Source: Pararoseomonas baculiformis
Lineage (GTDB): Bacteria; Pseudomonadota; Alphaproteobacteria; Acetobacterales; Acetobacteraceae
Direction of reading: 5' to 3'
Length of the DNA stretch: 64,000 bases
Assembly (NCBI RefSeq): GCF_017813395.1
Contig: NZ_JAGIZB010000011.1
Coordinates: 62,001-126,000 of the forward strand
The notes below the pieces were generated by a model. The model made no database searches, was not told where the DNA came from, and was given only the letters and a program-made list of their open reading frames with translations. Both the position numbers and the translations under genes were made by a program. Each line of letters begins with the position of its first letter. Position 1 is the stretch's first letter. Shown here piece after piece: positions 1-64,000 of the stretch.

Positions 1-28
1 GCTCATGGCCGGGGAGGTGAGCTTCTGA
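1..28 (+). CDS. 3' end of an upstream gene, possibly birA (partial)
   Basis: The first bases read as the last eight codons of an open frame (LMAGEVSF, stop TGA at 26-28), ending 22 bases before coaX. In many alphaproteobacteria biotin-protein ligase (birA) sits directly before coaX, and BirA proteins tend to end in a short strand of this kind. That makes birA the best guess, but eight residues cannot establish it. Confidence 0.35.
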
Positions 29-50
29 CGGCCACGGGGGGAAGTGCTGC

Positions 51-872
51 ATGCTTCTGGCCATCGATGCCGGCAACACCAATGTCGTCTTTGCCGTGCA
101 TGACGGCGCCGAATGGCGGGGCCGCTGGCGCATCGCCACCCGGGCGGACCGCACGAGCGACGAATACGCCGTCTTTCTCCTCGCCCTGCTGTCCCAGCAC
201 GGGCTGAAACCCACCGACATCACCGGCTGCGCCATCGGAACGGTCGTTCCCGCGGCCCTCTACAGCCTTCGGCGCCTGGCACGGGAATGGTTCGACTGCG
301 AGCCGCTCGTTGCCCGCGCCGGGAGCGTCGAATGGGGCTTCGAAATCTTGGTGGACCGGCCCAAGGAGGTCGGAGCGGACCGGCTGCTGAATGCGCTTGC
401 GGCCCATCACCACTATACCGCGCCGCTGATCGTGATCGATTTCGGAACCGCTACGACCTTTGACGTGGTGGGGGATGGGGGCGCCTATATCGGCGGCATC
501 ATCGCGCCGGGAATCAATCTTTCAATCGAGGCGCTGCATCGCGCCGCGGCCAGGCTGCCCCGGATCGGCATTGGCCGGCCCCAGTCCGTCATCGGGCGGG
601 ATACGGTCCCGGCCATGCAATCCGGCATTTTCTGGGGCTATGTGGGGCTGGTGGAAGGGCTCGTTGCCCGCATCCGAGCGGAGCATGGCGGTCCCCTGAA
701 GGTGATCGCGACCGGTGGCCTCGCCCCCTTGTTCGCCGAGGGCACCACCGTCATTCAACATACTGATCCCGATATCACGCTGGAGGGGCTGCGGCTGTTG
801 GCGGCCCGGAACCCACCACCCATCTTCCACAAGACAACGCTCCCAGAATCTCTCAAGAACGAGAACGAATGA
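51..872 (+). CDS. coaX: Type III pantothenate kinase
   Basis: Catalyses the first step of coenzyme A synthesis, ATP-dependent phosphorylation of pantothenate, in the cytosol. The acetate/sugar kinase-Hsp70-actin fold is visible as the N-terminal phosphate loop [11 protein letters not shown] (about residues 6-16), [11 protein letters not shown] (near 106) and the core motif DFGTATTFD (130-138), followed by GGIIAPGI. At 273 residues it has the usual family length. The ATG start has a GGGGGAAG purine tract upstream. Its stop overlaps the rnj start in ATGA, so the two are probably translationally coupled; coaX-rnj adjacency is common in alphaproteobacteria. Confidence 0.96.
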
Positions 873-2521
873 CCTTCGACGCGACCGACGACCTCGCCTT
901 CCTCCCTCTTGGGGGGACGGGGGAGATCGGCATGAACCTCAATATCTACCGCCTGGATGGACAGCTCCTGGCGGTGGATTGCGGCATCGGCTTTGGCGGC
1001 GCCGACGCGCCTGAGGCCGAGATCCTGGTGCCGGACCCCGCCTGGCTTTCCGAGCGCAGGGACCGGTTGGTGGGGCTGGTGATCACCCACGCCCATGAGG
1101 ACCATCTCGGGGCGGTCGCGTCGCTCTGGCCGGTTCTCCGCTGCCCCATCTATGCCAGCCCCTTCGCGAGCGCCGTCCTGCGCCGCAAGCTCGGCGAGGC
1201 CGGGCTGATGCATGAGGTGACCCTCCACACCCTCCCGCTCTCCACCCGGGTGAAGATCGGGAATTTCGACCTGCAGTTCCTGCGCGTGGCGCATTCGGTG
1301 CCCGAGGCGCAGGCCCTGGCCATCCGCACGCGGCACGGGATCGTCCTGCATACCGGCGACTGGAAGTTGGACCCTGACCCCCTGATCGGAGAGCCGACCG
1401 ATGAGGCCGCCTTCGCCGCCCTGGGGCGCGAAGGCGTGCTGGCCATGGTCTGCGACAGCACGAATGCCCTGGTCGATGGGCATTCCGGCAGCGAGGCCGA
1501 TGTCCGGAAGGCGTTGTTCGAGCTGATCGCCAGCCTCAAGGGCCGGATCGCGGTGGCCTGCTTCGCCACCAACATCGCGCGCGTGGACTCGATCACCCGC
1601 GCTGCCCTGGCGGCCGGACGCCGGGTGGCGCTGTTCGGGCGTTCCCTTCGCAACGCGGATGCCGCCGCGCGGGAAACCGGCTATTTCAAGGACCTGCCGC
1701 CCTTCCTGGAGGAGGACGAGGCGGGATACCTGCCGGATGACGAGCTGCTGATCATCTGCACGGGCAGCCAGGGTGAGCCCCGCTCGGCGCTCGCCAAGAT
1801 CGCCGCCGACACCCATCCCCAGATCTCCCTTGGGGAGGGCGACACGGTGATCTTCTCGTCCCGGATGATTCCGGGGAATGAGAAGGCGATCATGAATGTG
1901 GAGGCCGCCCTTTACCGCGCCGGCTGCCGCGTGATCACCCCGGACTCCGAGCACCCCGTCCATGTCTCGGGCCATCCGGCCAAGGACGAGCTGCGCCGGC
2001 TCTACGAGTTGGTGAAGCCCCGCCACGCCGTTCCGGTGCATGGCGAGTGGCGGCACCTGCAGGAGCACGCCGCCCTCGCGAAGGAGTTCGGCGCGACGCC
2101 GCATCTGATCGAGGACGGTGATGTGCTGCGCCTCGGCCCCGGCCAGGCCGAGGTGGCGGAGACGGTGCAAAGCGGCAAGCTGGCGGTGGACGGGCCCCGG
2201 CTGCTTCCGCTCGATGGCGCGGTGTTGGGCGCGCGGCGTCGCATGCTCTTCAACGGCGTGGTGGTCGGCTCGGTCGCGGTGGATGACCAGGGCCGTGTGG
2301 TCGGGTCGCCGCAGATCTCCGCCCCCGGGCTTTTCGAGCCTGGCGAGGAGGAGCCCATCCAGATCGCGGCGGATCTGGCGCGAATGGTGAACGACCTGCC
2401 GGCCCCGCTGCGGCGGGAGGATTCGGCCCTGAGGGAGGCGGCACGTTCCGCCCTTCGCAAGGCGGTTGGCCGGCGCCTCAAGAAGCGCCCGCTCGTGGAA
2501 CTGCACCTGCTGCGCGTGTAG
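869..2521 (+). CDS. rnj: Ribonuclease J
   Basis: Metallo-beta-lactamase/beta-CASP ribonuclease with 5'-exonuclease and endonuclease activity, used in mRNA decay and rRNA maturation. The zinc motif HAHEDH lies at residues 74-79, the further ligand motif HTGDW starts at about 161, and the beta-CASP part includes SGHPAKDE and VPVHGEW near 370-390; the C-terminal domain ends in [13 protein letters not shown]. Length of 550 residues is normal. It starts in a 4-base overlap with coaX and ends at a convergent hairpin terminator. The long opposite-strand open frame beneath it is a codon-bias shadow. Confidence 0.96.
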
Positions 2522-2539
2522 CAGGCCGGAACCGGTCTG

Positions 2540-2570
2540 CCCGCCCCTGGCCTGACCCGGCCGGGGCGGG
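2540..2570. terminator. GC-rich hairpin between converging genes
   Basis: CCCGCCCC-T-GGCC (2540-2552) pairs with GGCCGGGGCGGG (2559-2570) around a 6-base loop with one bulged T. It lies between the stop codons of rnj (plus) and the small exported-protein gene (minus), where a bidirectional terminator is expected. There is no U-tract on either side, so strength is uncertain. Confidence 0.5.
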
Positions 2571-2581
2571 CGGGAAGGGCC

Positions 2582-2854
2582 TCAGCGCAGGTTGAACTGG
2601 AGTGTGACGCCGGATTGGGGCGGCACATAGACGGGGGGCGGGCCGGCATAGTAGCGGCGGCGCTCATACTCGTCGCGGCGGCGGGCCTCGCGCCAGCGCT
2701 CGCGGCGCCAGCGTTCCTCACGGATCGCCTCGCGTCGCTCATGGCGTTCCCACCGGTGGTAGTCTCTCTCCCAGGGCGGCCGGGCCTCGGCCGTCACGGG
2801 CAGGAGGGGCAGAACCGCCAGGGCGAGGCCGGCGAAAAACGTGGTGCGTCGCAT
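2582..2854 (-). CDS. Small exported Arg/Glu/Trp-rich protein, unknown function
   Basis: Ninety residues from the ATG at 2854, chosen because AGGAGA lies at good spacing before it and the protein then opens with a textbook signal peptide (MRR, a hydrophobic core at about 6-20, and an AEA cleavage site near 22-24). The mature part of about 66 residues is dominated by Arg, Glu, Trp and Tyr (RWERHERREAIREERWRRER), then a Pro/Tyr stretch (YAGPPPVYVPP) and a final strand-like VTLQFNLR. It is probably periplasmic or surface-associated. I do not recognise the family; RcnB- or YXWGXW-like exported proteins have similar composition but share no clear motif. Confidence 0.7.
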   Translation of the reverse strand: MRRTTFFAGLALAVLPLLPVTAEARPPWERDYHRWERHERREAIREERWRRERWREARRRDEYERRRYYAGPPPVYVPPQSGVTLQFNLR

Positions 2855-2960
2855 GTCGGTCTCCTCTGGAGCACCCATGCTCTCCTGGAGCATGCATGCC
2901 CGGAGAACGCGCGGGGCGGCCGGGAGATTACGGCGGGGTCATGGCGAGGGAGAGCTTCGG

Positions 2961-3221
2961 ATGGGATGGGTAGCGGGCACGGTTGTGTTCTTCCTGGTGT
3001 GGTGGACAGTGCTTTTCGCCGTTCTGCCCATCGGCATCCGCCCGGATCCCGAGGCGGCGGCGGAGGGTGGCTGGCGCGGGGCCCCGCAGCATGTGCGCGT
3101 GCTCCGGATCGTCCTGCTGACGACCCTGGTTTCCATCGTGATCTGGTGCGGGATCGAGTGGCTTGTCCGGTCCGATTGGGTGTCTTTCCGGAGTGGCTGG
3201 CTTGCTATGCCTGCGGATTAG
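2961..3221 (+). CDS. DUF1467 family small membrane protein
   Basis: An 86-residue protein with two predicted transmembrane helices, at about residues 5-24 (TVVFFLVWWTVLFAVLPIG) and 48-70 (VLRIVLLTTLVSIVIWCGIEWLV), joined by a short loop containing PDPEAAAEGGWRGAP. WWTVLFAVLPIG followed by PHVRVL-type residues is typical of DUF1467, a conserved alphaproteobacterial inner-membrane family of unknown function usually found next to proS, as here. GGGAG precedes the ATG by about nine bases. An upstream in-frame extension to 2841 lacks membrane-protein character and would overlap the divergent gene, so the internal ATG was chosen. Confidence 0.85.
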   Translation: MGWVAGTVVFFLVWWTVLFAVLPIGIRPDPEAAAEGGWRGAPQHVRVLRIVLLTTLVSIVIWCGIEWLVRSDWVSFRSGWLAMPAD

Positions 3222-3403
3222 TCAATTGCGCGTTTCTTGGATGCGTATGCACAAAAACAATCCAGAACGCGCCGGGAGAGCTCAAAATTTCGGCTGGATC
3301 CGGCTGAAAAGGCTTTCTCCGTCGGGTGCGGTGCAGCATGATCGGGACATGGAAGAGGGCTTTTCCTCTTCCGCCGTGTGACTGGCGTTTCCTCCCTAAA
3401 CTC
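3222..3403 (+). ncRNA. Possible structured small RNA before proS
   Basis: This part of the 306-base gap between the DUF1467 gene and proS is less GC-rich than its surroundings and holds two hairpins: 3288-3309 (9 pairs including two G-U, GAUC loop) and 3351-3372 (GGAAGAGG paired with CCTCTTCC, loop GCTTTT). It is followed directly by the best intrinsic terminator in the window (3404-3435). No coding frame looks real. Either a small RNA is made here or this is the long 3' end of the upstream transcript. I saw no convincing promoter and recognise no known RNA family. Confidence 0.35.
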
Positions 3404-3435
3404 GGGCCGTCCCTTCGGGGCGGCCCTTCTTTTTT
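3404..3435 (+). terminator. Rho-independent terminator with UUCG tetraloop
   Basis: GGGCCG-T-CCC (3404-3413), loop TTCG (3414-3417) and GGG-G-CGGCCC (3418-3426) form a stable stem with one internal mismatch, followed at once by TTCTTTTTT. It ends either the DUF1467 transcript or a separate RNA starting in the gap. Confidence 0.85.
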
Positions 3436-3527
3436 GGCCCATGCCCGGCGCCGCCCCGAAGGCACATTGCGCCACCCGCGTCTTGCTCTAGGTTGCGCGC
3501 CCGAACCTCACCCCGGAGCCTATTCCC

Positions 3528-4844
3528 TTGCGCCTCTCCCGCGCCTTCCTGCCCACGCTCAAGGAAACGCCCGCCGAGGCGCAGATCGTCTCGCACCGCC
3601 TCATGCTGCGGGCGGGGCTGATCCGGCAGACCAGCGCCGGCATCTATGCCTGGCTGCCGCTCGGCCTGAAGGTGCTGCGCAAGGTCGCCGAGATCGTCCG
3701 GCAGGAGCAGGACCTGGCCGGCGGCCAGGAAATCCTGATGCCGACCATCCAGCCCGCCGAACTCTGGAAGGAGAGCGGCCGGTATGACGACTACGGCAAG
3801 GAGATGCTCCGGATCACCGACCGGCATGACCGGGAGATGCTCTTCGGCCCGACCAACGAGGAAATGGTCACCGACATCTTCAAGACCTACGCCAAGTCGT
3901 ACCGGGACCTGCCGCGCAACCTCTACCACATCCAGTGGAAGTTCCGGGACGAGATCCGCCCCCGCTTCGGCGTGATGCGCGGCCGTGAGTTCCTGATGAA
4001 GGACGCCTATTCCTTCGATCTCGACCAGGCCGGTGCCACGGAATCCTACCGCCTGATGTTCCGCGCCTATCTGCGCACCTTCGCGCGGATGGGGCTGAAG
4101 GCCATTCCGATGCAGGCCGATACCGGCCCGATCGGCGGTAACCTCTCCCACGAGTTCATCATCCTGGCCGAGACGGGAGAGAGCGTCGTCTATCTCCACA
4201 AGGACCTGCTGGACTTCGACGTGCTGGCCCAGGACCCCAGCGGCACGGGCGATCCCTCGCCGGTGGTGGATTTCTGGACCAGCCGCTACGCCGCGACCGA
4301 CGAGAAGCATGACGAGGCGGCCTGGGATGCGATCCCGGCCGAATCCCAGGTTACCGCCAGGGGCATCGAGGTCGGGCATATCTTCTATTTCGGCACGAAG
4401 TACTCGAAGCCGATGGGGCTGACCGTCGCCGGGCCGGACGGCACGCCGGTGGTGCCCGAGATGGGTTCCTACGGCATCGGCGTCTCCCGCCTGCTGGCCG
4501 CCATCATCGAGGCCGGGCATGACGATGACGGGATCATCTGGCCGGATGCCGTGGCGCCCTTCGCCTGCGCCATCCTGAACCTGAAGCCCGGCGATGCCGC
4601 GGCCGATGCGCTCTGCGAGAGCCTCTACGCCGCCCTGCCGAATGAGGCTGTCTATGACGACCGCCCCGAGCGAGCCGGCGCCAAGTTCGCCGATGCGGAC
4701 CTGATCGGCTATCCCTGGCAGGCCATCATCGGCCCGCGCGGGGCCGCCAAGGGCATCGTGGAGCTGAAGCGCCGCGCCACGGGCGAGCGGCTGGAGTTGC
4801 CGCTGGAGGAGGCGGTGGCCCGGATCAAGGCGACGATCGCCTGA
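3528..4844 (+). CDS. proS: Prolyl-tRNA synthetase (short form without editing insertion)
   Basis: Class II aminoacyl-tRNA synthetase charging tRNA-Pro. The 438 residues match the short alphaproteobacterial type, which lacks the roughly 180-residue INS editing domain of the E. coli enzyme. Visible motifs are [14 protein letters not shown] (about 34-47), motif 2 [17 protein letters not shown] (about 140-156), motif 3 [13 protein letters not shown] and a C-terminal anticodon-binding domain from about 345. The start is TTG at 3528: it has GGAG nine bases upstream and begins the conserved [13 protein letters not shown]. Its stop TGA shares one base with the lolC start. Confidence 0.96.
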
Positions 4845-6097
4845 TGTTCTCGCCCTTCGAGCGCGCCGTCGCCTTCCGCTACCTGCGCGCCCGCAAGGGC
4901 GAGCGCTTCGTTTCCGTCATCGCCATCTTCTCGCTGGTGGGCATCGCGCTGGGCGTGGCGACGCTCATCATCGTCATGTCCGTGATGAACGGCTTCCGGC
5001 AGGAATTGCTGGGGCGGATCCTCGGGCTGAACGGGCATCTCGGCGTCTATGCCGAGGGTAATTCGGGACTGCGCGACTATGACGACATCGCCGCCCGCAT
5101 CCGCCAGCTTCCCGGCATCGTCTCGGCCACGCCCATCGTGGAAGGGCAGGTCCTCTTCACCAGCGAGGGCGGCGGCGCGACGGGCGGGCTGGCGCGTGGC
5201 ATCCGGCCCGAGGACCTGCGCGCGCGCCCGCTGATCGCGAACAACATCCAGGCCGGCAGCCTGGAGCAGTTCGGGCGGGAGGACAGCATCGTCGTCGGCA
5301 CCCGCCTGGCACGGCGCCTGGGGCTGCGGATCGGGGACAGGATCACCCTCGTCTCGCCCCAGGGGCGTGCCACCGTCGTCGGCACCGTGCCGCGCCTCAA
5401 GGCTTATGAGGTGGTGGCGATGTTCGAGGCCGGGATGCAGGAATATGACTCGGGCTATGTCTTCCTGCCGCTCGATGCCGCGCAGATCTATTTCCAGCAT
5501 CGCGACACGGCCACGCAGGTGGAGGTCTTCGTCGAGAACCCGGACCGGGTGAACCTCGCGACGCGGGAGATCTTCCAGGCCATGCGCGGGCGCCCCGTGC
5601 GGGTGCTGGATTGGCAGGCCTCCAACTCCTCCTTCTTCGCCGCGGTGCAGGTGGAGCGGAACGTCATGTTCCTCATCCTCACCCTCATCATCATCGTGGC
5701 GGCCTTCAACATCATTTCGTCGCTGATCATGCTGGTGAAGGACAAGGGGCGGGATATCGCGGTGCTGCGCACCGTGGGCGCCACGCGGGGTGCCATCCTG
5801 CGGATCTTCCTGCTCGCGGGCGCATCGATCGGCGTCGCGGGCACGCTGATCGGCTTCGCCATCGGCCTGGTCTTCTGCCTCAACATCGAGAACATCCGGC
5901 AGTTCCTCCAGTCCCTGACGGGGACGGAGCTCTTCAGCGCCGAGATCTACTTCCTCACCAAGCTGCCGGCCGTGGTGGACCCGACGGAGGTGGCGCAGGT
6001 CGTGGGCATGGGCCTCGGGCTCTCGCTGCTGGCCACCATCTATCCTTCCTGGCGCGCGGCGCGGCTGGATCCGGTGGAGGGCCTGCGCAATGCCTGA
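4844..6097 (+). CDS. lolC: Lipoprotein-releasing ABC transporter permease (LolC/LolE type)
   Basis: Inner-membrane subunit of the LolCDE machine that extracts outer-membrane lipoproteins from the inner membrane and passes them to LolA. The layout is typical: N-terminal cytoplasmic strand [20 protein letters not shown], first membrane helix at about 20-48, a large periplasmic MacB-like domain (about 50-265), then three helices near 275-300, 318-345 and 378-400. A single permease gene is present here, as in many alphaproteobacteria, where LolC/LolE-type proteins can form homodimers. TGATG couples it to proS and it overlaps lolD by eight bases. Confidence 0.93.
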
Positions 6098-6794
6098 GGC
6101 ACCGCTCGCGTCCGGCCCGGCGGCGCCCCTGGCGCTGCGCGGGGTTGAGCGCCGCTACAGGTCCGAGGCCGGGGAGCTGCCCGTGCTGCGCGGCGCCGAT
6201 CTGGACCTGCATGCGGGGGAGATCGTTGCCCTCGTCGCGCCATCCGGCACGGGCAAGTCCACCCTGCTGCATGTGGCGGGCCTGCTGGAGAAGCCCGATG
6301 GCGGGCGCGTGCTCGTCGAGGGGCGGGATTCCGGCCATCTGGGCGACGATGCCCGCACCGCCCTGCGGCGGGAGACGATCGGCTTCGTCTACCAGTTCCA
6401 CCACCTGCTGCCGGAGTTCACGGCCGAGGAGAATGTGGTGCTGCCCCAGCTCGCCGCCTCGCGCGGGCGGCGGGAAGCCGAGGCCCGGGCGCGCGAGCTC
6501 CTGGGGGCCTTCGGCCTGGAGCACCGCCGCGACCACCGCCCCAGCCGCCTTTCGGGCGGCGAGCAGCAGCGCGTCGCCATCGCCCGCGCCCTGGCGAACG
6601 CGCCCAAGGTGCTGCTGGCGGATGAGCCCACGGGAAACCTGGATACCGGCACCGCCGATCTGGTCTTCGCCGAGCTTCTGGAAGCGGTGCGGGGCAGGGG
6701 GCTCGCTGCCCTCATCGCCACCCATAACCCGGAGCTGGCGTCGCGGATGGACCGCATCGTCACCCTGCGGGATGGGCTGATCGTCCCCGCCTAG
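6090..6794 (+). CDS. lolD: Lipoprotein-releasing ABC transporter ATPase LolD
   Basis: Cytoplasmic ATPase powering LolC-mediated lipoprotein release. Walker A is APSGTGKST (about 50-58), the Q-loop region [18 protein letters not shown] follows, the ABC signature is LSGGEQQR (about 154-161) and Walker B is [12 protein letters not shown] (about 174-185), with the switch His in ATHNPEL. The 234 residues and the LLPEFTA segment fit the LolD/MacB subgroup. The start lies inside the end of lolC (8-base overlap), as expected for co-translated subunits. Confidence 0.95.
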
Positions 6795-6809
6795 CCACAG
6801 TCGCGGATG

Positions 6810-6851
6810 TTCCGCCCACGCCGCCCGAATCGCTGCGGCGGCGGGGCGGAA
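6810..6851 (+). terminator. Long hairpin between lolD and dnaE
   Basis: TTCCGCCC-A-CGCCGCC (6810-6825) pairs with GGCGGCGGGGCGGAA (6837-6851): 15 base pairs with a single bulged A and an 11-base loop. It probably ends the proS-lolCD transcript. It lacks a true T-run but is followed by TGACTATATAT, which could also belong to the dnaE promoter. Confidence 0.45.
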
Positions 6852-6869
6852 TGACTATATATCCGGGGC

Positions 6870-9800
6870 ATGTCCGGCAGCTTCGTCCATCTCCACGTCC
6901 ACTCCGCCTATTCGCTCGCCGAAGGCGCCGTGAAGGCCGACAAGCTCCCTGGCCTGGCGAGGAAGGCGGGGATGCCCGCCCTGGCGCTGACCGACACGGC
7001 CGTGATGTTCGGCGCGCTGGAGTTCAGCCAGTACGCCACCAAGGAGGGGGTGCAGCCCATCATCGGCTGCCAGCTCTGGCTTGCGCGGCAGAAGGAGCCG
7101 GAGCGGCCGGAGGCCGCGCGCCTGCCGCCTGATCCCGTGGTCGCGCTCGCGATGGACAAGCCGGGGCTGGAGAACCTCCAGCGCCTCTCCTCCCTGGGCT
7201 GGCTGGGGGAAGACCCCTCCGGCAAGCCCGCCATCAGCCTGGACCAACTGCGGGAATATGCCGCGGGCATCTTCCTTCTCACCGGCGGCACGCTCGGCCC
7301 GCTGGGGCGGCTGCTGGCCGAAGGGCGCCGTTCGATGGCGGAAGGGCTGCTGGCCGCGCTGCGCGAGGGCTTCGGCGACAACCTGGCCGTCGAGCTGACG
7401 CGCCACGGCACGGAGCGCGACCGGGCGGTGGAGCCGGGGCTGCTGGCCCTGGCCGATGCCGCCGCCGTGCCAATCGTGGCTGCGAATGACGTGTATTTCG
7501 CGACCGCCGCGGCGCATGAGGCGCATGACGCGCTTCTCTGCATCGCCGAGGGCCGGACGCTTGCCGAGCCGGATCGCCGCCGCCTGACGGCCGAGCACTG
7601 GTTCAAGCCCCCCGCGGCCATGCGGGAACTCTTCAAGGACCTGCCGGAGGCCTGCGACAACACGCTGGCGATCGCGCGCAAATGCGCCGTGATGGCCGAG
7701 ACGAAAAAGCCTGAGCTGCCCATCAGCCGAAAGGTCGAGGCCGGCCTGACCGAGGCCGAGATCGTGCAGGACATGGCGCGGAAGGGGCTCGAGAAGCGCC
7801 TGGACGCGCAGGCCACGCTCGAGGACCAGCGCCCCGCCTACCGGGAGCGGCTGGAATTCGAGCTGGGCATCATCGAGAAGATGGGCTTCTCCGGCTACTT
7901 CCTGATCGTGGCGGACTTCATCCAGTGGGCGAAAGCCCATGACATTCCCGTCGGGCCGGGCCGCGGATCGGGCGCGGGCTCGGTGGCGGCCTGGGCGCTG
8001 ACCATCACCGACCTGGACCCGATGCGCTTCGGCCTGCTTTTCGAGCGCTTCCTGAATCCCGAGCGCGTCTCGATGCCGGACTTCGACATCGACTTCTGCC
8101 AGGACAGGCGCGAGGAGGTGATCAACTACGTCCGCAACGAGTACGGGCCGGACCGCGTGGGCCAGATCATCACCTTCGGGCGGCTGCAGGCCAAGGCGGT
8201 GGTGCGCGATGTCGGCCGCGTCATGGGCATGCCTTTCGGGCAGGTGAACAAGATCGCGGAGCTCATCCCGTTCAACGCCGCCAAGCCGCCCACGCTGCAG
8301 GAGGCGCTGGATGGCGAGCCGCGCCTGCGCGAGATGCGCGAGACGGACGAGAACGTGGACCGCCTGATGCACACGGCGCTCCAGCTTGAAGGCCTGTACC
8401 GCAACGCGTCCACCCATGCGGCGGGCGTGGTGATCGGGCGGAAGCCGCTGATCGAGATCGTGCCGCTCTACCGCGACCCGCGCAGCGACATGCTCGTGAC
8501 GCAGTACTCGATGAAGTATGTCGAGAGCGCGTCATTGGTGAAGTTCGACTTCCTTGGGCTGAAGACGCTCACGGTGATCCAGCGCGCGCTGGACATCCTC
8601 GCCGGGCAGGGCGTGACGATCGACATTACGACCGTCCCGCTGGACGACGCGCCCACCTACGAGATGCTGGCCAAGGGTGATGCGGCCGGCGTGTTCCAGT
8701 TCGAAAGCCAGGGCATGCGGGACGTCCTCCGCATGATGCGGCCCGACCGGTTCGAGGACCTGATCGCCGCGGTGTCGCTCTACCGCCCGGGACCGATGGC
8801 CAACATCCCGGCCTATTGCGCCCGCAAGCACGGCCAGGCCTGGGAACCCGTGCATCCGGCGATGCGCAGCCTGGTTGAGGAGACCTACGGGATCCTCGTC
8901 TACCAGGAACAGGTGATGCAGATCAGCCAGGAGCTTGCGGGCTACTCGCTCGGCGGCGCCGACCTGCTGCGGCGCGCCATGGGCAAGAAGATCCGCTCCG
9001 AGATGGAGGCGCAGCGCAAGATCTTCACCGAAGGGGCCGTGAAGAACGGCATCCCGGAGGACAAGGCGGGCGAGATCTTCGACCTGATGGAGCGCTTCGC
9101 GGAATACGGCTTCAACAAGTCGCACGCCGCCGCCTATGCCCTCGTTTCCTACCAGACGGCCTGGCTCAAGGCGAACCACGCGGTGGAGTTCCTGGCGGCG
9201 ATCATGTCGCTGGACATGACGAACACCGACAAGCTCGCCTCACACCTGTCGGAAGCGTCGCGCCTGGGCATCAAGGTGCTGCCGCCCGATGTGAACCGGA
9301 GCGAGGCCGAGTTCGCGGTCGAGATCCAGGAGGATGGCAGCAAGGCCATCCGCTTCGCGCTGGCCGCGGTGAAGCGCGTCGGCCTCGGCGCCATGCAGGA
9401 CCTGGTCAAGGCGCGGAAGGTGGGGGGGGCTTTCAGGTCCCTCACGGATTTCGCGGATCGCGTCGATCCGAAGTTGCTGAACAAGATGCAGCTGGAGAAC
9501 CTCGCCCGCGCCGGTGCCTTCGAATGCCTGGACAAGAACCGCGCCCGCGTGACCGAGGGGGCCGAGCAGATCCTGCGCCGTGCCCAGGCCTCGGCCGAGG
9601 ATCGCAGCAGCGCCCAGATCGGCCTTTTCGGCGCGCCCGGCTCCTCGGCCGACACGCCGCCCCTGCGGCTGCGGGAGATGCCGGACTGGCCGCAGCTGGA
9701 CCGGCTGGCGCAGGAGGCGGAGGCCATCGGCTTCCACCTTTCCGCCCATCCGCTGGATGCCTATCGCGAGGTGCTGGCGAAGCTCGGCGTCTGCCCCATC

Positions 9801-10316
9801 GCGAAGATGACGGAGCGTGCCCAGGGCGGGGCTGGGCGGCTGAAGCTGGCCGGCACCGTGATCGGCACCAAGGAGCGCACCACCAAGACCGGAAGCCGCA
9901 TGGCCTGGGTCCGTATCTCCGATTCCTCCGGCAGCACGGAGGTGACCTGCTTCTCCGAGATTCTGGGCAAGTGCCGGGATATGCTGGGAGAGGGAAACGC
10001 GGTGATGTTCTCCGCCGAGGTGAAGGTGGATGGCGAGGCCGTGCGCCTGACCGCCCTGGATTGCGAGCCGCTGGAGCGGGCCGCCCAGTCCGTTGGCCAG
10101 GGCCTGCGCGTCGAGATCGCGGCCATGGAGGCGCTGGAGCCGCTGCGCAGCCTTCTGGAGCGTGAGGGCAGGGGAAAAGGAGAGGTGATCATTATCCCCC
10201 GAACCGGGCCGGGACAGGAGGTGGAGCTGACCCTGCCCGGGCGGTGGAATGTCTCACCTCGCCTTGCACAGGCGCTGAAGGTCATTCCTGGGGTGGAAAT
10301 GGTGGAGGCGGCGTAA
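6870..10316 (+). CDS. dnaE: DNA polymerase III subunit alpha
   Basis: Replicative polymerase catalytic subunit, 1148 residues as expected. The N-terminal PHP domain opens HLHVHSAYSLAEGA (about 7-20). Polymerase catalytic aspartates are seen in PDFDIDF (D404, D406, D408 region) and KFDFLGLK (D560). The fingers, helix-hairpin-helix and a C-terminal OB fold (LKLAGTVIGTKERTTKTGSR, from about 990) follow. There is no good ribosome-binding site; TATATA lies only nine bases before the ATG, so the message may have a very short leader. It stands alone after a hairpin, separate from lolD. Confidence 0.97.
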   Translation: MSGSFVHLHVHSAYSLAEGAVKADKLPGLARKAGMPALALTDTAVMFGALEFSQYATKEGVQPIIGCQLWLARQKEPERPEAARLPPDPVVALAMDKPGLENLQRLSSLGWLGEDPSGKPAISLDQLREYAAGIFLLTGGTLGPLGRLLAEGRRSMAEGLLAALREGFGDNLAVELTRHGTERDRAVEPGLLALADAAAVPIVAANDVYFATAAAHEAHDALLCIAEGRTLAEPDRRRLTAEHWFKPPAAMRELFKDLPEACDNTLAIARKCAVMAETKKPELPISRKVEAGLTEAEIVQDMARKGLEKRLDAQATLEDQRPAYRERLEFELGIIEKMGFSGYFLIVADFIQWAKAHDIPVGPGRGSGAGSVAAWALTITDLDPMRFGLLFERFLNPERVSMPDFDIDFCQDRREEVINYVRNEYGPDRVGQIITFGRLQAKAVVRDVGRVMGMPFGQVNKIAELIPFNAAKPPTLQEALDGEPRLREMRETDENVDRLMHTALQLEGLYRNASTHAAGVVIGRKPLIEIVPLYRDPRSDMLVTQYSMKYVESASLVKFDFLGLKTLTVIQRALDILAGQGVTIDITTVPLDDAPTYEMLAKGDAAGVFQFESQGMRDVLRMMRPDRFEDLIAAVSLYRPGPMANIPAYCARKHGQAWEPVHPAMRSLVEETYGILVYQEQVMQISQELAGYSLGGADLLRRAMGKKIRSEMEAQRKIFTEGAVKNGIPEDKAGEIFDLMERFAEYGFNKSHAAAYALVSYQTAWLKANHAVEFLAAIMSLDMTNTDKLASHLSEASRLGIKVLPPDVNRSEAEFAVEIQEDGSKAIRFALAAVKRVGLGAMQDLVKARKVGGAFRSLTDFADRVDPKLLNKMQLENLARAGAFECLDKNRARVTEGAEQILRRAQASAEDRSSAQIGLFGAPGSSADTPPLRLREMPDWPQLDRLAQEAEAIGFHLSAHPLDAYREVLAKLGVCPIAKMTERAQGGAGRLKLAGTVIGTKERTTKTGSRMAWVRISDSSGSTEVTCFSEILGKCRDMLGEGNAVMFSAEVKVDGEAVRLTALDCEPLERAAQSVGQGLRVEIAAMEALEPLRSLLEREGRGKGEVIIIPRTGPGQEVELTLPGRWNVSPRLAQALKVIPGVEMVEAA

Positions 10317-10397
10317 CCGGCCATCCATTTTGGCGCCATCATCCCCATCTATGGATCGGCCCCAGAGGCCGGACAATTGGGACCAGATGGAGCAGGG

Positions 10398-10967
10398 ATG
10401 ATCCAGGAGGCCACCGGGGACCGCCGCCGCGCGCTGGAGGACGCCTTCTTCGCGCATGACAATGGCGGGTCCCCCCACGGTGCCCACGCGGCCGTCGGGC
10501 ACGACATGCGGCCGCAGGCACTGTCCGCCGCTTCCGGCATCACCGATCCGGCCCTGCTGGCGCGGCTGGTGGCCGCCGGGATAGACGGGGACACGCTCAC
10601 CTGCCTGTCACTCGCTCCGCTGGTGGCCGTGGCCTGGGCCGATGGCGCCCTGGACGCCAAGGAAAGGGCGGCGCTCCTCACCGCCGCCGCCGAGAGCGGG
10701 ATCGAGCGTCAGGGTCCGGCCTTCCGGCTCCTGGAAGACTGGCTGGCCCATCCGCCCCCGCCACAGCTGATCGAGGCCTGGAGCCACTATGTGCGCGACC
10801 GGGGCGCGGCGATGGAGCCCGGCGCCGTCCAGGCCTTGCGGCTCCATCTCCTCGGCCGCGCCAGGCGCGTGGCGGAGGCGGCGGGCGAGCTGCTCGGCCA
10901 TGCCCGGCCTGTCTCGCCGGCGGAGGAGGCGATGCTGGAACGGCTGGAGCGCGCCTTCGCGACCTGA
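10398..10967 (+). CDS. TerB-like helical protein, paralogue A (unknown function)
   Basis: 189 residues. The start was set at ATG 10398 because GGAG precedes it closely and the resulting N-terminus (MIQEATGDRRRALEDAFFAH) lines up with paralogue B. No signal or membrane segment. The centre, LSLAPLVAVAWADGALDAKERAALL (about residues 70-94), resembles the 'xxWADGxLdxxEr' helix-turn of TerB-like folds. The C-terminus, about 35 residues ending in RLERAFAT, also matches paralogue B (LQQLEAAFAT). Overall identity to B is by eye 40-50%. The N-terminal linker (about 20-45) is Gly/His-rich and differs from B. An imperfect inverted repeat (10319-10361) precedes it. Function unknown. Confidence 0.72.
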   Translation: MIQEATGDRRRALEDAFFAHDNGGSPHGAHAAVGHDMRPQALSAASGITDPALLARLVAAGIDGDTLTCLSLAPLVAVAWADGALDAKERAALLTAAAESGIERQGPAFRLLEDWLAHPPPPQLIEAWSHYVRDRGAAMEPGAVQALRLHLLGRARRVAEAAGELLGHARPVSPAEEAMLERLERAFAT

Positions 10968-10971
10968 GGGA

Positions 10972-11787
10972 TCAGCGCAGCCCGAAGCCCAGCGCCCGCA
11001 GCGTCGCCGCCATCCTGTCCCGCCCCTGCAGCGCTTCTGCGCCGGCCACGCGCTTCAGCATCCGGCCGGACCAGGTGGCGCGCCCCATGCCCTGGGCCTC
11101 GGAGAAATCGGCCAGCCGCTCGTCATAGGCGGCAAGCTCCGCACCCTCTCCGGCGGCGGCATAGGTCTCGCGATGCAGGACTAGGGATTGGGGAAGCCGC
11201 GGCTTCACCGCGCTTGGCACGGCGGGGTCCGGCCAGCCGACGCAGAGGCCGAAGGCCGCGAAGGCATTCGGCGGCAAGGCGAGTTCCGCCGCCACCTCCG
11301 CCGGCCGGTTCCGCAGCGCGCCGACATAGACGGTGCCCAGGCCGAGCGATTCCGCCGCCACCAGCGCGTTCTGGGCCGCGAGCGCCGCATCGACGAGCGC
11401 GACCATGTAGGCCTCGAGGAATTCCAGCCCTTCCAGCGGCTCGCCCCCGGCCTGCCCGAGCCGTTGCAGGCGCGACAGGTCGGCAATCCAGCAGAGGAAA
11501 AGCGGGGCGCGGGCCACGAAGCCCTGGTTCCCCGCCAGAGCCGCCAGCCTGGCCTTCCGGCCGGGCTCCTCCACCGCCACCACGCTCCAGGCCTGCATGT
11601 TGGAGGAGGTGGGGGCCGAGGAAGCGGCCGCCACCAGGGTCTCCAGCGTGCCCGGTTCCAGCGGGCGGTCGAGATAGGCGCGGACCGAGCGATGCGCGAG
11701 CAGGCTCTCCACCACCGGGCTGCTCGGGCCGGCGGGGAGGCCGGTCTGGCCGTAGCGCGCGGCCAGGGCGGGGGAGGGGGCGTTCAT
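10972..11787 (-). CDS. NfsA/FRP-type nitroreductase (NADPH-dependent oxidoreductase)
   Basis: FMN-dependent oxidoreductase of 271 residues that probably reduces nitro, quinone or flavin substrates using NAD(P)H. The N-terminal FMN-binding signature is HRSVRAYLDRPLEPGTLETLV followed by SAPTSSNMQAWSVV; the mid-protein LGLGTVYVGALRNRPAEV and FGLCVGWPDP are characteristic of the NfsA/flavin reductase P group. ATG at 11787 begins the conserved core about 25 residues before HRS; a longer upstream frame would run through the regulatory region and was rejected. It lies between two paralogous genes on the other strand and converges on the first with only 4 bases between. Confidence 0.88.
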   Translation of the reverse strand: MNAPSPALAARYGQTGLPAGPSSPVVESLLAHRSVRAYLDRPLEPGTLETLVAAASSAPTSSNMQAWSVVAVEEPGRKARLAALAGNQGFVARAPLFLCWIADLSRLQRLGQAGGEPLEGLEFLEAYMVALVDAALAAQNALVAAESLGLGTVYVGALRNRPAEVAAELALPPNAFAAFGLCVGWPDPAVPSAVKPRLPQSLVLHRETYAAAGEGAELAAYDERLADFSEAQGMGRATWSGRMLKRVAGAEALQGRDRMAATLRALGFGLR

Positions 11788-11895
11788 GCGATCGAGCAAT
11801 CCTGGGAATCGGGCCGGCGGAGACTGCCACCGGGGCGGGAGCCCTCCCAGGCATGCGGGTGCGCCCCAGTCGGAACCGGCATTGGAAGCGGCGTT

Positions 11896-11915
11896 GGAAG
11901 CCCCGCGGGGCTTCC
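11896..11915. promoter_or_regulatory. Perfect 20-base palindrome upstream of nitroreductase / paralogue B
   Basis: GGAAGCCCCG is followed immediately by its reverse complement CGGGGCTTCC with no spacer. It lies in the 188-base divergent region, 109 bases from the nitroreductase start and 61 from the TerB-like gene. It could be an operator or a cruciform/hairpin element. Confidence 0.5.
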
Positions 11916-11933
11916 CTAAGCTATGTCTGTCAT

Positions 11934-11957
11934 GGAGCGCCCAGGCCTGGGCGCTCC
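11934..11957. promoter_or_regulatory. Perfect 24-base palindrome upstream of paralogue B
   Basis: GGAGCGCCCAGG is followed directly by its exact reverse complement. It ends 18 bases before the ATG at 11976, so as RNA it would form a strong hairpin just upstream of the ribosome-binding site. It is separated by 18 bases from the 20-base palindrome upstream. Confidence 0.5.
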
Positions 11958-11975
11958 GGCTGGCGGGAGAGAACA

Positions 11976-12533
11976 ATGAGCAGGGACTTCCTGGACGAGC
12001 GCCGCCGCGCGCTGGAGGAGGCGTTCTTCGCCAGGCACAATGAGGAGCTGATCCGAAAGCTCCGCGCCGCCGATCCCGGAAGGCCGGAGCGGGAAAGGCT
12101 GGCCGATGCCTCAGGGCTCCAGGACGCGGCGCTGCTGGACCGGCTCGTCGGCCTTGGCATCCGGGGGGAGACGCTGGCGGCGCTCACCCTTGTCCCGCTC
12201 GTGGTCGTCGCCTGGTGCGATGGCACCCTCGGGGAGAAGGAGCGCGCCGCCATCCTCGAGGCGGCGCATCATGCCGGGCTGGATGGAACCGGCCCCGGCC
12301 GCGAGCTTCTCGCCGCATGGCTGGCCAAGGCCCCGCCTCCCGGGCTGCTCGGGGCCTGGACCGACTATGTCCATGCCCTTTCCCCCGAGGCCCGGGCGAC
12401 CTTGCGGCGCCAGGTGATGGACCGCGCCACCCAGGTGGCGGAGGCGGCGGGCGGGATGCTGGGCTTGCTGAACGGCATCTCCCCCGCCGAGCGCCGGACG
12501 CTGCAGCAGCTGGAAGCCGCCTTCGCCACCTGA
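11976..12533 (+). CDS. TerB-like helical protein, paralogue B (unknown function)
   Basis: 185 residues, starting at the ATG after GGGAGAGAACA. The N-terminus DFLDERRRALEEAFFARHNEEL is an amphipathic helix loosely like that of the ATPase-inhibitor zeta subunit family (DUF1476), though this may be coincidence. The core LTLVPLVVVAWCDGTLGEKERAAIL (about 68-92) matches the TerB-like 'DGxLxxkEraxil' pattern and paralogue A. No signal peptide or membrane helix. It shares the order of conserved blocks with A along its whole length, so the pair arose by duplication. Two perfect palindromes lie upstream. Tellurite-related roles should not be assumed from the fold. Confidence 0.75.
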   Translation: MSRDFLDERRRALEEAFFARHNEELIRKLRAADPGRPERERLADASGLQDAALLDRLVGLGIRGETLAALTLVPLVVVAWCDGTLGEKERAAILEAAHHAGLDGTGPGRELLAAWLAKAPPPGLLGAWTDYVHALSPEARATLRRQVMDRATQVAEAAGGMLGLLNGISPAERRTLQQLEAAFAT

Positions 12534-12535
12534 GC

Positions 12536-12567
12536 GCCGGGGCAGGGGGCGTAAGCCCTTGCCCGGC
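12536..12567 (+). terminator. Hairpin after paralogue B
   Basis: GCC-(G)-GGGCAGGGG pairs with CCCTTGCCC-GGC around a short loop (GCGTAAG), starting three bases after the stop of the TerB-like gene. It contains one bulge and one G-U pair and has no U-tract. It may terminate that gene or fold within the rpsB leader. Confidence 0.4.
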
Positions 12568-12737
12568 CGGGCAGGCCATGCCATATCGCGCCCGCCGGAC
12601 GCGGGATCTTCCCGCGCCCGGCAAATCCGCACGCGGTGCGCCCTTCCGAGAAACGCGGCAGGGTCCGGTCGTCCCATCCGGGACGTTCAGCGCCGCGGAG
12701 GCCCAACCGGATCAATCGGAAGGAAGGAACCGCCACC
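12568..12737 (+). promoter_or_regulatory. rpsB 5' leader region
   Basis: No gene is seen between the TerB-like gene and rpsB. The region contains a perfect 7-pair hairpin CGCGGGA-TCT-TCCCGCG (12600-12616) and a strong ribosome-binding site AAGGAAGGAA before the rpsB ATG. S2 represses its own operon in gammaproteobacteria; whether this leader acts similarly is not shown. Confidence 0.35.
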
Positions 12738-13661
12738 ATGGCGATGCCCGACGTTACCCTGCGCGGCCTGCTCGAGGCCGGCGTCCATTTCGGCCACCAC
12801 ACCCGCCGGTGGAACCCGAAGATGGCCCCGTACATCTTCGGCGTGCGCAACCAGGTGCATATCCTGGACCTGCAGCAGACCGTCCCCCTGATGGACCGTG
12901 CGCTCCGCACCGTCCGTGACGTGGTGGCCGGTGGTGGCCGCGTGCTCTTCGTGGGCACGAAGAAGGCGGCCGCGGACTACGTGGCCGAGGCCGCGACCCG
13001 CTGCGGCCAGTACTACGTGAACCACCGCTGGCTGGGCGGCATGCTCACCAACTGGAAGACCATCACCGGCTCCATCAAGCGCCTGAAGCAGATGGACGAG
13101 CAGCTGGCCGGCAACACCCAGGGTCTCACCAAGAAGGAGATCCTGATGCTGACCCGCGAGCGCGAGAAGCTCGACCGCGCGCTGGGCGGCATCCGCGAGA
13201 TGGGCGGCCTGCCGGACATCATCTTCGTGATCGACACGATCAAGGAGAAGCTGGCGATCGAGGAGGCCAACAAGCTCGGCATCCCCGTGGTTGCCGTCTG
13301 CGACTCCAACGCCGATCCCTCGGGCGTCGCCTTCCCCATCCCGGGCAATGACGACGCGATCCGCGCGATCAACCTCTACTGCGACATGATGGCCGCGGCC
13401 GTGTTCGACGGCATCTCCGCCGAGCTCTCCGCCTCGGGCATGGATGTGGGCGCGCAGGCCGACCTGCCGACCGAGGTCCTGCCGGAAGAGGACGGCCTGC
13501 CGGGCGCCGGCGCGATCCCGGAGACGCTGGGCGGCGCCGAGGTGGCCGATGGTCCGGTGCTCGAGGGTGCCGTGCAGTCCAGCCCGACCTCGGGCGTGGA
13601 TCGCGAGAGCCTGGAGCAGATGGTCCAGAACAACCGCGACGACGGCAACAACGCCGGCTGA
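12738..13661 (+). CDS. rpsB: 30S ribosomal protein S2
   Basis: Small-subunit protein S2. The family hallmark [22 protein letters not shown] is at the N-terminus; [33 protein letters not shown] and the C-terminal region [14 protein letters not shown] with [12 protein letters not shown] follow. The 307 residues exceed the E. coli protein by about 65, due to an acidic, low-complexity tail from about residue 245 ([11 protein letters not shown]...), a common alphaproteobacterial feature. The ATG at 12738 follows AAGGAAGGAA; longer upstream frames lack family similarity. Confidence 0.97.
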
Positions 13662-13673
13662 TCGCCCGCGGGG

Positions 13674-13695
13674 CGGGCGGGGCTGATCCCGCCCG
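13674..13695 (+). terminator. Hairpin between rpsB and tsf
   Basis: CGGGCGGG (13674-13681) pairs perfectly with CCCGCCCG (13688-13695) around GCTGAT, 12 bases after the rpsB stop. There is no T-run. The rpsB-tsf gap often carries a partial terminator that sets the S2:EF-Ts ratio, and this hairpin would fit that role. Confidence 0.4.
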
Positions 13696-13817
13696 GCTCG
13701 CAAGGACCTGAACGCGCCGGGGTGGCATGGCTGCCCCGGCGTGTCGCATACAGCGGCATCACGACTCGCCGGGCCAAGCCCACGGGTTCCGCCGCGCCTG
13801 AAGACGGGAAGACAGAG

Positions 13818-14732
13818 ATGGCCGAGATCACGGCAGCCATGGTCCGCGACCTGCGCGAGAAGACCGGCGCGGGCATGATGGACGTCAAGAAGGCCCTGGT
13901 GGAGAGCAATGGCGACGCGGAGGCCGCGATCGACTGGCTGCGCAAGAAGGGCCTGTCCGCCGCCGCCAAGAAGTCCGGCCGCGTGGCCGCCGAGGGGCTG
14001 ATCGGCGTTGCCAACAGCGGCACGAAGGCCGCCATGGTCGAGGTGAACGCCGAGACCGACTTCGTGGCCCGCAACGAGCAGTTCCAGGGCCTGGTCGAGA
14101 CCGTGGCCAAGGTGGCCCTCGAGGTTGGCGAGGATGTCGAGGCCATCAAGGCGGCGCCCTATCCGGGTGCCAGCCACACGGTCGCCGAGGAGCTGACCCG
14201 CCTGATCGCCACGATCGGCGAGAACATGACGATCCGCCGCGCCCGCGTGCTCTCGGTCGGCACCGGCGCCGTCGCCACCTATGTCCATTCGGCCGTGAAG
14301 CCGGGCCTGGGCAAGATCGGTGTGCTGGCCGCCCTCCAGGCCGCCGATGGCGGGGACGCGATCCTCACCCTTGGCCGCCAAATCGGCATGCATGTCGCCG
14401 CCGCCCGACCGGAGGCGCTGGATATCTCCGCGGTGGACAACTCCGCCCTGGAGCGCGAGCGGGCGGTGCTGACCGAGCAGGCCCAGGCCTCCGGCAAGCC
14501 CCCCGCGGTCATCGAGAAGATGGTCGAGGGCCGTATCCGCAAGTACTACGAGGAAGTGGTGCTGCTGGAGCAAGTCTGGGTGCATGACGGCGAGAGCCGC
14601 GTGAAGGCCGTGGTCCAGAAGTCCGGCGCCGAGCTGGTGGGCTTCGCCCGCTTCCAGCTGGGCGAGGGCATCGAGAAGGAAACCTCGGACTTCGCCGCCG
14701 AGGTGGCCGCCGCCGCCGGGACGGCAGCCTGA
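13818..14732 (+). CDS. tsf: Elongation factor Ts
   Basis: Nucleotide-exchange factor that regenerates EF-Tu-GTP. The UBA-like N-terminal domain with [25 protein letters not shown] (about 5-29) and the EF-Tu-contacting [10 protein letters not shown] motif (about 80) are clear, followed by the two core subdomains and the coiled-coil/C-terminal module ending in [11 protein letters not shown]. The 304 residues are typical. The chosen ATG follows GAAGACAGAG and gives the canonical MAEITAAMV start. It follows rpsB after a 156-base gap that contains a hairpin. Confidence 0.97.
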
Positions 14733-14739
14733 AGCGAAG

Positions 14740-14760
14740 GCCGGGCCGCGCAGGCCCGGC
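14740..14760 (+). terminator. Hairpin just after tsf
   Basis: GCCGGGCC (14740-14747) pairs perfectly with GGCCCGGC (14753-14760) around GCGCA, eight bases after the tsf stop. No T-run follows. It is probably a 3'-end stem or partial terminator. Confidence 0.45.
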
Positions 14761-14810
14761 CCGGCATCCCGGGCGGCACGGATAGCCCCTGGCCGGGATG
14801 GCCGATATCA

Positions 14811-14838
14811 CCGCCGGACGCTGCGCGCCCGGCGGTTT
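14811..14838 (+). terminator. Second hairpin between tsf and pyrH
   Basis: CCGCCGG (14811-14817) pairs with CCGGCGG (14829-14835), with inner CGC/GCG pairing possible, followed by TTT. With the hairpin at 14740-14760 it makes a plausible double terminator in the 186-base tsf-pyrH gap. No gene is seen in that gap. Confidence 0.45.
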
Positions 14839-14918
14839 CCAATGCCCGACGGGGCCGGCGCCTTGCCGGAACCGGCGGGTCCGACTACCCTTGCACCTTC
14901 CCGGGACCGCCTGAAAGA

Positions 14919-15638
14919 ATGACCAGCCTCCGCTACAAGCGTGTCCTTCTGAAGGTTTCCGGGGAGGCCCTGATGGGGCCCGGCTCCTACGGCCTGGATG
15001 GCACCACGGTGAACGCGATCGCCGAGGACGTCGCCGCCGTGACCCGCCTGGGCATCCAGGTCAGCCTCGTCATCGGCGGGGGCAACATCTTCCGCGGCGT
15101 GTCCGGCGCCGCCGCCGGTATGGACCGCGCCCAGGCCGATGGCATGGGCATGCTGGCCACCGTGATCAATGCGCTTGCCATGCAGAACGCGCTCGAGAAG
15201 GCGGGCGTGCCGGTGCGCGTGCAATCCGCCATCCCCATGGCCAGCCTGTGCGAGCCCTTTATCCGCCGCCGCGCCGAGCGGCATATGGAAAAGGGGCGGG
15301 TGGTGATCTTCGCCGCCGGTACCGGAAATCCTTTCTTCACCACCGACACGGCCGCTGCCCTGCGCGCCGCCGAGATGGGCTGCGATGCGCTGCTGAAGGG
15401 CACGCAGGTCGATGGCGTCTACACCGCCGATCCGCGCAAGGACCCTGCCGCCGAGCGCTACGAGACGCTCACCTATCTCGACATGCTGGCGCGCGACCTG
15501 GCCGTGATGGATGCCGCCGCCATCTCGCTCGCCCGCGAGAACAAGCTGCCGATCATCGTCTTCAACATCCACGAGCCGGGTGCTTTCACCGCCGTCATGA
15601 AGGGCGAGGGCAAGTTCACCACGGTCCACGAGAGCTGA
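14919..15638 (+). CDS. pyrH: Uridylate kinase
   Basis: Hexameric bacterial UMP kinase making UDP for RNA, DNA and nucleotide-sugar synthesis. Amino-acid kinase fold with [12 protein letters not shown] (about 9-20), the glycine loop [10 protein letters not shown] (about 51-60), [16 protein letters not shown], and [20 protein letters not shown]. 239 residues, the normal size. It is the first gene of the pyrH-frr-uppS-cdsA-dxr run; frr begins 11 bases after its stop. Confidence 0.96.
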
Positions 15639-15649
15639 GGGACACGACC

Positions 15650-16222
15650 ATGGCCGCCCCGCCGAACTTCCCCGACCTGCGCAAAGACCTGGTTCGCCGC
15701 ATGGACGGCTCGCTGGAGACGCTCCGCAAGGAGTTCTCCGGCCTGCGCACCGGCCGTGCCAGCCCCGCCCTGCTGGAGCCGATCCGGGTTGAGGCCTATG
15801 GCAGCAACCAGCCGCTGTCCCAGGTGGCGAATATCTCCATCGCCGGCCCCGGCCTGCTCTCCGTGCAGGTCTGGGACAAGTCGGTCACCAAGGCCGTCGA
15901 GGTGGCGATCCGCGATGCGAATCTGGGCCTCAACCCGCAGGCCGAGGGGCAGGTGATCCGTGTTCCCCTGCCGCCGCTGACCCAGGAGCGCCGCAACGAT
16001 CTGGCGAAGCAGGCCGCCAAATATGCCGAGGCGGCGAAGGTCGCGGTGCGTGGCGTGCGGCGGGACGGAATGGAGACGATCAAGGGTTGGGAGACCAAGT
16101 CCGAGATCTCCAAGGACGACGCCAAGCGCTGGTCGGACGATGTGCAGAAGCTGACGGACGAGTACGTCAAGAAGGTGGATGTCGCACTCGCCGAGAAGGA
16201 AAAGGACATCAAGGCCGTTTGA
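15650..16222 (+). CDS. frr: Ribosome recycling factor
   Basis: Works with EF-G to split post-termination ribosomes. 190 residues, close to the usual 185. Conserved blocks are LRKEFSGLRTGRASPALLEPI (about 29-49), PLSQVANISI, DANLGLNP, VPLPPLTQERR and the C-terminal helix region VAVRGVRRDGMETIK. The ATG at 15650 follows GAGGGACACGACC. The pyrH-frr-uppS-cdsA order is widely conserved. Confidence 0.97.
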   Translation: MAAPPNFPDLRKDLVRRMDGSLETLRKEFSGLRTGRASPALLEPIRVEAYGSNQPLSQVANISIAGPGLLSVQVWDKSVTKAVEVAIRDANLGLNPQAEGQVIRVPLPPLTQERRNDLAKQAAKYAEAAKVAVRGVRRDGMETIKGWETKSEISKDDAKRWSDDVQKLTDEYVKKVDVALAEKEKDIKAV

Positions 16223-16235
16223 GCCTGCCCTGCCC

Positions 16236-16985
16236 ATGAGCGCCGCCACTCAGCCCATCCTGCGGACCGGGAACACCTCCCCCGCCGCACCCGTCCATGT
16301 CGGGATCATCATGGATGGCAACGGACGCTGGGCGGCAGCCCGCGGCGTGCCACGGGCCCTTGGCCACAAGGCCGGGGCCGAGGCCACACGCCGCGCCGTT
16401 CAGGCCGCGGGGGAGCAGGGGGTGAGCTGGCTCACCCTTTTCGCCTTCAGCAGCGAGAACTGGCGCCGCCCGGCCGACGAGGTGCGCGACCTGACCGGCC
16501 TGATGCGCCACTACCTCCGGCATGAGGTGGACCAGCTGGTCGAGCAGGGCGTGCGCCTGCGCGTGATCGGCGACCGCACGGCCTTCGGCAGCGGCATGCA
16601 GGCCGAGATCGAGCGCGCCGAGGCCGCCACGGCGGGCAACACCCGCCTGAACCTGAACGTTGCCCTTTCCTATGGTGGGCGGGCCGAGATCACGAAGGCG
16701 GCCCGCGATCTGGCGCGCCGCGCCGCCGCCGGGGAGATCGACCCGGACGCGATCGACGAGTCGGCGCTGGCCGGCGCGCTGGAAACGGCCGGCATGCCCG
16801 ATCCGGACCTGATTATCCGTACCTCCGGCGAGCAGCGGATCTCCAACTTCCTGCTCTGGCAGGCCGCCTATGCCGAGTTGGTGTTCCAGCCCGTGCTCTG
16901 GCCGGATTACGGCCCCGAGCACATGCGGGAGGCCATCGCCGAGTTCCGCCGGCGGGACCGCCGCTTCGGCGCCCGCGCCGGATGA
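16236..16985 (+). CDS. uppS: Undecaprenyl diphosphate synthase (cis-prenyltransferase)
   Basis: Makes the C55 carrier lipid precursor for peptidoglycan and LPS. The catalytic loop GIIMDGNGRWAAARG (Asp27) is followed by GHKAGAEATRRAV, SSENWRRP and the C-terminal signature PDLIIRTSGEQRISNFLLWQ. The 249 residues are normal. The internal ATG at 16236, 13 bases after the frr stop, was chosen over an upstream in-frame ATG lying inside frr. The stop overlaps the cdsA start (ATGA). Confidence 0.96.
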   Translation: MSAATQPILRTGNTSPAAPVHVGIIMDGNGRWAAARGVPRALGHKAGAEATRRAVQAAGEQGVSWLTLFAFSSENWRRPADEVRDLTGLMRHYLRHEVDQLVEQGVRLRVIGDRTAFGSGMQAEIERAEAATAGNTRLNLNVALSYGGRAEITKAARDLARRAAAGEIDPDAIDESALAGALETAGMPDPDLIIRTSGEQRISNFLLWQAAYAELVFQPVLWPDYGPEHMREAIAEFRRRDRRFGARAG

Positions 16986-17848
16986 CGCCCGGACCGGCGC
17001 AGCCAGCAGCCGCGAGCAAGGCCAAGAACTGGCGCGACCTTCGCAAGCGGGCGCTGTCCGCCCTCGTGCTTGGCCCCGCCGCCCTGCTCTGCGTCTGGCT
17101 CGGGGCGAATGTCTATACGCTGCTTCTCGCCGCGGGGGCGGCGATCCTGACCTGGGAATGGGTGCGCCTCTGCGGCCTGCGCACCGCGAAGCTGCCGGGG
17201 GCCGGGGTTCCCGTTGCCGTCTTCCTGGCCGGGGCACTGGCCGTGGCGGAGCTGGCGCCCATTGCCTGGCTGGTTCTCGTCGCCGGCTTCCTCCTCACCT
17301 GGGCCTGGGCCGAGCGGCTGCGCGGGCGTGACAGGCCCGAGCAGCCGGCGCTGCGCCTTGCCCTGGGTGTCCTCTATATCGGCGTCGCCTTTCTCTGCCT
17401 GATCGAGCTGCGGCACGAGAACGAGGCAGGCCGGGCCAATCTCATCTTCCTGCTCCTCGTTGTTTGGGCCAGCGACATCGGCGCCTATCTCGCCGGGCGT
17501 GCGTTCGGAGGCCCGCTGCTCTGGCCGCAGGTATCCCCGGCCAAGACCTGGAGCGGCGCCATGGGCGGCCTACTCCTCGCCATGGCGGTAGGGGGCTTCG
17601 CCGCGGTCCAGCTGGCCCCTGGCAGCCCGTTGCGGGCAGCGGCGGCGGCGGCGGTGCTGGCCGTCGCCACCCAGTCGGGCGATCTGCTCGAATCCGCCAT
17701 CAAGCGCCACTTCAAGGTGAAGGACACCTCCAGCCTCATCCCCGGCCATGGTGGGCTGCTGGACCGGCTGGACGGGCTGCTGGCTGCCGCGCCGGCCGCC
17801 ATGATCCTGGCTCTGCTCATCGGTTACGGCGGCGCCCTTTGGCGCTGA
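16982..17848 (+). CDS. cdsA: Phosphatidate cytidylyltransferase
   Basis: Integral membrane enzyme forming CDP-diacylglycerol from phosphatidic acid and CTP. It is highly hydrophobic with about seven to eight membrane helices after a basic N-terminus. The PROSITE-type CdsA signature is complete near the C-terminus: S-AIKRHFKVKD, then SLIPGHGGLLDRLDG, preceded by SPAKTWSGAMGG. 288 residues. It is coupled to uppS by ATGA and lies 18 bases before dxr. Confidence 0.95.
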   Translation: MTPGPAQPAAASKAKNWRDLRKRALSALVLGPAALLCVWLGANVYTLLLAAGAAILTWEWVRLCGLRTAKLPGAGVPVAVFLAGALAVAELAPIAWLVLVAGFLLTWAWAERLRGRDRPEQPALRLALGVLYIGVAFLCLIELRHENEAGRANLIFLLLVVWASDIGAYLAGRAFGGPLLWPQVSPAKTWSGAMGGLLLAMAVGGFAAVQLAPGSPLRAAAAAAVLAVATQSGDLLESAIKRHFKVKDTSSLIPGHGGLLDRLDGLLAAAPAAMILALLIGYGGALWR

Positions 17849-17866
17849 TCCACTGGTGCCCCTGAC

Positions 17867-19033
17867 ATGACCCGAAGCATCACTATCCTCGGCGCCACCG
17901 GCTCGGTGGGGCGCAGCACCATCGCGCTTCTCGAAGCCGCGCCGGAGGGCGCCTTCTCCGTTGAGGCCCTGGTGGCTGGACGGGACGCTGCCGGGCTGGC
18001 CGCCGCCGCGCGCCGCCTGCGTGCCCGCATTGCCGTGCTGGCCGACCCCGCCGGGCTGCCCCCCCTTCGCGATGCCCTGGCCGGCAGCGGGATCGAGGCC
18101 GCGGCGGGCGAGGCGGCGGTGATCGAGGCCGCGTCCCGTCCGGTGGACTGGACCATGGCGGCCATTGTCGGTGCCGCGGGGCTGGGCCCGACCCTGGCCT
18201 CCCTGCGCCGTGGCGGCACGCTGGCGCTGGCCAACAAGGAGGCGCTTGTCTGCGCCGGCGAGATCGTGCTGGCCGAGGCACGGGCCGCCGGGGCCACCCT
18301 GCTTCCCGTCGATTCCGAGCACAACGCCATCTTCCAGGCGCTGGACGCGCGGGATCCCGCGATGGTGGAGCGCATCATCATCACCGCCTCCGGCGGCCCC
18401 TTCCGGACAGCCACCGAGGCGGAGATGCGGGCCGCGACGCCGGAGCAGGCGGTGCGCCACCCCGTCTGGTCCATGGGCGCGAAGATCAGCATCGACAGTG
18501 CCACCATGTTCAACAAGGGGCTGGAGTTGATCGAGGCAGCGCGCCTGTTTCCGGTGCCGGAGGAGCGGTTGGAGGTGCTGGTGCATCCCCAGTCCGCCGT
18601 GCATGGGCTGGTGCAATATGCCGACGGCTCGCTGCTGGCCCAGCTCGGCACCCCGGATATGCGCACCCCGATCGCCCACGCCCTGGCTTGGCCGGGGCGG
18701 ATGCAGGCCGATGTGCCGCGGCTGGACCTCGCCGCCCTGGGGCGCCTGGAGTTCCACGCGCCGGACGAGGCACGCTTTCCGGCGCTCCGCCTGGCGCGGG
18801 AGGCCTTGCGGGCGGGGCAGGGGGCCACCACCATCCTGAATGCGGCGAATGAGGTGGCGGTGGAACGGTTCCTGGCGCGCCGGCTCGGCTTCCTGGACAT
18901 TGCCGCGCTGGTCGAGGCGGTGATGGACCGGTTGGGCAACCCGTCCGTCCCGAGTCTCGACGCCGTTCTTGCCCTGGATGCCCAGGCGCGGGCGGAGGCC
19001 GGGCAGATCGCCGGGCAGCTGGCCGAAGCCTGA
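17867..19033 (+). CDS. dxr: 1-deoxy-D-xylulose 5-phosphate reductoisomerase
   Basis: First committed step of the MEP isoprenoid pathway (DXP to MEP, NADPH). The NADPH loop GATGSVGRSTIALL is at about 8-21; the metal and substrate motifs VDSEHNAIFQAL, ASGGPFR, WSMGAKISIDSATMFNKGLE and VHPQSAVHGLVQYADGS are all present. 388 residues is standard. It supplies precursors to the uppS product made nearby. rseP begins 39 bases downstream. Confidence 0.97.
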   Translation: MTRSITILGATGSVGRSTIALLEAAPEGAFSVEALVAGRDAAGLAAAARRLRARIAVLADPAGLPPLRDALAGSGIEAAAGEAAVIEAASRPVDWTMAAIVGAAGLGPTLASLRRGGTLALANKEALVCAGEIVLAEARAAGATLLPVDSEHNAIFQALDARDPAMVERIIITASGGPFRTATEAEMRAATPEQAVRHPVWSMGAKISIDSATMFNKGLELIEAARLFPVPEERLEVLVHPQSAVHGLVQYADGSLLAQLGTPDMRTPIAHALAWPGRMQADVPRLDLAALGRLEFHAPDEARFPALRLAREALRAGQGATTILNAANEVAVERFLARRLGFLDIAALVEAVMDRLGNPSVPSLDAVLALDAQARAEAGQIAGQLAEA

Positions 19034-19072
19034 CCCGCCGCTCAACCAAGCGCCCTGCACAGAGAGAATCAG

Positions 19073-20200
19073 GTGGACTTCCTCCCCGACCCCTTCCGCA
19101 CCATCCTCGCCTTCGTGGTGGTGCTGGGCGTTCTCGTCTTCTTCCATGAGCTCGGCCATTACGCGGCGGCGCGCTGGCGCGGGATCTTCGTCGAGAAGTT
19201 CTCCATTGGCTTCGGCCGCCCGATCGCGGCCTGGACGGACCGGCGCGGCACGGATTGGCAGATCGGGTGGCTGCCCCTGGGCGGCTACGTGAAGCTCTAT
19301 GGACAGGACGGAGCGGGGGACGTCACCGATTCGGCGGACGTTCCTCCCCGGCCGGACCCGCGCGGCCCGCGCTTTCACGACAAGCCGGTCGGGGATCGCG
19401 CCATCGTGGTGGCGGCCGGCCCGATCGCGAACTTCGTCCTCGCGGCCGTGCTTTTCTCCGCCCTTTTCATGGCGGTGGGCCGCCCTGTCGGGAACACCAC
19501 GGTGGCCTCGGTTGTCGAGGGAGGCGCGGCGCAGACCGCCGGCATCCTGCCGGGCGACCGGATCATGGCGCTGGACGGCACCAGCGTCAGCCGCTTCGAA
19601 CAGGTCCAGGCCTATATCCAGCCCCGCGCGGGGCAGCCGGTGCGCGTCACCCTGCAGCGCGACGGGCAGGAACTGACGGTGAGCACCACGCCGGCCTCGC
19701 GCCCAGGGCGGGGCGAGGGTGCGGCGCCCGTGGGCATGCTGGGGATCGGTGGGGGCGCGGCAAGCTATGAGCGCACGGATCCGCTCACGGCGATCTGGGG
19801 CGGGGTAGCCTATACGGCCGATGTCACCGTGCAGACCCTGGGCGGGATCTGGCAGATGATCACGGGGCAGCGCGGCACCGAGGAAATCGGCGGTCCGTTG
19901 CGCATCGCCCAGCTTTCCGGGCAGGTGGCCAGCTTGGGCTTCGCGAACCTCGTCACCTTTATGGCCGTGCTGTCCGTGAACCTGGCCCTGATCAACCTTT
20001 TCCCCATCCCCGTGCTGGATGGCGGGCACCTGGTCTTCTATGCGCTGGAGGCGATCCGGGGCCGTCCGCTGCCGCCGCGGGCCGTGGAATATGGTTTCCG
20101 CGCCGGGCTGGCCGTGCTCGCCACGCTTTTCGTCTTCGCGACCTGGAACGACCTGGCCAGCTTCGGGCTGTTCCGCTGGGTGCAGGGGCTCTTCAGCTGA
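19073..20200 (+). CDS. rseP: Site-2 protease RseP (intramembrane zinc metalloprotease)
   Basis: Inner-membrane protease that cleaves anti-sigma factors and remnant signal peptides. The zinc motif HELGH is at residues 25-29 in the first helix, the PDZ domain (VEGGAAQTAGILPGDRIMALDG) covers about 140-215, and the third ligand lies in NLFPIPVLDGGHL near 315, with four membrane helices in all. 375 residues; one PDZ domain is visible, as in many alphaproteobacterial forms. It starts with GTG preceded by AGAGAGAATCAG. The dxr-rseP-bamA order is conserved. Confidence 0.95.
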   Translation: MDFLPDPFRTILAFVVVLGVLVFFHELGHYAAARWRGIFVEKFSIGFGRPIAAWTDRRGTDWQIGWLPLGGYVKLYGQDGAGDVTDSADVPPRPDPRGPRFHDKPVGDRAIVVAAGPIANFVLAAVLFSALFMAVGRPVGNTTVASVVEGGAAQTAGILPGDRIMALDGTSVSRFEQVQAYIQPRAGQPVRVTLQRDGQELTVSTTPASRPGRGEGAAPVGMLGIGGGAASYERTDPLTAIWGGVAYTADVTVQTLGGIWQMITGQRGTEEIGGPLRIAQLSGQVASLGFANLVTFMAVLSVNLALINLFPIPVLDGGHLVFYALEAIRGRPLPPRAVEYGFRAGLAVLATLFVFATWNDLASFGLFRWVQGLFS

Positions 20201-20248
20201 AGAGCATGGATTTTTTCGCTTTCGCGCCAGAGCCCTGGGCGTGAAACT

Positions 20249-20300
20249 TTCGCGGGGGTGGCAACACACGGTGCTTGCCGCTAGGTTGCGCCCCCGCGAA
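20249..20300 (+). promoter_or_regulatory. Long inverted repeat in the bamA leader
   Basis: TTCGCGGGGG-TG-GCAAC (20249-20265) pairs with GTTGC-G-CCCCCGCGAA (20285-20300): 15 pairs interrupted by a small internal loop, with a 19-base loop. It sits between rseP and bamA, ending 28 bases before the bamA start, and has no T-run. It could end rseP transcripts or control bamA expression. Confidence 0.5.
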
Positions 20301-20327
20301 CCGGAACAGCCGGCACAGGATCACGCC

Positions 20328-22664
20328 TTGCACGCCTCGCCTTTCTCCCGGGCCCTTCTGCTGGCCGCCACCTGCCTCGTGCCTGTGACGGTTTCCGTCG
20401 CCGAGGCCCAGACGCGCAGACCCGCGGCCCAGCGCCCCGCCGCCGCGCGCCCTGCCTCCGGCACGGTCCAGGGCATCGACGTCCAGGGCAACCAGCGCAT
20501 CGAGGCGGAGACCATCCGCTCCTACATGCTGCTGCAGCCCGGGGACGCCTTCGAGGAGGATCGGCTCGACCGCTCCCTCCGAACCCTCTTCGCCACCGGC
20601 CTGTTCCGGGACGTGCGTGTCGCCCGCCAGGGGGACCGCATCCTGGTGCAGGTGGAGGAGAACCCGATCGTCAACCGGGTCGCCTTCGAGGGGAACAGCA
20701 AGCTGAGCGACGACGTGCTGCGCAACGAGACGCAGCTCCGCTCCCGCTCGGTCTTCACCGCCCAGGCAGCGCAGGCCGACCGGTCCCGCCTGCTGGAGAT
20801 CTATGCCCGCCGCGGCCGGCTCTCGGCGACGGTGGAGCCGAAGATCATCCAGCTCGACCAGAACCGGGTGGATGTCGTCTATGAGGTCCGCGAGGGCGAT
20901 GTCGCGCTGGTCAGCCGCATCAACTTCGTCGGCAACCGCTCCATCTCGGATAGCCGGCTCAAGGAGATCGTCGCGACGCGCGAGGCGGCCTGGTACCGCC
21001 CCTTCAGCAGCAGCGACACCTATGAGCCGGAGCGCCTGAACTTCGACCGCGAGCTGCTGCGCCGCTTCTATCTCCGCCAGGGCTATGCGGATGTGAACGT
21101 GACGAGCGCGACCGCCGAGCTGGCGCCGGACCGGACGGGCTTCTTCGTCACCTATACGATCGACGAGGGCCGCCGCTATCGCCTGGGCAAGGTGGAGACC
21201 ACCTCCGCCCTGCGCAACGTCACCGCCGAGCAGCTCCGCCGCGAGGTCGAAATCTCCTCGGGCGACTGGTACGATGGCGAGGCCGTGGAGCGCGTCTCCG
21301 AGGCCATGTCCGACCGCGCCAACCAGCTCGGCGCACCCTTCGTCGAGGTGACGCCGCGCATCGTCCGCAACACCGAGGCGGGCACGGTGGACATCACCTT
21401 CGAGGTGAAGGAGGGCAACCGCCTTTATGTCGAGCGCATCGACATCTCGGGCAATGTCCGCACCCAGGACCGGGTGATCCGGCGCGAGTTCCGCATCGCC
21501 GAGGGTGATGCCTTCAACGCCGCCCAGGTGCGCCGTTCACGCCAGCGCATCCGCAATCTCGGCTACTTCAACGACGCGACCATCTCCACCACCCCCGGCT
21601 CCACCCCGGACCGCGTGGTGCTGGGCGCCAATGTGAGCGAGCGTGCCACGGGCGAGGTCTCGATCGGTGGCGGCTACTCCACGGATGCGGGCGCGCTGGC
21701 CGATCTGGGCCTGCGCGAGCGCAACCTGCTGGGCACGGGCATCGATGCACGCATCAACGGCGTGATCGCGCAGCGGCGCAGCCAGCTCGACCTCTCCGTG
21801 ACGGACCCGTCCTTCCTGGACCGCAACCTCGCGGTCGGCGCGGACATCTTCTACATCAACCGCGACCTGCTGGATTATTCGGGCTACCGCGAGCGCCGCT
21901 ACGGCTTCGCGCTGCGCGCCGGCTACGAGTTCAACGAGTATCTGCGCCAGTCCTGGTCCTACACTCTGTCGAACCGCAACATCTTCGATGTTAATCCGAA
22001 CGCCTCGCGCTACATCCTGGAGCAGCGCGGCGAGACGCTGCTTTCGCAGATCGGCCAGACCCTCACCTATGACCGGCGCGACAGCCGGCTGGACCCGCGC
22101 ACCGGCTACCTGATCCGGCTGGGCACGGACTTCGCCGGCCTTGGCGGCGACGTGCAGTATGTGCGCGGCCGGCTGGACGGCGCCTACTACATTCCCTTCG
22201 AGCGGCTCCTGGGTGATCCGGCCTATGTGCTCGCGATCCAGGGCTCGATCGGCTACCTGGAGCCCTTCGGCGGGAAGGACGAGCGGATCGTCGACCGCTT
22301 CTTCCTGGGCGGCGAGAACCTGCGCGGCTTCGAGACCGCGGGCGCTGGCCCGCGCGACACGACCACGCGCGACAGCCTTGGCGGCCGCTTCCTCTATACC
22401 CAGACCACCGAGTTCCGCTTCCCGCTTCCCCTTCCCGACGAGATCGGCCTGAGCGGCCGGGCCTTCGTGGATGTCGGCGGGCTGAGCGGCTCCTCCTCTG
22501 GTCCGGGTATCGTGGATGACTCCTCGCCCCGCGTCGGCGCCGGCGTGGGCGTTTCCTGGCGCAGCCCCTTCGGGCTCATCAACCTGGACTTCGCGCAGGC
22601 CGTCGTGAAGAAGTCCTACGACGAGACGCAGTTCTTCCGCTTCGGCTTCGGCACGCGGTTCTGA
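20328..22664 (+). CDS. bamA: Outer membrane protein assembly factor BamA
   Basis: Central Omp85 component that folds beta-barrels into the outer membrane. A signal peptide (about 1-28, ending AEAQ) leads into five POTRA repeats (about 45-430, e.g. GIDVQGNQRIEAETIRSYM) and a C-terminal 16-strand barrel. The L6 motif is GENLRGFE and the protein ends in aromatic FRFGFGTRF, as outer-membrane barrels do. The start was set at TTG 20328, seven bases after AGGA, because it alone yields a proper signal peptide; the only upstream ATG lies inside rseP. 778 residues. Confidence 0.95.
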   Translation: MHASPFSRALLLAATCLVPVTVSVAEAQTRRPAAQRPAAARPASGTVQGIDVQGNQRIEAETIRSYMLLQPGDAFEEDRLDRSLRTLFATGLFRDVRVARQGDRILVQVEENPIVNRVAFEGNSKLSDDVLRNETQLRSRSVFTAQAAQADRSRLLEIYARRGRLSATVEPKIIQLDQNRVDVVYEVREGDVALVSRINFVGNRSISDSRLKEIVATREAAWYRPFSSSDTYEPERLNFDRELLRRFYLRQGYADVNVTSATAELAPDRTGFFVTYTIDEGRRYRLGKVETTSALRNVTAEQLRREVEISSGDWYDGEAVERVSEAMSDRANQLGAPFVEVTPRIVRNTEAGTVDITFEVKEGNRLYVERIDISGNVRTQDRVIRREFRIAEGDAFNAAQVRRSRQRIRNLGYFNDATISTTPGSTPDRVVLGANVSERATGEVSIGGGYSTDAGALADLGLRERNLLGTGIDARINGVIAQRRSQLDLSVTDPSFLDRNLAVGADIFYINRDLLDYSGYRERRYGFALRAGYEFNEYLRQSWSYTLSNRNIFDVNPNASRYILEQRGETLLSQIGQTLTYDRRDSRLDPRTGYLIRLGTDFAGLGGDVQYVRGRLDGAYYIPFERLLGDPAYVLAIQGSIGYLEPFGGKDERIVDRFFLGGENLRGFETAGAGPRDTTTRDSLGGRFLYTQTTEFRFPLPLPDEIGLSGRAFVDVGGLSGSSSGPGIVDDSSPRVGAGVGVSWRSPFGLINLDFAQAVVKKSYDETQFFRFGFGTRF

Positions 22665-22687
22665 GAACGAAGAAGACTGGAGTTCGC

Positions 22688-23479
22688 ATGATGACCGCGC
22701 GTCCCGCGCTCGCCGCACTGGCGGCGCTCCTGATCCCGGCTGGCGCCGCGCTGGCCCAGTCCTCCGACCCCGGCTTCTTCATCCCGCCGCAGCAGGGTGG
22801 CGGCGCCCAGAGCCGCCCCGCTCAGGCGCAGCAGCCGCAACGCCCGCCGCAGCAGCCGCAGCGCCAGCAGCAGGGCCGCCCGACCGGCCCGAACCCCGCG
22901 CCGCTCCCCCCTGGCCAGCCGCCGCCGGCCGCGGTGATCGGCATCGTGGACGTGCCCGAGATCCAGCGGAACTCGACCGCCTTCAACAGCGTGCGCGATG
23001 AGATCGAGAAGCGGCGCCAGAAGCTGAACGAGGACCTGCAGCGCGAGCAGACCCGCTGGCGCGAGGAGCAGCAGAACCTCGCGAACCAGCGCGCCACGAT
23101 GAATCCCGATCAGCTGCGCCAGAAGGAGCGCGAGCTGCAGGAGCGCATCACGGACAGCCAGCGCGTCTTCCGCGACCGCTCCCGCGCGATCGAGCAGGTG
23201 GCCCAGGGCGCCCTGGGGGAGATCGAGCAGGCCATGGCGGTGGTGATCCGCCAGGTCGCGGCCAGCCGGAACGTGAACCTGGTGCTGCCGCGGCCGCTGG
23301 TGATCTTCAACGATGCGCCCTTCGACCTGACGGACGAGATCACCGCCCAGATCAACCGGGTGCTCCGCAACGTGAACATGCCGCCCGAAGGCCAGGCGCC
23401 GGCCCAGCCGGCCGCGCAGGGCGGCCAGGCGCCGGCACAGCGCCCGGCGCAGGCTCCGGCCCAGCAGCAGCGCCGCTAG
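22688..23479 (+). CDS. skp: OmpH/Skp family periplasmic chaperone
   Basis: Holds unfolded outer-membrane proteins in the periplasm for delivery to BamA, encoded just upstream. Signal peptide about 1-23 (ending ALAQ). The Skp core begins at about 80 (AAVIGIVDVPEIQRNSTAF) and has the long charged tentacle helices (about 95-170). Unusually for the family it has a Gln/Pro-rich stretch (about 38-75) before the core and an Ala/Pro/Gln tail after it, giving 263 residues against the usual 160-200. Two ATGs lie in tandem at the start; either could be used. Confidence 0.9.
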   Translation: MMTARPALAALAALLIPAGAALAQSSDPGFFIPPQQGGGAQSRPAQAQQPQRPPQQPQRQQQGRPTGPNPAPLPPGQPPPAAVIGIVDVPEIQRNSTAFNSVRDEIEKRRQKLNEDLQREQTRWREEQQNLANQRATMNPDQLRQKERELQERITDSQRVFRDRSRAIEQVAQGALGEIEQAMAVVIRQVAASRNVNLVLPRPLVIFNDAPFDLTDEITAQINRVLRNVNMPPEGQAPAQPAAQGGQAPAQRPAQAPAQQQRR

Positions 23480-23483
23480 GTCC

Positions 23484-24536
23484 GTGGCGGCGGATTCCCG
23501 CTTCCACGCCGTCGCCGGCCCCTTGCCGCTTGCGCGGATCGCGCAGGCCGGCGAGGTGACGGTGCCGGAGGGGGCGGGGGACCGCCTCTTCCGTGGCGTT
23601 GCCACCCTCCAGGCAGCCGGGCCGGAGGAAATCAGCTTCCTTGATGCGCGCCGCTGGCTGCCCGGCCTGAAGGAGAGCCGCGCCGGCGCGGTGGTGATCG
23701 CCCCCGAGAACCTGCATGCGGTTCCGGATGGGATGATCCCGCTGGTGTCGCCCATGCCGGTGCTGGCTTTCGCCCGGATCGCGGCGCTGCTCCATCCGCC
23801 GCCCGCGCCGGATGGCACCCGGCACCCGACCGCCGTGGTCGGGGAGGGCGCGTTGATTGGCGAGGGGTGCGAGATCGGCCCCTATGCCGTGGTCGAGGAT
23901 GGCGCGGTGCTCGGCCCGCGCTGCATCGTCGGGCCCTATGCACATATCGGCCGGAACGTCGTGTTCGGGGCGGAATGCCGAATCCTCTCGCATGTGACCG
24001 TGACCCACTGCATCGCCGGGGACCGGGTGACGTTGAACCCGGGATGCCGCATCGGCAGCGAGGGTTTCGGCTTCGCCACCACCCCGCGTGGCGAGCATGT
24101 CACCGTGCCGCAGCTCGGCCGGGTGATCCTGGGCGACGGGGTGGAGGTGGGCGCGAATGCCTGTATCGACCGGGGCTCGGGCAATGACACGGTTCTCGGC
24201 CCGGGAACGCGGCTGGATAACCTCGTGATGCTCGGGCACAACGTCCGGACCGGCCGGGGCAATGTCATCGTGGCCCAGGCGGGCATCGCCGGCTCCACCG
24301 CCCTGGGCGACTATGTGGTCGTGGCGGCGCAGGTCGGCATCAACGGGCATGTGACGATCGGAGACAAGGTCCGGATCGGTGCCCAGGCCGGCGTGATGTC
24401 GGATGTGCCGGCCGGCATGGAAGTGGTGGGCACCCCGGCCATCCCCGTGCGGGAGGCGATGCGATCCTTCGCGGCGATGCGGAAGCTGGGACAGTCCAAG
24501 GCCGCCAAGGCGGCGCAAGAGAAGACGAGCGATTGA
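23484..24536 (+). CDS. lpxD: UDP-3-O-(3-hydroxyacyl)glucosamine N-acyltransferase
   Basis: Third step of lipid A synthesis, adding the second hydroxyacyl chain from acyl-ACP. The N-terminal uridine-binding domain (about 1-105; ISFLDARRW) is followed by a left-handed beta-helix of hexapeptide repeats (about 110-320) containing LGHNVRTGRGNVIVAQ and GINGHVTIG with the conserved histidines, and a C-terminal helix. 350 residues. GTG start four bases after the skp stop. The next gene, fabZ, begins two bases after its stop. Confidence 0.95.
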   Translation: MAADSRFHAVAGPLPLARIAQAGEVTVPEGAGDRLFRGVATLQAAGPEEISFLDARRWLPGLKESRAGAVVIAPENLHAVPDGMIPLVSPMPVLAFARIAALLHPPPAPDGTRHPTAVVGEGALIGEGCEIGPYAVVEDGAVLGPRCIVGPYAHIGRNVVFGAECRILSHVTVTHCIAGDRVTLNPGCRIGSEGFGFATTPRGEHVTVPQLGRVILGDGVEVGANACIDRGSGNDTVLGPGTRLDNLVMLGHNVRTGRGNVIVAQAGIAGSTALGDYVVVAAQVGINGHVTIGDKVRIGAQAGVMSDVPAGMEVVGTPAIPVREAMRSFAAMRKLGQSKAAKAAQEKTSD

Positions 24537-24538
24537 GA

Positions 24539-25030
24539 ATGGCGGATAGCGAAGACAGGGCATCGCAGGGGGCGGCGGAGGGCGAGACTCGCGGCACGCT
24601 CGACATCGCCGGGATCATGGAGGCGATCCCCCATCGCTTTCCGTTCCTGCTGGTGGACCGGGTGGTGGACCTGATCCCGGGCGAGAGCTGCACGGGCATC
24701 AAGAACGTCTCGATCAACGAGCATGTCTTCCAGGGCCATTTCCCCCGCCATCCCGTCTTTCCCGGCGTGATGATCATCGAGAGCATGGCCCAGACGGCCG
24801 GCGTGCTGGTGGTGGAGACCCTCGGGCCGGATGCGCGGGGCAAGCTGGTCTATTTCATGTCCGTGGAGGGCGCGAAGTTTCGCAAGCCCGTGGTACCGGG
24901 CGACCAGATGCGGGTGCATGTGAAGAAGGAGCGCCAGCGCGGGAATGTGTGGAAGTTCTCCGCCGAGGCGAAGGTCGATGGCACGGTGGTGGCCGAGGCC
25001 ACCTATGCCGCGATGATCCTGGACAGCTGA
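24539..25030 (+). CDS. fabZ: 3-hydroxyacyl-ACP dehydratase FabZ
   Basis: Dehydrates 3-hydroxyacyl-ACP in fatty acid elongation, competing with LpxA/LpxD for the same substrate pool, hence its place in this cluster. Hot-dog fold with PHRFPFLLVDRV, the catalytic histidine in GHFPRHPVFPGV and the catalytic glutamate in IIESMAQTAG. 163 residues with a short charged N-terminal extension. ATG at 24539 was preferred over TTG at 24533. Confidence 0.95.
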   Translation: MADSEDRASQGAAEGETRGTLDIAGIMEAIPHRFPFLLVDRVVDLIPGESCTGIKNVSINEHVFQGHFPRHPVFPGVMIIESMAQTAGVLVVETLGPDARGKLVYFMSVEGAKFRKPVVPGDQMRVHVKKERQRGNVWKFSAEAKVDGTVVAEATYAAMILDS

Positions 25031-25032
25031 GC

Positions 25033-25851
25033 GTGCCGCAGATCCATCCCACGGCCATCGTGGAGGAAGGCGCGCGCATCGCCGGTTCCGTGGTCATCGG
25101 CCCCTATGCCACCGTGGGCGCCCAGGTCGTGCTCGACGAGGGTGTGCAGGTCGGCGCCCATGCGGTGCTGGACGGAGTGACCCATCTGGCCGAGGGCGTG
25201 CAGGTGCTGCCCTTCGCCTCGGTGGGCCTTCCGCCGCAGGACCTGAAATACAAGGGCGAGCCCACCCGGGTGGAGATCGGCCCGCGCAGCATCATCCGGG
25301 AGCACGCGACCGTGCACCGGGGAAGCGTGGGCGGCGAGGGCATCACCCGGCTCGGCGCCGATTGCCTCATCATGTGCGTCGCCCATGTCGGGCATGACTG
25401 CCAGCTCGAGGACAAGGTGATCCTCGCCAACAACGTCATGCTCGGCGGCCATGTCCATATCGGGGACAATGTCTTCGTGGGCGGCGGCACCGCCATCCAC
25501 CAGTCCGTCCGCATCGGCCGTCAGGCCGTGATCGGTGGGATGAGCGGGGTGGAGCGGGACGTCATCCCCTTCGGTTCGTGCATGGGCAACCGCGCCCGAC
25601 TGATCGGGCTGAACCTGATCGGGCTGAAGCGCCGCGGCTTCGGGCGCGAGGCGATCAACGCCCTGCGCGCGGCCTATCGCGGCCTTTTCCTGGGGCGCGG
25701 CACCTTTGAGGCGCGGATGGCGCTGGTGGCGCAGGACCAGGGTAGCCAGCCACAGGTGGCGGAGATCCTGGCCTTCATCGAGGCGGCGAGCCGCCGAGGC
25801 CTGATGCGCGCCGGTCGCCAGACCGACGACGCTGAGGCCGAAGCCGCCTGA
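25033..25851 (+). CDS. lpxA: UDP-N-acetylglucosamine acyltransferase
   Basis: First step of lipid A synthesis, O-acylating UDP-GlcNAc. Left-handed beta-helix of hexapeptide repeats beginning IHPTAIVEEGARIAG, with KYKGEPTRVEIG, REHATVHRGS and the catalytic-histidine segment CVAHVGHDC, ending in the helical RAYRGLF region. 272 residues. The GTG start at 25033, two bases after the fabZ stop, places the family N-terminus correctly; the upstream ATG frame lies within fabZ. Confidence 0.95.
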   Translation: MPQIHPTAIVEEGARIAGSVVIGPYATVGAQVVLDEGVQVGAHAVLDGVTHLAEGVQVLPFASVGLPPQDLKYKGEPTRVEIGPRSIIREHATVHRGSVGGEGITRLGADCLIMCVAHVGHDCQLEDKVILANNVMLGGHVHIGDNVFVGGGTAIHQSVRIGRQAVIGGMSGVERDVIPFGSCMGNRARLIGLNLIGLKRRGFGREAINALRAAYRGLFLGRGTFEARMALVAQDQGSQPQVAEILAFIEAASRRGLMRAGRQTDDAEAEAA

Positions 25852-25869
25852 GCCCATGGGCCTGACCCG

Positions 25870-26730
25870 ATGAACGAGACCCCCGTTGCGATCGTCGCGG
25901 GTGGCGGCGCCATGCCCCTCCGCGTGGCCGCTGCCTGCCGCGCCATGGGTCGCCCCTTCGTGGCCGTGCTGCTGGAAGGATTCGCCAGGCCGGCCGAATG
26001 GGCCGGGGAGCGGGTGCTGACCATCCGAATGGGCGCGGCCGGGCAGGCGCTGGACTGGCTCCGTGCCAGCGGCGCCAAGCAGATCGTGCTGGTCGGCGAT
26101 GTCCGCCGCCCCTCCTTCCTCTCCCTGCGCCCGGATGCCGGCGCGGCGAAGCTGGTCGCGCGGATCGGCATGCGGGCCTTTGGCGGGGATGACAGCCTTC
26201 TCACCGCGATCCGCCAGGTGCTGCAGGAGGAAGGGTTCGAGCCCATCGGTCCCGCGCGCTTCCTCACCCAGGCGCAGTGCCCGCCCGGCCTTCTCACCCG
26301 CGCCGCGCCGGATGCGGGGGCGCTGGCTGACATACGCCGTGGAGTCCAGGTCGTGCGCGCGCTCGGCGCCGTCGATGTCGGTCAGGGGGCCGTGGTCCAG
26401 CAGGGGCTGGTCCTGGCGGTCGAGGCGATCGAGGGCACGGATGCCATGCTCGCCCGCGCGCGGGAGCTTCGGCGTGAAGGCGCGGGCGGCGTGCTCGTCA
26501 AGCTGGTGAAGCCGGGCCAGGACCGCGAACTGGACCTGCCCGCGCTGGGCCCGCGCACGGTCGCCGGCGCCATCGCCGCGGGCCTGTCCGGGATCGCCTT
26601 CGAGGCCGAGGGCGCGCTTCTCGTCGATCGTGAAAGAATGGCGGAGCAGGCGGATTCCGCCGGGCTCTTCCTTCTCGCCATACGCCCGGATGACCATGTG
26701 CGGGCGGCAAGCACAGGAGCCGCGACATGA
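25870..26730 (+). CDS. lpxI: UDP-2,3-diacylglucosamine diphosphatase LpxI
   Basis: Hydrolyses UDP-2,3-diacylglucosamine to lipid X; the alphaproteobacterial alternative to LpxH (DUF1009 family). Diagnostic blocks are [15 protein letters not shown] (about 6-20), [44 protein letters not shown] and [10 protein letters not shown]-type GTDAML, ending with [13 protein letters not shown]. 286 residues. lpxB usually follows but is not here; the stop overlaps the glyoxalase start (ATGA). Confidence 0.94.
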
Positions 26731-27128
26731 GCGACGCACCCCAGGGCAAGTTCCTGCACACCATGATCCGCGTTGGCGATCTGGAGCGCAGCATCGCCTT
26801 CTATACGAAGATGTTCGGCATGAAGGAGCTGCGCCGGAACGACGTGCCCGAGGGCAAGTACACCCTCGCCTTCCTTGGCTATGGCGGCAATGCCGCTGGC
26901 GAGGGCGAGATCGAGCTGACCTACAACTACGGCGTGGACAAGTACGAGCTGGGCTCGGCCTTCGGCCACCTGGCCCTGGGCGTGCCGGATGTCGCCGCCG
27001 CCTGCGAGCGTATCAGGGCGCAGGGCGGCAAGGTGGTGCGGGAAGCCGGGCCGGTGAAGCACGGCACCACCATCATCGCCTTCGTCGAGGATCCGGACGG
27101 CTACAAGATCGAGCTGATCCAGCGCTGA
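26727..27128 (+). CDS. gloA: Lactoylglutathione lyase (glyoxalase I)
   Basis: Converts the methylglyoxal-glutathione hemithioacetal to S-lactoylglutathione. Two beta-alpha-beta-beta-beta modules with all four metal ligands visible: H11 (FLHTMIRV), Glu in [10 protein letters not shown], His in FGHLALGV and the final Glu in YKIELIQ. The 133 residues and ligand set fit the Ni/Co-type bacterial enzyme. It is coupled by ATGA to lpxI, an unusual neighbour, and ends one base before the ycjX-type gene. Confidence 0.95.
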
Positions 27129-27129
27129 C

Positions 27130-28527
27130 GTGATCCCCGACCCGATCCGCCTGATCTCCGACGCCGCCACCCGCACCGGGGAGGCGGCCATGGGGCTCGC
27201 GGGGAAGGAGCGCCTGCGGCTGGCCGTCACCGGTCTTTCGCGGGCGGGGAAAACGGTGTTCCTCACCTCTCTCGTCGCCAATCTCGTGGCGGCGGGGCAG
27301 GGGAGGCGCACCCTGCCGGCGCTGGAGGCAACCTCAGGCCGCCTCCAGCGCGCCCGCGCGATCCCGCCCGGGGTGGAGGCGACGCCGCGCTTCGATGCCG
27401 AAGCCCATCTGGCCGCCCTCGCCGCCGATCCGCCCCAATGGCCCGCGCGGACCGAGGATCTCTCCACTGTCTCGCTCTCGCTCACCCTGCGGCGGCGCGG
27501 CGTCTATGGGCAGGTGTTGCCGGACCGGGAGGTCACGCTCGACCTGCTCGACTATCCCGGCGAATGGCTGCTCGACCTGCCCATGTTCGCCCAGGATTTC
27601 GGCGCCTGGTCCGACGAGACCCTGGCCCGCATCGCAACGGGCCTTCGCGCTGCTCCGGCGGCCGAGTTCCTGGCCTTCGCCAACGCCCTGCCGGCCAACG
27701 CACCTGCCGAGGACTCGCTGGCCCGCCGTGGCCACCAGCTCTATCGCCGCTTCCTGCTGACGGCGCGGGACGAGCTGGGGCTCCGCTTCCTGCAGCCCGG
27801 CCGCTTCCTCAACCCGGGCCCATCGGGCGATGCGCCGATCCTGTGGTTCTTCCCGCTTCCCGCCACCATCCGGAACTCGCCCCTGGGCGGCCTGCTGGCC
27901 CGGCGGCATGAGGCCTATCTGCGCGACCAGCGCGACCGTTTCCTCGATCCCGTCTTCCGCCGCTTCGACCGGCAGGTGGTGCTGGTGGACGTGCTCGGCG
28001 CGCTGCATGCCGGGCGCGAGGCCTTCGAGGACACGGCCGAGGCGCTCTCCGCCATCTCCGCAACCCTGCGATATGGCAGGGGCTGGGTTGACCTGCTGAC
28101 CGGCGCCGGGATCTCCCGTGTCGCCTTCGCGGCCACCAAGGCCGACCACGTCCCGGAGGTGAGCCGGGACAGCCTGGCCTCCCTCCTGGCCGATCTGGTC
28201 GATGCACCGCGCCGACGGGCCGAGATCGCTGGCGCCGGCGTTTCGGTCCACCCCGTTGCCTCCATCCGCTGCACGCAGGAGGCGACCGCCATGCATGAGG
28301 GCCGCCCCGCCCCGGCGGTGCGCGGCGTGCTGCTGGAGAATGGCCGCTGGGCCACGGTGGATCCGGGGCTGGTTCCTGCCCGCCGCCCGCCCGAGAGCTT
28401 CTGGAACGCCGCCTATTTCCAGATGCCGGTGTTCCGCCCCCCGGGGCTGGGCCGGGACGGCCATGGGGGCGTGCCGCATATCGGTCTCGACAGCCTTCTC
28501 TCCGCCCTGATCGGGGACGCGCTGTAA
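27130..28527 (+). CDS. YcjX family P-loop GTPase-like protein
   Basis: Predicted cytoplasmic nucleotide-binding protein of the YcjX/DUF463 family. Walker A TGLSRAGKT is near residues 34-42, followed by LDLLDYPGEWLLDLP and LVDVLGALHAGREAFEDT; the C-terminal half has FAATKADHV (NKxD-like) and FWNAAYFQMPVFRPP, all typical of the family. 465 residues. GTG start one base after gloA. In many proteobacteria it is paired with a DUF697/YcjF gene under stress control, and that partner follows here; the biochemical role is not established. Confidence 0.9.
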   Translation: MIPDPIRLISDAATRTGEAAMGLAGKERLRLAVTGLSRAGKTVFLTSLVANLVAAGQGRRTLPALEATSGRLQRARAIPPGVEATPRFDAEAHLAALAADPPQWPARTEDLSTVSLSLTLRRRGVYGQVLPDREVTLDLLDYPGEWLLDLPMFAQDFGAWSDETLARIATGLRAAPAAEFLAFANALPANAPAEDSLARRGHQLYRRFLLTARDELGLRFLQPGRFLNPGPSGDAPILWFFPLPATIRNSPLGGLLARRHEAYLRDQRDRFLDPVFRRFDRQVVLVDVLGALHAGREAFEDTAEALSAISATLRYGRGWVDLLTGAGISRVAFAATKADHVPEVSRDSLASLLADLVDAPRRRAEIAGAGVSVHPVASIRCTQEATAMHEGRPAPAVRGVLLENGRWATVDPGLVPARRPPESFWNAAYFQMPVFRPPGLGRDGHGGVPHIGLDSLLSALIGDAL

Positions 28528-28559
28528 TCCGGCCCGCGCCGGGCCATATGGCCTGTGCC

Positions 28560-29429
28560 ATGAGCGAGACCGCACCCCGCCCGCCCCGGATCCAACTGGA
28601 AGAGGAGGCCGGCCCCGCCCGCATCGACCTGGCCTGGCAGGAGGGCACGGAGCCGGCCGCGCTGGCTTCGCCCGGCCTGTCCACCCTGTCCCTGCTGGCG
28701 ATCGGGATCGCGATCCTGATCCTGGGCTTCTCCGCGCTCGCCGCCGGGAATTATGTCGCGGAACAATTCGCGCGCTCGGCCTGGCTGGGCTGGCTGACCC
28801 TGGCCCTGGCCCTGGCGGGCTTCGGCGCGATCTTCTGGGCGGCATATCGCGAGTTCCGCGCCCTGTTCCTGTTGCGGGAGGTGGATGAGGCACGTGCCGC
28901 CTTCGCCCGTGGCGACTTCGCCTCGGCACGCCGCCATGTGCTGGCCTGGGCCGAGCCGATCCCGCTTGCCGCCCCGGTCCTGCCCGCCCTGCGGAAGGCC
29001 CCTGATCTCGCGGCGCTTCGGGCGCTGCTGGAGAGCGGTCCCCTTGCCGCGCTGGATGCCGAGGCCCGTGCTCTGGGGCGCAGGGCCGCGGTGCAGGGCT
29101 TCGCCGCCACGGCCATCAGCCCCTCGCCGGCGCTGGATGCGCTGGTGGTGGGCTGGCGCGGCCTGAGGCTGGTGCGGCAGGTGGCCGCGCTGCACGGCAT
29201 GCGGCCCGGAATCGCCGCCACTGCCTCGCTGCTGCGCCGCGCCGCCTTCGATGCCGCGACAGTTGCTGCCACCGAGGTGGCGACGGACACGGCGGTGCGC
29301 GCCATCGTCAGCAATCCCCTGGTCGGCCATGTGGTCGGGGAGGCCGCGACGGGCGCCGTCGCCGCGCGGCGCCTGATCACCCTGGCCCGTGCCACGGCGG
29401 TGGCCTGCCGGATCCTTCCCCGGGACTAG
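28560..29429 (+). CDS. DUF697/YcjF family membrane protein
   Basis: Partner of the preceding YcjX-type gene. After a proline/acid-rich N-terminus come two membrane helices at about 43-62 ([21 protein letters not shown]) and 73-95, a charged region with [22 protein letters not shown], and a C-terminal DUF697 portion with alternating Ala-rich helices (from about 185). 289 residues. ATG 28560 was chosen; ATG 28548 four codons earlier is also possible. Function unknown; envelope stress or membrane-fission roles proposed for YcjF relatives are not testable from sequence. Confidence 0.85.
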
Positions 29430-29499
29430 ATCCCGGGCGGCGTTTACCCGTCCTTCAGCCCCGGTGGAGAGACTGCGCGCGCAATCGCGGGAGCCTGCC

Positions 29500-31566
29500 A
29501 TGCGCGTTCGTACCCTTCTCCTGGCCGGTGTCGCCGCCGTTGCCCTGCCCGGCCTCGTGGGGCTGGGTTGGAGTTCCTGGACGGCCTGGACGAACTGGGA
29601 CAGGGCCGCGCGCGCGACCTATTCGACACGCGTGCTGAGCGGCGTGATGCGCGGGATGACCACCCTTGGGGTGGAGAGCGGCCTGCTCAGCGCGGCGGCG
29701 CGCACCGGCACGGCGGACCGGGCGGCGCTGCAGCGGGGCCGCGAGGTGACGGACGAACTGCTCGCGGCCACGCGCCGGAACGTGCAGGCGGACGGGCAGG
29801 ATGCGCGCCCGCTGGAGGAGGCGGCACGCCGGCTGGATGCCATGCGGCGCCAGGTGGAGGCGCATCTGGCCCGGAGCCAGAGGGAGCCCGACCCGGCCCT
29901 GGTCGCGCAGCTCATGGCCGAGCGCGGCGCCATCCTCGAGCTGCTGGAGCAGGTGGCCCGCGGGGCCGAGGCACGCATCAGGGCCCTGGCGCCGGGTATG
30001 GCGGAGCTGGCCGAGATCGGGCGCGAGGTCACTATGCTGCGGAGCGAGCTCGGCAGCCGCAGCCTCCAGATCAATGCCTGGCTGGGCGGGGCGCCTGTCA
30101 CCCCGGCCAGCGTCAGCCATGCGCTGGTCCTGACCGGCCGGACGGATGCGGCCCTGGACACGGCGGCGCGGCTGACCAGGACCCAGGGCGACCCGGCGCT
30201 GCTCGCCATCCTGGAGAAGGTGGAGAAGGAGCATCGGGGCGGCATCGAGCCGATCTACCGCTCCTATGTGGATGCGGCGGCGGGCAGCCTCGGCAAGCCC
30301 GGCGCGCCGGCCTGGCCCGGCACCCCTCAGGCCTATGCGGGCTGGACCGTCCCGGCCCTCCTCGCCACCCTTCCGCTGCGCGACGCGGCGCTGGACGCGG
30401 CGGTCGAGCAGGGCGATGCCAGCGCCGCGGCGGCGCGCAGCCGGATGATCGGCAGCCTCGCCCTCGCGCTGCTCGCGCTGCTGCTCGCGGCGGGCGGGGT
30501 GGTGCTGCTGCTGCGGCGGCTGGTGGCGCCGGTGCGGGAGCTGACCGCGGATGTCGGGCGGATCGCCGCGGGCGAGCTGGAGATCGACCTCCACCATCGC
30601 GGCCGGCGGGACGAGGTGGGGGAGATGGCCGGCGCGATCGAGGTGCTGCGGGCGAACTCGGTGGCCCAGCGCCGGCTGGAGGCCGAGGCCGAGGCGGCCC
30701 GCGCCCTGCGGGAGGCGCGCGCGGCGCGAATGGAGGCGCTGGTGCGCGGCTTCCAGGAGCAGGCGGGGGAGATGGTGCGCACCCTGTCCTCGGCTTCCAC
30801 CGAGCTGGAGGCGACGGCGCGCGGCATGACCTCCACCGCCGAGGGCACGAGCAACCGGGCGGGCCAGGTGGTCTCGGCCGCCGAGCAGGCGAGCGCGGGC
30901 GTGCAGACCGTGGCGGCCGCGGCCGAGCAGCTGACCGCCTCCATCGGCGAGATCAGCCGCCAGGTGTCACAGGCCACCACCGTTGCGGGCCGCGCCGTGC
31001 AGGATGCGCGGCAGACCGACGCCACCGTGCAGGCGCTGGCCCAGGGTGCGGCCCGGATCGGGGATGTGGTGCGGCTGATCAACAGCATCGCCGGCCAGAC
31101 CAACCTGCTGGCCCTCAACGCGACCATCGAGGCGGCGCGGGCCGGGGAGGCCGGGCGGGGCTTCGCGGTCGTCGCCTCGGAGGTGAAGACGCTGGCCGCC
31201 CAGACCGCCAAGGCAACCGAGGAGATCGGCGCCCAGATCGCCGAGATCCAGGCCGCGACCGATCAGGCCGTGCTGGCCATCGGCGGCATCGGCCGCACCA
31301 TCGAGGAGGTGAGCGGCATCGCGGTGGCGATCGCGGCCGCGGTGGAGGAGCAGACCGCGGCCACCGGCGAGATCGCCCGGACCGTGCAGGAGACGGCGCA
31401 CGCCACCGGGGCGGTCTCAGCCAACATCGCCAGCGTCAGCCAGGGCTCGGCCGAAACCGGCGCCGCCGCCTCCCAGGTCCTCTCCGCCGCCTCGGACCTC
31501 GCCCAGCAGGCGGAAACCCTCAACGGCACCGTCACCCATTTCGTCCATGAGGTGCGGGCCGCGTGA
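29500..31566 (+). CDS. Methyl-accepting chemotaxis protein
   Basis: Transmembrane chemoreceptor of 688 residues. TM1 is at about 5-28; a roughly 285-residue helical periplasmic domain of unrecognised type follows ([10 protein letters not shown] is faintly like NIT-type helices); TM2 is at about 316-336, then a HAMP domain (about 337-390) and a cytoplasmic signalling domain whose hairpin tip is [19 protein letters not shown] (about 528-546). No CheR/CheB-tethering pentapeptide is seen. No che genes are nearby, so it must use a remote signalling cluster. It converges on gltX with a 7-base gap. Confidence 0.95.
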
Positions 31567-31573
31567 GGAGGGC

Positions 31574-32980
31574 TCAGCCGCCGATCAGGGAAACGCCTTC
31601 GGCCGCATCCCCGATCCGCGCGAGGCTTTCCTCCTTGCCGAGCGCGACGAGAACGGCGTCGATCGGGGGAGACTGAAGGCTTCCGGTCAGCGCGGCGCGC
31701 AGGGGCTGCGCCACCTGGCCGAGCTTCACACCCTGTGCCTCGGCGAATTCGCGCAGCGCGGCGTCCAGCGCGGCCCGGTCCCATTCCACGCCGACCAGCT
31801 GCCCGGCCAGTGCGGACAGGCGTTCGCGCACCTCCCGGTCATCCAGCGTGGTGGCCGCCTTCGGCTCGTATTTGAGCGGGCGCGCGGCAAGGGCGAAACG
31901 GGCGCCATCGGCGAGTTCGAGCAGGTTCCGCGCGCGGGGCTGCAGGTCGGGCAGCAGGGCGGCGATGCGGGCCTTCTGAACCTCGTTCACCTCGCCCAGA
32001 CGGGCCAGCACCTGCGGCAGCAGCAGGGCGGGGTCGGCGGCGCGGATGTACAGGCCGTTGAGGTGGGACAGCTTCGCGTAATCCATGCGCGAGGCGGCGC
32101 GGCCGACATCCTTCAGATCGAACAGTTCGATCGCGCGCTCACGCGGGACGAATTCCTCGTCCCCATGGCCCCAGCCCAGGCGGAGGAGGTAGTTGCACAC
32201 GGCCTCGGGCAGGAAGCCCTGGTCGCGGAACTCCAGCGCGCCCACCGCCCCGTGGCGCTTGGAAAGCTTCGCGCCATCCGCGCCATGAATCAGCGGGATA
32301 TGAGCGAATTCCGGGCGCTCCCATCCCATGGCGTCATAGACCATGCATTGGCGGAAGGTATTGGTCAGGTGGTCGTCGCCGCGGATGACATGGGTGATCT
32401 CCATGTCATGGTCGTCCACCACAACCGCGTGCAGATAGGTGGGCGTCCCGTCGCTGCGCAGGATGATCATGTCATCCAGTTCGGTGTTCTGAACGCGCAC
32501 CTCGCCTTGCACCAAGTCCCGCACCACCGTCTCGCCCGCGCGCGGGGCCTTGATGCGGATCACGGGCGCCACGCCGGCCGGCGCCTCGGACGGGTCGCGG
32601 TCACGCCAGTTCCCGTCGTATCGGGGCGGGCGGCCCTCGGCCTGGGCGCGCTCGCGCATCGCCACCAGCTCCTCGGCGGTGTCATAGGCGAGATAGGCCT
32701 TGCCCTCCGCCAGGAGCTGCTTCGCGACCTCCGCGTGCCGCGCCTCGCGCGCGGTCTGCATCACGGGCGGCTCATCGGGCGACAGGCCGAGCCATTCCAG
32801 GCTCTCGATGATCTGGCGCACAGCCTCCGGCGTGCTGCGCGCACGGTCCGTGTCCTCAATCCGCAGCAGGTACTGGCCGCCATGGTGCCGCGCGAAGAGG
32901 TAGTTGAAGAGCGCGGTCCGGGCCCCGCCGATATGCAGGTAGCCGGTGGGGGAGGGGGCGAAGCGGGTGCGGACGGTCAT
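31574..32980 (-). CDS. gltX: Glutamyl-tRNA synthetase
   Basis: Class I synthetase charging tRNA-Glu. HIGH-type motif FAPSPTGYLHIGGARTA (about 7-23), KMSKS-type motif GAKLSKRHG (about 240-248), and HVIRGDDHLTNT between them. The C-terminal helical anticodon domain begins near 310. 468 residues, normal length. Alphaproteobacteria often carry two GltX-type enzymes, so a second copy may exist elsewhere and charge tRNA-Gln for amidation. Divergent from comEC, with 79 bases between starts. Confidence 0.96.
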   Translation of the reverse strand: MTVRTRFAPSPTGYLHIGGARTALFNYLFARHHGGQYLLRIEDTDRARSTPEAVRQIIESLEWLGLSPDEPPVMQTAREARHAEVAKQLLAEGKAYLAYDTAEELVAMRERAQAEGRPPRYDGNWRDRDPSEAPAGVAPVIRIKAPRAGETVVRDLVQGEVRVQNTELDDMIILRSDGTPTYLHAVVVDDHDMEITHVIRGDDHLTNTFRQCMVYDAMGWERPEFAHIPLIHGADGAKLSKRHGAVGALEFRDQGFLPEAVCNYLLRLGWGHGDEEFVPRERAIELFDLKDVGRAASRMDYAKLSHLNGLYIRAADPALLLPQVLARLGEVNEVQKARIAALLPDLQPRARNLLELADGARFALAARPLKYEPKAATTLDDREVRERLSALAGQLVGVEWDRAALDAALREFAEAQGVKLGQVAQPLRAALTGSLQSPPIDAVLVALGKEESLARIGDAAEGVSLIGG

Positions 32981-33059
32981 GCCGCCCCTCTATCATTGCG
33001 CGGCGGGGCTGTTGACCCCTCACGAATCCGTGATGGTCGTTCTAGCATGCCGCCGGACC

Positions 33060-35249
33060 ATGTCTGCACATGCCAGCCCGGCCCCGCTTGCCGCCCCCAT
33101 GCCGCCCCTGGGCGAACGCGTCCTTGGGTGGATCGCGGAGGAGTGGGACCAGTGGCCGCTCTGGCTGCCCGTGGCGGTTGCGCTGGGGATCCTGGCCTAT
33201 TTCCAGCTTCCGGCCGAGCCGGGCCTTGCCTGGCTGGCGCTTCCCTGGCCGCTGCTGGGCGCCGGCCTCGCACTGCGAGGGCCACGCCCCGTCGTTTCAG
33301 CGGCTATCCTTCTTGTCGCGGCGGCGGCGCTGGGCTTCGCTGCGGCGCGATTCCACAGCTCGGCGGCGGCGCCGATGCCGGAGTTGCCACGGATCGCGGT
33401 GGTGGTGACCGGCCGCGTCGCCGCCGCGGATCTCCTCCCGGAAGGCCGGCGGCTCGTGCTGGACGGACCTCGCCTGGATGATGGGCCGGCGCTGGAGCGG
33501 CAGCTTCGCATCCGGCTGCGGGCCGGCGATCCAGCCCGCCCGGCGCCTGGCGATACAGTGAGAATCCGCGCCCTGGTCCGCTCGCCCATGGCGCCCGCCT
33601 ATCCCGGTGCCTACGACCTGCAGCGCGCCGCCTTTTTCTCCGGCCTGGGCGGGTCGGGCTTCGCCCTCAACCCGGCTGCGGTCATCGACAGGGGGGAGGC
33701 GCCGCTTTTCGCGGGGCTGCGCGCCGGCATCGAGGCGCGGATCGGGGATGCGCTGCCCGGCGCGACCGGGGCGGTGGCCGCCGCACTTCTCACCGGCTCG
33801 CAATCCGGCATCCCGGCCGCCGAACTGTCCGCACTGCGGGATTCCGGGCTGGCGCATCTTCTCTCCGTTTCCGGCCTGCATGTGGGGATCGTCACGGGGC
33901 TCGGCTTTGTCACGCTCCGGGCTCTTATCGCTGCGATTCCCTGGCTGGCGCTGCGGCTGGACTCCAAGGCCGCGGCGGCCTTGCTGGGCCTTGCGATGGG
34001 CGGCGCCTACACCTTGCTCACCGGAGCCGGGGTGCCGATGCTGCGCGCCTTCGCCATGGCGGCGCTGGCCACGCTTGCCGTGCTGGCCGGCAGGCGCGCG
34101 CTTTCGCTCAGGGCACTGGCCCTGGCGGCGGGGCTTGTGCTTCTCGCCAATCCGGCGGCGCTGGTCGGGCCTTCCTTTCAGATGTCCTTCGCGGCTGTGC
34201 TCGCGCTGATTGCCATGGCACAGGCCTCTCGTGCCCTGTTGCGGGCGCTGCGGCTGCGCGGGCGCGCCGGGCGCTGCTCCGCCATGCTGCTGGGGCTGGT
34301 TGCCACCTCCGTGGTTGCGGCCGCCGTGACCACGCCGGTGGGCCTGCATCATTTCGGGCGGCTCCAGCTCTACGGCGTCTTCGCCAATGCCATTGCCGTG
34401 CCGCTCACCTCTTTCCTGGTGATGCCGGCGGGCATGCTGGCGCTTCTGCTGATGCCGCTAGGGCTGGAGGGTCCGGCCCTCGCGGCGATGGGATGGGGGG
34501 TGGATGCCACGCTCTGGACCGGGCGTGCCGTCGCGGCCTGGCCCGGTGCCGCCTTGAGCGCGCCGCCCATCCCGGCCTGGGGGCTCGGCCTTTTCGCGCT
34601 CGGCCTGTGCTGGCTCTGCCTCTGGCGCCTGGCCTGGCGCTGGGCGGGGCTGCCCATGATGCTTCTCGGGCTTCTCTCGGGCATGGCGGCGCGGCCGCCC
34701 GATATCCTGGTGGCGGCCGATGGCCGGATGCTCGCCATCGCCACCCCTTCCGCCGTCCTGACCGAACGTGCTTCGGGCGCGAACCGGATCACGCGGGAAT
34801 CCTGGCTTCGCAGCTGGGGCGAGGATCAGGCCATCCCCCTGCCGCGGGACGGCGAGGCGGCTGATGGGCTCGCGCAATGCGGGGCGCTGAGCTGCTTGCT
34901 CCGCCCGCGCCCCGAAGCCGCCGCTGCCATCCTGCTCCGGCGCCCGCCCCCCGATTCGCCCCGGCCCCGGCGTGGCCCTGCGCCTCCGCCCCCGCCCGTG
35001 CTGGCCGAAACCGGCTGCCGGCAGGCGGCGGTGATGATCTCGCTGGAGCCGATCCGTGGACGCTGCCGGGATACGCCGGGTGTGGACCGGTTCTCGGTGT
35101 GGCGGGACGGGGCGCATGCCATCTGGCTCGGTCCCGGGGGAGCCACCATCCTCTCGGACCGGGCCTGGCGCGGGAACCGCCCCTGGGTGCCGCCTGTGCC
35201 CATCCCCCGCGCGCAACCCCAGGCCGAGCCGCCGGCCGAGGTTGAATGA
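33060..35249 (+). CDS. comEC: ComEC/Rec2 family DNA-uptake channel protein
   Basis: Inner-membrane protein of the competence channel family that passes transforming DNA into the cytosol. The N-terminal hydrophobic and DUF4131-like part (about 25-210) is followed by the multi-helix competence domain with the hallmark LLSVSGLHVGIVTG (about 271-284) and PVGLHHFGRLQLYGVFANAIAVP. The C-terminal region (from about 540) is soluble and Pro/Arg-rich and shows no HxHxDH, so no active metallo-beta-lactamase domain is visible, as in other alphaproteobacterial forms. 729 residues from ATG 33060. The last 13 codons and the terminator are duplicated downstream. Confidence 0.92.
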   Translation: MSAHASPAPLAAPMPPLGERVLGWIAEEWDQWPLWLPVAVALGILAYFQLPAEPGLAWLALPWPLLGAGLALRGPRPVVSAAILLVAAAALGFAAARFHSSAAAPMPELPRIAVVVTGRVAAADLLPEGRRLVLDGPRLDDGPALERQLRIRLRAGDPARPAPGDTVRIRALVRSPMAPAYPGAYDLQRAAFFSGLGGSGFALNPAAVIDRGEAPLFAGLRAGIEARIGDALPGATGAVAAALLTGSQSGIPAAELSALRDSGLAHLLSVSGLHVGIVTGLGFVTLRALIAAIPWLALRLDSKAAAALLGLAMGGAYTLLTGAGVPMLRAFAMAALATLAVLAGRRALSLRALALAAGLVLLANPAALVGPSFQMSFAAVLALIAMAQASRALLRALRLRGRAGRCSAMLLGLVATSVVAAAVTTPVGLHHFGRLQLYGVFANAIAVPLTSFLVMPAGMLALLLMPLGLEGPALAAMGWGVDATLWTGRAVAAWPGAALSAPPIPAWGLGLFALGLCWLCLWRLAWRWAGLPMMLLGLLSGMAARPPDILVAADGRMLAIATPSAVLTERASGANRITRESWLRSWGEDQAIPLPRDGEAADGLAQCGALSCLLRPRPEAAAAILLRRPPPDSPRPRRGPAPPPPPVLAETGCRQAAVMISLEPIRGRCRDTPGVDRFSVWRDGAHAIWLGPGGATILSDRAWRGNRPWVPPVPIPRAQPQAEPPAEVE

Positions 35250-35316
35250 GAAAGGCCGGGGAGATCCTCTCTCCCCGGCCTCCGTTCTTCCGTTTTCCGG
35301 AATCCGTCCCGGATCA
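35210..35316. repeat. 107-bp tandem duplication, copy 1 (comEC 3' end plus terminator)
   Basis: Begins CGCGCAACCCC inside the last 13 codons of comEC and ends GGATCA. It is identical to the next 107 bases except for G at 35258 (A in copy 2). It contains the comEC stop and a complete hairpin terminator. Confidence 0.97.
35254..35296. terminator. Bidirectional terminator, copy 1
   Basis: GGCCGGGGAGA (35254-35264) and TCTCCCCGGCC (35270-35280) form a perfect 11-pair stem with loop TCCTC, followed on the plus strand by TCCGTTCTTCCGTTTT and on the minus strand by TTTCTC. It ends comEC, and may act as a second stop for transcripts coming from lexA. Confidence 0.85.
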
Positions 35317-35423
35317 CGCGCAACCCCAGGCCGAGCCGCCGGCCGAGGTTGAATGAGAAAGGCCAGGGAGATCCTCTCTCCCCGGCCTCCGTTCTTCCGT
35401 TTTCCGGAATCCGTCCCGGATCA
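35317..35423. repeat. 107-bp tandem duplication, copy 2 (ends at lexA stop codon)
   Basis: Second unit, directly abutting copy 1, with one substitution (A at 35365). Its last three bases TCA are the lexA stop codon on the minus strand, so one copy must be the ancestral comEC-lexA junction and the other a non-coding duplicate. Confidence 0.97.
35361..35387 (-). terminator. Terminator, copy 2 (lexA side)
   Basis: Same hairpin as copy 1 but with A at 35365. Read from comEC this creates an A-C mismatch; read from lexA it gives a G-U pair, and TTTCTC follows. The copy therefore remains a better terminator for lexA than for comEC. Confidence 0.75.
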
Positions 35424-36152
35424 GTTGTAGCGGCGCACGAGCCCGATGAGGCGGCCCTGCACCTTCACCCGATCCGGCCCGAAGATCCGGGTTTCGTACC
35501 GGGGATTCGCAGCTTCGAGGGCGATGGAGTTGCCGCGGCGGCGCAGGCGCTTCAGCGTCACCTCGTTCTCGTCCACCAGGGCGACGACGATGGCGCCGTT
35601 ATCGGCCATCTCGCCGCGGCGGATGATCACCGTGTCCCCGTCCAGGATGCCGGCGCCTTCCATCGAATCGCCCGCCACCTCCAGCGCGTAATGCTCGCCA
35701 TTGCCGAGCATGGCGGCCGGAACCTCCACGCTCTCACCGCCGTCGCGCAGCGCCTCGATCGGCAGGCCGGCGGCGATGCGGCCGTAGAGGGGCAGGTGAA
35801 CCGCAGCCGCGTCATTGGCGGTGCGGGCCACGCCTGGGAGGTTCTGCGCGAAATTCCCGCGGATGACGTTCGGCGCGAAGGCGGGCGGGGCCGCCGCGGC
35901 GGGGGCGGATGCAGCCCCGGCCGCGCGGGGCGCCAGGTTGTCCGGCAGGCGCAGCACCTCCAGCGCGCGGGCGCGGTGGGCACGGCGCTTCAGGAACCCG
36001 CGCTCCTCCAACGCCGTGATCAGGCGGTGGATGCCGGACTTGGACTTCAGGTTCAGCGCCTCCTTCATCTCCTCGAAGGAAGGGGAGAAGCCGGTGTTGC
36101 GCAGATGCTTGTCGATGAAGATGAGCAGCTCGTGCTGCTTCCGGGTGAGCAT
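35421..36152 (-). CDS. lexA: LexA SOS repressor
   Basis: Repressor of the DNA-damage response that cleaves itself when RecA is activated. The winged helix-turn-helix (about 1-65: [42 protein letters not shown]) is joined by an Ala/Pro-rich linker (about 75-95) to the peptidase domain. The cleavage bond is A128-G129 (RIAAGLP), with the catalytic pair S163 (GDSME) and K201 (VTLKRL). 243 residues from ATG 36152; the longer upstream frame passes through the operator. Two LexA-box-like sites upstream indicate autoregulation. Confidence 0.96.
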
Positions 36153-36195
36153 GGTCCGGGCGTCTCCCTGGCGGCGGGGGGCAAGTCTTCTGCAC

Positions 36196-36210
36196 GAACA
36201 AACGGGCAAC
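36196..36210 (-). promoter_or_regulatory. Second, degenerate LexA box
   Basis: On the lexA strand this reads GTTGCCCGTTTGTTC, i.e. GTTG-N7-GTTC, matching seven of the eight consensus bases. It is closer to the lexA start (about 44 bases) than the perfect box and in the opposite orientation. Confidence 0.5.
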
Positions 36211-36220
36211 CGACACGGAA

Positions 36221-36235
36221 GTTCTATGAAAGTTC
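36221..36235 (+). promoter_or_regulatory. LexA (SOS) box GTTC-N7-GTTC
   Basis: GTTCTATGAAAGTTC matches the alphaproteobacterial LexA operator exactly. It lies 69 bases upstream of lexA and 25 bases before the moeA stop, in the short moeA-lexA gap, so it probably gives lexA its own self-repressed promoter. Confidence 0.9.
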
Positions 36236-36259
36236 TCCCGCGTCGGTCAATGCCGCGCT

Positions 36260-37465
36260 TCACACGCCGAGAGAGGAAAGTTCAACAACCTGCACGATGC
36301 TGCCCGCCGGGGCCGCCGGCGCATGGGGCGGACGGATGATGAGACAGCCGGCCTGCGCCAGAAGGCGCAGCATGGAGCTGTCCTGCGCCGGAAAAGGCGT
36401 CGCCACGGGCTGGCCTGCTGAATCGCGGGTCAGCTCGCCCCGGACATAGTCCTGCCGCCGGTCATTGGCCGGCATGTCCCGGCCCAGCAGGGCCGGGCGC
36501 GTCTCCACGGGGCCGGAGGGCAGGCCGGAGAGGCGGCGGATGGCGGGGATGAGGAACAGCACGGCACAGACCAGGGCCGAAACAGGATTCCCGGGCAGGC
36601 CCAGCAGCGGCGTGCCGCGCAAATTCCCGAAGATCAGCGGCTTGCCCGGCCGCATGGCGATCTTCCAGAAATCCAGGGAGAAGCCCTGGGGGCCGAGCGC
36701 GGCCTGCACCAGGTCATGCTCGCCCACGCTGGCACCGCCGGTGGTGACCAGCATGTCGCAGCGGCGGCCGGCCTCGGCGGCCGCGGCGATGGCGTCCCGG
36801 TCGTCCGCGGCGATCGGCAGGACCAGCGGGTCCCCCCCTGCCGCCTTCACCAGCCCGGCCAGGGCATGGGCGTTGGAGGAGACGATGCCGCCGGGCGGAA
36901 TCGGATCGCCGGGCAGGCTGATCTCGTCCCCGGTGGCGAGGATGCCGATACGGGGGCGCCGGTGCACGGCCAGCCAGGGGTGATTGGCCGCCGCCGCCAG
37001 CCCCGTATCCCGGGCCGTCAGGCGCCGCCCGGGGAAGAGGACCGTGTCGCCCGCCGCGAAATCCAGCCCGGCGCGGCGGATATGGCGCCCCGCGCGCGGC
37101 GTCTCCGTGGGCAGCACATGGGTGCCCTCGGCCGTCGCATCCTCCTGCAGCAGGATGGTGTCGGCGCCCGGAGGCACCGCGCCGCCGGTGAAGATGCGGA
37201 CCGCCTCGCCGGGCCCAACCGTGCCGGGGAAAGGATGTCCGGCCGGCGAGGCGCCGATCACGCGCAGACGCGCGCCGGTTGCGGCATCCTCTGCCCGCAG
37301 GGCGTAGCCATCCATGGCCGAGACATCCATCGGCGGCTGGGTCAGCCGGGCCAGCACGGGCTGCGCGAGGACGCGCCCCCATGCCTCGGACAATCCGACC
37401 GTCTCCGCCGGCGTGGGGGCCAGCCCCGCCAGGACGCGGTCCAGGGCTTCCTCCACCGGGATCAT
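36260..37465 (-). CDS. moeA: Molybdopterin molybdenumtransferase MoeA
   Basis: Inserts molybdate into molybdopterin adenylate to complete the molybdenum cofactor. Domains in order: MoeA N-terminal region with [19 protein letters not shown], then the gephyrin-like MoCF-binding fold with [37 protein letters not shown] and [12 protein letters not shown], then a C-terminal beta domain. 401 residues from ATG 37465; GTG at 37468 is an equally placed alternative. Overlaps the end of moaC and precedes lexA by 107 bases. Confidence 0.95.
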
Positions 37466-37941
37466 CACGGCGCCTCGTAAGTGCCCGATTTCCCACCGGA
37501 CTTACGGGTCAGGCGCACCGCCTCAATCCGCATGCCGCGATCGACGGCCTTCACCATGTCGTAGATGGTCAGGGCCGCCACGGTCACGGCGGTCATGGCC
37601 TCCATCTCCACCCCGGTCCGCCCCGCGGTGCGGACCGTCGCGGCGATGTCCACCGCGTCCGGTATCGCCAGTTCCAGGTCGATCGAGACGGAGGAAAGGG
37701 GCAGGGGGTGGCAGAGCGGGATGAGCTCGGCGGTGCGCTTGGCGGCCATGATCCCGGCCAGCCGGGCCACGCCGAGCACGTCACCCTTGCCCGCCCGACC
37801 CTCGGCGATCAGCGCCAGGGTCTCGGGCTGCATGGTGATGCGGCCTCTGGCGGTGGCTTCCCGCACCGTCTCGGCCTTGGCGGACACATCCACCATCGCC
37901 GCGCGGCCCGCGGCGTCGAAATGGGTGAGGGGGCCGCTCAA
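37465..37941 (-). CDS. moaC: Cyclic pyranopterin monophosphate synthase MoaC
   Basis: Second half of the first step of molybdopterin synthesis, converting the MoaA product to cyclic pyranopterin monophosphate. Complete family motifs: [14 protein letters not shown] (about 16-29), [28 protein letters not shown] and the catalytic KAVDRGM near 129. 158 residues. Start overlaps the trpC stop (ATGA) and its stop touches moeA, so it is embedded in the trp run; moaA and the other moa genes are not in the window. Confidence 0.96.
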
Positions 37942-38750
37942 ATCGCCTGCACCAGTTCGCGCGCCGCCGCCCCCGGGTCGGGCTGGCGCAGGAGATGCTC
38001 GCCCACCAGCAGGCAGCGCGCGCCGGCATTGGCCATGCGCCGCACATCGGCAGGGGTGCGGATGCCGCTCTCGGCCACCGGGATCCGGTCCGCGGGGATC
38101 AGCGGCGCCAGGCGCTCCGTCACGGCGATGTCGGTGCGCAGGCTGCGCAGGTCGCGGTTGTTCACGCCGATCAGCCGGGTTTCGAGGCCAAGGGCGCGTT
38201 CCAGCTCGGCCTCGTCATGCACCTCCACCAGCACGCCCATGTCGAGCCCGCGGGCGACATCCTCGATGGTGGAGGCTTCCTCGTCGTTCAGTGCCGCCAT
38301 GATGATGAGGATGGCGTCCGCCCCCATCGCTCGCGCCTCGAAGACCTGCCACGGGTCGATCATGAAGTCCTTGCGCAGCACGGGAAGATTCGTCGCCTCC
38401 CGCGCAAGGCGCAGATGCTCGGGCGTGCCCTGGAAATAGGGCTCGTCGGTCAGCACGGAGAGGCAGACGGCACCGGCCTGCTCATAGGCCCGGGCGATAC
38501 CGGCGGGGTCGAAGGGCTCGCGGATGAGGCCGCCCGAGGGCGAGGCGCGCTTCACCTCGGCGATCAGCCCGATCCGCATCTCGGCGACGGCTGCGCAAAG
38601 GGCCTGGGTGAAGGGCCGCGGCCGCCCGGCATCCCGTGCCCGCCGCTCCATCTCGGCCAGGGAGGTTTCCTGCATGCGCGTCTGCACCTCGACGCGCTTG
38701 TCGTCGAGGATGCGGCGGAGCGTGTCCGATACCGAAAGGGTCTGGTCCAT
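37938..38750 (-). CDS. trpC: Indole-3-glycerol phosphate synthase
   Basis: Closes the indole ring in tryptophan synthesis. TIM barrel with [14 protein letters not shown] (catalytic Lys near 64), [57 protein letters not shown] and PVAESGIRT. 270 residues from ATG 38750. A monofunctional trpC, not fused to trpF. A 79-base gap containing a strong hairpin separates it from trpD. Confidence 0.96.
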
Positions 38751-38798
38751 GATGGCGGTTCCTCGCGCCCTTCCGGCAGGCGCGTCAAGCGGTGGAGC

Positions 38799-38823
38799 GC
38801 ATGGGGAGCCACGCTCCCCATGC
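38799..38823 (-). promoter_or_regulatory. Intercistronic hairpin between trpD and trpC
   Basis: GCATGGGGAG and CTCCCCATGC form a perfect 10-pair stem with a 5-base loop. On the transcribed strand no T-run follows, so an RNA-stability or partial-termination element is more likely than a full terminator. Confidence 0.5.
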
Positions 38824-38829
38824 AGGCCG

Positions 38830-39843
38830 TCAGGTGGTTCCCGATGTGAGTGCCCGAAGCCTCTCCAACGCCCGGAGGGCCGCTCCGGAGGCGATGGATT
38901 CCGCGGCAAGCGCGGCGCCCGCGCGAAGCTCCTCCACGCGCCCGGCCACGAGCAGTGCGGCGGCGGCGTTCAGCAGCACGCAGTCGCGGTAGCCGCCGGG
39001 CTCTCCACGCAGGATCGCGGTCAAGGCCTCCGCGTTCTCCGCCGGCTCGCCTCCGCGCAGGGAATCGGCAGGATGGCGGGGCAGGCCGGCATCCTCGGGG
39101 GCGACTTCGAACTCGCGGATCACCCCATCTTTCAGCTCCACCACCTGGGAGGGGCCGGCGATGGTCAGCTCGTCCAGCCCCTGGCCATGCACGAGCCAGG
39201 CATGCGCGGTGCCGATGCGGCCCAGCGTCTCGGCCATCGGGCGCAGCCATTGGGGAGCGAAGGCGCCGGTCATCTGGCGGCGCACGCGGGCCGGGTTGGT
39301 CAGCGGCCCCAGCAGGTTGAAGATGGTCCGCGTGCCCAGCTCCATCCGTGGCCCGGCCGCGTGGCGCAGGGCCGCGTGGTGGCGCGGTGCCATCAGGAAG
39401 CAGATCCCGGCATCCCGGATGATTCCGGGCAGGCGCTCGAAGGGCACATCCGTGTTCACGCCCAGGGCCGAGAGCACGTCCGAAGCGCCGGCGCGGGAGG
39501 ACAGCGCACGGTTGCCGTGCTTGGCCACGGGCACGCCGCAGCCCGCCACCACCAGCGCGGCGGCGGTGGAGATGTTCAGCGTGCCCGCGGCATCGCCGCC
39601 GGTTCCGACAAGGTCGATCGCGCCCTCGGGCGCCTCCACCGCGATCATCCGGGCACGCATGGCCCGGACGGCGCCGGTCATCTCGGCCACGGTTTCCCCG
39701 CGCACGCGCATGGCCATCAGCATGCCCGCGATCTGCGCCGGGGTGGCTTCCCCGGCCATCACCGTGCCGAAGGCCGCCTCCGCCTCGGACTCGGCAAGGC
39801 GCTCCCCGGCGGCGAGCCGGGCCAGGACAGGTTTGAGTGACAT
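38830..39843 (-). CDS. trpD: Anthranilate phosphoribosyltransferase
   Basis: Transfers phosphoribose from PRPP to anthranilate. Glycosyltransferase family 3 with the PRPP loop [16 protein letters not shown] (about 79-94), [30 protein letters not shown] and [11 protein letters not shown]. 337 residues, a stand-alone TrpD. It begins two bases after the trpG stop, consistent with co-translation. Confidence 0.97.
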
Positions 39844-39845
39844 GG

Positions 39846-40460
39846 TCAGGCGGCCCGGGGCATGGTCTGCGGGCGCGGCGGCAGGTTGATGCCGGCCATG
39901 CGCATGACATTGGCCAGCATGTCGTGGCCGTGCTCGGAGGCGATGCTCTCGGGATGGAACTGCACGCCCCAGACCGGCAGGTCCCGGTGGGACAGGCCCA
40001 TGATGAGGCCATCGGCGGTCTCGGCGGTCACGTCCAGCTGCTCGGGCAGGTCTTCGCGGCGGACGACGAGGGAGTGGTAGCGGGTGGCGCGGAAGGGGGA
40101 GGGCAGGCCGGCAAAGACACCGGCCCCGCTGTGATGCACCGCATGCACCTTGCCATGCACGGGCTCAGGCGCCCGCAGCACGGTGCCCCCGAAGGCATGC
40201 CCGATGGCCTGGTGGCCCAGGCAGACGCCAAAGAGGGGCACGCCCTTGCGCGAGGCGGCGCCGATGAGGTCGAGGCAGATCCCCGCCTCCTTGGGCGTGC
40301 AGGGTCCGGGCGACAGCACGATGGCGCGCGGCTTCATCTCCAGGGCCTGCTCGGCCGAGAGCGCGTCGTTGCGCCAGACCGCCACCTCCGCACCCAGTTC
40401 CCCGAGGAAATGGACGAGGTTGAAGGTGAAGCTGTCGTAATTGTCGATGAGCAGGATCAT
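39846..40460 (-). CDS. trpG: Anthranilate synthase component II (glutamine amidotransferase)
   Basis: Delivers ammonia from glutamine to TrpE. Class I glutamine amidotransferase: oxyanion region [12 protein letters not shown], nucleophilic Cys in [16 protein letters not shown] (near residue 82), and the His/Glu pair in VQFHPESI (near 175). 204 residues from ATG 40460, which gives the canonical [15 protein letters not shown]. The region upstream carries tandem repeats and palindromes and a small opposing gene, so trpGDC may have its own promoter apart from trpE. Confidence 0.96.
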
Positions 40461-40503
40461 GGCACCGTTCACTTCGGCCCAGGGCCGGGCATTGGTCAAG
40501 CTG

Positions 40504-40543
40504 GCGTGGCACCCGGAGGGGGTGCGTGGCACCCGGAGTGGGT
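40504..40543. repeat. Two tandem 20-bp repeats upstream of trpG
   Basis: GCGTGGCACCCGGAG plus GGGGT (40504-40523) is followed directly by the same unit ending TGGGT (40524-40543), 19 of 20 bases identical. Each unit also contains GCACCC, giving an internal inverted match to GGGTGC. The array is 44 bases upstream of trpG and could be a protein-binding site. Confidence 0.8.
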
Positions 40544-40577
40544 GAAGGAGAGAGGGCTGCGGGCCCTTTCCCTGCCT

Positions 40578-40608
40578 GCTGATTTAAATCAGCTCACGAG
40601 AGCGTGAG
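40578..40608. promoter_or_regulatory. Two adjacent inverted repeats between trpG and a small gene
   Basis: GCTGATTTAAATCAGC (40578-40593) is a perfect 16-base palindrome. It shares its last C with a hairpin CTCACG-AGAG-CGTGAG (40593-40608). The AT-rich core stands out in this GC-rich genome. The position, between divergent starts at 40460 and 40661, fits operator and promoter elements. Confidence 0.5.
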
Positions 40609-40660
40609 ATGTGTTAATCGGAGCCTGCGCCGCGGCATGATCCGGCGCCGGAGCTTTCCC

Positions 40661-40927
40661 ATGGCGTCTGCCCCTCCCAAGCCCAGCAGCCAGATCGCCT
40701 CCGCGGTGAAGCTGCTGGCCGAATACGCCGCCGAGAACGGCATCCATGAGGCCGAGGGCATCCTGATGGAGATTCTGGCCGTCGCCCATGGCTGGCCGGC
40801 TGGCACGGTCGAAGCGGCGCCCCTATCCGCCCACACGGAAATGCCGCGGGGCCAGTGGGCGGGCGCGAGCTTTCTCTCCTCCCTGCCGGCCCGGACCGAC
40901 GCCACGGTCCTCCACGCGCCCGTCTGA
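40661..40927 (+). CDS. Small hypothetical protein between trpE and trpG
   Basis: 88 residues from ATG 40661, with GGAG seven bases upstream; ATG 40637 would add eight basic residues. No signal peptide or membrane helix. An amphipathic, Ala/Glu-rich helix (IASAVKLLAEYAAENGIHEAEGILMEILAVAHG, given in full only as about residues 11-43) is followed by a Pro/Ser/Thr-containing tail ending ATVLHAPV. Codon use has the strong third-position GC of its neighbours, supporting a real gene. It lies on the opposite strand to trpE and trpG, and I recognise no family. Confidence 0.55.
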   Translation: MASAPPKPSSQIASAVKLLAEYAAENGIHEAEGILMEILAVAHGWPAGTVEAAPLSAHTEMPRGQWAGASFLSSLPARTDATVLHAPV

Positions 40928-40951
40928 AGCGGGGCCTGCCCGGAAGCGGCT

Positions 40952-42472
40952 TCAGCCCCCCTCGCGCCGGGGCGCCGCGGCCGCGAAGCGCACCGCTTCC
41001 TCCGCCGCCCGGAACAGGGCGCGCGCCTTCTGGCGGGTTTCCTCGTACTCGGCCTCGGGATCGCTGTCGGCCACCACCCCGGCCCCGGCCTGGACGGACA
41101 TGACCCCGTCCTTCACCAGCGCCATGCGCAGGCCGATGCAGGTATCCATCCCGCCATCGGCGCCGAAATAGCCGAAGCACCCGGCATAGACGCCGCGCCG
41201 CGAGGGCTCCAGCTCCTCGATGATCTCCATGGCCCGCACCTTGGGTGCGCCGGAAAGCGTGCCGGCGGGGAAGCCGGCCGCCAGGGCGTCGAGCGCGGAG
41301 AGGCCGGCGCGCAGGCGGCCCTGCACCTCGCTGCCGATATGCATGACCTGGCTGTAGCGCTCGATCCCGAACTGGGCGGTGACGCGGACGGAGCCGATCT
41401 CCGCCACCCGCCCCACATCGTTGCGGCCGAGATCGAGCAGCATCAGGTGCTCGGCCCGTTCCTTCGGGTCGGCCAGCAGCTCGCGCTCGAGCGCGGCATC
41501 CTCCTCGGGCGTCGCGCCGCGGCGGCGGGTGCCGGCCAGGGGGCGGACCGTGACGGTGCCGTCCCGCAGCCGCACCAGGATCTCCGGGCTCGCGCCCACG
41601 GCCGCGAAGCCGCCGAAATCGAAGTGGAACAGGAAGGGCGCCGGGTTCAGCCGGCGCAGCGCGCGGTAAAGCGCGAAGGGCGGAAGGGCGAAGGGCGCCT
41701 GGAAGCGCTGGCTGAGCACGATCTGGAAGGCGTCGCCGGCCGCGATGTACTCCTTCCCTCGGTCCACGACCCCGATGAACGCGTCCTTCGTGAAGTTGGA
41801 GGAAGGCGTGCCGGGGGCGGGCAGGGCGGCGGGCGGCGCGGGGCGGGGCACCGGGCGGTCCAGCGCCGCCTCGGCCTCGTCCAGCCGGGCCTGGGCCGCC
41901 TCATAGGCCGCGCGCGCCGTCTCGCCCCGATCCGCATAGACCGGGGCGCAAAGGGTGAGGATGTCCCTCACATGGTCGAAGACCGCGATGAGGGTGGGGC
42001 GGCCGAGGATGGCCTCGGGGATGCCCAGCACATCCGGGTTGGTTGCGGGCAGCCTCTCCATCTGCCGCACCATGTCATAGCCCAGATAGCCGAAGAGGCC
42101 CGCCGCGCAGGGGGGCAGTCCGGCGGGCAGCTCCATCCGGCAGGACTGGATCAGCGCGCGCAGGCTGTCGAGCGGCGCGGCTTCCTCCGGCACGAAGGCG
42201 TGGGGGGCGGTCAGCGCGTGGCGGTTGATCTCGGCGCGCCCGTCGCGGCAGCGCCAGACGAGATCGGGGCCGAGTCCGATGGCGGAGTAGCGGCCGCGGC
42301 TCTGCCCGCCCTCCACGCTTTCCAGCAGGAACGTGTTCGGCCGCCCTTCGGCGATCTTCAGGAAGGCGCCGACCGGCGTGTCGAGATCCGCCACCCGCTC
42401 GCGGAACAGCACCTGCCCCCGGCCGGCGGCATGGGCCGCTGCAAAGGCGGCGTAACCCTCGGCGGCGTTCAT
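40952..42472 (-). CDS. trpE: Anthranilate synthase component I
   Basis: Makes anthranilate from chorismate with TrpG-supplied ammonia, the first committed step to tryptophan. The N-terminal regulatory part carries the feedback-binding LLESVEGGQSRGRYSAIG (about 49-66). The catalytic chorismate-binding domain has DAFQIVLSQRF, RPLAGTRRRGATPEED, LLDLGRNDVGRV, FPAGTLSGAPKVRAMEII and GAGVVADSDPEAEYEE. 506 residues. Start overlaps the ppiD stop by four bases; no leader peptide was found. Confidence 0.97.
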   Translation of the reverse strand: MNAAEGYAAFAAAHAAGRGQVLFRERVADLDTPVGAFLKIAEGRPNTFLLESVEGGQSRGRYSAIGLGPDLVWRCRDGRAEINRHALTAPHAFVPEEAAPLDSLRALIQSCRMELPAGLPPCAAGLFGYLGYDMVRQMERLPATNPDVLGIPEAILGRPTLIAVFDHVRDILTLCAPVYADRGETARAAYEAAQARLDEAEAALDRPVPRPAPPAALPAPGTPSSNFTKDAFIGVVDRGKEYIAAGDAFQIVLSQRFQAPFALPPFALYRALRRLNPAPFLFHFDFGGFAAVGASPEILVRLRDGTVTVRPLAGTRRRGATPEEDAALERELLADPKERAEHLMLLDLGRNDVGRVAEIGSVRVTAQFGIERYSQVMHIGSEVQGRLRAGLSALDALAAGFPAGTLSGAPKVRAMEIIEELEPSRRGVYAGCFGYFGADGGMDTCIGLRMALVKDGVMSVQAGAGVVADSDPEAEYEETRQKARALFRAAEEAVRFAAAAPRREGG

Positions 42473-44367
42473 CGGGTGGCCACCTGATCCATCAAGGACT
42501 GGTTGATGGTCACGTCGGCACGGGCGCGCAGGGCGGCGGCGAACTGGGCCTCCAGGTCATCCTGCATGGCCTGCTCCACTTCGGACTTCACCCGGGCCAG
42601 GCCCTCGGCATCGGCCGCGACCTCGGCGGGCAGGATCTCCACGAGCCTGGCGACCGCATAGCCGTCAGAGGTCTGGGCCATGGTCACCTCGCCGGGCTTG
42701 GCGGCGAAGAGGCCGGGCAGCAGCTCCGGCGGGATGCCGCCCGGGGCCGCCTGCTGCGGGTCGCGCAGGGAGGGACCCATCCGCACGGCTTCCACCCCGG
42801 CCTCCCGTGCGGCCTCGCTGAAGTCCTTGCCGCCCTGGACGGCGGCGAGCAGGGCGGCGGCCCGTTCCTCCTGCGCGCGGCGGCGCGCATCCAGCGCCCA
42901 GGCCCGGCGCACCTCGGCCTCCACGCTGTCGAAGGGGCGCAGCGCGGCCGGGGTGGTGTTGGTCACGTCCAGCGCCACGAAGCCGCCAGCGGCCTCCGCC
43001 AGACGCGATCCCTGGCCGGCCGGGTTGGCGAAGACGGCCTCCAGGATGGCGGCTCGGGCGGCGGGGCCGCCGGGCAGCTCCACGCGCTGGCCATCCGGCG
43101 CGTTGCCCTGGCGGTCGAGTGTCACACGCATGGGGGTGAGGCCGAAGCGCTGCGCGGCCTCCTCCACCGTGGCGCCGCCGGCCAGCGCGTCCTCCAGCTT
43201 GTTCGCCTCCTCATAGGAGAGGTCGGCGGCCTTCTCGCGCGCCAGGAACGCGCGGGTCTCGGCGCGGAGCTCCTCGATCGGCTTCTCGGCCGCGGGCTGG
43301 ATGGCGGTCACCTTCATCACGTGCCAGCCGAAGGGGCTCTGGATCGGGGCGGTCACGCCGCCCTCGGGCAGGGCGAAAACGGCGTTGGCGATGTTCTCCA
43401 CCGGCATCTCGGAGCGGGAGACCTGGCCCATCTCCAGCGCCGTGCCGCCGGCCGCCTCGGCCCGGCCGCGGATGGTGGCAAGCTCCGCGCCGCCGGCCCA
43501 GGCCTGGCGGATGGCTTCGGCCGCTTCCTGGGAGGTGACCAGCGCCTGCTCCACGCTGCGCCGCTCCGGCGTGCCGCTGCGCTCGCGCTGGGCCTCCAGC
43601 CCCGCCTCCACCTCGGCATCGGTGACCGTGACGCGGGGGATCAGCGTCTCGGCCGAGAGCAGCGCCAGCGCGACCTCCCGGTACTCGGGGGCGGAGAAGA
43701 GGGCGGGGTTGTTCTCGTGGAAGCGGGTGAGCTGCGCCTCGGTCGGCTCGGGCACCTCAGGGGCGTTCAGCAGGGGGAACTCCGCCACCTCGGCCACGCG
43801 CCGCTCATTGGCGAAGGCGAGAAGCCGACGGGTCAGCGCCTCCGGCGCCCGTGCCCCGGCGCGGACGGCGCCGATCAGCTGCTGCCGCTCCAGATCCTGC
43901 ACCACCAGCCGGGTGAAGTCGGCCTCGGAAAGGTCGTTCTGGCGCAGGAACTGCTGCAGAAGCAGCGGGTTGAACTGGCCATCCGCGCCATGAAAGGCAG
44001 GAATGGCGAAGGTGTAGCCCCGCACGGCATCCACCGAGGCCGCGATGCCCATGCGCCGGGCCTCCTGCGTCTGGGCGCGGCTGGCGATCAGGTTGTCCAC
44101 CGCCTGGCGCGCGACGGCCTGGCGGAAGGTTTCGTTCGGCTCGAAGCGCGGGCCGAGCTGGCGCTGCACGCGCTGGGTCTCGCGCCGGGCGGCATTCTGC
44201 GCCTCGGTCAGCTCGATCGGCTGGCCGCCCACCCGGGCCACGGCATTGTCCCGCCCGAAATTGCGGACCACGTCCTCGATGCCCCAGACCGCGAAGGAAA
44301 GGACCAGGAGGAGGAACAGGCCCTTGGCGAACCAGGTGCCGGCGAGGCGGCGGAACGCGGAGATCAT
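42469..44367 (-). CDS. ppiD: PpiD/SurA-type peptidylprolyl isomerase
   Basis: Periplasmic foldase anchored in the inner membrane. A single N-terminal membrane helix (about 14-32, [18 protein letters not shown]) is followed by a SurA_N-like chaperone region with IDNLIASRA-type [18 protein letters not shown], a central parvulin domain (about 250-360, including [26 protein letters not shown] across about 333-358) and a C-terminal region with a second degenerate rotamase-like part. 632 residues from ATG 44367. It heads the minus-strand trp run, an order conserved in alphaproteobacteria, and is divergent from tpiA. Confidence 0.92.
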
Positions 44368-44486
44368 GCGGATGGCCCTGTCGGGAAGGCGTGAAGGGGC
44401 AGCCCGTAGCGCACCCGCGCCCCGTTGCCAAACCTTCGGCACACCGATACGCGCCAGGGATACCCGCCGTAACGCCAGGAGAGCCT

Positions 44487-45245
44487 ATGACCCCCGGAGT
44501 CCGCCCCCTCATCGCCGGCAACTGGAAGATGAACGGCACGCTGCGCGAGGCCGCGGCCCTGGCCGAGGGCGTGCGCGCCGGGCTGGACCGCGTGACCGGG
44601 GCCGACCTTCTGCTCTGCCCGCCCTTCCTCCACCTGCATGTCGCGGCGGCTTCCATGGGCTGGAAGCCGGTGGGCATCGGCGGGCAGGACTGCTCGGCCG
44701 AGGCCAATGGCGCCCATACCGGCGATGTCTCGGCCGCCATGCTGGCCGATGCGGGCTGCGGCTACGTGATCCTGGGGCATTCCGAGCGCCGGGCCGACCA
44801 TGGCGAGACGGATGGGCTGGTGCAGGCCAAGGCGCGGGCCGCCATCGAGGCCGGGCTGATCCCGATCGTCTGCGTGGGCGAAACCGAGGCGCAGCGTGAC
44901 GCCGGGGAGGCGGAAGCGGTGGTCGCGGCGCAGCTGGCCGGTTCCCTGCCGCCGGATTTCGCCAGTGCCAGGGGCGTGGTGGCCTATGAGCCGGTCTGGG
45001 CCATCGGCACCGGCCGGACCCCGACCGAGGCCGATATCACGGCGATGCATGGCCGGATGAGGGCCGAGCTGGCGGCGCGCTTCCCGGGGCAGGGGGAGAC
45101 CACGCGCCTTCTCTATGGCGGCTCGGTGAAGCCCTCCAACGCGCAGGCGATTCTTGCCCTGCCGAATGTGGACGGGGCCCTGGTGGGCGGCGCCAGCCTC
45201 AAGGCTGATGATTTCCTGGCCATCGGCGCGGCGGTTCCGGCCTGA
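44487..45245 (+). CDS. tpiA: Triosephosphate isomerase
   Basis: Interconverts dihydroxyacetone phosphate and glyceraldehyde 3-phosphate. Complete active site: GNWKMNG (Lys near 13), ILGHSERR (His near 97), [14 protein letters not shown] (Glu near 170) and [10 protein letters not shown]. 252 residues from ATG 44487, with AGGAGA upstream. The 119-base gap to the divergent ppiD should hold promoters for both; no clear consensus boxes are seen. Confidence 0.97.
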
Positions 45246-45312
45246 AACCTCTCCACCCCGGCGGGGAAAGACCTTCCCCCCCGGGCCGTTACGGGTCTAG
45301 AAGCCGCCCATC

Positions 45313-45675
45313 ATGACCACCGTCCTCCTCGTCCTGCACTTCTTCGTCGCCGCCGCCCTGATCGGGGTGGTGCTGCTGCAGCGCAGCGAGGGCGGCGGGC
45401 TGGGCATCGGCTCCTCCCAGGGCATGGGCAACTTCATGTCGGGGCGGGGCACGGCGAATCTGCTGACCCGGGCCACGGCGGTGCTGGCCACCATCTTCTT
45501 CGCCCTGGCCCTTGCGCTCGGGCTGATGAACCAGGGCACCGGCCGCCAGCGCTCCATCTTCGATTCGGCGGCGCCCTCTGCCCCCGGCGGCACGGCTCCG
45601 GCCGCGCCGGGCGGCCTGCCGGCGCTTCCGGCCGCGCCCGCCACCCCGGCGGCGCCCGCGGTTCCGACGAACTAG
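45313..45675 (+). CDS. secG: Preprotein translocase subunit SecG
   Basis: Small integral subunit of the SecYEG channel. Two membrane helices (about 2-22 and 54-74) flank the conserved VVLLQRSEGGGLGIGSSQ loop and NFMSGRGTANLLTRAT. The cytoplasmic tail after 85 is Ala/Pro-rich (PAAPGGLPALPAAPATPAAP), as in other alphaproteobacterial SecGs. 120 residues. The tpiA-secG-pyrG order is conserved in the class. Confidence 0.94.
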   Translation: MTTVLLVLHFFVAAALIGVVLLQRSEGGGLGIGSSQGMGNFMSGRGTANLLTRATAVLATIFFALALALGLMNQGTGRQRSIFDSAAPSAPGGTAPAAPGGLPALPAAPATPAAPAVPTN

Positions 45676-45732
45676 TTCCCTGTATCGGCAGCGGCACCCT
45701 TCAAGCGGGTGTCGCGCATGGCTTCATTGCGT

Positions 45733-45751
45733 CCGCGGCCTCTGGCCGCGG
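45733..45751 (+). terminator. Hairpin between secG and pyrG
   Basis: CCGCGGCC-TCT-GGCCGCGG is a perfect 8-pair stem followed by CGTTTCCTCGTT. It lies in the 105-base secG-pyrG gap, which otherwise shows only TATAAG at 45767 as a possible -10 element. Confidence 0.5.
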
Positions 45752-45771
45752 CGTTTCCTCGTTCGCTATAA

Positions 45772-48233
<2,462 letters not shown>

Positions 48234-48280
48234 CGCGATTGTCACCCGCTTCCGGTGAATGACCGTCATTTCCCTCATGC

Positions 48281-50357
<2,077 letters not shown>

Positions 50358-50373
50358 CATCAGTTGTTAATCT

Positions 50374-50399
50374 GCGCGCGCCGCGGGCGCGGCGCGCGC
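50374..50399 (+). terminator. Strong GC hairpin after eno
   Basis: GCGCGCGCCGC (50374-50384) and GCGGCGCGCGC (50389-50399) form an 11-pair perfect stem with loop GGGC, 16 bases after the eno stop. No T-run follows (GCAACG), so efficiency is uncertain. Confidence 0.5.
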
Positions 50400-50522
50400 G
50401 CAACGTCCACAGCTATTTCCGCAACCCAGCCGCGAAACGCCTTGCGCCGCAGCGCAGCGACGATTTTACTCCCTCCCAGGGGATCATTCCGATCGGCCGT
50501 ACGCTCTTCGGGGGAGGGGCAG

Positions 50523-50852
50523 TTGGCTTTCTTAAGGGGGGTGAAGCGCCGGCTGCAGGGCCTGGTGCTTCCAGTCATTTTCTTTGGCCTGTGCGCCTAC
50601 TTTGCGCATCACGCCACGCATGGCTCTCGCGGGCTGCTGGCCCGCGACGCGCGCAATGCCGAGATCGTCGCAGCACGCATCGTGCTTGCGGAGGCCGAGG
50701 CGGAGCGTGACGCCATGGAACGCAAGGTGGCCGGCCTGCGTGCCGAGCACCTGGACCGCGACATGCTGGAGGAGCGCGCACGCGCCCTGCTGAACGTCGT
50801 GGCGAAAGACGAGATCATCATTCCCTATGCGCCGAACCGCCGCCTCTTCTGA
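50523..50852 (+). CDS. ftsB: FtsB/DivIC family septum formation initiator
   Basis: Small bitopic cell-division protein linking FtsL, FtsQ and the septal peptidoglycan synthase. One membrane helix at about 13-32 (LVLPVIFFGLCAYFAHHATHG) and a periplasmic coiled coil (about 43-82, EAEAERDAMERKVAGLRAEHL) followed by the family's DMLEERARALLN motif. 109 residues from TTG 50523, which has GGGAGG at proper distance; GTG 50541 (103 residues) is the alternative. The eno-ftsB-pdhA order is conserved. Confidence 0.9.
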   Translation: MAFLRGVKRRLQGLVLPVIFFGLCAYFAHHATHGSRGLLARDARNAEIVAARIVLAEAEAERDAMERKVAGLRAEHLDRDMLEERARALLNVVAKDEIIIPYAPNRRLF

Positions 50853-50881
50853 GGCGGGGCGCAGGGACTTTGTACCGGAGG

Positions 50882-50911
50882 CGGCGTGGCGGGAGACCGC
50901 CGCGCCGTTTT
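50882..50911 (+). terminator. Rho-independent terminator after ftsB
   Basis: CGGCGTGGCGG (50882-50892) pairs with CCGCCGCGCCG (50897-50907), 11 pairs with one G-U, loop GAGA, followed by TTTTCGTT. It separates ftsB from the pdh operon. Confidence 0.8.
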
Positions 50912-51022
50912 CGTTCATGGGTGCCGAAGCCGGCGGGGTGTCCGGTCGTTAAGGGTAAAATCATCCGGGTCGGATGGCGGGCGGTACCTGCGCCGGCCCG
51001 TCGCTGCGCGCCACCAAGCATG

Positions 51023-51041
51023 TTAACCGTAAATTGGTTAA
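51023..51041. promoter_or_regulatory. Inverted repeat TTAACC-N7-GGTTAA
   Basis: TTAACC (51023-51028) and GGTTAA (51036-51041) are exact reverse complements seven bases apart. TTAACC resembles a CtrA half-site, but the spacing does not fit the classic TTAA-N7-TTAA arrangement. Confidence 0.45.
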
Positions 51042-51046
51042 TCGCC

Positions 51047-51063
51047 ATGTTGCAATGCAACAT
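51047..51063. promoter_or_regulatory. Palindrome ATGTTGCA-A-TGCAACAT
   Basis: Eight-base perfect arms around a single A, six bases after the neighbouring inverted repeat and about 100 bases upstream of pdhA. It has the look of a dimeric repressor or activator site. Confidence 0.55.
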
Positions 51064-51164
51064 CAAGCACTTAGGCGAGTCTTGTAACTTGCTCATCCCC
51101 TGGGGCGACCGTATCTGGCAAATCAAGGCCACCCCTCGGCCCACTGATACGCAGGAGCATCCCC

Positions 51165-52199
51165 ATGGCCCTCGGGACGGATAACGCGGCGAAGCGCCGC
51201 AACGGACGCGGCAAGGACTCCCCCCCAGGCACCGGCCATAACCAGGACACGCTGGGCAAGGCCTACCGGGACATGCTCCTGATCCGCCGCTTCGAGGAGA
51301 AGGCGGGCCAGCTCTATGGCATGGGGCTCATCGGCGGCTTCTGCCACCTCTATATCGGGCAGGAAGCCGTCGTCGTCGGCATGCAGATGACGCTGGAGGA
51401 AGGTGACGAGGTCATCACCTCCTACCGCGACCACGGCCACATGCTGGCCTGCGGCATGGAAGCCCGCGGCGTGATGGCCGAGCTGACGGGCCGCATCGGC
51501 GGCTATTCCAAGGGCAAGGGCGGGAGCATGCACATGTTCTCGCGCGAGAAGGGCTTCTATGGAGGCCACGGCATCGTCGGCGCGCAGGTTTCCATCGGGA
51601 TCGGCCTGGCCTTCGCCAACTGGTACCGCGAGGACGGCAAGGTCGCGCTGGCCTATTTCGGCGAAGGCGCCTCCAACCAGGGCCAGGTCTATGAAAGCTT
51701 CAATCTCGCCGCGCTGCTGAAGCTGCCCTGCGTCTTCATCATCGAGAACAATCGCTACGGCATGGGCACCTCGGTCGAGCGTGCCTCGGCCTCAAAGAAC
51801 CTTTCGCAGAACGGTGCGCCCTGGGGCATCCCGGGCGAGCAGGTGAACGGCATGGATGTGCTCGCGGTGAAGGCCGCCGGCGAGCGTGCCGTGGCGCACT
51901 GCCGCGAGGGCAAGGGCCCGTATCTGCTGGAGATGCAGACCTACCGCTATCGTGGCCACTCCATGTCCGACCCCGCGAAGTACCGGACGCGGGAGGAGGT
52001 GCAGAAGATGCGCGACCAGAGCGACTGCATCGAACTGGTCCGCAAGATGCTGATCGAGGGCGGCACGAGCGAGGCCGAGCTGAAGGCCGTTGACGACGAG
52101 GTGAAGGCTATCGTGCAGGACAGCGCCGATTTCGCGCAGTCCAGCCCCGAGCCCGACGAATCCGAACTCTGGACCGACGTTCTGGTGGAGAGCCGCTGA
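51165..52199 (+). CDS. pdhA: Pyruvate dehydrogenase E1 component, alpha subunit
   Basis: Thiamine-diphosphate half of the E1 heterotetramer that decarboxylates pyruvate. Conserved blocks: [66 protein letters not shown], the phosphorylation-loop-like [15 protein letters not shown], and the ThDP motif region [19 protein letters not shown] ... IENN. Residue 167 is Glu where the family's GDG motif normally has Asp. 344 residues. Followed two bases later by pdhB. Confidence 0.97.
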
Positions 52200-52200
52200 C

Positions 52201-53655
<1,455 letters not shown>

Positions 53656-53667
53656 GGGGCGGGTTCC

Positions 53668-55056
53668 ATGGCCACCAACATCCTGATGCCCGCCCTGTCC
53701 CCGACCATGACGGAGGGGACGCTCGCCCGCTGGCTCAAGAAGGAGGGCGAAACGGTCAAGTCCGGCGATGTCATCGCCGAGATCGAGACGGACAAGGCCA
53801 CGATGGAGTTCGAGGCCGTGGATGAGGGCATCCTCGGCAAGATCCTGGTCCCGGACGGCACCGAGGGCGTGAAGGTCAACCAGCCCATCGGAATCATGGT
53901 GGATGAGGGCGAGGCCGTGCCCTCCGGCGATGGCGCGGGGAGCGCGCCGACGGCCGGGGAGAAGGGGCCTGCCCCGTCACCCTCGGGCAGCCCGGCGCTT
54001 GAGGCCGTGCAGGCCTCTGGCGGCAAGGTGGCAGGCGCGGCCGAGCAGCCGGTTTCCGCACCGGCGCCCGCGGCGCAGGCTCCGGCCGCGGCACCATCGC
54101 CGGGCGGGCAGGGGGGGCGGATCTTCGCCTCGCCGCTCGCCCGCCGCATGGCGGAGCAGGCCGGCATTGACCTGGGCGGGGTGAAGGGCTCCGGCCCGAA
54201 CGGGCGCATCGTGAAGTCGGACATCGAGGCGGCCCAGTCTTCCGGTGCTTCCTCGCCGAAGACGGCCGCGGCGCCCCAGGCCAAGCCGGCCCCGGCCCAA
54301 CCCGCGGCGGCCCCGGCACCGGCCGCGGCGCCCAAGGCCCCGGCTCCGGTGATCACGGCGCCGCACAAGCTCGTGCCGCATTCCTCCATGCGGAAGGTCA
54401 TCGCCCGCCGCCTTTCCGAGGCGAAGCAGACCATCCCGCATTTCTACGTCTCCATCGACGTGGAGCTGGATGCGCTGATGAAGCTTCGCGCGGACCTGAA
54501 TGCGCGCTCCCCGAAGGAGGGCGCGGGCGCCTACAAGCTTTCGGTGAACGACCTCGTCATCAAGGCCGCCGCCGCCACGCTGCGGAAGCTGCCCCAGACC
54601 AACTCCTCCTGGACCGACGAGGGAATGGTCATCTACGACGATGTCGATATCAGCATCGCCGTCTCCATCCCCGACGGGCTGATCACCCCGATCATCCGCA
54701 AGGCCGACCAGAAGGGCCTGGCCACCATCTCCAGCGAGATGAAGGACCTGGCCGCCCGCGCGAAGTCCGGGAAGCTGAAGCCCGAGGAGTTCCAGGGCGG
54801 CGGCTTCTCCATCTCGAACATGGGCATGTTCGGGGTGAAGGAGTTCTCGGCCATCATCAACCCGCCCCAGGCCGGCATCCTGGCGGTTTCGGCGGGCGAG
54901 AAGCGGCCGGTGGTGAAGGGCGACCAGATCGCCATCGCGACGGTGATGACCGTGACCCTCTCGGTCGATCACCGCGTGATCGACGGCGCCCTGGCGGCGG
55001 AATGGGTTTCGACCTTCAAGTCGATCGTCGAGGACCCGCTGAGCCTGATGCTCTGA
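53668..55056 (+). CDS. pdhC: Pyruvate dehydrogenase E2, dihydrolipoamide acetyltransferase
   Basis: Core of the pyruvate dehydrogenase complex, moving the acetyl group from lipoate to CoA. Lipoyl domain (about 1-78, K43 in IETDKATM), Ala/Pro linker, peripheral-subunit-binding domain (about 152-188, FASPLARRMAEQAGIDLGGV), second Ala/Pro linker, and catalytic domain (from about 235) ending with the active-site SVDHRVIDGALAAEW (His435, Asp439). 462 residues with a single lipoyl domain. Twelve bases separate it from pdhB. Confidence 0.97.
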   Translation: MATNILMPALSPTMTEGTLARWLKKEGETVKSGDVIAEIETDKATMEFEAVDEGILGKILVPDGTEGVKVNQPIGIMVDEGEAVPSGDGAGSAPTAGEKGPAPSPSGSPALEAVQASGGKVAGAAEQPVSAPAPAAQAPAAAPSPGGQGGRIFASPLARRMAEQAGIDLGGVKGSGPNGRIVKSDIEAAQSSGASSPKTAAAPQAKPAPAQPAAAPAPAAAPKAPAPVITAPHKLVPHSSMRKVIARRLSEAKQTIPHFYVSIDVELDALMKLRADLNARSPKEGAGAYKLSVNDLVIKAAAATLRKLPQTNSSWTDEGMVIYDDVDISIAVSIPDGLITPIIRKADQKGLATISSEMKDLAARAKSGKLKPEEFQGGGFSISNMGMFGVKEFSAIINPPQAGILAVSAGEKRPVVKGDQIAIATVMTVTLSVDHRVIDGALAAEWVSTFKSIVEDPLSLML

Positions 55057-55066
55057 GGCCCAGCCC

Positions 55067-55555
55067 GTGACGGACGCCGCCCCGTTCACACTGCGCGACG
55101 CCACCCCGGCCGACCTGCCGGAGGTGGTGCGCCTGGTCCGCGAGCTGGCGGATTACGAGAAGCTGCTGCATGAGGCGGTGGGCACGGTGGAAGACTTCCG
55201 CGCCCTCCTCTTCGGCGAAAAGCCGCTGCTGCACGCGGTGCTGGCGGAGCTGGACGGGCGGGTGGTGGGCCAGGCGCTCTGGTTCAACAATGTCAGCACC
55301 TTCACGGGCAAGCCGGGCATCTACCTCGAGGACATCTTCGTGGAGCCGACTTCCCGCGGCCTGGGCATCGGTACGGCATTCTTCCGCTACCTGGCCCAGA
55401 GGGCCGTGCGGGAGGGCTGGACGCGGCTGGACTGGCAGGTGCTGGACTGGAACGACCCCTCCATCGCCTTCTACCGGAGCCTCGGGGCCCAGTCCGGCAA
55501 CCAATGGATCAACCAGCGCCTGAGCGGCGAGGCGCTGCGGCGCCTCGCGGCCTGA
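55067..55555 (+). CDS. GNAT N-acetyltransferase, diamine acetyltransferase-like
   Basis: 162 residues with a complete GNAT fold. TLRDATPADLPEVVRLVRELADYEKL at the N-terminus, IYLEDIFVEPTSRGLGIGTAFFRYLA (acetyl-CoA loop R/Q-x-x-G-x-G/A as RGLGIG, about 94-103) and LDWQVLDWNDPSIAFYRSLGA match the spermidine/spermine or diamine acetyltransferase subgroup; actual substrate is not known. GTG start ten bases after pdhC, so it probably belongs to the pdh transcript, inserted between pdhC and lpdA. Confidence 0.9.
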   Translation: MTDAAPFTLRDATPADLPEVVRLVRELADYEKLLHEAVGTVEDFRALLFGEKPLLHAVLAELDGRVVGQALWFNNVSTFTGKPGIYLEDIFVEPTSRGLGIGTAFFRYLAQRAVREGWTRLDWQVLDWNDPSIAFYRSLGAQSGNQWINQRLSGEALRRLAA

Positions 55556-55637
55556 GCGAGGGCGAGCGGCTGGCGGCCCACCGGCCGCGCCGAGGCAACA
55601 TCATGCGGCGCCCCGCGCCGCGACGGAGGAGGCCGGC

Positions 55638-57032
<1,395 letters not shown>

Positions 57033-57100
57033 GGGCAAGACCCGCACCACCCCTGTCGCCGCGCCGCCCTGAAGCGGGGCGCGGCCGAAGGAAGAAGCCC

Positions 57101-58183
57101 ATGGCCACCCGAATCCTGGTGGATCACCGCGCAGGCGGCGCCCAGGCTGCCTCCGCGCCTCCTGCCGCCGCACCCTCGGCCGAGGTGCCGGCCGGTCTGC
57201 CCGACCATATCGCCCGGATCGTGCCCAGCACCGCGGCCACGCCGCTCCGTCATCCGGAGAAGGCGAACCGGCCGGACAACCCCATCAAGCGCAAGCCGGA
57301 CTGGATCCGGGTCAAGGCCCCGAACCACCCGACCTATCACGAGACCCGCAATCTCATGCGGGACAACAAGCTCGTGACGGTCTGCGAGGAAGCGGCCTGC
57401 CCCAATATCGGGGAATGCTGGTCCCAGCGCCACGCGACCATGATGATCATGGGCGGGATCTGCACGCGGGCCTGCTCCTTCTGCAACATCACCACCGGTA
57501 TGCCCCACGCCCTGGATGCGGATGAGCCGCGCCGGGTGGCCGATGCCGTGGCCAAGCTCGGCCTGCGCCATGTGGTCATCACCTCGGTGGACCGGGACGA
57601 CCTGCGGGATGGGGGGGCGGAGCATTTCGCCCGCACCATCGCCGCCATCCGCCAGGACGCCCCCGGCACCACCATCGAGATCCTCACCCCGGATTTCCTC
57701 CGCAAGGAGGGGGCGCTGGAGGTGGTGGTCGCGGCGCGGCCGGATGTGTTCAACCACAATCTCGAGACCGTGCCGCGCCTCTACCCGTCCATCCGCCCGG
57801 GCGCGCGTTATTACCACTCCCTGCGCCTGCTGGATCAGGTGAAGCGGCTGGATCCCGGCATCTTCACCAAGTCCGGCGTCATGGTGGGCCTGGGCGAATC
57901 CCGCTCCGAGGTGCTGCAGGTAATGGACGACATGCGCTCGGCCGAGATCGATTTCCTCACCATCGGCCAATATCTCCAGCCGACCGTGAAGCATGCCGCG
58001 GTGGACCGCTTCGTTGAGCCCACGGAGTTCGAGGATTATGCCCGCATGGCGCGGGCCAAGGGGTTCCTGCTGGTCTCGGCCACGCCGCTGACCCGGTCCT
58101 CCTACCATGCGGACCGGGATTTCGCGGAGTTGCGCGCCGCCCGGGAAGCCGCGCTGGGCCGACGCGCCCCTTCGGCCGCCTGA
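57101..58183 (+). CDS. lipA: Lipoyl synthase
   Basis: Radical SAM enzyme inserting two sulphurs into octanoyl groups on lipoyl domains, here serving PdhB and PdhC encoded upstream. Auxiliary cluster [12 protein letters not shown] (C95, C100, C106); radical SAM motif CTRACSFC (C121, C125, C128); conserved terminal serine in TRSSYHA. 360 residues, about 40 more than many LipAs because of an Ala/Pro-rich N-terminal extension. GGAAGAAG precedes the ATG; the hairpin at 57058-57085 ends about five bases before it. Confidence 0.97.
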
Positions 58184-58193
58184 GGACCGCGGA

Positions 58194-58673
58194 ATGCCCA
58201 CCCATGCGGAAAAGAGGCGGCTTCCCTACACGCCGGAGCAGATGTTCGACCTGGTGGCGGATGTGCGCCGCTACCCGGAGTTCCTGCCCTGGTGCGTCGG
58301 TGCCCGCGTGATCTCCCAGAACGAGAACGAGCTGATCGCGGACCTGACCATCGGTTTCAAGATGTTCCGGGAGACCTTCCGCAGCCGCGTGACGCTGGAG
58401 CGGCCGGACCACGTGCATGTGGAATACCTCACCGGCCCCTTCCGCTACCTGAACAACCACTGGCGCTTCCACCCCATGCCGGGCGGCACGGAGGTGGATT
58501 TCTTCGTCGACTTCGAATTCAAGTCCCGCCTGCTCCAGGCCGTGATCGGCACCGTGTTCAACGAGGCCGTGCGCCTGATGGTCCGCGCCTTCGAGCGGCG
58601 GGCCATGGTGCTTTACGGGCGGGAAAGGCTGAATGGCGGGCTGACCGCGCGGCCGAGCACCGGCCAGGGCTGA
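58194..58673 (+). CDS. RatA/Coq10 family START-domain protein
   Basis: 159 residues with the polyketide cyclase/START fold: EKRRLPYTPEQMFDLVADVRRYPEFLPWCVGARV is the Coq10/RatA N-terminus (about residues 6-39), and FRETFRSRVTLERPDHVHVEY and VDFFVDFEFKSRLLQAVIG follow. Mitochondrial Coq10 binds ubiquinone; E. coli RatA is reported to affect ribosome association. Alphaproteobacterial members next to lipA are thought closer to Coq10, but sequence alone does not decide. It starts 10 bases after lipA. Confidence 0.9.
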   Translation: MPTHAEKRRLPYTPEQMFDLVADVRRYPEFLPWCVGARVISQNENELIADLTIGFKMFRETFRSRVTLERPDHVHVEYLTGPFRYLNNHWRFHPMPGGTEVDFFVDFEFKSRLLQAVIGTVFNEAVRLMVRAFERRAMVLYGRERLNGGLTARPSTGQG

Positions 58674-58734
58674 CCCCCTGGCCGCCGGGGCTGGCCCCTG
58701 GCAGAACCTCCGCGCATCGCTGCGGAGAAGCCAC

Positions 58735-59799
58735 ATGGTCCATGCCCCCGAACGCCCGGCGCCGAACGCGCCGCCCATCCGCATCAACCTCTACTCCGAC
58801 ACGCAGACCCGCCCGAGCGCGGCGATGAAGGCCGCCATGATGGAGGCCGAGGTCGGGGACGAGCAGCACGGGGACGACCCGACCGTGCATCTGCTCTGCG
58901 ACCGGATGGCAGCGCTGCTGGGCAAGGAGGCGGCGATGTTCCTGCCCTCCGGCACCATGTGCAACGTGGTCGCCATCAACACCCATTGCCGCCCGGGCGA
59001 CGAGGTGCTGGCGCATGAGAGCGCCCATATCCTGAGCAGCGAGGGAGGCAGCCACGCCGCCATCGCGGGCGTGCAGATCCACCCGCTGCGCGGTCCGCGC
59101 GGCATGTTCGATGCCGACACGCTGCGGGCGGCCATTCGCGGGCGCGGCCGCTATTCCCCGCCCCAGACCGTGCTGGAGATCGAGCAGACCGCCAATATCG
59201 GCGGCGGCGCGGTCTGGCCGGTGGAAACACTGAACGAGCTGACAGGCATCGCGCGGGAGCAGGGCTGGACGACCCATATGGACGGCGCGCGGCTGATGAA
59301 TGCCTGCGTCGCCGCCGGCGTGCCCGCCACCGAGATGTGCGCGGGCTTCGATACGGTGTGGCTGGATTTCACCAAGGGGCTGGGCGCGCCCCTGGGCGCC
59401 GTGCTCGCCGGGTCCAGCGAGTTCATCGGGCAGGCCTGGCGATGGAAGCAGCGCCTCGGCGGTTCCATGCGCCAGGCCGGCATCTGCGCCGCCGCCTGCC
59501 TCTATGCGCTGGACCACAACATCGACCGCTTGGCGGAGGATCACGCCAATGCCCGGGCGCTTGCCGCGGGCCTCAGCCAGATCCCCGGGATGGTGGTCCA
59601 GGAGCCGGACACGAACCTGGTCTATTTCGACCCGGCCGGGGCAGGAATGGACGCCAGCGGGATGCAGGCGGCGCTGCGCGCCGAGGGTATCGCGGTCAGT
59701 GCGCTGGGTGGGCGCCTGCGCGCCTGCACCCATCTCGATGTCGATGCCGCGATGATCGGGGACGCGCTCGGCGCTATTCGCCGGCTGCTGCGCGCCTGA
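58735..59799 (+). CDS. ltaE: Low-specificity threonine aldolase family PLP enzyme
   Basis: Cleaves L-threonine/allo-threonine to glycine and acetaldehyde, or acts on related beta-hydroxy amino acids. Fold type I motifs: INLYSDTQTRPSAAMKAAM, VGDEQHGDDPTVHLLCDRMA, FLPSGTMCNVVAINTHCRPGDE, AHILSSEGG, and the PLP lysine in DFTKGLGAPLG (near 214). 354 residues. Its last 26 bases overlap the end of the opposing GNAT gene. Confidence 0.92.
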   Translation: MVHAPERPAPNAPPIRINLYSDTQTRPSAAMKAAMMEAEVGDEQHGDDPTVHLLCDRMAALLGKEAAMFLPSGTMCNVVAINTHCRPGDEVLAHESAHILSSEGGSHAAIAGVQIHPLRGPRGMFDADTLRAAIRGRGRYSPPQTVLEIEQTANIGGGAVWPVETLNELTGIAREQGWTTHMDGARLMNACVAAGVPATEMCAGFDTVWLDFTKGLGAPLGAVLAGSSEFIGQAWRWKQRLGGSMRQAGICAAACLYALDHNIDRLAEDHANARALAAGLSQIPGMVVQEPDTNLVYFDPAGAGMDASGMQAALRAEGIAVSALGGRLRACTHLDVDAAMIGDALGAIRRLLRA

Positions 59800-60298
59800 G
59801 GCCGGCGGGCGTGGTGTCCTCGCCGAGCAATCCGCCGAGGGCGCCGCGCTCGATCCGGTAGTAGGTCCGGCCGATCACGCGGCCGCCCGCGCTGTCATAG
59901 AGCCGGCGAGCCGGCATGTTCTGCGCGTCGGTCGTCCAGTCCAGGGCGCAGAAGCCACCATCGCGCACGAGTCGCGCCGCCTCGCTCACCAGGGCCCGCC
60001 CGGTTCCCCGCCGGCGTGCCCGCGCGGAGACGAAGAGATCACGGATGTAGAGGGAGCTCCGCAGCTCCGCGGCCGGGATCATCACGTTGAGCACGCAGGA
60101 CCCGATGGCCACGTCCTCCTCGATCGCGAGCAGCGTGCGGGGGTTGAAGCCCTCCGGCGGCAAGGAGCAGAGCAGGCGCGCCGTCTCCAGCGCCTCCGCA
60201 TCCGACACCGGCGCGCCATAATGGGCCTGCATCTCGCCAAGGAGGGCCGCGAGACCCTCGGTATCAGAGTGGCCGGCGGGCCGGACGAAAACATTCAT
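59774..60298 (-). CDS. GNAT family N-acetyltransferase
   Basis: 174 residues from ATG 60298 (60370 is an upstream alternative). VRPAGHSDTEGLAALLGEMQAHYG opens the fold; SLYIRDLFVSARARRRGTGRALVSEAARL (acetyl-CoA loop RRRGTGRA, about 97-104) and FCALDWTTDAQNMPARRLYDSAGG are the classic motif A and B regions. Substrate unknown. The tail, ending GLRRAAAGE, runs 26 bases into ltaE on the other strand. Confidence 0.88.
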   Translation of the reverse strand: MNVFVRPAGHSDTEGLAALLGEMQAHYGAPVSDAEALETARLLCSLPPEGFNPRTLLAIEEDVAIGSCVLNVMIPAAELRSSLYIRDLFVSARARRRGTGRALVSEAARLVRDGGFCALDWTTDAQNMPARRLYDSAGGRVIGRTYYRIERGALGGLLGEDTTPAGLRRAAAGE

Positions 60299-60490
60299 GC
60301 CAGGTGCGTCCGGGGGGCGAGTGCGCGCTTGCACCCCTGTTTCGCCCTGTGGCACAAGTTCATTATCCATCTCCAACGATCTGCCGCCCCGGAATCCGCT
60401 GCGATGCGCCAAGGTCTTCCGGCGCAACCATAGCGGAGCCTTGCTGGGATGAATGCAACACCTGCCGACAAATGCGCCACACCCCGCGCA
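60299..60490. other. Intergenic gap with no recognisable element
   Basis: 192 bases between the GNAT start and the cinA stop, both minus strand. It should contain the GNAT promoter and the end of the slt-cinA transcript. I see no convincing hairpin with T-run, RNA gene or coding frame. Confidence 0.4.
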
Positions 60491-60997
60491 TCATTGATCG
60501 CGGCTGTCGGATTCGGCCAGCCGCATGACCGCCTGAAGCGCCGCGGCCACGGTTTCCGCTCGCACCTCTGAACGGTCTCCCGGAAAGACATGCCGGCTGA
60601 CCTCGGTCGTGCCGTTCCGGCGCGCCACGCCGATATAGACGAGGCCGACCGGCTTCTCCGCGCTGCCGCCTCCTGGCCCGGCGATTCCGGTGACGGCGAC
60701 GGCGATGTCCGCCCCGGTCGCCGGAAGCGTGCCGAGCGCCATCTGCCGGGCACAGGGTTCGGAAACCGCCCCTGCCTCCGAGAGGATGTCGTCGGGCACG
60801 CCGAGGAGCCGGGTCTTCATCGCGTTCGAGTAGGTGACCAGCCCGCCCAGCACGACATCCGAGGAGCCGGGAATGGCGGTCAGCGCGCCGGCGATCAGCC
60901 CGCCCGTACAGGATTCGGCCGTGGCCAAGGTCAGGCCCCGATCGCGCAGCAGGACCAGCAACGCCGCGGCGGAGTCGAGCGTGGAGGAGGGAAGCAT
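60491..60997 (-). CDS. pncC: CinA C-terminal-type nicotinamide-nucleotide amidohydrolase
   Basis: Deamidates nicotinamide mononucleotide in NAD recycling. Contains only the CinA C-terminal (PncC) domain: [24 protein letters not shown] (about 23-46), [51 protein letters not shown]. 168 residues, the usual stand-alone length; no MoaB/CinA N-terminal domain. Start shares one base with the pgpA stop. Confidence 0.94.
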
Positions 60998-61437
60998 CAG
61001 TGCGGCAACCCCAATGCGCGCGGCAGCAGCAGGGCCGCGCCGGCCAGCAGCCCGGCCAGGATGTCGTCCAGCATCACGCTCAGCGTCCCTCCCATCCGGT
61101 CCGCCCAGCCGACAGGACCGGGCTTGACGATATCAACGGCGCGGAACAGCGCAAAAGCCGCCAGGATCCACCAGCCCGAGGCATCCACCGGCAGGGCGGC
61201 GAGCGCCAGGCATTGCCCGGCTCCTTCATCCGCCACCACCCAGGAAGGATCCCGTTGCGCGGCGGGAAGGCGCGACACGGCCCAGAGGCCGGCCAGGGAA
61301 AAGCCGATGCCGAAGGCAAGGCACCAGCCCGGACCGAGCAGCGCGACTGGCAGCACGAGGGCAGAGGCCCATGTGCCCGGCGCCGGGCGCAGGAAGCCAA
61401 CGCCGCACAGGCTCGCGACCATCATCGGCAGGCGCAT
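60997..61437 (-). CDS. pgpA: Phosphatidylglycerophosphatase A
   Basis: Membrane phosphatase converting phosphatidylglycerophosphate to phosphatidylglycerol, downstream of CdsA. 146 residues with about four hydrophobic segments. Family motifs: [17 protein letters not shown] (about 14-30), [17 protein letters not shown] and [10 protein letters not shown] followed by [12 protein letters not shown]. It is coupled at both ends (TGATG with the hydrolase, one-base overlap with cinA). Confidence 0.93.
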
Positions 61438-62282
61438 CAGGGAATGCGGTCCAGGAAGTCATCCACGGGCTGCACCAGTTCCGGTTCTTCCAGCGTGGGC
61501 GCGTGCCCGGCGCCGGGAAGGGTGACGAGCTCCAGGTCCGGCTTCTCCCGCACCATGGTCCGCACCGTCGCGGCCGAGAGGAACTCGCTCGCCTCCGCCC
61601 AGATCAGCATGACCGGGATGGGGCGCAGGCCCCGGAAGGCCGGGCCGAGATCGGGGGCGCCGCCCCCGGCCTCCATCGCCTGCTGGATGCGCGTGTCCCA
61701 GCGCGGATGCAGCAGCCCATCCTCGCCCGGCTTGTAGGTAAGGGCGGCGAAGCGTCGCCAGGCCTCATCATCGGGAAGGGGAACGCGCGGCATGATGGTG
61801 CGGAGATAGGCAACGGCATCATCGATGCTGCGGAAGCCCGGATCATACCCCGCGAAGCCGCCCACCAGCTCAAGCCCGCGCGGATCGATTTCGGGGCCGA
61901 TGTCGTTCAGCACCGCCGCCCGCAGCAGGGTGGGCCGCAGGACGGACAGCACCATCGTCATCAGCCCCCCGAAGGAGGTGCCGACCACCACGGCGCGCGG
62001 CAGGTGCAGCGCCGCGCAGGCATCCAGTATGTCCCCCGCCGCGCGTTCGGGGCGGTAGCGGGAGAGGTCGGCCGCGCGCCCGCTCTCGCCATGGCCCATG
62101 TAGTCCAGCGCCACCACGCGCCGGCGGCCGGCATGGCGGCGCGCGAACAGCTCGAAATCCCGCGCGGTGCGGCAGATTCCCGGAAGACAGAGAAGGGGCG
62201 TGCGATGCTCGTCCCCAGGCCAGTCCAGCGCATGCAGCGCCAGCCCGTCCCGGGCCGTCACCCGGCGGGTGGCGGGCGTCAC
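61437..62282 (-). CDS. Alpha/beta hydrolase
   Basis: 281 residues of the alpha/beta hydrolase fold. Oxyanion strand LLCLPGICRTARDFELFA, DYMGHGESGRA, nucleophile elbow VVVGTSFGGLMT (Ser near 103), a lid region, and the catalytic histidine in LPGAGHAPTLEEPE. Substrate is unknown; related proteins include esterases and lactonases. No ATG fits, so the start was set at GTG 62282, which overlaps the transglycosylase stop by four bases (GTGA) and puts VTARDGLALHALDWPG at the N-terminus. Confidence 0.9.
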   Translation of the reverse strand: MTPATRRVTARDGLALHALDWPGDEHRTPLLCLPGICRTARDFELFARRHAGRRRVVALDYMGHGESGRAADLSRYRPERAAGDILDACAALHLPRAVVVGTSFGGLMTMVLSVLRPTLLRAAVLNDIGPEIDPRGLELVGGFAGYDPGFRSIDDAVAYLRTIMPRVPLPDDEAWRRFAALTYKPGEDGLLHPRWDTRIQQAMEAGGGAPDLGPAFRGLRPIPVMLIWAEASEFLSAATVRTMVREKPDLELVTLPGAGHAPTLEEPELVQPVDDFLDRIP

Positions 62283-64000
62283 GGGCCGGCCATCCAGGGC
62301 TTCAGCGGATGGGGCTGGCCGGCTGTCCCGGCCTCCCTCGCCCGGTAGACCACCGCGTTCTCCACCACGCGCTGCACGTAGTTGCGCGTCTCTGAGAAGG
62401 GGATCATCTCGATCCAGTCGATCACGTCCACCCCGCCTTCGCCGGGCATGCCATAGGTGCCCAGCCATTCCCGGACCCGCCCCGGGCCGGCGTTGTAAGC
62501 GGCGGCGGCCAGGGCGAGGTTGCCTTCGAAGCGCGCCATCTGGTCGGCCAGGTATTGCGAGCCGAGCCGCATGTTGTGGACGGGGTCGCTGGTCAGCCAG
62601 CCCGTCTGGTGCGGGATGCCCAGCTTCCGCGCCACCGCCGCGGCCGTCGCGGGCAGAAGCTGCATCAGCCCCCGCGCATTGGCCGAGGACACGGCCTCGG
62701 TGTCGAAGTTGCTCTCCTGCCGCGCGATCGCATTCACCAGCGCCGGCTCCAGCACGGCGGAGGGGGTGGCGTAGGGGGTAGGCCAGCCCTCCGGCAGCAG
62801 CATCACCCCGTCCGCGCCGGCGCGCCGGGCGATCCACACGGCGTGATCGGGCCGCCCCAGGCTCATGCCCAGCTGCGCGATCAGCACGCGGTCCGCAGGA
62901 TCGGCCGCCAGCTCCTCCATGCGAAGCAGGAAGAGGCGTGCGCGGCGGTGGTCCCCGAGATCGGCGAGTGCCGCCGCCGCCGACGCCAGCTCCCGCCCGA
63001 GGAAGAGCCGCCGGGCCTCCTCCGTGGGCTGGGGCGGCGCGATGGCGCGGATCCGGGCGGAGAGCTGCGCCTCGTCCTCTCCCAGCGCGAGGGCGGCGAG
63101 CTGCCCGTAGAACGCCGTGCCGAGCTGGGCGGCTTCACCGAAGCGGCCCCGGGCGCGGGCGGGGTCGCTCGCCGCCAGCGCCCGGCCTTCCCAATAGGCG
63201 GAGCGGGCGCGGGTGATCACGCTGGCACTGTTTTCGCCGAGCGTGACGAAGTGGCGGGCCGCCAGGGCCGGCTCGTTCAGCCGCCGCAGGGCGATCCAGC
63301 CCGCGAGGAACTCGGCGTCCAGCCTTCCCTCTCCCTCGGCCTGGCCGTGCTGGGAGGCGACCTGGTACGCAGGCCGGTCCTGCCCGAGCCGGACCAGCTT
63401 GCGCGCGAGGACATGCCGTTCGTTCCAGATGGCCTTCGCCGCTTCAGGCGGCAGGTCGCGCTGCAACGGGGCGGCGGCGGCCCAGGCGGCAGCGGCCTCG
63501 GCATCCCGGTCCTGCCGCCGCAGCACCCGGGCGCTGGCGGCCAGCAGGCCGAGATCATCCCCCGCCGTTACGGGCGCCGCCCGCTCCGTGGCGATCGCGA
63601 GCCGCGCATCGGCCAGGCCGCGCCGCCCGGGATCGACCCAGGCGGCGGCCCGCGCAGCGTCCCCGAGGTCGCGGGACAGGAAGAACCGGTCGAAGCGCCG
63701 CCAGCGGTCCTCCGGCGTGAGGATGGCCGCGTGACGCTCGGCGAAGGCGGTCTCCACGCCGGCATCCTCCAACCCACCCGCCCAGGCGGTGCGGATCACC
63801 TCACGCGCGCGGGTGTCGTCGCCCGAGCGCGCCAGAGCATCCGCGTAGCGTTGCGCGCCCCCGAGGGTCAGGGGCGGGTTGCGGCGGAAATGAGCCAGGG
63901 CGAGGGCGTCGTCGGGATCGGCGGCCAGCGCGTCTTCGACCCGCCGGTTCATCGTCTGGGGCAGGGGCCAGTCGGGATTGGCCGCCACCCAGGCGACCAG
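62279..64000 (-). CDS. slt: Soluble lytic murein transglycosylase (5' end outside window)
   Basis: Periplasmic enzyme that cleaves peptidoglycan with formation of 1,6-anhydroMurNAc. The long alpha-superhelical N-terminal part (Ala/Arg-rich helical repeats) is followed by the lysozyme-like catalytic domain: ALVNAIARQESNFDTEAVS with the catalytic Glu, ANARGLMQLLPATA, and AAAYNAGPGRVREWLG. The frame stays open to the window edge (LVAWVAANPDW), so the signal peptide and perhaps 60-100 residues are missing. About 573 residues are visible. It heads the coupled run slt-hydrolase-pgpA-cinA. Confidence 0.95.
   Translation of the reverse strand: MVAWVAANPDWPLPQTMNRRVEDALAADPDDALALAHFRRNPPLTLGGAQRYADALARSGDDTRAREVIRTAWAGGLEDAGVETAFAERHAAILTPEDRWRRFDRFFLSRDLGDAARAAAWVDPGRRGLADARLAIATERAAPVTAGDDLGLLAASARVLRRQDRDAEAAAAWAAAAPLQRDLPPEAAKAIWNERHVLARKLVRLGQDRPAYQVASQHGQAEGEGRLDAEFLAGWIALRRLNEPALAARHFVTLGENSASVITRARSAYWEGRALAASDPARARGRFGEAAQLGTAFYGQLAALALGEDEAQLSARIRAIAPPQPTEEARRLFLGRELASAAAALADLGDHRRARLFLLRMEELAADPADRVLIAQLGMSLGRPDHAVWIARRAGADGVMLLPEGWPTPYATPSAVLEPALVNAIARQESNFDTEAVSSANARGLMQLLPATAAAVARKLGIPHQTGWLTSDPVHNMRLGSQYLADQMARFEGNLALAAAAYNAGPGRVREWLGTYGMPGEGGVDVIDWIEMIPFSETRNYVQRVVENAVVYRAREAGTAGQPHPLKPWMAGP

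Follow-up and report, generated by a model that had tools for sequence, protein, structure and literature searches.

A conserved composite operator before the pyruvate dehydrogenase operon: a predicted PhaR site at fixed distance from a candidate operator of a separate regulator

The two inverted repeats that precede pdhA in the window (by which we mean the whole analysed stretch of 64,000 nucleotides) form a real, conserved composite operator of the pyruvate dehydrogenase operon, one half of which fits a known regulator, PhaR, while the other half is separate. We hold with good confidence that the promoter of pdhABC-lpd carries a module in which PhaR acts at the second repeat (element B) and a separate dimeric regulator acts at the first (element A), with help from IHF or PhaR. 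The sites themselves, their conservation, their fixed spacing, the motif match, the co-occurrence with phaR and the near-single-target specificity were all computed, and the features concerned are these.

49074-50357: enolase, upstream of the ftsB/divIC-like gene; start taken from reading the translation
50364-50852, + strand: ftsB/divIC-like gene (PF04977), upstream of pdhA; true start probably further in
51023-51041, no strand assigned: element A, a 19-bp dyad TTAACC-N7-GGTTAA (exactly TTAACC-GTAAATT-GGTTAA), candidate operator of a dimeric regulator
51047-51063, no strand assigned: element B, a 17-bp palindrome ATGTTGCA-A-TGCAACAT, predicted PhaR (AniA) operator
51051-51059: core of element B, TGCAATGCA, at offset 28 from the start of A
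51061-51073, + strand: putative IHF-like site CATCAAGCACTTA, overlapping the 3' end of B, at offset 38 from A
51088-51093, + strand: predicted -35 box CTTGCT, 65 bp from the start of A
51112-51117, + strand: predicted -10 box TATCTG, with an 18-bp spacer to the -35 box
51165-52199, + strand: pdhA, pyruvate dehydrogenase E1 alpha (TIGR03182, PF00676)
52201-53655, + strand: pdhB, E1 beta with an N-terminal lipoyl domain (Pfam domains)
53668-55056, + strand: pdhC, E2 dihydrolipoamide acetyltransferase (PF00198)
55638-57032, + strand: lpd, E3 dihydrolipoamide dehydrogenase (PF07992, PF02852)

Both repeats are where the initial annotation placed them, and the region upstream of pdhA is indeed AT-rich, with 39% G+C at 51020-51090 against 70% for the window. 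The gap between the repeats is 5 bases (51042-51046) rather than the six that had been given. A gene for a GNAT acetyltransferase (55067-55552) lies inside the operon, between pdhC and lpd.

Conservation in related species, on which the initial annotation had staked its reading beforehand, is what we find. Among 120 genomes from the window's GTDB family, a search for PdhA gave a match in 117, some of them distant paralogues; upstream DNA was taken for 110 genomes (30 + 80 loci), and 109 regions were usable, since the region of locus L079 is too short and was excluded from the counts. Element A, counted as present when at least 10 of 12 positions match, stands in 61 of the 109, and B in 65. The two occur together in 57 regions; 4 have A without B, 8 have B without A and 40 have neither. 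The PhaR-type core YGCRNYGCR lies at offset 28 or 29 from A in 57 of the 61 regions with A (28 bp in 24 cases, 29 bp in 33), and no other offset from -60 to +90 has more than two matches. The CTTG of the putative -35 box is likewise held in place, at offset 61-66 in 58 of these 61 promoters.

For element B the most probable reading is a PhaR (AniA) operator, as predicted from its sequence; this rests on the fit to the consensus, a phaR gene in the same genome, B-like sites at phasin and depolymerase genes, the co-occurrence of B with phaR, and a precedent in Bradyrhizobium. The core TGCAATGCA meets YGCRNYGCR, or TGC-N3-GCA, and the former is the PhaR motif of Sinorhizobium meliloti (PMC12542648). 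Apart from one degenerate position, B also fits TGCRNYGCASMA, the PhaR consensus of Bradyrhizobium diazoefficiens, for which the exact 12-mer TGCAATGCAACA of B is given at blr6443 (PMC6201568), and the S. meliloti phaP2 site TATTGCATTGCACA (PMC12542648) closely resembles the B consensus of the family. Variants of B in the nearest relatives, TTGCAACGCAA (L003) and CTGCAATGCAG (L013), retain the dyad.

The genome of the window itself encodes PhaR (G000:C66; PF07879, and TIGR01848 above cut-off). The full 17-bp palindrome occurs once in its 5.25 Mb, with none for the reversed-pattern control, and so is not scattered at random, which had been the other worry of the initial annotation. There are 12 further B-like sites, including those before the phasin gene (L124, PF09361) and the PHA depolymerase gene (L118, PF10503, NF050058). 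Most of the other B-like matches lie in or near genes with no evident relation to PHB, and B alone is thus weakly specific. Across the family, 64 genomes have both B and phaR, 1 has B only, 22 have phaR only and 22 have neither (Fisher p = 6e-10, uncorrected for phylogeny, so that shared ancestry may contribute). Put differently, B is found in 1 of the 23 genomes where phaR was not found, that one being 88% complete, and is missing at pdhA in 22 of the 86 phaR-positive ones. A regulator of the ScfR/RamB type was also considered for B; the paired near-identical boxes 18 bp apart that are described for it in the part of the source available are absent here.

The connection between PhaR and pdh is already known, as PhaR-dependent activation of pdh has been reported in three species. 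In a phaR mutant of B. diazoefficiens pdhA is lowered, that is, PhaR-activated, and its pdhA DNA gives a gel shift, a weak one (PMC6201568); pdhA is lowered likewise in Methylorubrum extorquens, with PhaR-dependent activation of pdh (PMC6520949); and the pdh proteins of S. meliloti are PhaR-activated (PMC12542648), although its PhaR site table (Table 3) holds no pdhA site. The genome studied here shares with the PhaR/AniA regulons of Sinorhizobium, Bradyrhizobium and Methylorubrum the core match and the phasin and depolymerase targets; in Bradyrhizobium pdhA, too, is reported to be under PhaR activation. What differs is that B sits at a rigid distance behind A, across an IHF-like site, and that the Bradyrhizobium pdhA site TGCAGTGCGGCA is not the same in sequence as B (PMC6201568). 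The rigid placement of B and its conservation in this family are not seen in the available portions of those PhaR papers.

We turn to element A, for which the evidence suggests, at the level of sequence, a nearly single-target operator of a separate dimeric regulator, B being the more familiar half. With up to one mismatch, TTAACC-N7-GGTTAA has a single match in the 5.25-Mb genome (reversed-pattern control 1), and even when 3 mismatches are allowed the class-wide consensus, a 19-bp dyad TTAACYGAA-W-TTCRGTTAA, finds the pdhA site alone (1 control match forward, 0 reverse). Exact A is present in 41 of the 120 family genomes, nearly all of them single-site; the exceptions are G068 with 8 sites and G006 with 2, and in G022 and G073 the exact A is located away from pdhA. 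The TTAAC arms are near-invariant over many families, and the conservation of the dyad is base-specific. A matrix trained on the family regions was applied to a held-out class-wide draw of 89 upstream regions; 31 of these score at least 12, and with the reversed control 1 of the 89 does.

A scan of 84,980 species genomes with TTAACYGAWWTTCRGTTAA gave at least 119 stretches, of which 80 were taken as loci, 52 of these 80 being from Alphaproteobacteria or Proteobacteria MAGs. Among the matches listed, pdhA begins within 270 bp downstream of exact A in 49 of the 52 alphaproteobacterial loci, and exact A precedes pdhA in 50 if one counts L327, whose sequence ends just past ftsB, the usual upstream neighbour, and which is therefore a pdhA locus by inference. 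The listed match in Pontibaca is not at pdhA and falls inside a reading frame. In Caenispirillum salinarum (L372:6202-6220) exact A lies just before a gene that reads as NADP-malic enzyme, possibly a second target at the pyruvate node. Outside Alphaproteobacteria, pdhA was found at 0 of the 28 exact A loci among the matches listed. In a class draw of 385 genomes, with one mismatch allowed, an A-type site occurs in 52 genomes, and of the 49 such loci that were examined 24 belong to pdhA, while most of the other 25 come from AT-rich genomes or fall within ORFs; at loci with G+C of at least 50%, 6 of 27 are also away from pdhA. The pdhA count includes L304, which ends after enolase-ftsB, and excludes L298, a paralogous TPP enzyme (40% identity) that we dropped from the hand-made counts.

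Several further A-type dyads deserve to be recorded. G068 (L193-L199) carries eight exact TTAACC-N7-GGTTAA dyads, one of them at pdhA; they are possibly a dispersed palindrome. Most of the extra sites fall within genes or at gene ends, and we did not accept them as a regulon. G380 has two more with one mismatch (L292, L293) beyond the one at pdhA. In G022 an exact dyad (L201:1638-1656) stands between a gene for a CtrA-like response regulator and a fliI-like gene, and pdhA has no A.

The identity of the protein that may bind A is not evident from the neighbouring genes: within the available flanks, no evident regulator gene lies upstream in the 6 of 73 pdhA loci that lack both enolase and ftsB there (L298 being one of the six), and the 7 HTH_8 genes of the genome gave no candidate. 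Element A also departs from the 16-bp core GTTA(N)T(N4)A(N)TAAC of the mycobacterial TetR-type BkaR. In function, the gammaproteobacterial GntR-family regulator PdhR is alike, as its operator serves the pyruvate dehydrogenase operon; the E. coli site is ATTGGT-N3-ACCAAT, and both A and B, compared by eye, are unlike it, as the initial annotation had rightly noted. In several lineages PdhR is described as controlling this operon alone (PMC5343134). The suggestion that an unfamiliar regulator is at work holds for A, whose dyad we could assign to no named regulator, and is not supported for B, given its fit to the PhaR/AniA operator, its tracking of phaR and the Bradyrhizobium pdhA precedent.

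A third component of the promoter may be IHF. Its consensus, which we take to be WATCARNNNNTTR with 9 specified bases, is matched by the window's own site CATCAAGCACTTA at 8 of 9. We scored 76 deduplicated A loci (those of the class draw together with loci taken by name or by pattern, a few of the named ones being from the window's own family): at offset 37 or 38 from A, 32 of the 76 match this assumed consensus at 8/9 or better and 44 fall below, and any other offset, in either orientation, gives at most 5 matches. The PhaR core stands at offset 28 or 29 in 13 of the 76, where it overlies the IHF position. A good IHF match is found in 1 of these 13 loci; where the core is missing, the figure is 31 of 63 (Fisher p = 0.006, uncorrected for phylogeny). 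In family promoters that have B, the IHF-like position is mostly degenerate; the window's own promoter has both B and the IHF-like site. As in IHF-assisted promoters, the putative IHF site would hold a fixed place, downstream of a dyad and ahead of the -35 box. Unlike in those, the -35 and -10 boxes look sigma-70-like, a sigma-54 promoter being rejected by eye, and the IHF site here is a predicted one.

It could be argued that a single regulator, for instance a tetramer on both dyads, uses A and B as one operator, and that the likeness of B to PhaR sites is incidental. Indeed both are dyads, and the 28/29-bp spacing is fixed in nearly all family promoters with A. In our opinion this is nevertheless very improbable, as the two dyads have no common half-site and either can occur without the other (4 of the 61 family regions with A lack B, and 8 of the 65 with B lack A), the PhaR core accompanies A in so few regions outside the family draw (13/76), and B-like sites precede PHB genes while A is nowhere else in the genome. 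The independent loss of A also bears on the idea that A is a structural or promoter-spacing element with no protein partner. That idea agrees with the AT-rich region and with the absence of an adjacent regulator gene at the pdhA loci; it does not agree with base-specific conservation of near-invariant TTAAC arms over many families, and we find it scarcely credible.

A more serious objection is that A belongs to a global alphaproteobacterial regulator already known, such as CtrA or one of the NtrC/Fis type, for which pdhA happens to be the best site. TTAACC resembles a CtrA half-site, and the dyad of G022 beside a CtrA-like gene is in keeping with this. The CtrA site is a direct repeat, TTAA-N7-TTAA, whereas A is an inverted repeat and reads TTAA-N11-TTAA; furthermore, a global regulator should have weaker sites, and none appears in the genome at up to 3 mismatches. 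For the Fis type, one may point to bll4785 of B. diazoefficiens, a Fis-family gene that is numbered two from pdhA (bll4783) and is PhaR-repressed (PMC6201568, Table 2); apart from this argument, it is a possible candidate for the regulator of A. On balance we regard a global regulator as unlikely.

We thus return to a composite module with PhaR at B and a separate dimeric regulator at A. Transcription would start near 51124, which would place the centre of A near -91, that of B near -68 and that of the IHF-like site near -56. Binding, the direction of regulation, the part of IHF and the nature of the regulator of A are what we infer. When PHB is low, free PhaR would bind B near -68 and activate pdh; as PHB granules form, PhaR would be titrated away and the supply of acetyl-CoA would fall. 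At phasin genes PhaR acts as a repressor, hence activation from B is an argument by analogy. Element A, near -91, would be bound by its own dimeric regulator, with pdhA as main or sole genomic target, aided by IHF-induced bending of the DNA, or by PhaR at promoters whose PhaR site overlaps the IHF-like one. This regulator would more likely be an activator than a repressor.

A wider reading, to which we give about even chances, is that A is the operator of a pdh regulator widely inherited in Alphaproteobacteria, a one-promoter counterpart of PdhR assisted by IHF, and that in PHB-storing lineages a PhaR site was laid over the IHF position, tying storage to the supply of acetyl-CoA. B is a further case of known PhaR operators; A is the part for which we found no description in the open-licence PMC literature. 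Its 19-bp operator offers a direct handle to find the regulator in genera that are easily handled in the laboratory, among them Sinorhizobium, Rhizobium and Azospirillum. Pyruvate dehydrogenase is the gate into both the TCA cycle and PHB synthesis, and PhaR is the protein that senses this stored bioplastic. The overlaid PhaR site indicates a way in which, in many species, the storage of carbon may act back on the supply of acetyl-CoA, a matter relevant to producers of bioplastic.
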